A DNA stretch of 43,674 bases from Bacteroidales bacterium (GTDB taxonomy: Bacteria; Bacteroidota; Bacteroidia; Bacteroidales; UBA932). Made by a program: the position numbers and the translations under genes. Shown piece by piece: positions 1 to 43,674 of this stretch (positions within the stretch are counted from its first letter, which is position 1; each line of letters opens with the position of its first letter). Under the pieces are notes generated by a model. It had not been told where the DNA came from. It saw only the letters and a program-made list of their open reading frames with translations, and did not search any database. The DNA lies in the NCBI GenBank assembly GCA_022777585.1, contig JALFFZ010000009.1, positions 1 to 43,674 of the forward strand. The letters are read 5' to 3'.

Positions 1-748
1 GAACCTGGTAGATGGAAGGAGCGTCTATTGACTGGATTACGTGACCGGGCTTTACATTGCAGAAAAGCGCGACCTTCCTTCTGATTTCCGGAGTCAGCTC
101 CTTCTCAGTGCGGCAGACGATGACATCAGGGTGAACACCGGCTTGCTGGAGCATCTGTACCGAATGCTGTGTAGGCTTGGTCTTGAGCTCCTTTGCAGCT
201 CTCAGATATGGCACGAGTGTCAGGTGGATACTGGCCAGATCCTCCTCCGGCATTTCCCATTGGAGCTGCCTTATGGCCTCAAGGAAAGGCTGGGACTCCA
301 TATCTCCGACGGTACCTCCGACCTCGGTGATGATGATGTCGAACTGCCCGGTCTTGCCGAGAAGCAGCATCCTTCTCTTGATTTCATCGGTAATGTGTGG
401 AATAATCTGGACCGTCTTGCCGAGATATGCGCCCTCGCGCTCCTTGGTTATGACGGTATGGTAAACCTTGCCGGTGGTGACATTGTTTGCCTTGGTCATA
501 TGAACGCCCAGGAATCTCTCGTAATGTCCAAGGTCGAGGTCTGTCTCCGCACCATCATCCGTGACGTAGCACTCGCCGTGCTCGTAGGGATTCAATGTAC
601 CCGGGTCAATGTTGATGTAGGGGTCGAATTTCTGGATGGTGACTCTTAATCCCCTGGCCTGCAGAAGCTTAGCCAATGATGCGGCAATGATTCCCTTACC
701 AAGGGAGGAGGCGACACCTCCGGTGACGAAGACATACTTTGTGTTCAT
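1..748 (-). CDS. pyrG: CTP synthase, N-terminal part (truncated by window edge)
   Basis: Reverse-strand translation [79 protein letters not shown] is the classic CTP synthase N-terminus. It is absent from the ORF track because the stop lies outside the window. Confidence 0.96.
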
Positions 749-813
749 ACCTGATTTGGTTAATGTCCCGCCTGAGCGGAACTTATGTTATTTGTTAACG
801 TTTATCAGGGATG

Positions 814-821
814 CAAATTTA
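814..821 (-). promoter_or_regulatory. Putative Bacteroidetes -7 element (TAAATTTG) for pyrG
   Basis: CAAATTTA on + strand is TAnnTTTG on - strand, about 65 bp upstream of the pyrG ATG. Confidence 0.45.
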
Positions 822-860
822 GCCAAAAATTCCTTTTCCCGAAGAATTTTTCAGCATTTT

Positions 861-2408
861 TTACATCGTGCCTTCCGTGTCACCGTACTGTTCGCGCAGT
901 CTTGCAAGCTCAACTTTCAGGCTGTCAGCGAGATTCTCGTATTCCGCCTGGCCATATAGATTGTGAAGCTCGGCAGGGTCATTCTCCAGGTCGTAAAACT
1001 CGTAGAATTCCCCGTCTCCGTAGAACCTGATCAGTTTATATCTCTCGGTTCTCACGCCGAAATGCCTCATTACCATATGCTCAGCCGGATATTCGTAGAA
1101 GTGGTAGAACAATGACTTCCTCCAGTTCTCCGGCTTCTCCCCTTTCAGGAGAGGCAGGAGGGACACTCCGTGCATTTCCTCCGGCACCTCAGCGCCGGCA
1201 AGTTCGAGGAAGGTTGGAGCAAAGTCAATGTTCTGCACCATCTCGGTAACAACGCCACGACGGTCAAAGCCTTCCGGAAGCTTCATTATCAACGGGGTAT
1301 GCATTGACTCCTCATACATGAAACGCTTGTCGAACCAGCCGTGCTCGCCCATGTAGAAGCCCTGGTCGGATGTATAGACGACGAGGGTGTTCCTGTCCAG
1401 TCCGGCTTCCCTGAGATAGTCCAGGACACGTCCGACATTGTCATCCAGACTCTTCAAAACTTTGGCATAGTCCCTCATATATCTCTGGAACTTGAACTTG
1501 GCGAGTTCCTCACCCTCAGGATTTTTCTCGTGGAAATCATCGGTCAGGCCTTTGTAGAATTCATCATAGACAGCCCTGTCCTCAGGATCAAGACGGCCAA
1601 GATAACTCTGGTACAGGCCGGAAAGCCTTGTCTTGTCGCCCTCCCTGAACATCTTTATGTCATAGGCGATGTCCATATCCCTGGCTATGTTCATTTCCTG
1701 CCTCTGAGCAGCAACACGACCTTCATAATCATCATTGAATGTCTCCGGAATTGGGAAAGTAACATCCTCATATTCATTAAGATACTTCAGGTCAGGTAGC
1801 CAGTTTCTATGGGTGGCCTTATGGTGTATCATAATGCAGAAAGGCTTGGACTTGTCCCTTCCGTTTTCCAGCCATTCCAGACTCTTGTCGGTGATGATAT
1901 CGGTCACATAGCCCTTCTCCACGGCCCTTGAGCCGTCCATCCTGATGAACTCCGGATTGTAGTAGTCTCCCTGGCCGGGAAGGATCTCCCAGTAGTCAAA
2001 GCCGGTCGGATTGGCCTCAAGATGAAGCTTGCCCACCATTGCAGTCTGATATCCGACATCCTGAAGAAGTTTCGGAAATGTTGTCTGGCTGAAATCGAAA
2101 ACATCGCCGGAATTGCTGTAGAAATGGTTGGCGCAGCTATGTTTTCCGGTAAGTATGCAAGCTCGGGAAGGACCGCTTAACGAATTGGCCACGAATGCAT
2201 TGGTAAACTTGAGGCCGTCCTCGGCAATCCTGTCCAGATTCGGAGTATGTACATTCCTGGTGTCATAACAACTCATCATCTGGGCTGTATGGTCATCCGT
2301 CATGATGAACACAATATTCGGCCTGGCGGCCTTATCTGAATTGCAGGAAGTAGTGGCACAGGCTGCCGATGCGGCTGCCAGTGCAAGCATTAATTCTGAA
2401 CGTTTCAT
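861..2408 (-). CDS. Sulfatase family lipoprotein (S-type arylsulfatase-like)
   Basis: RPNIVFIMTDDHTAQMMSCYD N-terminal metal site; SGPSRACILTGKHS sulfatase signature with Ser at the formylglycine position; lipoprotein-like N-terminus (ACATTSC). Confidence 0.92.
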   Translation of the reverse strand: MKRSELMLALAAASAACATTSCNSDKAARPNIVFIMTDDHTAQMMSCYDTRNVHTPNLDRIAEDGLKFTNAFVANSLSGPSRACILTGKHSCANHFYSNSGDVFDFSQTTFPKLLQDVGYQTAMVGKLHLEANPTGFDYWEILPGQGDYYNPEFIRMDGSRAVEKGYVTDIITDKSLEWLENGRDKSKPFCIMIHHKATHRNWLPDLKYLNEYEDVTFPIPETFNDDYEGRVAAQRQEMNIARDMDIAYDIKMFREGDKTRLSGLYQSYLGRLDPEDRAVYDEFYKGLTDDFHEKNPEGEELAKFKFQRYMRDYAKVLKSLDDNVGRVLDYLREAGLDRNTLVVYTSDQGFYMGEHGWFDKRFMYEESMHTPLIMKLPEGFDRRGVVTEMVQNIDFAPTFLELAGAEVPEEMHGVSLLPLLKGEKPENWRKSLFYHFYEYPAEHMVMRHFGVRTERYKLIRFYGDGEFYEFYDLENDPAELHNLYGQAEYENLADSLKVELARLREQYGDTEGTM

Positions 2409-2472
2409 CAGTATAAGCGCTAATTGTTACAGTAGGCCTGATGGCCGGGATTATGTGGTAAGCAGGCGGGAA

Positions 2473-3777
2473 CTATTCTTCCGTAACCTTCTCGATGTTG
2501 TCAGGGAGTTTCTTGACTATAATCTTGTCAATTCTGGCACCGTCCATATCAGCAACCTCAAATGAGAATCCCTGCCACTCAGTCTTTTCCCCTGATTTCG
2601 GAACATGCTGGAGATTCTCCAGAAGAAGACCTCCCACTGTGGAGAAATCGTAATCTTCCATATTCTCTCCGAGGTCGAAATGCGAAAGGAAGTCATAGAT
2701 GGAGCATTGTCCGTCCACCAGCCATCCATCGCCGTCCTTGCGCGCAATGATGTCAGGCTCCTTCATGAGCTCCTGAGGGGCCATATTGCCAACCAATGCG
2801 TCGAATATGTCCTTCAGGGATATGATACCCTCCAGCCCGCCGAACTCGTCACAGACAAGCGCCCTGTGAATCCGCTCCGACTTCATATATTCGAGCACTG
2901 TGTATATGCTCATATTCTCATGGACATAGTGTGCCTCCTTCATCATCTTCCTGAGGTCCAGATGCTTGTCCCTTCTCAGAGCTGTCACGTAATCCTTGAT
3001 GGAAAGAACGCCGACAACGTGGTCAATATCTCCGTCCACGACTGGGTACTGCTCGAAAATGGTGCCCTCTATAGTCTTGATGATCTCCTCCTCAGTCATC
3101 TCGAGGTCCAGCCATACTATGTCATCCCTCAATGTCATTATAGTGCTGACACTCAAGTCTCCCAATGTGAACACTCGTTCCACGATATCCTGCTCCACTG
3201 GAGAAACCTCACCTTCGTCCTTGCCTTCCTCTATGATTGACTTGATTTCATCCTCTGTAACCTTGGACTCCCTTTCCTTGATGCCCAGTGCCTTGGTACA
3301 CAATGCAGTGCTTTTGGCAAGCAACCACACCACAGGGGATGCGATCCAGGAGACGAATCGCATAAGTCCGGCCAGAGTCTTTGCTACCTTTTCCGGATTT
3401 GACATTGCAATGCGCTTCGGAATAAGCTCTCCGAGAAGGATGGAGAGAAACATTACAATGAATACGATTATTGCCTTTGAAAGTACTGAGGCAGTACCGG
3501 CGCCGACACCGACGTATGTCAGAAATGAAGCAAAGTCGCGGGCCAGCGTGTCCCCGGAAAAAATACCGGTCAGGATGCCCACAAGAGTCACTCCCATCTG
3601 GACCGTAGAAAGGAATTTGTCCGGATCCGATGAAATCTTTACGGCTGCCCTCGCAGCCTTGTCTCCCTTGGATGCCTCAGCATTGAGTTTGGATTTTCTG
3701 GAAGAGATCATTGCAATCTCCGCCATCGAGAAAACTCCGTTGATAAAAATGAGCAGGAGTATTATAAAAGCTTCCAT
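2473..3777 (-). CDS. Hemolysin/CNNM-type transporter with CBS pair and CorC_HlyC domain
   Basis: N-terminal CNNM transmembrane region (FINGVFSMAEIAMISSRKSKL), CBS region, C-terminal CorC_HlyC-like domain. Confidence 0.9.
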   Translation of the reverse strand: MEAFIILLLIFINGVFSMAEIAMISSRKSKLNAEASKGDKAARAAVKISSDPDKFLSTVQMGVTLVGILTGIFSGDTLARDFASFLTYVGVGAGTASVLSKAIIVFIVMFLSILLGELIPKRIAMSNPEKVAKTLAGLMRFVSWIASPVVWLLAKSTALCTKALGIKERESKVTEDEIKSIIEEGKDEGEVSPVEQDIVERVFTLGDLSVSTIMTLRDDIVWLDLEMTEEEIIKTIEGTIFEQYPVVDGDIDHVVGVLSIKDYVTALRRDKHLDLRKMMKEAHYVHENMSIYTVLEYMKSERIHRALVCDEFGGLEGIISLKDIFDALVGNMAPQELMKEPDIIARKDGDGWLVDGQCSIYDFLSHFDLGENMEDYDFSTVGGLLLENLQHVPKSGEKTEWQGFSFEVADMDGARIDKIIVKKLPDNIEKVTEE

Positions 3778-3782
3778 ATCTG

Positions 3783-4436
3783 CTATTTGAGCTCGGCGAT
3801 TACGGTTTCAGCCGCCTTGATTTCTTCTCCGAGCCTGACTTTTACTTCCGCATCCAAAGGCAGGAAAATGTCGAAGCGGGAGCCGAATTTGATGATTCCG
3901 CATTGCTTTCCCCTCTCTTCCTGCGAACCCTCTTCCGAGTAGCATACGATTCTGCGCGCAAACGTGCCGGCAATCTGCTTGAAAAAGATTTCCTCCCTGC
4001 CGGTGTCTATAGCTGTGGAAGAATGCTCGTTTTCCTCAGCAGCCTTGGGCAGGAATGCAAGCAGATATTTGCCGGGATGATACTTGTAGTAGCTGACTTT
4101 TCCGCTCACCGGCCAGAAATTGGCATGCACGTTGAAGAAGTCCATATATACAGAGACCTGGATGCACTGTCTCCTGAGATACTCCTTTTCATATACTTCC
4201 TTGATAATCACGACTCTGCCGTCAGCTCCGGAAGTGACAAGCCTCCCGCCTGCGGGAGTGTGCCGAACCGGCACCCTGTGAAACCAGAGCACGAAGAAAG
4301 CAAACAATGCCAGAATTATGGACAAGGTCAGGGAAAGCGCCTTCAGTGGAATGAAATGCAGGCTAACGAAGATAAGTAATCCGCAAACTGCCCACGCAAT
4401 TGCAATCGTCCCGTATGAATTCTTGTCTATTGTCAT
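3783..4436 (-). CDS. psd: Phosphatidylserine decarboxylase family protein
   Basis: Motifs SVYMDFFNVHANFWPVSGKV and KFGSRFDIFLP (GS autocleavage site); next to cdsA-like gene. Confidence 0.92.
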   Translation of the reverse strand: MTIDKNSYGTIAIAWAVCGLLIFVSLHFIPLKALSLTLSIILALFAFFVLWFHRVPVRHTPAGGRLVTSGADGRVVIIKEVYEKEYLRRQCIQVSVYMDFFNVHANFWPVSGKVSYYKYHPGKYLLAFLPKAAEENEHSSTAIDTGREEIFFKQIAGTFARRIVCYSEEGSQEERGKQCGIIKFGSRFDIFLPLDAEVKVRLGEEIKAAETVIAELK

Positions 4437-4467
4437 ATTGAATAAAGGCGTATCTTGTACTGAGTGG

Positions 4468-4475
4468 CAAAGATA
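4468..4475 (-). promoter_or_regulatory. Putative -7 element (TATCTTTG) upstream of psd
   Basis: CAAAGATA on + strand about 32 bp upstream of the psd start. Confidence 0.4.
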
Positions 4476-4492
4476 CGAATAAATAGCCGAAA

Positions 4493-5323
4493 CTACAATA
4501 TATTCATTACTATGAGGTAAAGCGTTCCGACAGGAATGGCGAAAATAGTGCTGTCAAAACGGTCAAGCAGGCCACCGTGTCCAGGTATTATCAGTCCTGA
4601 ATCCTTCACGTCATAGTATCTCTTCCACTGCGACTCGAAGAGGTCTCCGTAAACGCCTGCCACGTCCATTACGACGGCCAGCATTACCGTATGGTAGTAT
4701 GAAATCGCATCTATGTTGAACACAGACTTTATAATGACGGCTGTAAGTACGCTGCATATCATTCCTCCCCAGAATCCGATCCAGGTCTTCTTCGGGGAGA
4801 CCTCCGGCAGGAGTTTCTTCGGGAAATATCTGCCGAGGCCGCAGCCGAACACGAATCCTCCAATGTCCGAGCTCCAGATCAGCAGGAAGAAATACAGGAG
4901 AATGTGACCGTCAAAGCCGTGGTCGAAGAACACGATGAGATTCGACAAGGATAGCGGGACAGCTATATAGAGTATGCCCGTATAGATGTCCGAGAATTTG
5001 CCGAATTCGGTTTTGTCCTTGACATACAGCGAATTGACCATTACTATAAGGAGAGGAAGCATAGCCATTCCCACAAATTTCACCTGAAGTCCGAAAGCCT
5101 GGACAAGGAAAAGAAGCAGAAACAGCACTTCACCGGAAAGGATGGCGAGAATTCTGGAGAAACGGTATCTCGCACCCATCGTTATGGTATAGAACTCGTG
5201 CATCATAATGCCCATTATGAACATCATGAGTGCGGCGAAAAGGAATTTGTCAAGGAGCAGCCCCGCCAGCATTATGCCGACAAAAGCCACTCCGGAAATT
5301 GTCCTCTTGATGGTATTGTTCAT
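4493..5323 (-). CDS. cdsA: Phosphatidate cytidylyltransferase
   Basis: Multi-TM protein with CdsA signature region SPKKTWIGFWGG...DLFESQWKRYYDVKDSGLIIPGHGGLLDRFDS. Confidence 0.95.
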   Translation of the reverse strand: MNNTIKRTISGVAFVGIMLAGLLLDKFLFAALMMFIMGIMMHEFYTITMGARYRFSRILAILSGEVLFLLLFLVQAFGLQVKFVGMAMLPLLIVMVNSLYVKDKTEFGKFSDIYTGILYIAVPLSLSNLIVFFDHGFDGHILLYFFLLIWSSDIGGFVFGCGLGRYFPKKLLPEVSPKKTWIGFWGGMICSVLTAVIIKSVFNIDAISYYHTVMLAVVMDVAGVYGDLFESQWKRYYDVKDSGLIIPGHGGLLDRFDSTIFAIPVGTLYLIVMNIL

Positions 5324-5356
5324 TGGTTCTTGGTTTTAGGAATACACGTTCCGGTC

Positions 5357-7351
5357 CTATTTCTCCGAGGGTATTGCGCCATCGGCAGGAGTTTCAGGCT
5401 CAGATTCCTGTTTATCAAGAACTTCATCCCTTTCTTCCTCAGGCTTTACCTTCGGGCCCAGAATGGCTTCCACGTCTTCTGCGAAAATGACTTCCTTCTC
5501 CAGAAGGAGGGCTGCCATCTTCAGGAATCCTTCCTTATGATCTTCGAGAATGGCCCTGGTGCGGTCGTGAATGTTCTTCACAATCTCCTTTACCTCCTCG
5601 TCGATAATTTCTGAGGTTTTTTCGCTGTAAGGCTTGGTAAGGTCATATCCCCGTGCTCCCGTTGAGTCGTAGAAGGACAATGTGCCTACTTTTTCGCTCA
5701 TTCCATAATACTTGACCATCCCGTAGGCCATCTGTGTCAGGCGTTCGAGATCATTCTGGGCACCTGTGGAAGGCTCCCCGTTCACGATCTCCTCGGCAAC
5801 GCGGCCTCCTATCAGAGAACACATCTCGTCAATCATCTGGGCCTTTGTCCAAAGTTTTCTCTCCTCCGGCAGATACCAGGCGGCACCGAGTGCCTGTCCC
5901 CTCGGGATCAGGGTGACCTTGAAAAGAGGATTTGCATAAGGCAGAAGCCAGCTTACAGTCGCATGACCGGCCTCATGATGGGCAATGGAGCGTTTCTCGG
6001 CAGGTGTTATTATCGAAGCCTTCCTTTCCAGTCCGCCAATGATCCTGTCCACGGCGTCGAGGAAATCCTGCCTGTCAATCGCGGTCTTGTTCTTCCTTGC
6101 CGCAGTGAGAGCTGCCTCGTTGCAGACATTGGCAATGTCAGCCCCGGAGAATCCCGGGGTATGCTTGGCCATGAAATCGACGTCGAAGTCAGGCTCAAGC
6201 TTGAGACCCTTTATATGGACCTTGAAAATCTCGCATCTCTCCTTGAGTTCCGGGAGATCAACATGAATCTGCCTGTCGAACCTGCCCGCGCGAAGCAGGG
6301 CCTTGTCGAGTATGTCGGCCCTGTTGGTAGCCGCAAGGATAATTACTCCGGAATTGGTATCGAAGCCATCCATCTCCGTAAGAAGCTGATTGAGAGTATT
6401 TTCCCTCTCATCATTGGAAGAGAATCCGACGTTCTTTCCTCTCGCCCTGCCGACTGCATCTATCTCGTCGATGAAGACGATGCACGGCGCCTTCTCCTTG
6501 GCCTGGCGGAAAAGATCCCTCACCCTGGAGGCTCCCACACCCACGAACATTTCCACGAAATCGGAGCCGGAAATGCTGAAGAACGGTACATTGGCCTCGC
6601 CTGCAACAGCCTTCGCCAGCAATGTCTTGCCTGTGCCTGGAGGACCTACGAGCAGAGCGCCCTTCGGAATCTTGCCTCCGAGAGAGGTGTATTTCTTCGG
6701 ATTCTTGAGGAAATCGACGATCTCCATCACCTCTTCCTTAGCTCCGTAGAGTCCGGCCACGTCCTTGAATGTGACATTGACCATATTCTTGTCGGCAAGC
6801 TTGCCGGTGGATTTTCCCACATTGAAAATGCCTCCCTGGCCGCCAGGGCCGCCTCCCATGTTCCGGTTGAATCCCCTGAACATGAAGACCCACATCAGTA
6901 TAAGAAGGACCGGGAAAAGGAACCAGTTCAGAATCTGGCCCCACATATTGTCATTGTTCTCCAGGATCACCTTGAAATGTGAGCCTTCAGGCAATTCCGC
7001 ATTCAGTCGGCCGAATTCATTCTCAGGGTCGAACTTGGAGGAGACATAGAACCAGAAATGCGGGGAGGAATTCGGCACTTTGCCATTGAACCTTTCCGCG
7101 TATTTCTCGAGCCTGTCAGGGCGGATGCTTATCTCACCCTTGAAATCATTGCGGACGAAGACGATGTCCTTGACATCTCCGGCCCGGATCATTGTCTCGA
7201 CCTCCGCCCACTCTACCTTCTGCGGCTTTGTACCTGAATTGCTGAAGAGCAGCCAGACTATTCCGGCGATAATCAGGAGGTAAAGCCACGATATTCCGAG
7301 ATTGACAGTTACAATCTTCGGTTTGTTTTCGTTCTTGTTCTTGTTTGCCAT
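5357..7351 (-). CDS. ftsH: ATP-dependent zinc metalloprotease FtsH
   Basis: Walker [12 protein letters not shown] region, HEAGH zinc motif, N-terminal TM segments. Confidence 0.98.
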
Positions 7352-7357
7352 CGGATA

Positions 7358-7825
7358 TTACTTTTCTGAAGCCTTTTCAGCAGCTCTCTCCTCGCGCCTG
7401 CTGATTCTTCTTGCCGATGCCCTTACCTTTGAGGAAGCCTTTGTCTTGACTCTGGAGGTCTCCTCCACCGGCTTCGGCTCATCGGTATATTCCTTGCGTG
7501 GAGAGTCGGCCCAGAGGTCCTCAAGCCTGTAGAACGCCCTGTATTCGGTAAGGAATACGTGCACAACGACGTCGCCATAGTCGAGGATAATCCAGAAATC
7601 GTTCTCAAGACCCTGCATACGGAGCACCTTCTTCCCGAGTTTCTCCTGCATCCTTCCGAGAATATTGTCGGCAATTGCGGCAACCGCTGTCGTGGAATCA
7701 GCATTGCAGACCACGAAATAATCTGAAATTGCCGTTCCGATCGGCCTGAGGTCGAGGGAGACAACGTTCTTGCCCTTCTTCTCCAGCATCGCGTCAGTTA
7801 TGACTTCAAGTATTTTATTTTCCAT
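7358..7825 (-). CDS. rsfS: Ribosome silencing factor RsfS
   Basis: MENKILEVITDAMLEKKGKNVVSLDLRPIGTAISDYFVVCNADSTTAVAAIAD; DUF143/RsfS family. The ORF track start (7885) lies upstream of the likely ATG at 7825. Confidence 0.92.
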   Translation of the reverse strand: MENKILEVITDAMLEKKGKNVVSLDLRPIGTAISDYFVVCNADSTTAVAAIADNILGRMQEKLGKKVLRMQGLENDFWIILDYGDVVVHVFLTEYRAFYRLEDLWADSPRKEYTDEPKPVEETSRVKTKASSKVRASARRISRREERAAEKASEK

Positions 7826-7852
7826 TTTGATAAGTTTTCGATAAATGATTCT

Positions 7853-7860
7853 TAAATTTG
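7853..7860 (+). promoter_or_regulatory. Putative -7 element (TAAATTTG) for birA
   Basis: TAnnTTTG match 36 bp upstream of the birA ATG. Confidence 0.5.
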
Positions 7861-7871
7861 TTATAAACGTA

Positions 7872-7879
7872 CAAATATA
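7872..7879 (-). promoter_or_regulatory. Putative -7 element (TATATTTG) for rsfS
   Basis: CAAATATA on + strand upstream of the rsfS ATG at 7825. Confidence 0.5.
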
Positions 7880-7896
7880 ACACAAAAATCAATCCA

Positions 7897-8655
7897 ATGA
7901 AAGTGGAAATACCAATATCGTGGGCAGAAGTGGTGGATTCAACCAATTCCTGGGCATTGCGGAGTATTGACAGTGTTGACAAAATGTCAGTCTATGCTGC
8001 AAAATTCCAGACAGCTGGCAGAGGACAGAGAGGAAACAAATGGCATAGCGCGACCGGTGAGAATCTGACTTTCTCCATCGGTCTCCGCTTCGGAAATGAA
8101 TTCGCAGGCCATCTCAAGGCCATTGAACAGTTTGTCATTACAGAAATCGCCGCATTGGCCGTGGCGGATTTCCTGTCAGCCAAAGGAGCCGGCGTCTGTA
8201 TCAAATGGCCAAATGACATATATGTCCGCGACAGGAAGATTTGCGGAATGCTGATTGAGAATTCACTGCGTGGGGATGAGGTGGCTACATCCATTATAGG
8301 AATCGGCATCAATCTCAGACAGCGGGACTTCCCTCCTGAACTCATTAACCCGACTTCCCTGATATTGGCAACTGGAAAGGAGATCGGTCCGGAGGCGGCA
8401 CTCGGGGATTTCCTGCCATGTTTCCTGTCCAGGATGGAAATGTCATTGACCGCGGACGGCAGGATAAAGCTCCGCAATGACTACCTTGACATTCTCTACA
8501 GAAAAGACAAGGTCTTCACTTACAGGGACAATGTTGCAGACGTGGAGTTTCAGGGCATAATAAAAGGCATTTCCGACATAGGCGAACTGCTTGTGGAAAT
8601 GCCTGATAAAAGTATCAAGTCCTTCTCCTTCAAGGAGATAGGATATATTATCTAA
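7897..8655 (+). CDS. birA: Biotin--[acetyl-CoA-carboxylase] ligase
   Basis: VDSTNSWA, FQTAGRGQRGNKWHS, IKWPNDIYVRDRKICGMLIE motifs. Confidence 0.95.
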   Translation: MKVEIPISWAEVVDSTNSWALRSIDSVDKMSVYAAKFQTAGRGQRGNKWHSATGENLTFSIGLRFGNEFAGHLKAIEQFVITEIAALAVADFLSAKGAGVCIKWPNDIYVRDRKICGMLIENSLRGDEVATSIIGIGINLRQRDFPPELINPTSLILATGKEIGPEAALGDFLPCFLSRMEMSLTADGRIKLRNDYLDILYRKDKVFTYRDNVADVEFQGIIKGISDIGELLVEMPDKSIKSFSFKEIGYII

Positions 8656-9304
8656 CCCTCATGAGACGGATTGCCTCGGCCGGGTCATGGGCCTTGAACA
8701 CTGAACTCCCGGCTACCAGGATTCCGGCTCCCGCCTCGGCGAGGGCGGCAGCGTTGGATGGCGACACTCCCCCGTCCACTTCGATTTCGCAGTCCAGACC
8801 CCTCCGGTCTATTTCAGCCTTGAGAGCCTTCACCCTTTCATAAGTCGTCTCAATGAACTTCTGCCCGCCAAAGCCTGCGAATACCGACATTATCAAAATG
8901 AAATCAGCCTTTTCAAGATAGGGAAATACGTCTTCCACATTAATATCCGGATTGATGGCCAACCCGGCCTTGACGCCCAGGGCCCTTGTCATATCCAGTA
9001 TCTCGCCCGCATCCCTGCCTGACTTCCTGGCCGCCTCAAGATGGAAACTTATCATTCCGGCTCCAACCTTGGCAAACCTTTCTATGTATTTGTAAGGCTC
9101 TACTATCATGAGGTGCACGTCCAGCGGCTTCCTGGCAAGTCTGGCTATTGCCTCCACCACAGGGAAACCATAGGAAAGATTCGGCACCAGGACACCGTCC
9201 ATTATATCGAGATGGAAGATGTCAGCGTGCTCATCCACCATTTCCACATCCTTTGCAAGATGCAGAAAATCAGCGGAAAGCATTGATGGAGCTATCTTTG
9301 TCAT
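8648..9304 (-). CDS. rpe: Ribulose-phosphate 3-epimerase
   Basis: KIAPSMLSADFLHLAKDVEMVDEHADIFHLDIMDGVLVPN and EVDGGVSPSNAAALAEAGAGILVAGSSVF. Confidence 0.97.
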   Translation of the reverse strand: MTKIAPSMLSADFLHLAKDVEMVDEHADIFHLDIMDGVLVPNLSYGFPVVEAIARLARKPLDVHLMIVEPYKYIERFAKVGAGMISFHLEAARKSGRDAGEILDMTRALGVKAGLAINPDINVEDVFPYLEKADFILIMSVFAGFGGQKFIETTYERVKALKAEIDRRGLDCEIEVDGGVSPSNAAALAEAGAGILVAGSSVFKAHDPAEAIRLMRVR

Positions 9305-10731
9305 CGGAAATTCGTTACTACGTCCACGAGGAGTTTGACAAATTTTTCATTGGACTCCAGATTCAGTTTTTCACCGGGAGCGTGAACTCCCCTGAGGGTA
9401 GGGCCGAATGAGATCATGTCGAGGTCAGGGAACTTGGTAAGGAAGAGACCGCATTCAAGACCTGCGTGAATGGCCTTCACTTCAGGCTCGACTCCGAAAA
9501 GTTTCCTGTAGGAAGCCACTGTAACATCGAGGATATGTGAGTCCATGTTCGGCGTCCAGCCCGGATAAGGGTCTGAATGCGAAACCTCGGCACCGGCAAG
9601 GAGGAAGGCCGCCTCCACCTTGTCTGCCATGAACTTCTTGGCTGAATCTGTTGAACTTCTCTGGCTGGTGGTCACCTTGATTTCTCCAGGAACGTTCATG
9701 AATACCGCAGCGAGGTTCGTGGATGTCTCCACAAGGCCTGCAATGTCCTGACTCATTGTCAGAACTCCGTGGTTTACAGCGGTCAATGCGAAAATGAAGC
9801 GCCTTGCGGTATCCTTATCGACAGCCTTGCCCGGATTATCCACCTCTGAACAATCGAATGATATGTCAGGGTCAGTCTTGTGATACTCAGCCTTCAGATC
9901 CTCAGCAAATATCCTAAAACGTGATGCAAGTGCCTTGGCCTCGGCAGGTTCAAGGGCAATCACAGCCTCAGCCTCGCGGGCGATGGCATTGCGCTTGTTG
10001 CCTCCCTTGAATGAAACGAGCCTGTAGCCGTTTGAATGCTCCCCGTAGAGGAAGCGTCCAAGAATCTGGACGGTGTTGGCCCTCTCCTTGTTGATATCGT
10101 CTCCGCTATGACCTCCGATGGCGTTGAAAATCCTGAGCCTCAATGCCGTAAATGATGCGTCAATGCTTTCTTCCGAATATTTGAACACTGCAGTTGTATC
10201 AACTCCGCCTGCGCATCCGACGAAAAGCTGTCCCTCATCCTCAGAGTCCAGGTTGATGAGGGTTTTTGCAGTGAAAAGTCCTGATTCAATGGCATTTGCA
10301 CCATCCATTCCGGTCTCCTCGGAAATGGTGAAGAGACATTCCAGCTTGCCTGTAGGTATGTCGCTGTCCAAAAGAGCAAGAGATGCGGCAATACCGATTC
10401 CGTCATCAGCTCCGAGAGTGGTATCCTTTGCAATCATCCATCCGTCCTCAATCACATACTTGATCGGATCCCTGGCGAAATCGTGGTCACAGCCTGAATT
10501 CTTCTCGCAAACCATATCCTGATGGCTCTGAAGCACGATAGCCGGCACATTCTCCTTTCCCGGTGCAGCTTCACGGGTAATAACAACATTGCCTGTCGCA
10601 TCGGTCTTGCATCCGAGACCGCGGTCAGCGGCAAACTTCTGAAGAAAAGCTGTCATCTTCTCCTCGTGACCAGATTCACGTGGAATCTCTGTGATTTTCT
10701 TGAAAATCTCGAGTACTGATTGTGACTCCAT
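9301..10731 (-). CDS. pepD: Aminoacyl-histidine dipeptidase / cytosol non-specific dipeptidase (M20)
   Basis: IVLQSHQDMVCEKN, TLGADDGIGIA, SEETGMDGA, HAGLECG motifs of PepD. Confidence 0.94.
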   Translation of the reverse strand: MESQSVLEIFKKITEIPRESGHEEKMTAFLQKFAADRGLGCKTDATGNVVITREAAPGKENVPAIVLQSHQDMVCEKNSGCDHDFARDPIKYVIEDGWMIAKDTTLGADDGIGIAASLALLDSDIPTGKLECLFTISEETGMDGANAIESGLFTAKTLINLDSEDEGQLFVGCAGGVDTTAVFKYSEESIDASFTALRLRIFNAIGGHSGDDINKERANTVQILGRFLYGEHSNGYRLVSFKGGNKRNAIAREAEAVIALEPAEAKALASRFRIFAEDLKAEYHKTDPDISFDCSEVDNPGKAVDKDTARRFIFALTAVNHGVLTMSQDIAGLVETSTNLAAVFMNVPGEIKVTTSQRSSTDSAKKFMADKVEAAFLLAGAEVSHSDPYPGWTPNMDSHILDVTVASYRKLFGVEPEVKAIHAGLECGLFLTKFPDLDMISFGPTLRGVHAPGEKLNLESNEKFVKLLVDVVTNFR

Positions 10732-10786
10732 ATCAATGTGATTTTAATGTTATTCCCGGGGTATTTCCAAATACACAGAAAGCCGG

Positions 10787-12208
10787 CTATCGGCCGGCAG
10801 TCTGCAGAAGTGACTGGATATCAGTCACATATTGTTTGAATGACTTGTCTGTTTCCATCAAGTCCGATACTGTCATGCAGGCGTGGAGGACTGTTGCGTG
10901 GTCCTTGCCTCCCATCTCCGCCCCGATGGTCGAGAGCGAGCATCCCATAAGATTGCGGCTCATATACATTGCAATCTGGCGGGCCTGGACAATCTGGCGC
11001 TTTCTCGACTTTGAGATAAGGACTTCCTTAGTTATGTTGAAATAGTCGCAGACTGTCTTCTGTACCTTGTCTAGCGTGAGGTCGTTCTTCTCCTCCCCTA
11101 CAATCTTGCCGGTAATCTTCTCGGCCAGTTCCACAGTGATTTCCTTGTGTATAAGAGTTGCGTGCGCTATGAGGGATATCAGCGCACCCTCAAGTTCCCT
11201 GAAATTGGACTTTATACGGGATGCAAGATATTCAAGCACATCTTTCTTCACCGTGACACCCTCCCTGAAACTGCGGGCCTTGAGCATTTCCAGACGCGTG
11301 GAATAGGAAGGCTTCTGCAACTCCACTGACAGACCCCATTTCAGGCGGGAAAGCAGTCTTTCCTCGAAATTCCTAAGGTCGGCCGGTGAACGGTCTGAGG
11401 TGAAAATCAACTGTTTGCCGTTCTCGTGAAGGTGATTGAAGATATTGAAGAACGCTCCCTGTGAACCCGGTCCGATGAGATCCTGTATGTCATCCACGAT
11501 AAGGACGTCAATCTTCATATAGAAGGCCAGGAAGTCGGTCAGCTTGTTCCTGACATTCACGGCATCCATATACTGCGTCTTGAACTCGTTTCCGGTCACA
11601 TACAGGACAACCAGGTCAGGATATTTTTCCTTGATTGATATTCCGATAGCCTGCGCAAGATGGGTCTTGCCGAGGCCGGGACCTCCGAAGAGAAACAGCG
11701 GATTGAACGGTGTATCACCCGGAGCAGATGATATGCTCTCACCAGCTGTGATTCCCATTCTGTTGCACTCGCCCTTCACGAGGTTGTTGAAACAGTATAC
11801 AGGGTTCAGTCTCGGATTGACCTGAACTCTCCTCAATCCAGGGAATACGAATGGACCGGGAGCAGCTCCGGCCGGATATGTATTGACCGAAATAGCCTTA
11901 TTCTCAGGCACGGAGGAATCCTGGGCCGGGAATGTCATCGGCGGCTGCACCTTCACAGGGCTGGTCCTGTAAATCAGCCTGGCATCCTGACCGATAACCC
12001 TCTGCAATGATTTTTTGAGCACATTGAGATAAACCTCCTCAATGTATTTCCTGTAAAAATCGGAAGGGACCTCAATGGTCAAGGTCGAATCCTTGAGTGA
12101 AAGCGGCTTCAACGGCTTGAACCAGCGCTCAAACATCTGAGCACCGATAATGTTCTCTATGATTCTGCTGCATTTGCTCCAAACCTCTATGTGACTTCCC
12201 TGCTGCAT
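10787..12208 (-). CDS. dnaA: Chromosomal replication initiator protein DnaA
   Basis: NPLFLFGGPGLGKTHLAQAIG, IDVLIVDDIQDL, C-terminal DnaA box-binding helix GGKDHATVLHAC. Probable start MQQGSHIEVWSKC (12208); ORF track start is 12232. Confidence 0.96.
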   Translation of the reverse strand: MQQGSHIEVWSKCSRIIENIIGAQMFERWFKPLKPLSLKDSTLTIEVPSDFYRKYIEEVYLNVLKKSLQRVIGQDARLIYRTSPVKVQPPMTFPAQDSSVPENKAISVNTYPAGAAPGPFVFPGLRRVQVNPRLNPVYCFNNLVKGECNRMGITAGESISSAPGDTPFNPLFLFGGPGLGKTHLAQAIGISIKEKYPDLVVLYVTGNEFKTQYMDAVNVRNKLTDFLAFYMKIDVLIVDDIQDLIGPGSQGAFFNIFNHLHENGKQLIFTSDRSPADLRNFEERLLSRLKWGLSVELQKPSYSTRLEMLKARSFREGVTVKKDVLEYLASRIKSNFRELEGALISLIAHATLIHKEITVELAEKITGKIVGEEKNDLTLDKVQKTVCDYFNITKEVLISKSRKRQIVQARQIAMYMSRNLMGCSLSTIGAEMGGKDHATVLHACMTVSDLMETDKSFKQYVTDIQSLLQTAGR

Positions 12209-12239
12209 ATTATCTACCTCAAGCCTTTTCACGGACCGC

Positions 12240-12582
12240 TGTCCTCAATTCTGAATAATATTTTGGTAAAGTTAAAAAAAGCACCGGAATGTCAGGCGAG
12301 CCTTTTCTTCCGACGCTTTGCAAATATGGGGGAAAAATATTTTATAAAAAAATGTTATTGCTATTGTAATTATAGAAAATTTTACATTATTCCGTTTTCA
12401 GTTTTCTCAAACGAGTATTCTATAATATATTGATTTTCATTGAATTATAAAATCAAATCTGCATTTCAGTATGGTCAGCAATGATTTTCAATTTTTAACA
12501 ATTCAAAATTGAAATAATAGCTTTACTTATTGAGACACAGGTGCTGCGAGCAGGATACATGAGTTTTCAACAATATTTTTTA
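12240..12582. other. AT-rich intergenic region upstream of dnaA (candidate replication origin/regulatory region)
   Basis: About 340 bp with long A/T runs next to dnaA. No perfect TTATNCACA box seen inside it; a perfect box lies about 860 bp away. Confidence 0.35.
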
Positions 12583-13494
12583 CTAAAACAGCGTAACCTT
12601 GAATTTCAAATATTTTTTCGGATCCGCCTCAATTCGCCTCACGAGACTGTCAACATCTGAAAGAAGATTGTTGATAGAATCATACGCCTCTCCGTCATTT
12701 ATCAGCTTGCCTATTGTACCTTCGGTGTCATTGAGTCTTATTGAAAGCATCTTCAGCGACTCGACAAGGCCCTTGAGATCCGCCTCGGTGAGATTTTCGG
12801 TCACCTTTCCCACATTGTCAACCGCCTTGTCGGCTCCCTCGCATATCGACACTAGTCTTGCGGATACATCCCGGAGATTGATAATCAGGCTGTCGATGGA
12901 AGAGGTGTTGGCGGCAAGCATGCCGGAAAACTTGTCAACATTGGCCAGGGTACCCTCCAGATGGTCCACAGATGACTTTACCGTTTTCTCATCCACCGCT
13001 GCGAGAATCCGGTTCAGTCCTTCAGCTGTCGTGCTCAGACTGTCAAGCATAGCGGAGACCTTGACGATGAGCGGACCTATAAGATTGGTGAGCGAACTTA
13101 CAAGGTCAGGGGCATAATCAGCCTTAAGTTCGGCTTTGTTCCTTACCATCTCGGATGAGGTTCCCAGGTCTAATCTGATACCTTTACCTCCCATAAGGTC
13201 AACACTGTGGATAGTCATCCTTGAGTCTTCCGGAATCCGGATTTTCTTAAGGACGGAGCAGGTCACATCAAACATGTCTGTCTCAGGGTTGTAGGTGACC
13301 CTGGTCACCGAACCGGCCTTGTATCCCTTGACAATCACCGGATTTGAAGGCTCAAGCCCCTCAATAGTCGGAAAGTGGGATATGATGGTAATTTCCTTGT
13401 CAAACACATCCGCTCCTCTCAGGTAATTGATAATGAGAAATGTGGATAATAATACCAATGCGGCGAACAGGCCGATTTTTGTCTCTCGTTTCAT
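12583..13494 (-). CDS. MlaD/MCE-domain lipid transport substrate-binding protein
   Basis: Single N-terminal TM followed by MCE domain (VIVKGYKAGSVTRVTYNPETDMFDVTCSVLKKIRIPEDSR) and helical C-terminus. Confidence 0.9.
   Translation of the reverse strand: MKRETKIGLFAALVLLSTFLIINYLRGADVFDKEITIISHFPTIEGLEPSNPVIVKGYKAGSVTRVTYNPETDMFDVTCSVLKKIRIPEDSRMTIHSVDLMGGKGIRLDLGTSSEMVRNKAELKADYAPDLVSSLTNLIGPLIVKVSAMLDSLSTTAEGLNRILAAVDEKTVKSSVDHLEGTLANVDKFSGMLAANTSSIDSLIINLRDVSARLVSICEGADKAVDNVGKVTENLTEADLKGLVESLKMLSIRLNDTEGTIGKLINDGEAYDSINNLLSDVDSLVRRIEADPKKYLKFKVTLF
13441..13449 (-). promoter_or_regulatory. Perfect DnaA-box consensus (TTATCCACA)
   Basis: TGTGGATAA on + strand, inside the MCE gene next to dnaA; a near-consensus box CTATCCACA lies at 13206-13214. 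Confidence 0.4.
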
Positions 13495-14627
13495 AATAGT
13501 TCACTTTCCTTGATTTCCACAACGAAACAACCTTCGAATTGTCCTTTCACCTCACGCAATTTCTTCTTGACATCTTCAAGGCTTTCCGATATACATATAA
13601 TATATTTATAAACACGCCCGTTCCATATTACTGCAGGCTTGTAGCCACGAAAAACGGGGTCATTTTCCTTCAGGCGCTTTCCTCCGGCCAGAATCTGAAT
13701 CCCATATTTCCTGTCTGATGTGACGGAATTGCCGGACGGTGAGGCAGGCCGGGCTGATTCCCGGGTGTCCGAGACATTGGTACCGTCCGCGGGCCCGGAC
13801 TGCAATGAGGACTGGTCATAGGCTTTGATATACTGTTGCAATGCCTTCAGGACCGCTTTTGCAATCTTCTCACAACCCTCTGCCGACTTCAATGTAGCAA
13901 GGTCTGTGGCATTGGACATAAAGCCCGCCTCAAGCAGGGCTGCCGGCATTGACGTCTTCCAAAGCAGGTAGAATGCGCCCTGGCGAATCCCCTTGCTTGT
14001 CCTCATCGGTCCATTGCGAAGATTCGCCTCCACCTTCTCCGCAAATCTGAAACTTTGCTCGAAGTGGACGTTCTGCATCAGCTTGAAGAAAATGAAGGAT
14101 TCCGGGTCTGAAGGATTGAAATTCTGGTATGTGGTGGTGTAGTCATCCTCAAGCATCATCACCGAGTTCTCCTTCTTGCAAACCTCCATGTTATATGCGT
14201 AGAGATCCCTGTTCTTGTTGGAAGACTCGCCGAGCACGAATACGGCGAATCCATTTGTTGATTTTGAGGCATTGGAATCCGCGTGTATGGAGAAGAACAG
14301 GTCAGCATTGTTCCTGTTGGCAATCTCGGCCCTTTTCTCAAGAGTGACGAAAACGTCCGTAGTCCTAGTCATCACCACTTTGATGCCAGGACAGTTTTCA
14401 TTGATGAGTCTCTGGAGGCGGAGAGCGATGTCAAGATTGACTTTACTCTCATAAGTCTTACCGTCAGGACTAAGGCAGCCCGGATCCTTCCCACCGTGTC
14501 CCGGGTCAATGCAAATTGTCCTGAAACGCATTCCATCATTGTCACTCAATGCATTAGGCTGCGATAACGCAAATAATGCGAAAAACAGAATGATGACAGA
14601 TGCAATATGTTTTTGCGTATTTTTCAA
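13491..14627 (-). CDS. N-acetylmuramoyl-L-alanine amidase (AmiC/Amidase_3-like)
   Basis: TICIDPGHGGKDPGCLSPDGKTYESKVNLDIALRLQRLI, FFSIHADSN, LLEAGFMSN. The ORF track extends to 15026, into the divergent LptD gene. A TTG at 14627 gives a signal peptide (LKNTQKHIASVIILFFALFALSQP) downstream of a -7 element. Confidence 0.88.
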   Translation of the reverse strand: MKNTQKHIASVIILFFALFALSQPNALSDNDGMRFRTICIDPGHGGKDPGCLSPDGKTYESKVNLDIALRLQRLINENCPGIKVVMTRTTDVFVTLEKRAEIANRNNADLFFSIHADSNASKSTNGFAVFVLGESSNKNRDLYAYNMEVCKKENSVMMLEDDYTTTYQNFNPSDPESFIFFKLMQNVHFEQSFRFAEKVEANLRNGPMRTSKGIRQGAFYLLWKTSMPAALLEAGFMSNATDLATLKSAEGCEKIAKAVLKALQQYIKAYDQSSLQSGPADGTNVSDTRESARPASPSGNSVTSDRKYGIQILAGGKRLKENDPVFRGYKPAVIWNGRVYKYIICISESLEDVKKKLREVKGQFEGCFVVEIKESELL

Positions 14628-14635
14628 AATGGCCT

Positions 14636-14643
14636 TATATTTG
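14636..14643 (+). promoter_or_regulatory. Putative -7 element (TATATTTG) for the LptD-like gene
   Basis: TAnnTTTG match about 52 bp upstream of the 14695 start. Confidence 0.45.
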
Positions 14644-14650
14644 TGTCTTG

Positions 14651-14658
14651 CAAATTTA
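14651..14658 (-). promoter_or_regulatory. Putative -7 element (TAAATTTG) for the amidase gene
   Basis: CAAATTTA on + strand. Confidence 0.4.
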
Positions 14659-14694
14659 TAAAAATTTGCGATTAATCGCATATTTTGGATTGAA

Positions 14695-17478
14695 TTGAGT
14701 CGTTTCGGACATACTTTGAGGCATAACGCAGGCAGGTTTCTGCTTGCGGTGCTGGTATTTCTGATAGCCTTGACCGTTTCATTTCCCGTCATATCCCAGG
14801 ACAAGAACCGGCAGAGAAAACCGCCGAAGACTTCTTTCAGCCAGGCGGTAGCATTCAACAAGGACAGTGTTCCTCCACTTACCGACTCGATGAAGGCGGT
14901 TCTGGACTCGATCCATATCGCGGATTCCCTCTTCAAGATTGACTCCGCTGCCCTCCAGAAGAAGAGTTCTCTCGACAGGCCGGCATTCTCAACCGGAAAG
15001 GATTCGACCATCGAGGTATTCAGCAACGGTCAGAAGAAGGTTTATCTGTATGGAGACGTGACCGTCAAGTACCTTGATATGGAGCTGACCGCGGACTATA
15101 TGGAGTATGATATGAATACCGGTACCGTGTACGCCAGGGGTACTCTGGACACTCTTACCGGAGAGGTGAAGGGCCAGCCTGTGATGAAACAGGGAGGCTC
15201 CACATACTCGATGGAGGAACTCAGGTACAATTTCAACTCCAACAAGGCCCGAATCACCAATATGCTCACACAGCAGGAAGAGGGTCTTCTCCACGGCAAG
15301 AACATCAAGATGATGCCGGACAAGTCCATCAATATCACCAAGGGACAATACACGGTCTGCGATTTGGAACATCCCCATTACTACCTGCATCTCACTGCTG
15401 CCAAGGTAATTACGAAACCATCACAAAAGACTGTCTTCGGACCGGCCTATCCTGTCATTGAGGATGTCCCGATGCCGATTGCGTTGCCTTTCGGATTCGT
15501 CCCGAAGAGGCCAAACAGGGCGACGGGTCTCCTTATGCCGACTTTCGGTGAGGAGAATTCCAGAGGTTTCTACCTCAGGGACCTGGGTATGTATTTCGTC
15601 TTCGGAAACTATCTGGATCTGTCAATTACAGGCGACATTTATACCCTCGGATCGTGGGCTGTGAATGTGAATTCAAGATACAAGGTTAATTACAAGGCCA
15701 ACGGAAACTTCTCATTCAACATGTCCAACGACCAGACAGGTGAAAGGGGCAGCACGGACTTCTTCCAGACCAGGAACTTCGGTCTGAGATGGTCGCATAC
15801 TCAGGATTCCAAGGCACATCCGGGAACCACATTCAGCGCATCGGTGAGCTTCTCCAGCCCTTCCAACAGCAAATACAACTCCACGTCCATCAACGACGCC
15901 CTCCAGAACCAGACTTCATCTTCCATTTCATACAGCAAGAACTGGAACGGAAAGTTCAACCTTTCCATCAACGCCCTGCACAACCAGAACTCCAGGGACA
16001 GTTCGTATTCATTCACATTGCCTAACCTGACATTCTCCGTCACAAGGTTTTATCCCTTCAAGCGCAAGAACAGGGTCGGAAAGGAAAAATTCTACGAGAA
16101 GTTCTCTCTCGGATACAGCACGACCCTCCAGAACAAGGTCGCATTCAAGATTTCAGACCTCAAGAAACCTGGCTTCCTGGACAAGTTCCAGAACGGCATG
16201 ACCCATAATTTCCAGATTGGCCTGCCAAACTTCACCATTGCCAAGTATCTGAATTTCACTCCGAGTGTCAGCTATGGGCAGAACTGGTATTTCAAAAAGA
16301 CTGACTACGAGTTCAATCCCGAGACAAACAATGTTGAAGCGAAGTCCGGGGGACAGTTCAGCCATTTCGGCATTTCCCAGACATACTCCGGAAGCCTTTC
16401 GATGAGCACCCGTCTCTATGGTATGTTCAATTTTGGAAAGGCGCATAAGATTCAGGCAATCAGACACGTAGTCTCCCCTTCCCTGTCGTTCTCATTCAGC
16501 CCGGAGAAGGGTACCTACATGAACGGTTGGAGAACATTGAACTACACCGATACCCTTGGAGTTGCCAAGACATACGACTACAACATCTATACTGGCCAGC
16601 TTTATTCACCTCCGGGCAAGGGCAAGTCTGCGACGATGAGCATCTCCATCGGAAACAATCTCGAGGCGAAGGTGCGTGACCTCAGGGACACTACCGGCAA
16701 AGGTGTCAAGAAGGTCAAGCTTATTGACCAGCTCAATCTCAGCACGGGTTACAATTTCCTTGCTGATTCAATGAGAATGAACAACATAGGCATCACGATG
16801 TCCACTTCCGTATTCGGCAAGCTCGGTATCAGTGCCAATGCCAATTTCGACCCATATGCCATCGATGAAAAGGGTCGACGCTACAATAAGTTCAATGTAA
16901 TTGCCGAGGGATGGAGAAAGCCTGTCAGGCTGACGGCCGCCAGTGCTTCCCTCTCTTATTCCCTCTCCGGAAAAGGTGCCGTGAATGGCAATGACGGCTC
17001 CAAGACCCAGGACGGTCGGGGTGGCGGGGGCAACCAGAACGCGGCAGACTACTACAGACGAATCTATTACCATCCTATGACCGGTGAATATATACCGGGC
17101 GGGTGGCTGTACTATACCAATCCGAATGTGCCATGGTCGGTGAATATCAATTATTCATTCTCCTACAACCGGTCGTACCAATATACAAACAATCAGTTGA
17201 TTACAAACAACCGATTCACCCAGACCCTGGGATTGAGCGGCAATGTCAAGCTCACCCCGAAGATGAATCTCAACATGACCACCGGTTTCGACCTTATGGC
17301 AATGAAGATGACCACGACACAGCTCAGTGCAACATACGACCTGCACTGTTTCAATATCTCCGTTTCCTGGGTTCCTACGGGTACCTGGCAGTCCTGGAGT
17401 TTCAGGATTGCGGCCAATGCGGCTGCACTCGCGGACCTTCTCCAGTTCAAGAAGAGTACAAGTTACTGGGACAGGTAA
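14695..17478 (+). CDS. lptD: Putative LPS assembly protein LptD (OstA-like outer-membrane beta-barrel)
   Basis: Signal peptide, OstA-like repeats (VYLYGDVTVKYLDMELTADYMEYDMNTGTVYARGTLDTLTGEVKGQPVMKQGG), long beta-barrel C-terminus. Apparent TTG start; no in-frame upstream ATG before a stop. Confidence 0.85.
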   Translation: MSRFGHTLRHNAGRFLLAVLVFLIALTVSFPVISQDKNRQRKPPKTSFSQAVAFNKDSVPPLTDSMKAVLDSIHIADSLFKIDSAALQKKSSLDRPAFSTGKDSTIEVFSNGQKKVYLYGDVTVKYLDMELTADYMEYDMNTGTVYARGTLDTLTGEVKGQPVMKQGGSTYSMEELRYNFNSNKARITNMLTQQEEGLLHGKNIKMMPDKSINITKGQYTVCDLEHPHYYLHLTAAKVITKPSQKTVFGPAYPVIEDVPMPIALPFGFVPKRPNRATGLLMPTFGEENSRGFYLRDLGMYFVFGNYLDLSITGDIYTLGSWAVNVNSRYKVNYKANGNFSFNMSNDQTGERGSTDFFQTRNFGLRWSHTQDSKAHPGTTFSASVSFSSPSNSKYNSTSINDALQNQTSSSISYSKNWNGKFNLSINALHNQNSRDSSYSFTLPNLTFSVTRFYPFKRKNRVGKEKFYEKFSLGYSTTLQNKVAFKISDLKKPGFLDKFQNGMTHNFQIGLPNFTIAKYLNFTPSVSYGQNWYFKKTDYEFNPETNNVEAKSGGQFSHFGISQTYSGSLSMSTRLYGMFNFGKAHKIQAIRHVVSPSLSFSFSPEKGTYMNGWRTLNYTDTLGVAKTYDYNIYTGQLYSPPGKGKSATMSISIGNNLEAKVRDLRDTTGKGVKKVKLIDQLNLSTGYNFLADSMRMNNIGITMSTSVFGKLGISANANFDPYAIDEKGRRYNKFNVIAEGWRKPVRLTAASASLSYSLSGKGAVNGNDGSKTQDGRGGGGNQNAADYYRRIYYHPMTGEYIPGGWLYYTNPNVPWSVNINYSFSYNRSYQYTNNQLITNNRFTQTLGLSGNVKLTPKMNLNMTTGFDLMAMKMTTTQLSATYDLHCFNISVSWVPTGTWQSWSFRIAANAAALADLLQFKKSTSYWDR

Positions 17479-17486
17479 AGGAAAAT

Positions 17487-17517
17487 TTTGCATTTATAAT
17501 TATTTTTGCTACTTTTG
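17487..17517 (+). promoter_or_regulatory. Putative rho promoter TTTG-N19-TACTTTTG
   Basis: TTTG at 17487-17490, 19-nt spacer, TACTTTTG at 17510-17517; matches the Bacteroides sigma-ABfr consensus layout. Confidence 0.6.
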
Positions 17518-17571
17518 TGCGTCAAACTGGAATTTCTATTTCCGGATTGTTTCATCATTTCGGTATTACAT

Positions 17572-17588
17572 TGCGGTTCTTCACCGCA
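17572..17588 (+). promoter_or_regulatory. Hairpin in rho leader (TGCGGT-TCTTC-ACCGCA)
   Basis: Perfect 6-bp stem with 5-nt loop, 18 nt upstream of the rho ATG. Confidence 0.45.
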
Positions 17589-17605
17589 CTTAATAAAAAT
17601 CTTTT

Positions 17606-19519
17606 ATGCCACATACTCTTGTAGAGTTGAATCAGATGAATGAGGAGCAGTTGCGCTCGCTCGGTAACGAATTGAAAATCAAGAAGTACAAGGATCTAAG
17701 CCTGATGGATCTCGCTTTTGCAATCCTGGATGAGGAGGCCAAAATAGCCTCAAAGCAGCCAGATCCTGAACCTCAGAAAAAGAGGCGGGGCAGACCTCGC
17801 AAAGAAGAGGCCACCAAGGCGGAGACTGAATCCGAGAATCCTGCCGCCGAGACTGAGAAGCCCGCGAAGAGGACCAGAAAGGCCAAGACTGAATCCAAAT
17901 CGGAGACAAATCCTGAAGCCAAGCCGGCAGTGAATGAAGAAGTTATGAAGGACAAGCCAGCCGAGAAAGCGGAACCTGCAAAGGAGGCTGCTCAGCCTAA
18001 GTCCAAAAGGGGCCGAAAGCCGAAGACAGACGTTGCTGTTTCAGAACCTGTTGTGAAGCCGGCTGATGCTGATGCGGCAGTTCAGGACAAGAAGCAGGAC
18101 AACAAGCCTGAAGACGGTGCACAGCCGCAGAAAATGGAGGAGCGAGTGTACACTGACAGACACAAGATTGTGCTTCCTCCACTCCCTCCAAGGGTAAAGA
18201 AACCGAAGGGCCAGAATGGACAGCAGAACAACCAGCAGAATGATTCACAGAATGCCGGTGGGCAGGACCAGAACAATACGAATTCCCAAAATGGCCAGAA
18301 TAACCAGAATGCAAGGCAGAATGGAGGACAGCAGAACCGTCCGCAGCCTAAGCCGAGAATTGAATTTGAAGGGACTGTCGAGGCTACCGGTGTGCTCGAG
18401 ATTATGCCTGACGGATATGGCTTCCTCCGTTCATCCGATTATAATTATCTGAACTCCCCTGATGACATATACGTATCACAGAGTCAGATTAAGAACAATG
18501 CTCTCAAGAACGGCGACACTGTAACAGGTGAAATCAGGCCTCCGAAAGAGGGTGACAAGTACTTCCCTCTTGTAAAAATCAGCTATATCAACGGCCGTTC
18601 TCCTGAATACATCAGGGACAGGGTTCCGTTTGACTTCCTGACGCCGCTTTTCCCGGACGAGAAGTTCAATCTCCTTGGGCATGGTCATGAGCGCGATCTT
18701 TCCTGCCGTATCGTGGATATGTTCACACCTATAGGAAAGGGACAGAGGGGGCTTATCGTGGCCCAGCCAAAGACTGGTAAGACAATGTTGCTCAAGTCCA
18801 TAGCCAATGCCATCGCAGACAATCACCCTGAGGTTTACGAGATTGTGCTCCTGATTGACGAGCGCCCGGAGGAGGTTACGGACATGAGCCGCAGCGTGAA
18901 GGCCGAGGTGGTTGCATCAACATTCGACGAGCCTGCCGAAAGGCACGTGAAGGTAGCGAACATGGTACTTGAAAAGGCCAGGAGACTGGTTGAATGCGGA
19001 CACGACGTTGTCATTCTCCTGGACTCCATCACAAGGCTTGCAAGGGCTTACAATACTGTCCAGCCTGCGTCCGGAAAGGTGCTCACCGGCGGTGTGGATG
19101 CCAATGCTCTCCAGAAACCTAAGAGGTTCTTCGGTGCGGCCAGGAACATCGAGGGAGGCGGTTCTCTCACGATTCTCGCAACGGCCCTCACTGAGACCGG
19201 CTCAAAGATGGACGATGTGATCTTTGAGGAATTCAAGGGTACCGGCAATATGGAACTCCAGCTTGACAGGACATTGTCGAACAGGCGCATCTTCCCTGCT
19301 GTGAATGTCATTCTTTCCAGCACAAGGCGTGACGACCTTCTCTATTCACCTGAGCAGGCGCAGCGTATCTGGATTTTGAGGAAGCTGCTGGCTGAGATGA
19401 ACCCGACAGAGGCAATGAACTTCATGATTCAGCTCATGGACCAGTACAAGACCAATGTCGACCTTCTGGACAATATGAACAAGGTTTCTCCGAAGGATGC
19501 CAAGAACTACGACTATTAG
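17606..19519 (+). CDS. rho: Transcription termination factor Rho with long low-complexity N-terminal insertion
   Basis: [56 protein letters not shown]-terminal K/E/P-rich then N/Q/G-rich region before the cold-shock RNA-binding domain. Confidence 0.97.
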
Positions 19520-19532
19520 TATTCAGCGGATC

Positions 19533-21020
19533 ATGCTGACGGTTCTTGCCGTCATTTCCGCATTTTCCTGCAATGTCAATAATCTGCCTCACGAAATCGA
19601 TGAGGCAGAATCGTTTATGAGGCATGACCCGGCCCGCGCAAAGGCCATTCTCGAAGATGCTTCAAGGTATCGGAAAGGAAATCGCCGGGAGAGGGCTTCC
19701 TGGTGTCTAATGTATGTCTGGGCTAAGTACAATGCCTATGACAATGACCTTTCGGCGGAGCAGCTCGATACTGCCTGCACTTTCTTCCTGAGGCATGGTT
19801 CGCATCTTAGAAAGGCGCAGGCTTACTATCTGAGAGGGGCTGTGCGTCAAGAACTTAAGCTTGGCAAGGAGCCTGAATGGCTGGATGATTTCAACCGGGG
19901 CTGCCACGAGGTGGAGAAGACCCAGGACTGTTATCTTGCCACGATGCTCTTCAACCGGTACGGTACTGAGATGAATCTCAGGAAATGGTACGAGGATGCC
20001 ATTCCGGCCTTCAAAAAATCCATTAAATATGCGCAAAAGGGAGGGCTGCAGTCATTTGCCGTCACTTCGATGATCAATCTTTCTCATTCGTACCTTTTTC
20101 TCGGGGATGCGGAAGGGAACTGGGACAATGCCATCGAAACGGCTCAGAAGGCATTGGCAATAGCTGAAGAGAGCGGCAGCGATGATTCAATATCACGCGT
20201 ATTGTCGACTCTTTCCGTCTGCTATAGCCGCGCGGGAGAGACTGAAAAGGCTCTGGAATATTCCAGAAGGTCTGTATTGATGCAGAAGAAGCTTTACAAT
20301 GCGGGGGTGAGGAAGGAATTGCCGAGGTACAACACTCTGGCCGATGCTTTCAGGAAGAACGGCCAGGCTGATTCGGCATTGTTCTATGCTTCAAAATGTT
20401 ACGGAAGCAGGGATGTTACTTCAAGGCTTACTGCGTATCAGATTTCCTATATCGTATATCGGGATCTTCTTGAAGACAATGAGAATACGGTCAAGTATAT
20501 GTCTCTTTATCAGGAGATTAAGAATGCGCAGATAGAATCCCAGAACAACGGCAAGGTCGTCGTGAATGCTCTCAAGCTGGAGCAGGAGGAGGCGGATGGC
20601 GCCAAATTGAGGATGGGGGTTGTGATTGGCTGCATTCTTCTGGTCTGCATTGCCCTCATTGTGGTACTGAGATATTATTTTCATCTTTCCAGCCACAAGA
20701 CAGAGGAATTGGCGGCGGCTGAGGAGAAGGTTGAAAAAGTAAGTACGGAGCTCATCGACAGAGACAGTCTTGTGGCTTCTCTGCGGAAGGCTCCGCACTA
20801 TCTTGACGACAATGACTGGAACAGGATTGTCGGTCTTGTGGACAAGGTTTATGACGGCTGGTGCACTTCCCTGGCCTCGTCCGGGCTTACCCAGGGCAAT
20901 ATCAGGATAGCCTGTCTTGTCCGTCTCGGTTTCACTACTTCCGAGTCTGCTGCCATCATGGGAATTTCACCGGCATCGGTGACCAAGGCTAAGCAGCGGC
21001 TTAAGAGCAAGCTATCCTGA
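19533..21020 (+). CDS. TPR-repeat protein with one TM segment and C-terminal HTH (Bacteroidetes TPR-HTH regulator)
   Basis: N-terminal lipoprotein/signal-like MLTVLAVISAFSC, TPR-like helices, TM GVVIGCILLVCIALIVVLRYYFHL, coiled region, C-terminal IRIACLVRLGFTTSESAAIMGISPASVTKAKQRLKSKLS. Confidence 0.82.
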   Translation: MLTVLAVISAFSCNVNNLPHEIDEAESFMRHDPARAKAILEDASRYRKGNRRERASWCLMYVWAKYNAYDNDLSAEQLDTACTFFLRHGSHLRKAQAYYLRGAVRQELKLGKEPEWLDDFNRGCHEVEKTQDCYLATMLFNRYGTEMNLRKWYEDAIPAFKKSIKYAQKGGLQSFAVTSMINLSHSYLFLGDAEGNWDNAIETAQKALAIAEESGSDDSISRVLSTLSVCYSRAGETEKALEYSRRSVLMQKKLYNAGVRKELPRYNTLADAFRKNGQADSALFYASKCYGSRDVTSRLTAYQISYIVYRDLLEDNENTVKYMSLYQEIKNAQIESQNNGKVVVNALKLEQEEADGAKLRMGVVIGCILLVCIALIVVLRYYFHLSSHKTEELAAAEEKVEKVSTELIDRDSLVASLRKAPHYLDDNDWNRIVGLVDKVYDGWCTSLASSGLTQGNIRIACLVRLGFTTSESAAIMGISPASVTKAKQRLKSKLS

Positions 21021-21029
21021 ATTAACTGA

Positions 21030-23060
21030 TTACCAGACTTTTACTCTGTTCTCAGGAGCGACGTAAAGCGAGTCGCCAGGCTGGATGTTGAAGGCATCGT
21101 ACCAGTAGTCGCACTGTGCGAGCGCACCGTTGACGCGGAGTCTTGCAATCGAATGTACATCCATCATTGTGAGATACCTGAGGATTTCTTCGCTTGCGGT
21201 GTCAGCCCATACGTTGGCATAGGAGAGGAAGAATCTCTGCTCAGGGGTGAAGCCGTTGTCTGTGTCAAGTCTGCCGTGTTTCTTCTGCCACATCTGGAAG
21301 GCTTCGTAGGCGATATTGAGTCCGCCGTGGTCGGCAAGGTTTTCTCCGAGGCAGAGGGCTCCGTTGGCTTTGAGTTCGCCAGGAATTACCCAAAGTGAAT
21401 TGAAGAATTCCACCATCTGGGAGCAAGGCTTGCTGAATCCTTCGGTATCGGCTTCGGTCCACCAGTCAGAGAGGTTGCCGTCTTTGTTGTATTTGCGTCC
21501 CTGGTCGTCGAAGCCGTGTGTCATTTCGTGTCCGATTACGACTCCAATCGCACCGTAATTAGCTGCTGCATCGGCTGTTATGCTATAGAGAGGTGGCTGG
21601 AGGAAGCCTGCAGGGAAGCAGATTTCATTGGTGGTCGGATTGTAATATGCATTGACCATCTGGGCCGGCATATGCCACTCGTCGGTATCGACAGGCTTGT
21701 TGTATTTCTTGTTGTAGTTGAGTTCCCAGTAGAATTTGCGGGCTGCCCTGATGTTGTCGTAGAGGGTGAGCTCAGGATCGACGGTGAGTCCGCTGATGTC
21801 GTCCCATTTGTCGGGATAGCCGACCTTGACTTTGTAGGCTGCAAGTTTGTCGAGGGCTATTGCCTTGGTGGAGTCGCACATCCAGTCCTGCTTCCTGATG
21901 ATTTCTGCAAGGGATGCCTGGAGATTGGAAATCATTTCGAGCATCTCGTCCTTGGCTTCTTTCGAGAAGTATCTCTTGACGTACATCTGGCCTACAGCAT
22001 CGCTCATGAAGTTGTCCACGAGGGATTCGGCCATTTTCCATCTCGGGGTCTTCTGCTGGACTCCGTAGAGTTTCTTGTTGAAGTCGAAGTTTTCGTCGGT
22101 GAAGTCGTCGGACAATACTGATGATGCTCCGGAGATGAGCTGCCAGCGGTAAATGTCCTTGAGGTCTTCGAGGGATGCTGTCATAAGGATTTCACAGGCT
22201 TTTGCAACTGGTTCAGGCTGACCGAGATCCACTTCCCTTGTAAGATTGTATCTGTAGTTGTCGAGGTAGGTTCTCCAGTCGAATCCGCCGCAGATGGCGG
22301 TGAGGGAATCTACTGTAACCTTGTGGTAGTTGGCGTCAGAGTCGCGCTGCTTTTCCATTGAATAATAAGGTTCTGCGATGGCGGTCTCGATGGCCCAGAT
22401 TCTTTCCATCTTGTCTCTGGACTCTTCTGCGCCGTAGCCTGTGAGGACGAAGAGGCGTACCATATGCTCTTTCATGGCTTCCCTGATCATTGTGTTCTGC
22501 GGGTCGTCGCTGAGGTAGTAGTCTCTGTTTCCGAGTGAAAGACCGTCCTGGCTGATGCAGACGATGTTGTTTCTGGAATCTTTCTCGTCAGCGCCGACGA
22601 AGATGCCGAAGAGAAGGTTGTCGTGCTCTCTGGCGCAATGTGCAAGCAGGTCCTCCCTGGTCTGGATGGCGTCGATTTCTGCAATGTGGGCGCGGAGTGG
22701 AGCTGCTCCTTCGCTGTTGAGACGGACCGAGTCCATCATCATGTTGTAGAGGTCACCGATTTTCTGCTCGATGCTGCCTTTCTTGTTCTCGCCTGCGGCA
22801 ATGTCCTGGATGAGGGCTGCAAGGGCCTTGATGTTGTCATCCTGAACCTTTCCTACGGTTCCCCACATAGGATACTCCTTAGGCTGAGGGTTGAGTTCAG
22901 CCCAATGCCCTGTGGCATATCTTGCGAAATCGTCGCCTGCGCGGACGGTGGTGTCCATGTAGGCGTAGTTGATGCCGGCGTTCCTGTCCGGTGTTCTTGT
23001 GCATCCTGCCGCTAGCAGCAAGGTGCAGATTGTCAGAAGTTTTGCTTTCATATTTATCAT
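21030..23060 (-). CDS. M13 family metallopeptidase (neprilysin/PepO-like) lipoprotein
   Basis: GVVIGHEMTHGFDDQGRKYNKDGNLSDWW (HExxH), ENLADHGGL, lipobox LLAAGC. Start may be MKAKLL at 23051. Confidence 0.95.
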   Translation of the reverse strand: MINMKAKLLTICTLLLAAGCTRTPDRNAGINYAYMDTTVRAGDDFARYATGHWAELNPQPKEYPMWGTVGKVQDDNIKALAALIQDIAAGENKKGSIEQKIGDLYNMMMDSVRLNSEGAAPLRAHIAEIDAIQTREDLLAHCAREHDNLLFGIFVGADEKDSRNNIVCISQDGLSLGNRDYYLSDDPQNTMIREAMKEHMVRLFVLTGYGAEESRDKMERIWAIETAIAEPYYSMEKQRDSDANYHKVTVDSLTAICGGFDWRTYLDNYRYNLTREVDLGQPEPVAKACEILMTASLEDLKDIYRWQLISGASSVLSDDFTDENFDFNKKLYGVQQKTPRWKMAESLVDNFMSDAVGQMYVKRYFSKEAKDEMLEMISNLQASLAEIIRKQDWMCDSTKAIALDKLAAYKVKVGYPDKWDDISGLTVDPELTLYDNIRAARKFYWELNYNKKYNKPVDTDEWHMPAQMVNAYYNPTTNEICFPAGFLQPPLYSITADAAANYGAIGVVIGHEMTHGFDDQGRKYNKDGNLSDWWTEADTEGFSKPCSQMVEFFNSLWVIPGELKANGALCLGENLADHGGLNIAYEAFQMWQKKHGRLDTDNGFTPEQRFFLSYANVWADTASEEILRYLTMMDVHSIARLRVNGALAQCDYWYDAFNIQPGDSLYVAPENRVKVW

Positions 23061-23079
23061 TAGTGCATTTGTTTTTCTC

Positions 23080-23113
23080 TGCTCCGGCGCTTGTTTTACT
23101 TTGCTCCGGCGCT
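23080..23113. repeat. 12-bp direct repeat TGCTCCGGCGCT x2, 22-bp spacing, in the M13 peptidase leader
   Basis: Exact copies at 23080-23091 and 23102-23113. Confidence 0.7.
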
Positions 23114-23146
23114 CCCGTCTGAGAGCTCTATTGAAGTTTCCGACGG

Positions 23147-23154
23147 CAAAGTTA
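23147..23154 (-). promoter_or_regulatory. Putative -7 element (TAACTTTG) for the M13 peptidase gene
   Basis: CAAAGTTA on + strand about 90 bp upstream of the start codon. Confidence 0.4.
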
Positions 23155-23331
23155 CACTATATTTAGATATGTTGTACTTTTTCGATGTGGACAATGCAAA
23201 ATTATATATGACTGGTAATTAGCATGTTAAGTGATATCAACGTGGACATTACCATCAAAAGGCCTGAGAATCGGCCGTATTGTCATTGCTAACTGGGCTA
23301 CGGAATGGGGTGCCGGAATGGAACGTGGCGG

Positions 23332-23438
23332 CCGGAATGGTACCTCATTTCTCCGGACCAGGCCCTCCCAAACTGCGTTTGGGCCCCTCCCTCTAGTGCC
23401 GAGGGCGGCAAGTCCTGCGAAATGAGGTACCATCCCGG
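23332..23438. repeat. Head element copy 1: 107 bp with 20-bp terminal inverted repeats and an inner hairpin
   Basis: CCGGAATGGTACCTCATTTC (23332-23351) vs GAAATGAGGTACCATCCCGG (23419-23438), 19/20 complementary; inner CCCAAAC-TGC-GTTTGGG at 23367-23383. Confidence 0.88.
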
Positions 23439-23471
23439 CTCATGGCATTGACGTAGAACTGGATTTGCGGC

Positions 23472-24207
23472 GAACCTTCCATGCTGGAGGGCTGAATCGT
23501 GGATGGTTCAAGGTCAAAAGGGTGAACCTTCCACGTTGTATGCCCGAATCGTGGACGGTTCGAGGTCAAAAAGGCGAACCTTCCACGAATTAGGCACGTA
23601 TCACGGATGGTTCATTTCTCAGAAGCGAACCTTCCATGCTGAAAGCCGATATCATGGAAGGTTCAATATCTAGGGGCGTACCTTCCACGCTGTATGTCTG
23701 AATCGTGGACGGTTCGAGGTCAAAAGGGCGAACCTTCCACGAATTAGGTGCGTATCACGGATGGTTCGATATAAAACAACGGAACCTTCCATGCTGAAAG
23801 CCGATATCATGGAAGGTTCAATGTCAACGGGGTGAACCTTCCACGCTGTATGCCCGAATCGTGGATGGTTCAAGGTCAAAAAGGTGAACCTTCCACGAAT
23901 TAGGTGCGTATCACGGATGGTTCATTTCTCAGAAGCGAACCTTCCATGCTGGAGGCTGATATCATGGATGGTTCGATATAAAAACAACGGAACCTACCAT
24001 GCTGAAGGGCTGAATCGTGGATAGTTCGAGGTCAAAAGGGCTAACCTTCCACGAATTAGGTGCGTATCACGGATGGTTCATGTCTCAGAAGCGAACCATC
24101 CACGCTGGAGGTTGATATCATGGAAGGTTCAATATCTAGGGGCGAACCATCCACGCTGCTAGTCGATATTATGGACGGTTCATATCTTAAGCACGAACCT
24201 CCCCACG
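23472..24207. repeat. Hairpin-type tandem array 1: about 14 units of 51-52 bp plus a terminal half-unit
   Basis: Units GAACC[T/A]TCCA[C/T]G-N14-C[G/A]TGGA[A/C/T]GGTTC-N13/14 read directly; spacers recur in defined classes. Confidence 0.92.
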
Positions 24208-24219
24208 GAGCACCTTTCA

Positions 24220-24251
24220 GCAGACGATGTCTGCAGGCGGCATCAGCCGCC
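24220..24251. repeat. Tail hairpins copy 1: GCAGAC-GAT-GTCTGC and GGCGGC-ATCA-GCCGCC
   Basis: Perfect 6-bp stems read directly; equivalents in copy 2 at 24802-24835. Confidence 0.75.
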
Positions 24252-24327
24252 GCACGGAGAACAGCGAAGTTTGGGCCTTGAGGCGATGTTGCGAATGGTA
24301 TGTTTTCATTGTAATGGAACGCGGGTG

Positions 24328-24434
24328 CCGGAATGGTACCTCATTTCTCCGGACCTGGCCCTCCCAAACTGCGTTTGGGCCCCTCCCTCTAGTGCCGAGG
24401 GCGGCAAGTCCTGCGAAATGAGGTACCATACCGG
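24328..24434. repeat. Head element copy 2: 107 bp with 20-bp terminal inverted repeats
   Basis: CCGGAATGGTACCTCATTTC (24328-24347) vs GAAATGAGGTACCATACCGG (24415-24434); only a few differences from copy 1. Confidence 0.88.
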
Positions 24435-24467
24435 CTCATAGCATTGACGTAGAGCTGGATTTGCGGC

Positions 24468-24790
24468 GAACCTTCCATGCTGGAGGGCTGAATCGTGGAC
24501 GGTTCGATATAAAACAACGGAACCTTCCATGCTGAAAGCCGATATCATGGAAGGTTCAATGTCAACGGGGTGAACCTTCCACGCTGTATGTCCGAATCGT
24601 GGAAGGTTCGAGGTCAAAAGGGCGAACCATCCACGCCTGTAGTCGATATCATGGAAGGTTCAATATCTAGGGGCGAACCTTCCATGCTGGAGGGCCATAT
24701 CACGGATGGTTCGATATAAAACAACGGAACCTTCCATGCTGAAGGCCGATATCATGGACGGTTCATATCTCAAGCACAAACCTCCCCACG
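24468..24790. repeat. Hairpin-type tandem array 2: 6 units plus terminal half-unit
   Basis: Same 12-nt motif and spacer classes as array 1; ends in the same divergent half-unit aacctccccacg. Confidence 0.92.
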
Positions 24791-24822
24791 AAGCACCTTA
24801 AGCAGACGAAGTCTGCGAAGGC

Positions 24823-25020
24823 GCCATCAGGCGCCGCGCGAAGGAATGCGAAGGGTTGGCCGGAGGCGATGGTGCGCCCGGAGCGCCCTCCCCCGTAATG
24901 GGGGCAGGGGGGAAATATAAACAAGCCATCAGGCGCCGCGCGAAGAAATGCGAAGCGTCGGCCAGCGGCGATGGTGCGCACGGAGCGCACACCCACGTAA
25001 TAGGGACAGGGTGGGAAATA
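24823..25020. repeat. GC-rich imperfect tandem repeat, 2 x about 100 bp, abutting rnpB
   Basis: GCCATCAGGCGCCGCGCGAAG[G/A]AATGCGAAG...GGCGATGGTGCGC..CGGAGCGC...GTAAT...GGGAAATA at 24823 and 24925. Confidence 0.85.
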
Positions 25021-25022
25021 AA

Positions 25023-25348
25023 AAGGCGGGACCGTAAGCCGGTTTCTGTTTTTGAATCTGCCATTTATCTACGCAACCTACCCCCTGACATCGGGCGGGC
25101 AGTCCTCATCTGTCAGTATATTTGGTTTTGCAGGCCCTGGTGCCGTACCCGCAATACATCGCTGCAATGCGCCGTGGGCTCTTACCCCACATTTTCACCA
25201 TCACTTCCGGGACTGGCCCGGAGGCAGACATTCTCTGTTACGGCTGGCAAAAGATTACTCCCATCTGCGATTTCCGCAGCAGGGCGCCCTTTCCTGTCCG
25301 GACTTTCCTCACCTGACTTGTGACAGGCGCGGCAGATCGTCCCGCCTT
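25023..25348 (-). ncRNA. rnpB: RNase P RNA (class A)
   Basis: Reverse strand contains GTGAGGAAAGTCCGGACAGGAAAGGGCGCCCTGCTGC near the 5' side and CAGAAACCGGCTTACGGTCCCGCC at the 3' end; terminal P1 pairing AAGGCGGGAC / GTCCCGCCTT, then a short T run. Confidence 0.95.
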
Positions 25349-25358
25349 GAAGAATATG

Positions 25359-25366
25359 CAAAATTA
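25359..25366 (-). promoter_or_regulatory. Putative -7 element (TAATTTTG) for rnpB
   Basis: CAAAATTA on + strand, 10 bp upstream of the inferred RNA 5' end. Confidence 0.5.
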
Positions 25367-25461
25367 TAGAAAGTTGGGAACTTGGGCAATAATTTGAAGA
25401 GAAACTTTCTTGACTGCATGCAGGATTGTGGCAACAAGCGCCTGCAAAGCAGCCAGTTATG

Positions 25462-25791
25462 CTATTTCTCGTAAATCGCCTTGTTGTTCTCCGATTCCCA
25501 GATTTCGACCTTGTAGCAGTTCGGAGTCACGTCGCACATCCATTTGGCAAGATTTTCCGCCGTTGGACTGAAAGGAAGGACCGCATTGAGATTCTTGTGG
25601 TCAATCTGCGACATGATGTTCTTCTTGATATAGGTGAAATCGGTCACCATCCCATCCTCATTCAGAGTCTCAGACTTGCAATGAACAATGACAATCCAGT
25701 TGTGTCCGTGAAGTTCCTCACACTTGCTGCCACATTCAGTTGTCACATAATGGGCTGCGGAAACCTCAAAGCGCTTGCTTACGTAATACAT
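25462..25791 (-). CDS. queD: 6-pyruvoyl tetrahydropterin synthase / QueD family protein
   Basis: FEVSAAHYVT, CEELHGHNWIVIV, DGMVTDFTYIKKNI, DHKNLNAV, PTAENLAKWM. Confidence 0.9.
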   Translation of the reverse strand: MYYVSKRFEVSAAHYVTTECGSKCEELHGHNWIVIVHCKSETLNEDGMVTDFTYIKKNIMSQIDHKNLNAVLPFSPTAENLAKWMCDVTPNCYKVEIWESENNKAIYEK

Positions 25792-25824
25792 TGAATTATA
25801 ATTATTTGGCTATGCGAGGAAAGA

Positions 25825-26244
25825 TTATCTGGTCACTGGCTCACGTGACATTGCAGCCTCCAGAACGCGGGCGAGCTGGTCAGGGCAGGAGGTACCGCGT
25901 CCGGCACAGTCAATCCCCTTGAGACGCCTTATGGCCTCGTCCACCTTCATCCCCTTGATCAAAGCACCGATGCCCTTGGCATTGCCGTTGCAGCCACGGG
26001 TATAGACCACGCTGTCGACCACATCATCTATAAGATGTATGTCAATCCGGACCGAGCATACAATTGCACTCGGGGCAGCAGTAATATAGCGGATTCCATC
26101 AATGACCTCATCCCTTACAATGTTGAAATCATCCCCAACCATTTTCTTTTCTGTTTTAACACCCTCGTCATCAGGCGGACAAGCCGTTGGGACGGCAGCC
26201 AGCATCATCATTGCGCCGATGAACGACATTATTGTTGTTACCAT
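25825..26244 (-). CDS. TSCPD domain (TIGR03905-like) protein with extra N-terminal hydrophobic/Cys segment
   Basis: GCNGNAKGIGALIKGMKVDEAIRRLKGIDCAGRGTSCPDQLARVLEAAM; N-terminus MVTTIMSFIGAMMMLAAVPTAC. Confidence 0.8.
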   Translation of the reverse strand: MVTTIMSFIGAMMMLAAVPTACPPDDEGVKTEKKMVGDDFNIVRDEVIDGIRYITAAPSAIVCSVRIDIHLIDDVVDSVVYTRGCNGNAKGIGALIKGMKVDEAIRRLKGIDCAGRGTSCPDQLARVLEAAMSREPVTR

Positions 26245-26394
26245 ATATATTTAGTCATCATAAACAGCTGCTAATTTAGTCATTCCGGGTCAATTATTCA
26301 ATACCCGCACATCAATGTGGGTCAAAGAGTAAAATATTGCTGAAATATATTTCGATTAGCCTCCTTTTTTCTTTTCGTTTTGAAAACAAAATTT

Positions 26395-26402
26395 TATATT
26401 TG
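26395..26402 (+). promoter_or_regulatory. Putative -7 element (TATATTTG) for glpA
   Basis: TAnnTTTG match 48 bp upstream of the glpA ATG. Confidence 0.5.
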
Positions 26403-26449
26403 CATTATGAATCGAAAGGATTTATGCGTTTTGATATATTTAACCCAAT

Positions 26450-28066
26450 ATGGCACAATACAAGGAAAATGAATTTGATGTAATAGTCATCGGCGGCGGC
26501 ATTACAGGAGCCGGAACTGCCAGAGACTGTTCATTGAGGGGGCTGAGGACGCTTCTTATCGAGAGAAACGACATTGCGGACGGAGCTACCGGAAGGAATC
26601 ACGGACTTTTGCACAGCGGGGCGAGATATGCCGTCACTGATCAGGAGTCCGCCACCGAGTGCATCCAGGAGAATATGATTCTGAAAAGAGTCGCAAATCA
26701 TTGTGTGGATGATACTTCCGGATTCTTTATCACCTTGCCGGAGGATGACCTTGCCTATCAGGCGAAATTCGTCGAGGCCTGTACCAAGGCTGGCATAAAG
26801 GCTGAGGTCATTGACCCGAAGGAAGCTGTCAGGCTTGAGCCGTCAGTCAATCCGGACATCATCGGGGCGGTCAGGGTTCCGGATGGTTCCGTGGATCCTT
26901 TCAGGCTTTGCTCATCCAATGTCGTGGATGCAAAGCTTCACGGTGCAAAAGTCCTTGTATATACTGAGGTTACGGGTTTCATTTTCGAAGGGACCAATAT
27001 TGTCGGAGTGAAAGTACACGACAAAAAGTCTGGTGAGGATGCCGAATACAGGGCGCCTATTACCGTCAATGCCGGAGGAATCTGGGGACATCATATCGCT
27101 GAATTGGCCGGTGCCCAGATCGGTATGTTTCCTGCGAAGGGAGCCCTCCTGATTTTTGCGCACAGGGTCAACGGTATTGTCCTGAACCGTTGCCGCAAGC
27201 CTGCCAATGCTGACATACTTGTGCCGGGAGATACTGTCTGCGTAATTGGAACCACCTCTACTAAAGTGCCTTTTGAGGAATGTGACAATATGAGGGTGAC
27301 TCCGGATGAAGTCCAGCTCCTCATCTCTGAAGGAGAAAAACTCGCACCTTGTCTCGGTGAGACGAGAATACTAAGGGCATATGCAGGAGTAAGGCCGCTT
27401 GTATCTGCCGACAATGACCCGAGCGGAAGAAGCATAAGCAGAGGCATTGTCCTCTTTGACCACGAGAAGCGCGACGGAATAGGGGGATTCATTACAATTA
27501 CAGGAGGTAAGTTGATGACTTACAGACTTATGGCAGAGATGGCAACTGACCTCGTCTGCGAGAAGCTTCATTCCGCCTCAAAATGCGAAACCCGCACTAC
27601 CCCGCTTCCTGGTTCCGGACATGGCGATGTCAGAGAGGTTTCGAAGAAAATATGGGCCAATCCTACCACTGCGCAGAAAGCGACAGCGGGCAGGGTCGGG
27701 AGCCTTGCTTCAGGTATAAAACTCAAATCCATTGAGGAACAGAGCCTTGTATGCGAATGCGAGGAGGTCCCGGAAAGCGAAGTCGATAATGCAATCAAGA
27801 ACCTCGACGTGCACAATCTCGTTGACCTCAGGAGGAGGACAAGGGTCGGCATGGGTACCTGTCAGGGTGAACTTTGCGCCTGCAGGGCTGCAGGACTTCT
27901 TGGAAAGGCTCAAGGCTGTGCGGAAAGGGCAAGGAAGGACCTGGTCAATTTCATGAATGAAAGATGGAAAGGTATCTTCCCTATTGCCTGGGGAGAATCG
28001 CTCAGGGAGGCAGAGTTCACCGAATGGGTATATTCTGAATGTCTCGGGCTCAGTGAGCAGGAATAA
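26450..28066 (+). CDS. glpA: Anaerobic glycerol-3-phosphate dehydrogenase subunit A
   Basis: FDVIVIGGGITGAGTARDCSLRGLRTLLIERNDIADGATGRNHGLLHSGARYAV; C-terminal BFD-like [2Fe-2S] region; followed by glpB and glpC. Confidence 0.95.
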   Translation: MAQYKENEFDVIVIGGGITGAGTARDCSLRGLRTLLIERNDIADGATGRNHGLLHSGARYAVTDQESATECIQENMILKRVANHCVDDTSGFFITLPEDDLAYQAKFVEACTKAGIKAEVIDPKEAVRLEPSVNPDIIGAVRVPDGSVDPFRLCSSNVVDAKLHGAKVLVYTEVTGFIFEGTNIVGVKVHDKKSGEDAEYRAPITVNAGGIWGHHIAELAGAQIGMFPAKGALLIFAHRVNGIVLNRCRKPANADILVPGDTVCVIGTTSTKVPFEECDNMRVTPDEVQLLISEGEKLAPCLGETRILRAYAGVRPLVSADNDPSGRSISRGIVLFDHEKRDGIGGFITITGGKLMTYRLMAEMATDLVCEKLHSASKCETRTTPLPGSGHGDVREVSKKIWANPTTAQKATAGRVGSLASGIKLKSIEEQSLVCECEEVPESEVDNAIKNLDVHNLVDLRRRTRVGMGTCQGELCACRAAGLLGKAQGCAERARKDLVNFMNERWKGIFPIAWGESLREAEFTEWVYSECLGLSEQE

Positions 28067-28096
28067 CAAAGCATTGATTATCAAAAAGATAAAAAT

Positions 28097-29347
28097 ATGA
28101 AATTCGATACAGTAATAATCGGAGGCGGTCTTTCGGGCCTGATTTGCGGACTGAGGCTCCAGAGAAGTGGCAGGAAATGCGCAATTGTCTCGGCCGGGCA
28201 GAATGCCATGCATTTCTTCTCCGGCGGATTCGGTCTCCTCTCAAGAATGCCTGACGGCAGTGCTGTTGACTCCCCTATTGAGGCTATTGAAGGGCTTCCT
28301 GCTGAACATCCGTACAGAAAAATAGGTAAGGACAATGTCTCTTCATACGCCAGTGAGGTCGTTCCAATGTTCGAGTCCTGTGGAATCAAGCTGAGAGGCA
28401 ATGCAGTGAAGAATGGCTGGATGATTTCCGCATCCGGCCTGCCGAAGAGAACTTGGCTTACGGTTTACGACGTTGACATTTACGAGACGAAAGACTTCAG
28501 ACCAGGCGACAATATTCTGCTTGTGAACATTGAGGGATTCCTGGATTTCAATACCTCATTCATTGCGGAAGCATTGGAGAAGAAGGGAGCGAAATGCAGA
28601 ATCGCTGCTGTTTCAACTGATGACATCAGGGCTTTGAGAAAAAATCCGAGCGAGATGCGCTCCTCCAACATTGCCAAGATGATGAGTCGTAAGGATGCAC
28701 GCGAAAGATTCGTGGCAGAAGTGAATAAGATTAGCCATGATACTGATACTGTGATACTTCCTGCAGTTTTCGGGCTCAAGGGAAGTGAAGAGGTGGAGGA
28801 CATTCGCAAGAGCGTGGATGGAAACGTTGTCTTTGTCGGGACTCTGCCGCCATCAGTACCGGGAGTTCGCACCCAGATGAAGCTCAAGAACGCATTCGAA
28901 GAGGCAGGGGGCGTATTCCTGATGGGTGACAAGGTCAATGGAATCGAGGTGAAAGATGGAAAGGTTGTTTCCGTAAGCACGGCAAACCTTGAGGAAATCA
29001 GGCTTGAGGCCGACAGTTTCGTCCTTGCCTCAGGCAGTTATTTCGGACACGGTCTCGTAGCAGACAGGGAAAAGGTCAGCGAAACAGTATTCGGACTGGA
29101 CGTTGAATGTAACGGGGACAGGAACAACTGGTACAATCCCGACTTCTTCAAATCCCAGGCTTACCTCTCATTCGGTGCGGCAACAGACAATGAACTTAAG
29201 GGTATTAAGAATGGAGAAGTAATTGAAAATCTGTATGTTGCAGGTTCTGTTCTGGGAGGTTGCAATCCACTTTATGAGGGTAGCGGAGCCGGAATCGCAA
29301 TAATGACTGCAATGTACATTTCGGACAAGATTTCAAGCAGAAAGTAG
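28097..29347 (+). CDS. glpB: Anaerobic glycerol-3-phosphate dehydrogenase subunit B
   Basis: FDTVIIGGGLSGLICGLRLQRSGRKCAIVSAGQNAMHFFSGGFGLL; YEGSGAGIAIMTAMYISDKI. Confidence 0.93.
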   Translation: MKFDTVIIGGGLSGLICGLRLQRSGRKCAIVSAGQNAMHFFSGGFGLLSRMPDGSAVDSPIEAIEGLPAEHPYRKIGKDNVSSYASEVVPMFESCGIKLRGNAVKNGWMISASGLPKRTWLTVYDVDIYETKDFRPGDNILLVNIEGFLDFNTSFIAEALEKKGAKCRIAAVSTDDIRALRKNPSEMRSSNIAKMMSRKDARERFVAEVNKISHDTDTVILPAVFGLKGSEEVEDIRKSVDGNVVFVGTLPPSVPGVRTQMKLKNAFEEAGGVFLMGDKVNGIEVKDGKVVSVSTANLEEIRLEADSFVLASGSYFGHGLVADREKVSETVFGLDVECNGDRNNWYNPDFFKSQAYLSFGAATDNELKGIKNGEVIENLYVAGSVLGGCNPLYEGSGAGIAIMTAMYISDKISSRK

Positions 29348-29368
29348 TTTCGTTCAGACAATTATAAA

Positions 29369-30604
29369 ATGAAAACAGAAAATATCGATAATTTCGAACA
29401 GTGTATCAAGTGCACAATCTGTACGGTTTACTGCCCTGTAGTGCCGGTAAATCCGGCATATCCAGGACCAAAGCAGGCCGGACCGGACGGTGAGAGGCTG
29501 AGAATCAAGAACAATTATTTCTTTGACGAGGCTCTTAAATATTGTCTGAACTGCAAGCGTTGCGATGTTGCATGCCCTTCAGGAGTACGTATTTCCGACA
29601 TGATTCAGGAGGCAAGAATCAATTTCAGCAAGAAGAAGCCGAAACTACGCGACATGATGCTCGCAAGTACTGATTTTATGGGTACGATGGCAACTCCATT
29701 CGCCCCTGTCGTAAATGCTGTCCTTCCGCTCAAGCCGGTAAAGGCTGTATTGGATGGTGTTATGGGCATTGACCACCGCAGGCAGTTCCCTAAATACACT
29801 GGCACAAAGTTCGAAACCTGGTTCAAGAAGGAGGCAGCGGACAGGCAGGCTGGATTCAAGAGGCACATCGCATATTTCCACGGCTGCTATGTGAACTACA
29901 ACTATCCTCAGCTTGGTAAGGACTTCGTCAAGGTAATGAATGCCCTCGGTTACGGCGTGAATCTGATTGACAAGGAGAAATGCTGCGGTGTGGCAATGAT
30001 TGTAAACGGAATGGCTGATTCCGCGAAGAAGAATGCAAGGCACAATGTCAATGCCCTCAGCAAGGCTATCCCCGGCAATGAGAAGATTCTTACCTCTTCA
30101 TCAACCTGCGTCCTTACGATGAGGGATGAGTATCCTGAACTACTGAAAGTGGACAATTCTGCTGTCAGGGACAGTCTCGCCCTCGGCACGAAATTCATTT
30201 TCAGCCTCATTGACAGCGGCAAGGTAAAGTTGGCTTTCAAGAAGGACTACAAAGCGCGCATCGCCTACCACACTCCTTGCCATCTTGAGAAACTCGGCTG
30301 GGGAGTATTCTCGACATCTGTCCTGAAAATGATTCCTGGAGTTGAATTTACTCTTCTTGACAGCAATTGCTGCGGAATATCAGGAACTTACGGATTCAAG
30401 AAAGAGAATTATGATGCCTCCCAGGCTATTGGCGCTCCATTGTTCGAGCAAATCAGTAGAATCAATCCAGACTTTGTCGCCTGCGACTGCGAAACCTGCA
30501 AATGGCAGATCGAAATGTCCACCGGATACACGGTCAAGAATCCGATCAGCATACTTGCCGAGGCTCTTGACCTCGAAGAAACGGCTAAACTGAACAACCA
30601 ATAA
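29369..30604 (+). CDS. glpC: Anaerobic glycerol-3-phosphate dehydrogenase subunit C
   Basis: Two ferredoxin clusters (CIKCTICTVYCPV, CLNCKRCDVACPSGV) and two CCG domains (CCGVAM, CCGISGTYG). Confidence 0.94.
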   Translation: MKTENIDNFEQCIKCTICTVYCPVVPVNPAYPGPKQAGPDGERLRIKNNYFFDEALKYCLNCKRCDVACPSGVRISDMIQEARINFSKKKPKLRDMMLASTDFMGTMATPFAPVVNAVLPLKPVKAVLDGVMGIDHRRQFPKYTGTKFETWFKKEAADRQAGFKRHIAYFHGCYVNYNYPQLGKDFVKVMNALGYGVNLIDKEKCCGVAMIVNGMADSAKKNARHNVNALSKAIPGNEKILTSSSTCVLTMRDEYPELLKVDNSAVRDSLALGTKFIFSLIDSGKVKLAFKKDYKARIAYHTPCHLEKLGWGVFSTSVLKMIPGVEFTLLDSNCCGISGTYGFKKENYDASQAIGAPLFEQISRINPDFVACDCETCKWQIEMSTGYTVKNPISILAEALDLEETAKLNNQ

Positions 30605-30612
30605 TATTGCTT

Positions 30613-30651
30613 GAGCAGCCCTCGTCCGAAAAGGAACGGGGGCTGTTCTTT
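30613..30651 (+). terminator. Rho-independent-like terminator after glpC
   Basis: AGCAGCCCTCGT / ACGGGGGCTGTT stem followed by CTTT. Confidence 0.65.
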
Positions 30652-30685
30652 ACCAAATCCACTTATAGCATTAAGGTAGTTCAGT

Positions 30686-31393
30686 CTAGATATTGGCAGA
30701 CAAGATTACATCAGAAATAAGGCGATGACCTTCTTCATTGGGATGCATACCGTCCTCACAGAGATAATCTGAATAATTCCTCTTAGACAGAAAGCAGGAA
30801 GTTATATCAATGACAGGGACGCTACATGAGGATGCAAGCCTGTACAGCTCAAGATTATACATCTCATGCCAGTTTGAAATGGGGGTTACGCTGCCGCCAA
30901 GCCAGTCAAGCACATTTCCTGCCTTTTCAGGGACGAAATCCTTGGTTATATTCCGAAAGAATTTCAATGGATCAATCGGTGGCAAGGTAAGTACGACTGG
31001 AGAACATCCTGCGACACGCACAGAATCAATCATTTCCTTGTAATAGGCGAAAAATTCTGCTGGCCACGTATCAGGAGCAAAATCGCCACACGGATTCTCG
31101 GATATAGCTTTCCAGTCGTGATTGGAGTCATTGCCTCCGAACTCGAGAAGAGCATATTGTGCGTCTTCAATTTGAACAATATGTCTCTTAATGTCACGCA
31201 AACCTCGTCTTACCGTATTGCCGAAACGTCCGAAATTGTTGATTTTGGCTCCAAGTTTCCTCTCGCAGATGGAGGTGAAGGACTTATCCGATATTACATA
31301 CCGCAGTTCGCCCGTACATTGACTATCAGTTACAATACCCTTCATGACCGAATCTCCAAATGACACAATTACCTTATTCTCAAATAGTTTCAT
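30686..31393 (-). CDS. SGNH/GDSL hydrolase family protein
   Basis: IVSFGDSVMKG (block I), LLEFGGNDSNHDW (block III), DGMHPNEEGHRLISD (block V). Likely ATG at 31393; ORF track start is 31453. Confidence 0.88.
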   Translation of the reverse strand: MKLFENKVIVSFGDSVMKGIVTDSQCTGELRYVISDKSFTSICERKLGAKINNFGRFGNTVRRGLRDIKRHIVQIEDAQYALLEFGGNDSNHDWKAISENPCGDFAPDTWPAEFFAYYKEMIDSVRVAGCSPVVLTLPPIDPLKFFRNITKDFVPEKAGNVLDWLGGSVTPISNWHEMYNLELYRLASSCSVPVIDITSCFLSKRNYSDYLCEDGMHPNEEGHRLISDVILSANI

Positions 31394-31451
31394 ATTGTCA
31401 TACACATTAATAACATAAATGTTATAAACAATCTTCTTCAGAAGACATTGC

Positions 31452-31459
31452 AAAGGTAC
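31452..31459 (-). promoter_or_regulatory. Putative -7 element (TACCTTTG) for the SGNH hydrolase gene
   Basis: CAAAGGTA on + strand. Confidence 0.4.
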
Positions 31460-31507
31460 AATAAGGTCTCAATGCCGGAAAAGAATGTCCATTTGCATGT
31501 AAGAATA

Positions 31508-31540
31508 GTGACAGAAATAGAGAATTTGTGACTAAAATAG
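31508..31540 (+). promoter_or_regulatory. Pair of 13-bp direct repeats GTGACAGAAATAG / GTGACTAAAATAG, 20-bp periodicity
   Basis: Copies at 31508-31520 and 31528-31540, just upstream of the -7 element; a third partial copy (GTGACTAAAG) at 31591. Confidence 0.6.
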
Positions 31541-31562
31541 CATATAATTGACGAATATACAC

Positions 31563-31570
31563 TATATTTG
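31563..31570 (+). promoter_or_regulatory. Putative -7 element (TATATTTG) for the LytTR gene
   Basis: TAnnTTTG match 33 bp upstream of the ATG at 31603. Confidence 0.5.
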
Positions 31571-31602
31571 CGTTCGTCACACCACTAAAAGTGACTAAAG
31601 AT

Positions 31603-32409
31603 ATGGTAGAACTGAAGGAAGTGTTCAATAGATTCGCACCTCAGATTATTTATATCATTGCGGTGCCTGTATTTTTCATAGCTTTCCTGCTTGTGTACTC
31701 ACCGGGATGGTGTGTACGCTTCCTTGACTTCGGAAAGTTCGGATATTACTTCCATGTCACGATGCTGACCTGTATAGTCGCCGGAGGTTGCGGACTCGGA
31801 AGGAGCATTCTGTATGTACTGCGAAGGAAAATCACCAATACTGTGTACTACGCCTGGTGTCTTCTGGAGATGGTTGTGTCTTCATTGTTTGCAGCACTCT
31901 ACATCTGGCTGATGAGCAGGATGGAAATCGCATATTTTCCGGCAGTAGCGCAGTCATTCGCCATGATTTCCCTGACCTGTATCTATCCCTATACAGTCAT
32001 TCATATTGCCTTATTGCTGCATTATACAAAGAAAAAATCCGAATCGGCAGTAGCTCTGCAAGATGACCGTATCAGATTCTATGACAACAGGAAAAACCTC
32101 AAGTTCGCGGCAATGGTGTCTTCCGTCTTCTATTTGAGCGCTGATGAGAATTATGTGAACATCCACTATACTGATGACAACGGAAAGATGCAGGCTTTCG
32201 TTTTGCGCTCATCAATGAAAAGCATTGAGGAACTCTGCGCCTCACATTCTCTTGTAAGATGCCACCGATCCTATATTGTCAATCCTGAACATGTCCGTAT
32301 CCTTAGGAAGGACTCAAGAGGACTTCTGTTTGCTGACCTCGACACTCCGGAGCCTGTAAGTGTCCCTGTGACAAAGACTTATTATGACAGGCTCGCGGAA
32401 TTGATTTGA
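31603..32409 (+). CDS. Membrane-anchored LytTR-domain transcriptional regulator (no receiver domain)
   Basis: About four N-terminal TM helices; C-terminal LytTR (VFYLSADENYVNIHYTDDNGKMQAFVLRSSMKSIEE...LVRCHRSYIVNPEHV). Confidence 0.9.
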   Translation: MVELKEVFNRFAPQIIYIIAVPVFFIAFLLVYSPGWCVRFLDFGKFGYYFHVTMLTCIVAGGCGLGRSILYVLRRKITNTVYYAWCLLEMVVSSLFAALYIWLMSRMEIAYFPAVAQSFAMISLTCIYPYTVIHIALLLHYTKKKSESAVALQDDRIRFYDNRKNLKFAAMVSSVFYLSADENYVNIHYTDDNGKMQAFVLRSSMKSIEELCASHSLVRCHRSYIVNPEHVRILRKDSRGLLFADLDTPEPVSVPVTKTYYDRLAELI

Positions 32410-32420
32410 AATGCGAGTGA

Positions 32421-33344
32421 TTATCTGCTCCTCGTCTGAATACGCTTGCGGAGTGTTTTGGACAAGGATATCGGATAGTCTTCATCCGAGCTGTTCAACC
32501 ATTTGAGGGCAAGGTCATTGTCTCCCATCAGGAAGCAGGCGGTGGCAATATTGTACTCTGCGCAGGAACGTTTCATAGGATTGTTTGTGTCAAGCAGGCT
32601 GATCCAGACCTTCATTGCCTCATTCCATTTGTAATCAGAGGCATACTGAGCCGCTGCAAGCCAGGCCTCTGGGCTCTCATAATATATGAAAGTATAGGTC
32701 TCCTCTTTCCAGACAGGAGCGAATGTCCTTGCAGAGACCTCTCCAAGGTTTTCAGCGGATGATCCGATTCTATTCCAAATCGAATCTGCCGCGGCCTGAC
32801 GGCCAAGACTAGCCTCCATATTGGCTGATAGCATGCGTGTACCTGTCCAGACACGGACAGTATCACTGCCCGAAAGCGAGTCAAAACCATACAGTTTTAT
32901 AGCAACCGGGACGGAAACTGGATAGTAAGTACCTGATGTAGATGTCTTTTGTTCTTTAATCTGAACATTTCCGAACTCCGGCGCATCGAACAGGAAGACA
33001 ATGTCGCAGCCTGTATCCACTATCAGATTGATCAATGTGTCGGCATTGGAATAGACTCCCCCTACGACCTTCGGCATCTTATAGAGATTGACAGCCTCGG
33101 CGCCATTGAAATAATTCTTCTCAATCGCTGAGGCGAAGCCGTTGGCAAGACATTCATTGAAAACGGAGTCCTTTGCCGAATCCTCATTGAGATATACCAC
33201 AGCAACACTTTTGCCGTCAATTGACATTCCGGATGAAGATGGATAACGCATCTCCACATTCATGCTGAATGCCTGCGGGTCACAGGACTGCAATGCCACA
33301 AGGGCTGAAAGGGCCGCAATGGCCGATAAAAGACTCCGTTTCAT
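32421..33344 (-). CDS. DUF6340-like lipoprotein
   Basis: Lipobox ALQSC; conserved-type KSVAVVYLNEDS...; C-terminal TPR-like repeats (WNEAMKVWISLLDTNNPMKRSCAEYNIATACFLMGDNDLALKWLNSS). Confidence 0.65.
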   Translation of the reverse strand: MKRSLLSAIAALSALVALQSCDPQAFSMNVEMRYPSSSGMSIDGKSVAVVYLNEDSAKDSVFNECLANGFASAIEKNYFNGAEAVNLYKMPKVVGGVYSNADTLINLIVDTGCDIVFLFDAPEFGNVQIKEQKTSTSGTYYPVSVPVAIKLYGFDSLSGSDTVRVWTGTRMLSANMEASLGRQAAADSIWNRIGSSAENLGEVSARTFAPVWKEETYTFIYYESPEAWLAAAQYASDYKWNEAMKVWISLLDTNNPMKRSCAEYNIATACFLMGDNDLALKWLNSSDEDYPISLSKTLRKRIQTRSR

Positions 33345-33350
33345 AATCCT

Positions 33351-34703
33351 TTAATCTACAAATGTTACGAAATCGCCGACGAGATCATATTCGTCAGCCT
33401 CCGTAATCCTGACTTTGAAGAATCGGCCGACAAGATTGTCAGCGCTCTCCCCCATTGTCTCAGGTTCAAATTTCACCAATATTTCACCGTCAACCTCAGG
33501 GCTCTCGTATTCACTCCGGCAAACGATTATTCCATCATTGACGTAATCGGCAAGCACAACAACTTCCGTTCCTATACGGGACTCATTGAATCCTGAAGAA
33601 ATAAGACTCTGCTCATTCATCAGTATGTCAAGCCTTTCCTTCTTGACTTCCTCGGGTACCGAATCCGGGAAATGCTCTGCATCATAGGTGCCTTCCTCCT
33701 CGGAATATGTAAATGCTCCAAGTCTCTCAAAATGAGCAACTTTTACAAAGTCAAGCAACTCATTGAACTCTTCCTCACCTTCTCCCGGATGGCCCACTAT
33801 CATCGTTGTCCTGAGCACGATTCCCGGCACCTTTTCCCTCATTTTCCGGATGAGTTCCCTTGTCCAGCGACCGTCCACGTGCCTGTGCATCATATCCAGA
33901 ACCTTGTCAGAAACGTGCTGGAGAGGAATGTCTAGATAGCGGCAGACCTTCGGGTTGTCAGCCATCTGGTCGAGTACATCCTCCGGAAAATCAGCAGGAT
34001 AAGAGTAGTGAATACGAATCCTCCTGATTCCCTCAATTTCAGAAAGTTTCTCCAGAAGCTCGGCCAATGCACGCCTGTGATAAATATCCAGACCATAATA
34101 TGTCGTGTCCTGGGCAATGAGAATCAGTTCCTTGACTCCTGAATCGGCAAGAGAGCGGGCCTCAGCCAATATATCCTCCATTGGTACAGACTTGTGAGGT
34201 CCTCGGATGAAAGGAATTGCACAGTAGGAACATCTTCTGTCACAACCCTCCGAAATTTTGAGATATGCGTATGGCAATGCCGCATCTTTCCTGTGCCTCT
34301 CATTGGCAAGACGGGGCTTCATCCTGCAGCCAAGCGCCCTGACTACCGGAGAAAGGTCACGGGCACCATACCAGCCATCCACTTCGGGTATCATATCCGG
34401 CAATTCAGCATTGTAACGCTGTGAAAGACAGCCGAATACCAGAAGTTGACCTACTTTGCCAGCCTTTTTCAACTCAGCTGCCTCAAGAATGGCCTGGATA
34501 GACTCTTCCTTGGCATCCCCGATAAATCCACAGGTATTGACAAGGAAGTAGTCCACCGGCCTGTCATCATCCTCGGGAATGATTTCAAACCTGTCTTTGA
34601 CCTGAGCCAGAAGATGCTCGGTGTCGACAAGATTCTTTGAACAGCCGAGGGTGACAACCCTGATGGTTGAACGGCTTTTGTCAACTGATGAACAAGAATT
34701 CAT
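33351..34703 (-). CDS. rimO: Ribosomal protein S12 methylthiotransferase RimO
   Basis: VVTLGCSKNLVDTEHL, radical-SAM motif CDRRCSYCAIPFIRG, C-terminal TRAM region. Confidence 0.96.
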   Translation of the reverse strand: MNSCSSVDKSRSTIRVVTLGCSKNLVDTEHLLAQVKDRFEIIPEDDDRPVDYFLVNTCGFIGDAKEESIQAILEAAELKKAGKVGQLLVFGCLSQRYNAELPDMIPEVDGWYGARDLSPVVRALGCRMKPRLANERHRKDAALPYAYLKISEGCDRRCSYCAIPFIRGPHKSVPMEDILAEARSLADSGVKELILIAQDTTYYGLDIYHRRALAELLEKLSEIEGIRRIRIHYSYPADFPEDVLDQMADNPKVCRYLDIPLQHVSDKVLDMMHRHVDGRWTRELIRKMREKVPGIVLRTTMIVGHPGEGEEEFNELLDFVKVAHFERLGAFTYSEEEGTYDAEHFPDSVPEEVKKERLDILMNEQSLISSGFNESRIGTEVVVLADYVNDGIIVCRSEYESPEVDGEILVKFEPETMGESADNLVGRFFKVRITEADEYDLVGDFVTFVD

Positions 34704-34715
34704 TTGTCAGGTCCG

Positions 34716-35150
34716 TTATTCTTCAGTCTTCTCCTCCTCAGTCTCTGCCTCATTCTCGTCAACGAAATCGAGGGACGCGTAATTTTTCAGTTCATTGTAC
34801 CAATCCACGACTTTCTTCATGTGTGATACATAGAAACGCTCCGAGTCATAATCAGGTATTGCTTTGAGAAACAATGACTTAAGTTCATCTGAGCTGGCCT
34901 TGGATGACGGTGCGTCTGCATCGCCGAGAACTTCCTGGAGCTTGAGGAACACATCCTTGAGCTTCATTTCACCCTCAGAAGTATAGATAGCGATATCGGC
35001 AAGTGTTGTAATGCGTGCCTTCATATCAAAGCAGGTTCTCTTCTTGTCTGAGAGAGCCTCTGCAATGGCTCCGTTGCGGGCCTGTGCGAGATAAAGGAAC
35101 AGGCCGCGCTGACCTGATACTGAAAGAATCCTTGCAAGATCTGTTTTCAT
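34716..35150 (-). CDS. DUF5606 family protein
   Basis: ILSVSGQRGLFLYLAQARNGAIAEALSDKKRTCFDMKARITTLADIAIYTSEGEMKLKDVF. Confidence 0.75.
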   Translation of the reverse strand: MKTDLARILSVSGQRGLFLYLAQARNGAIAEALSDKKRTCFDMKARITTLADIAIYTSEGEMKLKDVFLKLQEVLGDADAPSSKASSDELKSLFLKAIPDYDSERFYVSHMKKVVDWYNELKNYASLDFVDENEAETEEEKTEE

Positions 35151-35168
35151 AATGTAAATATTTAATTA

Positions 35169-35801
35169 TCAATTATCTGACAATAGACGGCCAATCTGCC
35201 TGAAAACATTGTCCGCACATTGGTGCAACTCGTCTCTTGTACCGTTGTTCTCAATATAAAAATCTGCATTCCCGTCAATGCGTACCTGGCTTTCCATCCT
35301 TGAGCGCACAGCTTCCGGACCGGCATCGTCCCGGGCTGCGGCTCTGGCAATCCTGGTTTCCAGGGATGCATTGACACATACCGAGTAGTCGAACTCCTTT
35401 CTGAAGAGGGGCAATCCCAGGGCTATGGCCGACTCCATGCAGACGAATGGAATACTTCCGGCATAGCCGCACCACTCCCTATCGGTCATATGGTCACGCC
35501 ATTCTCTGAAGTCCGACAACACCGCAGGATGCACGACAGCTTCACAGTCACGCAATGCAACCTCATCATTGAAGATTCTGGAAGCCAATGCTTTACGGTC
35601 AAATCTTCCATTCTCGTCCAAAAGCCTCAAACCCAACTTCGAGGAAAGCCTTCCTACAAGTTCAGGTTCATTGTCGTACAATGCCTTGGTGCGGGAATCG
35701 GAATCATATACGGGTACTCCCCGGGAAATCAGGTATCGGCTGAGTTCAGTTTTTCCGCTTCCAATGCCTCCGCAAATCAATATGGTTCCTATCTTCCTCA
35801 T
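35169..35801 (-). CDS. coaE: Dephospho-CoA kinase
   Basis: ILICGGIGSGKTELSRYLISRGVPVYDSDSRTKALYD. ATG at 35801 (MRKIGTI) preferred over 35819. Confidence 0.92.
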   Translation of the reverse strand: MRKIGTILICGGIGSGKTELSRYLISRGVPVYDSDSRTKALYDNEPELVGRLSSKLGLRLLDENGRFDRKALASRIFNDEVALRDCEAVVHPAVLSDFREWRDHMTDREWCGYAGSIPFVCMESAIALGLPLFRKEFDYSVCVNASLETRIARAAARDDAGPEAVRSRMESQVRIDGNADFYIENNGTRDELHQCADNVFRQIGRLLSDN

Positions 35802-36793
35802 CTTCCGCTCTCCACGCATTCAAACACATCAGGACTTATTACATAGTCTATAACGTCGTCCGGCAAACCGTCAATTGAAGGAATACATTGTCCGTGAACC
35901 GATTGCTCAAACTGTTCATAGTCTACATAGACATTGGCCATTCTCTCGGGATCCGAAGAAACAGGGAAAGTGCATCTGAAGGTCACCTCGGCTGTTGACG
36001 GATAAATGACTAAATTCTTTCCAGAAGGTACGTTCCTGCCCCTTACAGGCAATAAGGCCTTGATTTCCACATATCTGGATACCTCAATCGAATAATCTAC
36101 AGACTCGGAAGATATACGTATCCCCTGAATTTTTTCAAGTTTTGCAACTCCTCTTCGGGATGATGAGAGATTATCCAGAGAAATAGGCTCTGTAAACACC
36201 TTGTCAACAGATGCCAGATGAGATGGCTCCCCGTAGATTGTTACGGAGTCAGGGTTCATCCGCATTTCGCCCACAATTGTATATTGTGGCTTGTAACTTA
36301 TTGAATTTACGGGAACTACGGGAACCCGTCTATGATTCTCCTCAGGGAATCTGAAAAAGAGAGTGTCGCTGACGAAAGCCTCGAGTTTGACAGAGTTTCC
36401 GAATATTCTGGCAAAATAGCGGCCGAAATCAGACGAGGTCACATAGAAAGTTTCCCCTGACTTGAAATGAAGGTCGGGTTTCAGGAATTCCACGGGGACG
36501 GGCTTTCGCCGTTCAGCATTTCGCAGCCTGATAAGATTGAAGCCCCTGGCATTGCAACGTACCTGCACGAAATCGTGATTTGAAGAAGTCATGGAATGAC
36601 CCTCAATATTGCAGACAGCCTTCACCGGTACGCAGACAAGAGCGGAATAATTAAGGGAAAGGTTGTGCAACAGCCAGATGCCAAAAGCCAACAAGAGGGA
36701 GATGACGAAAATCTTTGCATCTCTCCCTCTGATGTGCAATTTCCTGAATATGTTTCCGAATACCTCCAGCATTTTCTTGAGAAAAAAATCCAA
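35798..36793 (-). CDS. YbbR-like domain-containing protein
   Basis: N-terminal TM, YbbR-like beta repeats (NPDSVTIYGEPSHLASVDKVFTEPISLDNLS); between yajC and coaE. Confidence 0.8.
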   Translation of the reverse strand: MDFFLKKMLEVFGNIFRKLHIRGRDAKIFVISLLLAFGIWLLHNLSLNYSALVCVPVKAVCNIEGHSMTSSNHDFVQVRCNARGFNLIRLRNAERRKPVPVEFLKPDLHFKSGETFYVTSSDFGRYFARIFGNSVKLEAFVSDTLFFRFPEENHRRVPVVPVNSISYKPQYTIVGEMRMNPDSVTIYGEPSHLASVDKVFTEPISLDNLSSSRRGVAKLEKIQGIRISSESVDYSIEVSRYVEIKALLPVRGRNVPSGKNLVIYPSTAEVTFRCTFPVSSDPERMANVYVDYEQFEQSVHGQCIPSIDGLPDDVIDYVISPDVFECVESGR

Positions 36794-36821
36794 TCGAGGA
36801 AGCGGTCAGGAAAAATCTGGA

Positions 36822-37145
36822 CTACTGCTGCTGAGCCTCCGAATAATCGCGGACAAGACACTGCTTGTCAACACGGAGCTTCACGTCGCCGTCCACCTTG
36901 AGGAGAACTGTTCTCTCCTTGACCTCGTCAACTGTGCCGTAGATACCGCCAGAAGTGATTACCTTGTCACCTCTCTTGAGTTCGCTGCGAAATTTTTCAA
37001 GTTCTTTCTGCTGCTTGCGCTGCGGACGGATCATGAAGAACCACATCACGATAAACATAAGTGCAAGCATAATCCAAAGGGAGATTCCACCGCCTGCCGG
37101 AGCGGCCTGAGGCGCAGCCTGAAGTACAATAGTAAGAATATTCAT
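36822..37145 (-). CDS. yajC: Preprotein translocase subunit YajC
   Basis: IMLALMFIVMWFFMIRPQRKQQKELEKFRSELKRGDKVITSGGIYGTVDEV. Confidence 0.95.
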   Translation of the reverse strand: MNILTIVLQAAPQAAPAGGGISLWIMLALMFIVMWFFMIRPQRKQQKELEKFRSELKRGDKVITSGGIYGTVDEVKERTVLLKVDGDVKLRVDKQCLVRDYSEAQQQ

Positions 37146-37167
37146 TTCAATTAAAATTTATATCGTA

Positions 37168-37175
37168 CAAATATA
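37168..37175 (-). promoter_or_regulatory. Putative -7 element (TATATTTG) for yajC
   Basis: CAAATATA on + strand, 23 bp upstream of the yajC ATG. Confidence 0.5.
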
Positions 37176-37212
37176 GTCAATGTCAATGAGAACGCCAAAT
37201 CATCTCCTGACA

Positions 37213-38187
37213 CTATGCCTGCGGGCGGACATCTGCATTCTTGACAATCTTGCCGTCCTCCGCCATCTTGCTGATAAGCCTGTCAAGCACTCCATTGACG
37301 AATGCACTGCTCTTCTGGCTGAAGAACTTGGAGATTTCCACATACTCATTGATTGTGACTCTGACCGGAATTTCAGGGAAAGTCTCAGCCTCCGCAAGGC
37401 CCAGCACAATCAGCGCAATGTCAATGCAGTTGAGCCTGTCAGAGGACCATCCTTTCAATGCTTCGCTGATCATTGCAAAATAGCCCTCATAGCCGGCAAA
37501 TGCATTTTTCAGCAACCTTCTTACAAACTCACGGTCACTCTGGACATCGGCCGAAGGCTTCTTCTTCCGGAGCATGTCGCTCTGGTAGAGATCCGGCATT
37601 CTCCACTGCGCTCCGGCGGCTGTTTCATTCAGGGTACGGCAGCAGAAAGTAAGGGCGTAAGCCAGGTCATCAGTCCAATATATGCTCTTGTCCTCGAGGA
37701 TTGGATAAAGCTGGGCATTGTCCACGAACTCCTCCTCGAAAATTCTTGTGAAAAGCTTGCAATCCTCCTTGAGAGACCTTTCCGGAGATGCCATATACTT
37801 CTTGAAATACTCCTTCTCCTTCAGGGAGTCAAGGACTGAGCCAATCAAAATGTCATAGGGCTGCCAGGAAAGTCCTTTTCGTGATATAACCTTCTGGAAA
37901 TCAGGGTCATTGTCAAATAACTCAGCCAATCTGTTCTCGGCGAACTTCGTATTCGGGCGGAGGTCCTCCTCGGTAGGATTGAACTTTTCCCTCGCCGACT
38001 TGATTCTTGCCGCGGCTTCCTTTGTGAGAGGTGAGATAATGGCCAGCATATATAGATAGAGATCCCTCGTAGCCTCACACGACTTGTCCAGGTTCTCCAT
38101 CGCCTCGTCAAGTGTCATCCTGCCTGTCACTGCATATCCGTAAAGCGTCTTGAAGGCCTTTATTCTCAGAATTCTTCTTCCTAACAT
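37213..38187 (-). CDS. nusB: Transcription antitermination factor NusB (long Bacteroidetes form)
   Basis: N-terminal MLGRRILRIKAFKTLYGYAVTG and C-terminal NCIDIALIVLGLAEAETFPEIPVRVTINEYVEISKFFSQKSSAFVNGVLDRL. Confidence 0.92.
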   Translation of the reverse strand: MLGRRILRIKAFKTLYGYAVTGRMTLDEAMENLDKSCEATRDLYLYMLAIISPLTKEAAARIKSAREKFNPTEEDLRPNTKFAENRLAELFDNDPDFQKVISRKGLSWQPYDILIGSVLDSLKEKEYFKKYMASPERSLKEDCKLFTRIFEEEFVDNAQLYPILEDKSIYWTDDLAYALTFCCRTLNETAAGAQWRMPDLYQSDMLRKKKPSADVQSDREFVRRLLKNAFAGYEGYFAMISEALKGWSSDRLNCIDIALIVLGLAEAETFPEIPVRVTINEYVEISKFFSQKSSAFVNGVLDRLISKMAEDGKIVKNADVRPQA

Positions 38188-38208
38188 ATTTTTCTTTCAA
38201 ATTTTTGC

Positions 38209-38216
38209 CAAAGATA
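38209..38216 (-). promoter_or_regulatory. Putative -7 element (TATCTTTG) for nusB
   Basis: CAAAGATA on + strand. Confidence 0.45.
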
Positions 38217-38239
38217 CTACCATTTTTGAAAAAAATCCT

Positions 38240-38247
38240 TACATTTG
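38240..38247 (+). promoter_or_regulatory. Putative -7 element (TACATTTG) for the PUR-domain gene
   Basis: TAnnTTTG match about 97 bp upstream of the ATG at 38344. Confidence 0.4.
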
Positions 38248-38343
38248 ATAATAATTAATTGATATTTGAGTCCGCAATGCAATCGCATACATCAAGCCGG
38301 GCAGACGCGGAGGGAAAAATTGACTGTTTTTAAACCGTACGAT

Positions 38344-38712
38344 ATGTATAAAGATGATTATGAGGGTGGGTATTCCCACGACCGCTCAGGTGATGAAATT
38401 TACTCAAAACCTGTAAGGGCCGGAAAGAGGACTTATTTCTTTGACGTAAAGTCAACTAAGGGGAACAATGATTTCTATCTTACAATAACTGAAAGCAAAA
38501 GAAAGATGGAAAGCGACGGCCGCTTCTCTTATGACAAGCACAAGATTTTCCTCTACAAGGAGGATTTTGAGAAGTTCGCTGAAGGTTTGCAGGATGCTGT
38601 CAACTACATAAAGAGCCAGTGTCTTCACGGAGAGCCGGTGGAGGATACTCACAGACAAAGGGAGGCATCCGCGGCGGAAAACAGACCGGAGTCTGATCCG
38701 GACGTTTTCTAA
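38344..38712 (+). CDS. PUR family (DUF3276) DNA/RNA-binding protein
   Basis: SKPVRAGKRTYFFDVKSTKGNNDFYLTITESKRKMESDGRFSYDKHKIFLYKEDFEKFAEGLQDAVNYIK. ATG at 38344; ORF track start is 38266. Confidence 0.88.
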   Translation: MYKDDYEGGYSHDRSGDEIYSKPVRAGKRTYFFDVKSTKGNNDFYLTITESKRKMESDGRFSYDKHKIFLYKEDFEKFAEGLQDAVNYIKSQCLHGEPVEDTHRQREASAAENRPESDPDVF

Positions 38713-38822
38713 AGCACGGGCAGTATCAGGTATTTCCGCTCCCGGCTATGTTCATCTCCAGTGGACGTGGCCGGGGCATGGTTTACTCACATTGATTGAC
38801 GGACATTTGCAAATTGCGAAAG

Positions 38823-40094
38823 ATGAATATATTACTGAAGAATATCGTTTGCAACGGAACTGTATCGGATATTTACATTGAAGGAAGTGTGATTGCAAGA
38901 ATCGTCACTTCCGCTGATGATCCTTTCGGACAGATTCCCGCTTCCGGTGTAGAAGTGGTTGATTGTCAGGGCAAAACAGCAATGCCTGCCTTTGTCAATA
39001 TGCATACGCACGCCGGAATGTCCCTGATGAGGGGGATAGAGGAGGATGTGCCACTGAAGGAATGGATCGACAGAATCTGGGAAGTCGAGTCCCATATCGA
39101 CGGGGATTTCGTCTATCACGCCACAAAGGTGGCCTGCCTGGAGATGATCAAGTCCGGTACCGTGACTTTCAATGACCAGTACTGGTTCCCGCTGATGGCA
39201 AGAAAGGCTGCAGTGGAGATGGGGCTCAGGCCGGTCATTTCATACGTCGTGCTTGAACATAACAATAAGGAAGAGGCTGAGTTCCAGAAAGATGAATGCG
39301 TCAGGACATACGAGGAAAGCCTCGGATGGAAAGATGGCGGAATATTTTCGATGGCATTCCATGCGATATACTCTGTAAGCGAGGAAATGATGCTTTGGAG
39401 TGCGGAGTTTGCCAGGAAGCACGGTCTGAAACTCCACATTCACCTGAGCGAGACAGAGAAAGAGGTAAGGGACTGTATGGCAGGGCACAATGGTCTCTCC
39501 CCTGTGGAATATCTCGACAGGCTCGGCATTCTGGGCCCGGATGTCATTGCAGCTCATACACTTTGGCTGAGCGATGAGGATGTCCGCATTCTCGGAGAAC
39601 GCAAGGTGAACTGCGTGCACAATATCAATTCAAACACCAAGCTGGCTTCCGGTTATCGATTCAGATACAATGAGTTGCGTGACGCCGGAGCCAATGTCTG
39701 CATCGGAACGGACGGATGCGCATCATCCAACAATCTGGATATGCTCGAGGCCATGAAGACTACGGCATTGTTCCAGAAGGCCTGGAGGGAGAATCCCAAG
39801 GCATTGCCACTATATGAATTGATCAGCCTTGCCACCCGCAACGGCGCTGACGCCCTCGGCCTCGATACCGGCCGTCTGGAAGCCGGGATGCAGGCCGATA
39901 TCTGCATTGTCAATACAGACAGCTCCTTCTTCCTTTCACCTGGCAGTTTTCTCTCGAATTTCATTTATTCCGCACACAGCGACTGCATTGACTCGCTGAT
40001 TTCAATGGGACGTTTCGTGATGAGGAACAGAAAGGTTGAAGGCGAAGAGAGCATTCTCCGCGATGCAAGGAAAGAATTAGGTAAAATCATGTAA
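38823..40094 (+). CDS. Amidohydrolase family protein, likely 5-methylthioadenosine/S-adenosylhomocysteine deaminase-type
   Basis: PAFVNMHTHAGMSLMRGIEEDVPLKEWI, KLHIHLSETEKEV, AAHTLWLSDEDV, GTDGCASSNNLDMLEAMK. Confidence 0.88.
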   Translation: MNILLKNIVCNGTVSDIYIEGSVIARIVTSADDPFGQIPASGVEVVDCQGKTAMPAFVNMHTHAGMSLMRGIEEDVPLKEWIDRIWEVESHIDGDFVYHATKVACLEMIKSGTVTFNDQYWFPLMARKAAVEMGLRPVISYVVLEHNNKEEAEFQKDECVRTYEESLGWKDGGIFSMAFHAIYSVSEEMMLWSAEFARKHGLKLHIHLSETEKEVRDCMAGHNGLSPVEYLDRLGILGPDVIAAHTLWLSDEDVRILGERKVNCVHNINSNTKLASGYRFRYNELRDAGANVCIGTDGCASSNNLDMLEAMKTTALFQKAWRENPKALPLYELISLATRNGADALGLDTGRLEAGMQADICIVNTDSSFFLSPGSFLSNFIYSAHSDCIDSLISMGRFVMRNRKVEGEESILRDARKELGKIM

Positions 40095-40106
40095 CTAATT
40101 AAAGAT

Positions 40107-40934
40107 ATGGACCATAGAGCAGAAAGAATACAGAACGCCGCTGAGTATCTGCGGAGTCAGTTGCAGGGCAGACAGCCTGTGGTGGGCATTGTCCTCGGAA
40201 GCGGTCTCGGCAAGCTGGCCGAGAAGATCGCAGATCCTATCGTGATTCCTTACAGGACGATTCCGGGATTCCCGGTTTCCACGGCAATAGGTCATAAAGG
40301 CAATTTCATCGTGGGTGAGCTTGGCGGGAAGACTGTCATTGCAATGCAGGGCAGGATTCATTATTACGAGGGTTATCCTATGGAGCTTGTCACAATGCCA
40401 ATCAGGGTAATGAAGGTCATAGGGATAAGGAATCTCTTCGTTTCCAATGCTGCCGGCGGCATCAATTTCGATTTCAAGGTAGGCGACCTGATGATTATCA
40501 GGGACCATATAAACCTTCTTCCGAATCCGCTTATCGGACCTAATCTCGATGACTTCGGTCCAAGGTTCCCTGATATGACACATCCTTACGATAAATCATT
40601 GATTGCTAAAGCGAAAGAAATAGCATCTCAAATGAAGCTTGAGCTTCGTGAAGGTGTTTATATCGCTGGGACAGGGCCTTCATACGAGACCCCTGCAGAG
40701 TGGCATTTCTTCCGCACAATCGGAGCTGACGCAGTCGGAATGAGCACCGTTCCGGAAGTTATTGTGGCAAGGCATTCGGAAATCCCTGTATTCGGCATGT
40801 CGGTAATCACCAACGCCGCCCAGGTGGAGTTCGATGCGGATTACAAAAATGACGGAGACGATGTTGTGATCGCCGCCAACGCCGCTGCCGACAAGATGTC
40901 GGCATTGTTTGAGAAACTAATTGAATCACTGTAA
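40107..40934 (+). CDS. Purine nucleoside phosphorylase (trimeric PNP type)
   Basis: [91 protein letters not shown]. Confidence 0.95.
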
Positions 40935-40941
40935 GCTGACT

Positions 40942-43017
40942 ATGGAGAATTACGGTTTTCTGAGGATTGCGGCGGGGGTACCTACTGTGAGGGTGGCAGA
41001 TGTTGACTACAATGTCGGAGAAATTCTGAAATTGGCTGAAAAGGCTGAGAATGAGCAGATTTCATTGCTTGCATTTCCAGAATTGTCCATTACCGGATAT
41101 ACCTGCGCCGACCTTTTCGGGCAGGAACTCCTGATTCGCAAGTCTGAAGAAGGTATCAAGGCTATCAAGGCTTTTTCGAGAGGCCGCAAAGTAACACTTG
41201 TAGTCGGCGTCCCGGTCAGAGTCAGGGGAAGACTTTATAATTGTGCCGCAGTAATCCAGAACGGGAGTCTCCGTGGTCTTGTACCCAAGCTTCACCTGCC
41301 TACGTACAACGAGTTCTATGAGTCACGATGGTTTGCATCCGGAGCCGATTTCATCAGTCGCGAAGGGCATCCAGAGGGCCATTTAAGAGATGACGGAAAG
41401 AGTTGCCATTTCGAGAGCGGAGCTGAAAGCATACTTTATGCTGGTGCTAAAGTAACGATTTCGCCAAACATTCTTTTTTCATTGGCTAACAGCACTTTCG
41501 CAATTGAAATTTGCGAAGACTTGTGGACACCTGCACCTCCTTCATCCTACCATGCACTGGCAGGAGCGGAAATCATAGTAAACCTTTCCGCAAGCAATGA
41601 GGTCCTCTTGAAGCATCAGTACAGAAAGAGTCTCATAAGCCAGCAGTCGGCAAGGACTGTTTCAGCCTACCTCTATGCCTCCTGTGGCTACGGAGAATCC
41701 ACGCAGGACCTGGTGTTTGCCGGTTCCTCAATGATTTACGAGAACGGCAGCATTCTAGCTGAGAATGAGAGGTTCACAATGGATAACTCATTGATATGCG
41801 CTGATATAGACATTGACAAACTGCAGATTTTAAGACAGAAGGAGAGCACCTACCATCTGATTTCACCTGACGGAAAGCGGGACGGTGAACTCCGTGGTTG
41901 CTATCTCAGGGTCCCAGCCGGTACCGGAGCTGACACTGATTTCGAAGCTAAACTGCTCAGGCACATTGAAGCACACCCATTTGTCCCTGGCTATAGCGTT
42001 TCTTCAGCTGACACGTTGGAAAACATTGAGGCACTTAAGGAAAGAGATGCAAGATGCGAGGAAATAATGGCAATTCAGACCCTCGGCCTTGCGACCAGGC
42101 TTGCGCATATCAACTGCCGTTCTGCCGTCATTGGTATATCGGGAGGTCTCGACAGCACATTGGCATTGATCGTGACCGTGCTTGCATTTGACAAGCTTGG
42201 CTGGGACCGAAAACGCATCATCGGCGTGACTATGCCGGGCCTTGGAACAAGCAGCAGGACGAGGGGCAACGCCTGGGATCTGATGGTGGCATTGGGCATT
42301 ACCGCGAGGGAGATTCCGATCGGCCAAGCCGTGGCACAGCATTTTGAGGACATCGGGCAGGACCCGACATTGACAGATGTAACCTACGAGAACTCTCAGG
42401 CGCGTGAAAGGACTCAGATTCTGATGGATGTAGCCAACAAGGAGGGCGGCATCGTTGTAGGTACCGGTGACCTGTCGGAGCTTGCACTGGGATGGGCCAC
42501 ATACAATGGTGACCATATGTCGATGTATGCCGTGAACTCGAGCATCCCGAAGACCCTGGTACGCTTCCTGGTGAAATGGGCTGCAGAGAAGAAACTCAGC
42601 GGCATCTCCCTTGAAAATGGCGGCAGAACAGCCTCTGAGATACTTCTGGATATAGTTGACACCCCTGTCAGTCCTGAACTTAAACCGGTGGACGAGAAAG
42701 GTGAAATTTCTCAGAAGACCGAGGATCTTGTCGGTCCTTATGAGCTTCACGACTTCTTCCTGTACAATTTCTTCCGCCTTGGTTACTCCCCGTCCAAAAT
42801 ACTCTTCCTAGCAAAGAAGGCTTTTTCCGGGCAGTACGACGACGAGGTGATTGAAAAGTGGCTCAGGACCTTCGTAAGAAGGTTTTTCGCCCAGCAGTTC
42901 AAGCGTTCCTGCCTGCCTGACGGCCCGAAGGTGGGTTCGGTATCACTATCGCCAAGAGGCGACTGGAGAATGCCTTCAGATGCATGGAATACATTGTTTA
43001 TGAATGATTTGCAATAA
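40942..43017 (+). CDS. nadE: NAD(+) synthase, glutamine-dependent
   Basis: N-terminal nitrilase domain (LLAFPELSITGYTC, FAIEICEDLWTP, SASNE) and C-terminal NAD synthase (GISGGLDSTLALIV, GTGDLSELALGWATYNGDH). ATG at 40942 preferred over the 40921 ORF start. Confidence 0.96.
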   Translation: MENYGFLRIAAGVPTVRVADVDYNVGEILKLAEKAENEQISLLAFPELSITGYTCADLFGQELLIRKSEEGIKAIKAFSRGRKVTLVVGVPVRVRGRLYNCAAVIQNGSLRGLVPKLHLPTYNEFYESRWFASGADFISREGHPEGHLRDDGKSCHFESGAESILYAGAKVTISPNILFSLANSTFAIEICEDLWTPAPPSSYHALAGAEIIVNLSASNEVLLKHQYRKSLISQQSARTVSAYLYASCGYGESTQDLVFAGSSMIYENGSILAENERFTMDNSLICADIDIDKLQILRQKESTYHLISPDGKRDGELRGCYLRVPAGTGADTDFEAKLLRHIEAHPFVPGYSVSSADTLENIEALKERDARCEEIMAIQTLGLATRLAHINCRSAVIGISGGLDSTLALIVTVLAFDKLGWDRKRIIGVTMPGLGTSSRTRGNAWDLMVALGITAREIPIGQAVAQHFEDIGQDPTLTDVTYENSQARERTQILMDVANKEGGIVVGTGDLSELALGWATYNGDHMSMYAVNSSIPKTLVRFLVKWAAEKKLSGISLENGGRTASEILLDIVDTPVSPELKPVDEKGEISQKTEDLVGPYELHDFFLYNFFRLGYSPSKILFLAKKAFSGQYDDEVIEKWLRTFVRRFFAQQFKRSCLPDGPKVGSVSLSPRGDWRMPSDAWNTLFMNDLQ

Positions 43018-43024
43018 ATTTGAA

Positions 43025-43426
43025 ATGAAATTTCCAATCATAATGTCATCATTGATCGCCGGACTCTTCTGCTGGAACTGTCAGGCACAGCCAAAATTCG
43101 AAACCCTTGACAATGAGGGCTTTGCGGAAGTCCTGAAAGATACAACCGTGCAGCTGGTCGATGTCAGGACCCCTGAGGAATTTGCAGAAGGCCACATCCC
43201 TGACGCATTGAATATCAATGTAATGGATGAAAACTTCATTGATCTGGCTATTTCTTCATTGGACAGGAAGAGGACAGTCGCAGTCTATTGCAGAAGCGGC
43301 AGACGCAGCAAGACAGCAGCCGGAGAACTTGCCAAGGAGGGGTTCAAGGTAGTGGAGCTCGAGGGCGGTTTTCTCGGATGGAATGGCCCGAAAACGAAGC
43401 CGGAAAACACTGAATCTCCTAGATAA
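43025..43426 (+). CDS. Rhodanese-like domain protein with N-terminal signal peptide
   Basis: LVDVRTPEEFAEGHIPDALNINV, AVYCRSGRRSKTAAGELAKEGFKVVELEGGFLGW; signal MKFPIIMSSLIAGLFCWNCQAQ. Confidence 0.92.
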   Translation: MKFPIIMSSLIAGLFCWNCQAQPKFETLDNEGFAEVLKDTTVQLVDVRTPEEFAEGHIPDALNINVMDENFIDLAISSLDRKRTVAVYCRSGRRSKTAAGELAKEGFKVVELEGGFLGWNGPKTKPENTESPR

Positions 43427-43674
43427 ATGCCTATAAACAAGCAAGATACAATATGCGCCCCTGCCACCATACCAGGAACAGGGGCGATTTCCGTTATCCG
43501 GCTCAGCGGACCGGAAGCGTTGAGCATTGCAGACAATGTCGTCACCTGCAGCGGGACTCCCCTATCTTCGACCGGCGGTTACCGGATAAGGTACGGCTCC
43601 ATCCTCGACCATGACGGCGAGATTGTGGACAATGTACTTGTGAGCGTGTTCCGTGCCCCGCATTCCTACACCGG
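43427..43674 (+). CDS. mnmE: tRNA modification GTPase MnmE, N-terminal part (truncated by window edge)
   Basis: MPINKQDTICAPATIPGTGAISVIRLSGPEALSIADNV...YRIRYGSILDHDGEIVDNVLVSVFRAPHSYTG; not in ORF track because the stop is outside the window. Confidence 0.95.
   Translation, partial: MPINKQDTICAPATIPGTGAISVIRLSGPEALSIADNVVTCSGTPLSSTGGYRIRYGSILDHDGEIVDNVLVSVFRAPHSYT

Follow-up and report, generated by a model that had tools for sequence, protein, structure and literature searches.

Palindromic 52-bp arrays downstream of rnpB in a Bacteroidales genome resemble atypical REP/BIME repeats of a RAYT system

The closest described relatives of the arrays analyzed here are the REP and BIME repeats with their RAYT proteins (PMC2817692, PMC6006769), and the mechanism by which RAYTs multiply REP repeats is still an open question in the field. 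As in those systems, the present arrays are extragenic imperfect palindromes that occur in many copies and are patchily distributed among species, their half-sites are regularly spaced and alternate in orientation, and in related bacteria they directly flank RAYT genes. They differ from REP/BIME repeats in that the units lack the GTAG/CGTC foot, run head-to-tail with a fixed 52-bp period, and come from a genome in which no RAYT was found; because the foot is missing and a source-genome RAYT was not found, we file them as atypical rather than canonical REP. In the accessible portion of PMC6006769, Bacteroidetes RAYT genes of subclass 2.6 are described as flanked by 'atypical secondary structures', while arrays of the present kind are not described there, and a limited search of the published literature did not find the 52-bp rule. 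BOX elements of Streptococcus pneumoniae (PMC3049150) are similar in architecture, with an end module, variable tandem middle units and another end module in intergenic DNA, but they belong to a different phylum and the arrays studied here mostly lack end modules. According to the available text of PMC4596501, the BrickBuilt, MITE464 and PgRS elements of Porphyromonas gingivalis, also a member of the Bacteroidales, are intergenic, combine a leader, a tandem repeat and a tail, and include a zero-repeat copy; however, their repeats are direct and 23 or 41 nt long (the 23-nt ones without spacers) rather than palindromic 52-bp units, they carry IS5-type terminal repeats, and no RAYT link is seen in that text. 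Lastly, some candidate structured RNAs of Bacteroidetes (PMC2864571) share compensatory changes and a pseudoknot with the head module of our locus, which differs from them in lacking an Rfam family and in having an outer stem that is unique to each copy.

The locus lies in a window of 43,674 nucleotides, this being the whole stretch of DNA that was analyzed, and forms a block downstream of rnpB in which head, palindromic units, terminal half-unit and tail occur twice in that order:

21030..23060, minus strand: M13 peptidase gene, a neighbour and locus anchor
23327..23440, plus strand: head copy 1, a long hairpin whose outer stem is specific to this copy and whose pseudoknotted core (~23363-23409) is conserved
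23472..24181, plus strand: array 1, 14 palindromic units of 38 bp, separated by spacers of 13-14 bp
~24181..24207, plus strand: terminal divergent half-unit of array 1
24204..24312, plus strand: tail copy 1, GC-rich hairpins, a repeat dispersed in the source genome
24323..24436, plus strand: head copy 2, core at ~24359-24405
24468..24764, plus strand: array 2, 6 units
~24764..24790, plus strand: terminal half-unit of array 2
24787..24922, plus strand: tail copy 2
24923..25018, plus strand: third tail copy, partial, 87% identical, adjoining rnpB
25019..25348, minus strand: rnpB, RNase P RNA class A (Rfam RF00010), a neighbour and locus anchor

These coordinates bear out the original prediction of two tandem head-array-tail copies with 14 and 6 units and a shared terminal half-unit, the two heads being 98% identical over 110 bp, although the third tail copy carries the block past the end given in that prediction (24910). 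The unit counts were read from a MAG, in whose assembly repeats may have been collapsed. Each head folds on itself (the arms of head 2 are 31 nt long and 87% complementary), and the tail starts, at the terminal half-unit of array 1, with the arm-like sequence GAACCTCCCCACG. A search for the exact unit pattern gave 16 matches in the window, whereas 100 shuffles gave 0. A protein-coding origin of the block was rejected, as no reading frame crosses it (each frame contains 10-23 stops, and the longest stretch without one is 117 codons), in line with the earlier view that it holds no convincing gene. The 30 main window proteins that were scanned are mostly of housekeeping types and, as also anticipated, include no transposase, integrase, Cas protein or reverse transcriptase.

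To define the unit, we parsed 165 units from the source genome and three relatives. This revealed an imperfect palindrome of 38 bp in which two 12-bp half-sites, GRACC-N-TCC-RY-G, surround 14 bp; the loop measures exactly 14 nt in 160 of 165 units, and 139 of 143 spacers have a length of 13 or 14 nt, with an array period of 51-52 bp and half-sites that alternate in orientation with fixed gaps. Among distinct units the arm cores are ~97% identical versus 52% for the loops, arm positions 3-5 and 7-9 hardly vary, and position 6 is free in the source genome. The variable positions 6, 10, and 11 pair no more than in shuffled units, either within a unit or between neighbouring units. As the cores are conserved relative to the loops and pairing does not rise above shuffled units, the constraint is on the half-site and its spacing and not on base pairing as such. 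Direct reading of the unit edges showed no GTAG/CGTC tetranucleotide at the unit foot. Single units are able to form imperfect hairpins, in which position 6 is often a mismatch, and some fold strongly, as would befit a transcribed RNA of tandem hairpins, but the missing arm-arm covariation makes a conserved RNA hairpin unlikely and Rfam holds no matching family for the array, such that we give this explanation almost no credence. The structured non-coding RNA locus proposed earlier thus fails for the array, while the covarying motif described below fits it at the head.

The conservation of half-sites is compatible with another early proposal, that of a protein-binding array, for which a RAYT would be the likeliest protein. 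Alternatively, the arrays could be double-stranded DNA sites for a host protein of chromosome organisation or regulation, with half-sites alternating approximately every 26 bp, a repeat of five helical turns, and an incidental proximity to RAYT genes. Each 12-bp half-site is conserved alone, with position 6 free and no pairing constraint, the spacing is fixed, and neither a Pfam search nor a profile search of ~0.77 Mb found a RAYT in the source genome, all of which would suit such sites; we nonetheless judge them unlikely, given that the adjoining genes are unrelated housekeeping genes, the nearest relative is without arrays, and arrays of this geometry are found next to RAYT genes far more often than in controls.

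In the source MAG, 73 strict units were identified, all of them within eight intergenic loci (contigs C121, which is the window, C150, C161, C122, C49, C66, C67, and C113) whose neighbours are the housekeeping genes noted above and for which no common flank motif was seen. This dispersal argues against an ordinary minisatellite that expanded by slippage and unequal crossing-over with neither enzyme nor function. Differing unit numbers and the higher-order repeats of 2-3 units present in the arrays are what a minisatellite would show, but loops that are half divergent in sequence yet of one length, beside nearly invariant arm cores, together with the linkage to RAYT genes and with half-sites and spacing that are conserved across species, render it very improbable. 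Head and tail surround the array only at the window locus and are missing from the other seven; heads and tails also occur alone, and the head-then-tail order recurs at C132, at C51 (twice), and in the relative G137. The recurrence of this order, with 0, 6, or 14 units in between, would suit a composite MITE of the BOX or BrickBuilt type in which head, variable array, and tail are mobilised together by an IS transposase. As seven of eight array loci lack both end modules, which can also be solitary, and as the head outer stems differ by copy, which would not be expected of terminal repeats that a transposase recognises, we consider a composite MITE improbable, if somewhat less so than a minisatellite.

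Among 400 congeners, the geometry RACCNTCC-N20-GGANGGTY-N16 was found in approximately 11 using a looser two-unit pattern, with unrelated loops, while a reversed control pattern in the same search gave a few scattered matches. In these congener arrays, 76 pairs of arms have a gap of 20 and 54 gaps between units measure 16, and many arrays in these assemblies lie at contig ends. The unit matched no viral contig, and in a genome collection it matched one Bacteroidales contig (L065, with the array positioned as in G112 C102) and 13 lone sites in other bacteria. Other genes were observed near individual arrays. On C150, a serine recombinase gene (Resolvase + HTH_7; L021:5625-6233) lies between two array blocks, but as a cognate enzyme this invertase was rejected, since an ortholog is present in the array-free G137 and missing from most array-rich genomes. 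The C67 array begins beside an apparent tRNA gene and has an IS256-variant transposase gene nearby (L028:1549-2544).

In two relatives, G227 and G172, a gene flanked by arrays on either side encodes a protein of 302-306 aa that contains an HUH motif and a RAYT-like NPVAAG...YRWSS region and is ~62% identical between the two genomes. A third RAYT member, in G099, is preceded by seven units and followed by one, and the three proteins are 50-62% identical; the arrays beside them have the same half-site family and geometry as those of the source genome. In a tree of 46 RAYTs, these three and L344 form one fully supported subclade, and all nine array-flanked RAYTs fall, as several subclades, within one of two deep clades. 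The predicted fold of the G227 protein (mean pLDDT 85.6) has as its best PDB match 4er8, E. coli TnpA_REP bound to REP DNA, a match from the fold search only, as a PDB sequence search with the RAYT alignment returned nothing. All 13 aligned RAYTs matched NCBIfam REP_Tyr_transpos with scores below or near threshold, and the array-flanking RAYTs score under the curated NCBIfam and Pfam cut-offs. Arrays with the 52-bp period were present at 7 of 44 RAYT loci versus 0 of 119 controls (p = 7e-5), the 44 loci having been collected by a Y1 search blind to arrays and excluding L180, L198, and L199, which were found via their arrays; at RAYT loci in genomes not chosen for arrays, the count was 5 of 19 (p = 3e-5). 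Most unit sequences at these loci are mutually unrelated, and of all lags from 30 to 120, none but 52 and its double, 104, stands out. At a further RAYT gene, in G340, arrays on both sides have a period of 84 rather than 52 (L316:1749-2304 and 3429-4157).

As the arrays adjoin RAYT genes in related bacteria, a mobile REP-type array, though one of unexpectedly rigid spacing, is the most likely identity, and an assignment to no known family can be replaced by a placement near REP/BIME repeats with RAYT. We therefore favour, with good though not complete confidence, atypical REP/BIME-type arrays of a Bacteroidales RAYT (TnpA_REP, an HUH/Y1 single-strand nuclease) system, grown inside an older intergenic head-tail element, the block then having been duplicated in tandem. 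The source-genome enzyme is one that we infer, since none was found with Pfam Y1_Tnp at E ≤ 0.001, a model that gives the array-flanking RAYT of G172 just 15 bits, or with a dedicated RAYT profile over ~0.77 Mb of this 88% complete MAG. Were a RAYT gene enclosed by two long arrays, its contig would be short and might drop out during binning; arrays that end many contigs would likewise hide array-flanked RAYT loci. The absence of arm-arm covariation, which is expected of a strict hairpin substrate, counts against the favoured explanation, as do the missing foot, the low profile scores of the array-flanking RAYTs and the negative RAYT searches of the source genome. Under the favoured reading, units would form imperfect hairpins in single-stranded DNA that a RAYT cuts and rejoins; the enzyme would seed new units, perhaps on the arm-like tail start, and amplify them in a 52-bp register, after which recombination between units would alter their number. 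In the source genome it would have acted in trans and is now presumably lost or missing from the assembly.

The proposed growth of arrays within an older head-tail element downstream of rnpB, followed by tandem duplication of the whole head-array-tail block, can be compared with the orthologous site in G137, the nearest relative found (M13 peptidase 82% identical). In G137, rnpB is likewise followed by tail, head and M13, but 38 nt and no array separate the head from the tail; no unit match was found in the whole genome. This array-free site means that the array was either gained in the source genome or lost in G137; at C161 and C122, a search for corresponding sites free of the array failed because synteny was too broken. 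Head, array, and tail are separable parts and not one fixed module. Of the non-autonomous mobile or satellite element first suggested, what stands is the array, which is dispersed, patchy, absent from the G137 site, and of the kind that flanks RAYT genes. G137 has two M13 peptidase copies, a full one (C32) and one cut by a contig end beside the head-tail element (C36; L098, L099).

Of 180 genomes from the family, 40, representing 11 of 26 genera, contain the head core, with up to 35 copies in one genome and no match for the control search; its copies include the two in the window (23363-23409 and 24359-24405), L129-L167, and L223-L252. Across 68 distinct copies, inner P3 pairs 2-4 are 93-100% paired versus 44-51% when shuffled, P4 pairs 3-4 covary, and three copies have C-G in place of T-A as the middle pair of the pseudoknot. 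By contrast, outer-stem arms match only when they come from one and the same copy, with a mean score of 19.5 versus 7.7 between copies. Rfam returned no convincing family for the head, also at E ≤ 1 and with canonical head copies, and near RAYT genes the core occurs as fragments in three loci only, ~0.9 kb away or more. The head is thus a separate, family-wide, pseudoknotted, and covarying motif, widespread yet absent from Rfam, and may act as RNA or as single-stranded DNA. More tentatively, as diverged RAYTs are accompanied by arrays that have the 52-bp period in common but are unrelated in sequence, the RAYT-type nucleases of this family could build arrays in a sequence-independent register of ~five turns, with the head as an independent new pseudoknotted class that rebuilds its private outer stem at each insertion; we regard this broader proposal as possible rather than probable. 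One exact period among unrelated array sequences beside a transposase would point to a measuring step. Elsewhere in the window, an IstB-like match at 10787-12232 proved to be DnaA, and, given dnaA in the window, the replication origin may lie close to this locus.

Follow-up and report, generated by a model that had tools for sequence, protein, structure and literature searches.

Two arrays of alternating half-sites

A stretch between two genes of a Bacteroidales bacterium carries the same 12-bp motif many times over, in alternating orientation and at nearly constant spacing. This raises the question of what kind of element the array is, and what recognizes or copies it. We addressed the question in a window of 43,674 bp (the whole stretch of DNA that was analyzed), in the genome and in the genus. 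The genome is a 2.66-Mb draft of 178 contigs with 87.7% completeness, and belongs to a Bacteroidales genus with more than 400 species. The relevant features of the window are the following.

21030..23060, minus strand: 676-aa ORF, a putative M13-type metallopeptidase judged by eye from HExxH and other motifs
23331..23439, plus strand: 109-bp leader that precedes array 1 and has inverted repeats at its ends (GCCGGAATGGTACCTCATTTC ... GAAATGAGGTACCATCCCGGC)
23472..24181, plus strand: array 1, 28 alternating half-sites GAACCNTCCRYG that form 14 palindromes (12-14-12) with a unit of 51-52 bp
24327..24435, plus strand: leader, second copy, preceding array 2
24468..24764, plus strand: array 2, 12 half-sites that form 6 palindromes, with a unit of 51-52 bp as in array 1
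24823-25024: G+C-rich 102-bp repeat, present twice between array 2 and the RNase P RNA gene
25019..25348, minus strand: RNase P RNA gene (RF00010), the upstream neighbor in the direction of transcription

The start of the metallopeptidase ORF points toward array 1 from 412 bp away. RNase P RNA was the sole match in an Rfam search of the window.

A preliminary description, drawn up from the letters of the window, proposed one array of strictly alternating half-sites. That array is real: 28 half-sites with at most one mismatch alternate without exception from 23472 to 24181, and a degenerate 29th follows at ~24195. Array 2, however, was missing from that description. Exact matches to GAACCNTCCRYG number 35 in the window, versus 0.09 expected from shuffled sequences.

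In both arrays, a 12-bp arm is followed by a 14-bp spacer, a second 12-bp arm and then 13-14 bp; the arms and the spacer they flank constitute a 38-nt palindrome. The inner spacer has drifted in sequence and kept its length, and it has a weak directional consensus of its own, approximately CTGAAGGCCGATAT. In each array, an imperfect palindrome of 51-52 bp is therefore repeated in tandem and in one direction. Within the arms, positions 10-11 are purine-pyrimidine (AC, AT, GC or GT) on both sides, position 2 is also variable, if more weakly, and position 6 can be any base. The variability at this sixth base had been attributed to the second arm, but it affects both. The other arm positions are conserved. 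A coding repeat is ruled out, since the unit switches between 51 and 52 bp and no reading frame is kept.

The leader and the start of the array are duplicated in the window, 996 bp apart and with 86% identity. Leader copies without an array occur elsewhere in the genome (G000:C132, C51 with two copies, and C82). The leader is thus a repeat separate from the array, and looks like a second dispersed palindromic repeat family.

Copies across the genome and the genus

All genome-wide counts derive from pattern searches and BLAST searches. According to the preliminary description, a motif that is frequent and randomly oriented across the genome, or a spacing that is lost in other copies, would count against its reading. 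Neither is the case. The motif is concentrated in arrays: GAACCWTCCAYG has 108 matches, nearly all of them within arrays, versus 0 for a reversed control. We call these arrays, which occupy around ten intergenic places, GAACC arrays.

Contigs C49, C66, C67, C113, C122, C150 (two arrays) and C161: further GAACC arrays
Contig C74: single GAACC unit

All lie between ORFs, in unrelated gene contexts, and some run into contig breaks. In total, ten arrays contain 138 units of this short imperfect palindrome (12-14-12). The spacing seen in the window is kept in the other copies. The inner step, from a plus to a minus half-site, is 26 bp in 138 of 138 units; a unit was scored only if its second arm lay 26 bp on, and position lists show no other inner spacing. 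The outer step, from minus to plus, is 25 bp (58 links) or 26 bp (69) in 127 of 131 links, the others being 24 bp (3) and 27 bp (1). Half-sites alternate at 26 and 25-26 bp, but the whole palindromes share one direction.

The motif is nearly private to one species. Two of 400 genomes of the genus contain the paired motif, namely the present genome and G136, where it sits at a contig end (L067). DNA similar to the array was not found in plasmid records, and the paired motif matched no viral contigs. In an empty-site comparison via rnpB synteny, the metallopeptidase gene did not adjoin rnpB in the relatives retrieved.

Could the arrays be ordinary tandem repeats of a palindrome, that grew through slippage during replication and through unequal exchange, without a dedicated enzyme? 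Units within one array resemble each other most, and the duplication of the leader and array start inside the window also fits such a process. However, the spread to around ten loci requires mobility, the half-sites are conserved while the spacers drift, and a 51-53 bp unit recurs in unrelated sequences beside RAYT genes (see below). We consider this explanation very unlikely.

Reading by eye, we noticed a tRNA-like sequence close to several arrays, both in the present genome and in the sister species G011. The one in L023 resembles a 3′ tRNA fragment.

L023, ~3119-3180: tRNA-like sequence
L024, ~1580-1660: tRNA-like sequence
L069, ~2300-2335: tRNA-like sequence
L070, ~2400-2445: tRNA-like sequence

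Hairpins or duplex recognition

The preliminary description left a choice between a chain of hairpins and a regular protein-binding array. Arms that are conserved in order to pair should show compensatory changes at their variable positions. We found no covariation between arms, whether within a palindrome or across the outer spacer, and arm positions 6, 10 and 11 pair as often as in shuffled data or slightly less. A chain of RNA hairpins is therefore disfavored, with inner as well as outer pairing, whereas recognition of duplex DNA is compatible with the data. When four units were folded as single-stranded DNA, two formed perfect hairpins and two did little better than shuffles. The missing covariation fits either duplex recognition with fixed spacing or a REP-type stem that tolerates mismatches. 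In E. coli REPs, two conserved mismatches within the stem are required (PMC8266576).

As a duplex-DNA binding array, each 12-14-12 dyad would hold a dimeric protein, with half-sites 26 bp (2.5 turns) apart and units around five turns apart, resulting in a phased filament or in a chromosome-organizing, regulatory or segregation site. The inner spacing of 26 bp, invariant in spite of the drift in spacer sequence, argues for this idea, as does the lack of covariation between arms. The purine-pyrimidine degeneracy at positions 10-11 resembles indirect readout, and a similar unit length recurs among unrelated arrays. However, our analysis identified no candidate binding protein, and the arrays are confined almost entirely to one species, in gene contexts that have nothing in common. 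Moreover, the RAYT genes that lie next to related arrays in the genus suggest a mobile element more than a site that serves the host. A duplex-binding array is thus an unlikely explanation, if one with real points in its favor.

A serine recombinase between two arrays

The two arrays on contig C150 lie on both sides of a gene that is close to the family model of the Mpi master DNA invertase, at distances of 190 bp and 33 bp.

L028 (G000:C150), 5625-6233: serine recombinase gene

The arrays could be binding or recombination sites of this Mpi-type enzyme, used for inversions or for the copying of sites. A remote homolog in G011 lies ~500 bp from an array of that species, which adds to the association. 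The comparison with relatives of the gene does not support it: other loci of the subfamily that we examined have no 52-bp array, GAACC arrays are found beside this one gene only, and in G136, which alone among the other genomes shares the motif, there is no close recombinase (E below 1e-55). Invertase crossover sites follow a 12-2-12 arrangement, a textbook geometry that half-site centers 26 bp apart do not fit. The C150 arrays also run mostly in one direction, a pattern found around RAYTs as well. We regard the serine recombinase as an improbable partner of the arrays.

This recombinase gene is situated within a cluster of PI-PLC-X-like lipoprotein genes (L028 616-3724, 5625-6233 and 6843-8339). 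The only GAACC units of G136 (L067) are upstream of a gene of similar appearance.

RAYT-adjacent arrays in sister species

The array near the G011 recombinase homolog has 52-bp units and a palindrome quite different from that of the GAACC arrays. This palindrome family is dispersed at six places in G011, and on contig G011:C7 its arrays lie on both sides of a gene for a 285-aa Y1/HUH transposase.

L068:2628-3485, minus strand: RAYT gene of G011

The G011 protein scores below the cut-offs of current family models, as does its Bacteroidales clade: 21.8 bits against PF01797 (cut-off 23) and 39 bits against NCBIfam REP_Tyr_transpos (cut-off 80). Its predicted structure most resembles that of a RAYT. 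The AlphaFold model has a mean pLDDT of 87, and its best structural match is 4er8, a complex of the E. coli RAYT with a REP hairpin (E 4.2e-5), with IS200-type transposases next. Both histidines of the NHxH motif (H50, H52), the tyrosine of AYVxMN (Y110) and a tryptophan are kept in 70 of 70 sister-species RAYTs.

Of 151 genomes of the genus, 126 contain RAYT-like relatives of the G011 transposase, frequently several of them. Around the first 30 loci, arrays with a period of 51-53 bp adjoin about one third, with a sequence that differs from family to family. A second set comprised 40 loci chosen by protein score, with up to 20 kb of context each. Of the 17 tandem arrays located there no more than 500 bp from a RAYT, 10 have a period of 51-53 bp, versus 0 of 7 in the remaining 624 kb. 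When the 70 loci were pooled and assessed with a repeat measure of its own, a 51-53 bp palindromic repeat was present in 25 of 138 RAYT flanks (19 of 70 loci), versus 2 of 859 control pieces. The effect is large, and the corresponding Fisher p-value of 1.3e-20 is generous since the flanks are partly related through their RAYTs and genomes. Remote RAYTs have arrays of 50-51 bp too. Another RAYT-like gene of G011 has a nearby repeat with an 84-bp period (L116 4-239), so the 52-bp rule is not universal.

The arrays in sister species (G011, G071, G107, G117, G073, G066, G159 and others) share with the GAACC arrays a unit of 50-53 bp built on an imperfect palindrome. They run in one direction on both sides of the gene, and dispersed copies were shown for G011. 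Unlike the GAACC arrays, they have a RAYT next to them, their palindromes are unrelated in sequence, and their arm and loop lengths are different. The exact 26-bp spacing of half-sites is a property of the GAACC family, but not of the RAYT-adjacent families.

A further, tentative reading is a length-locked repeat system. Unrelated palindromic arrays of this genus might converge on 51-53 bp, close to five turns of the helix, if duplex DNA is measured by the RAYT machinery or by a partner protein. The GAACC array would then have become a symmetric binding array, phased at 26 bp, that outlasts its RAYT and has perhaps been taken over by another protein. We view this as possible but doubtful.

RAYT-like genes of the present genome

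The present genome has two RAYT-like genes. Both are remote (26-27% identity), neither adjoins a GAACC array, and their flanks contain other repeats or none. A cognate RAYT flanked by the GAACC repeat was not found in this genome, whose completeness of 87.7% leaves absence unproven. Also, tblastn detected no RAYT fragments or remnants at the GAACC array loci.

One of the two genes, that of L110 (G000:C175), lies between two near-identical copies of a repeat whose ends are inverted, ATAGCTGCAGGCCAGCA ... TGCTGGCCTGCAGCTAT. This repeat is probably the REP-type element of that gene.

L110, ~1353-1440 and ~2489-2575: repeat flanking the RAYT-like gene

A proposed origin of the GAACC arrays

The comparative evidence points beyond the preliminary description, to a REP/BIME-type array such as those that this genus has in association with RAYT transposases. 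The GAACC arrays are probably a species-specific, BIME-like family of REP repeats that was amplified and moved by a RAYT. We infer their membership in the RAYT-array class from the period, palindromy, intergenic placement, dispersal and species restriction that they share with the RAYT-adjacent arrays; every enzymatic step below is likewise inferred. The assignment is a probable one that draws on shared unit length, palindromy and behavior rather than on a direct link. Several observations run against it: no RAYT is adjacent and the two RAYT-like genes of the genome are remote, one pair of arrays surrounds a serine recombinase, GTAG is absent, the arms do not compensate each other, and the exact 26-bp spacing of half-sites has no counterpart in the RAYT-adjacent families.

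Under the RAYT explanation, the GAACC palindromes would be a passive, non-autonomous substrate, multiplied as head-to-tail units of 51-52 bp and carried to about ten sites. The RAYT, an HUH/Y1 single-strand transposase, would recognize each palindrome as a folded single strand. By cleaving and rejoining DNA at the palindrome, it could place copies of the unit side by side and into new intergenic locations. The alternating orientation would simply reflect the two arms of successive palindromes. Given that some arrays end at contig breaks, the RAYT behind the motif may be unassembled; equally, it may already have been lost.

The mechanism by which RAYTs multiply REPs, and the reason for the regular spacing of BIMEs, are unsolved problems in the field. 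This genus is a natural experiment on them: hundreds of its species have been sequenced, its genomes carry several RAYTs, and its arrays, though unrelated in sequence, are near-constant in unit length. Unit length can be set against the phylogeny of the RAYTs, and matched enzyme-array pairs are at hand for studies of binding and cleavage.

Comparison with known systems

The serine recombinase gene of C150 reaches 250 bits with the Mpi family model, whose cut-off is 272. The gene's relatives elsewhere lack arrays, and the geometry of the GAACC arrays is unlike that of invertase crossover sites.

Subclass 2.6 (group 5) RAYTs likewise occur in Bacteroidetes, have the NHxH motif, and are associated with repeats that lack a GT[AG]G foot and have copies elsewhere in the genome (PMC6006769). 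Subclass 2.6 and class 3 are the known exceptions to the GT[AG]G foot, and the Bacteroidetes members of subclass 2.6 are flanked by atypical palindromes without GTAG. The RAYTs studied here differ in length and in one motif: they have ~285 aa versus the 179 listed there for subclass 2.6, and their Y-motif is AYVxMN versus YIH[QN]NP (PMC6006769). The passages on this subclass do not mention a fixed 52-bp tandem unit, and we found no description of one in the open-access literature.

BIMEs are REPs at regular spacing and in alternating orientation. Roughly one RAYT gene in three has a BIME next to it, and in E. coli BIMEs border rayT on either side (PMC2817692). We checked the surroundings of rayT in E. 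coli K-12 (L197), where two inverted REPs make up a unit of 101 bp. The BIME-2/REP arrays of E. coli resemble the GAACC arrays in being imperfect palindromes with mismatched stems, in their regular alternating arrangement, and in being intergenic and dispersed. BIME-2 around rayT differs by its GTAG foot, its two inverted REPs per 101 bp and the adjoining RAYT. The GAACC arrays have one 38-nt palindrome per 51-52 bp with equally spaced half-sites, no GTAG (0 GTAG and 2 GTGG in 254 reads of the spacers beside the palindromes) and no adjacent RAYT. Overall, the arrays described here resemble the general BIME class in their architecture and copy number, in their location between genes and in a turnover that is species-specific. 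They depart from it in the near-fixed 51-53 bp unit, the equal half-site spacing of the GAACC family and the absence of the GTAG foot. The GAACC arrays are most likely the form that REP/BIME, a known class of self-spreading bacterial repeat, takes in this species, with an unusually fixed 52-bp unit.
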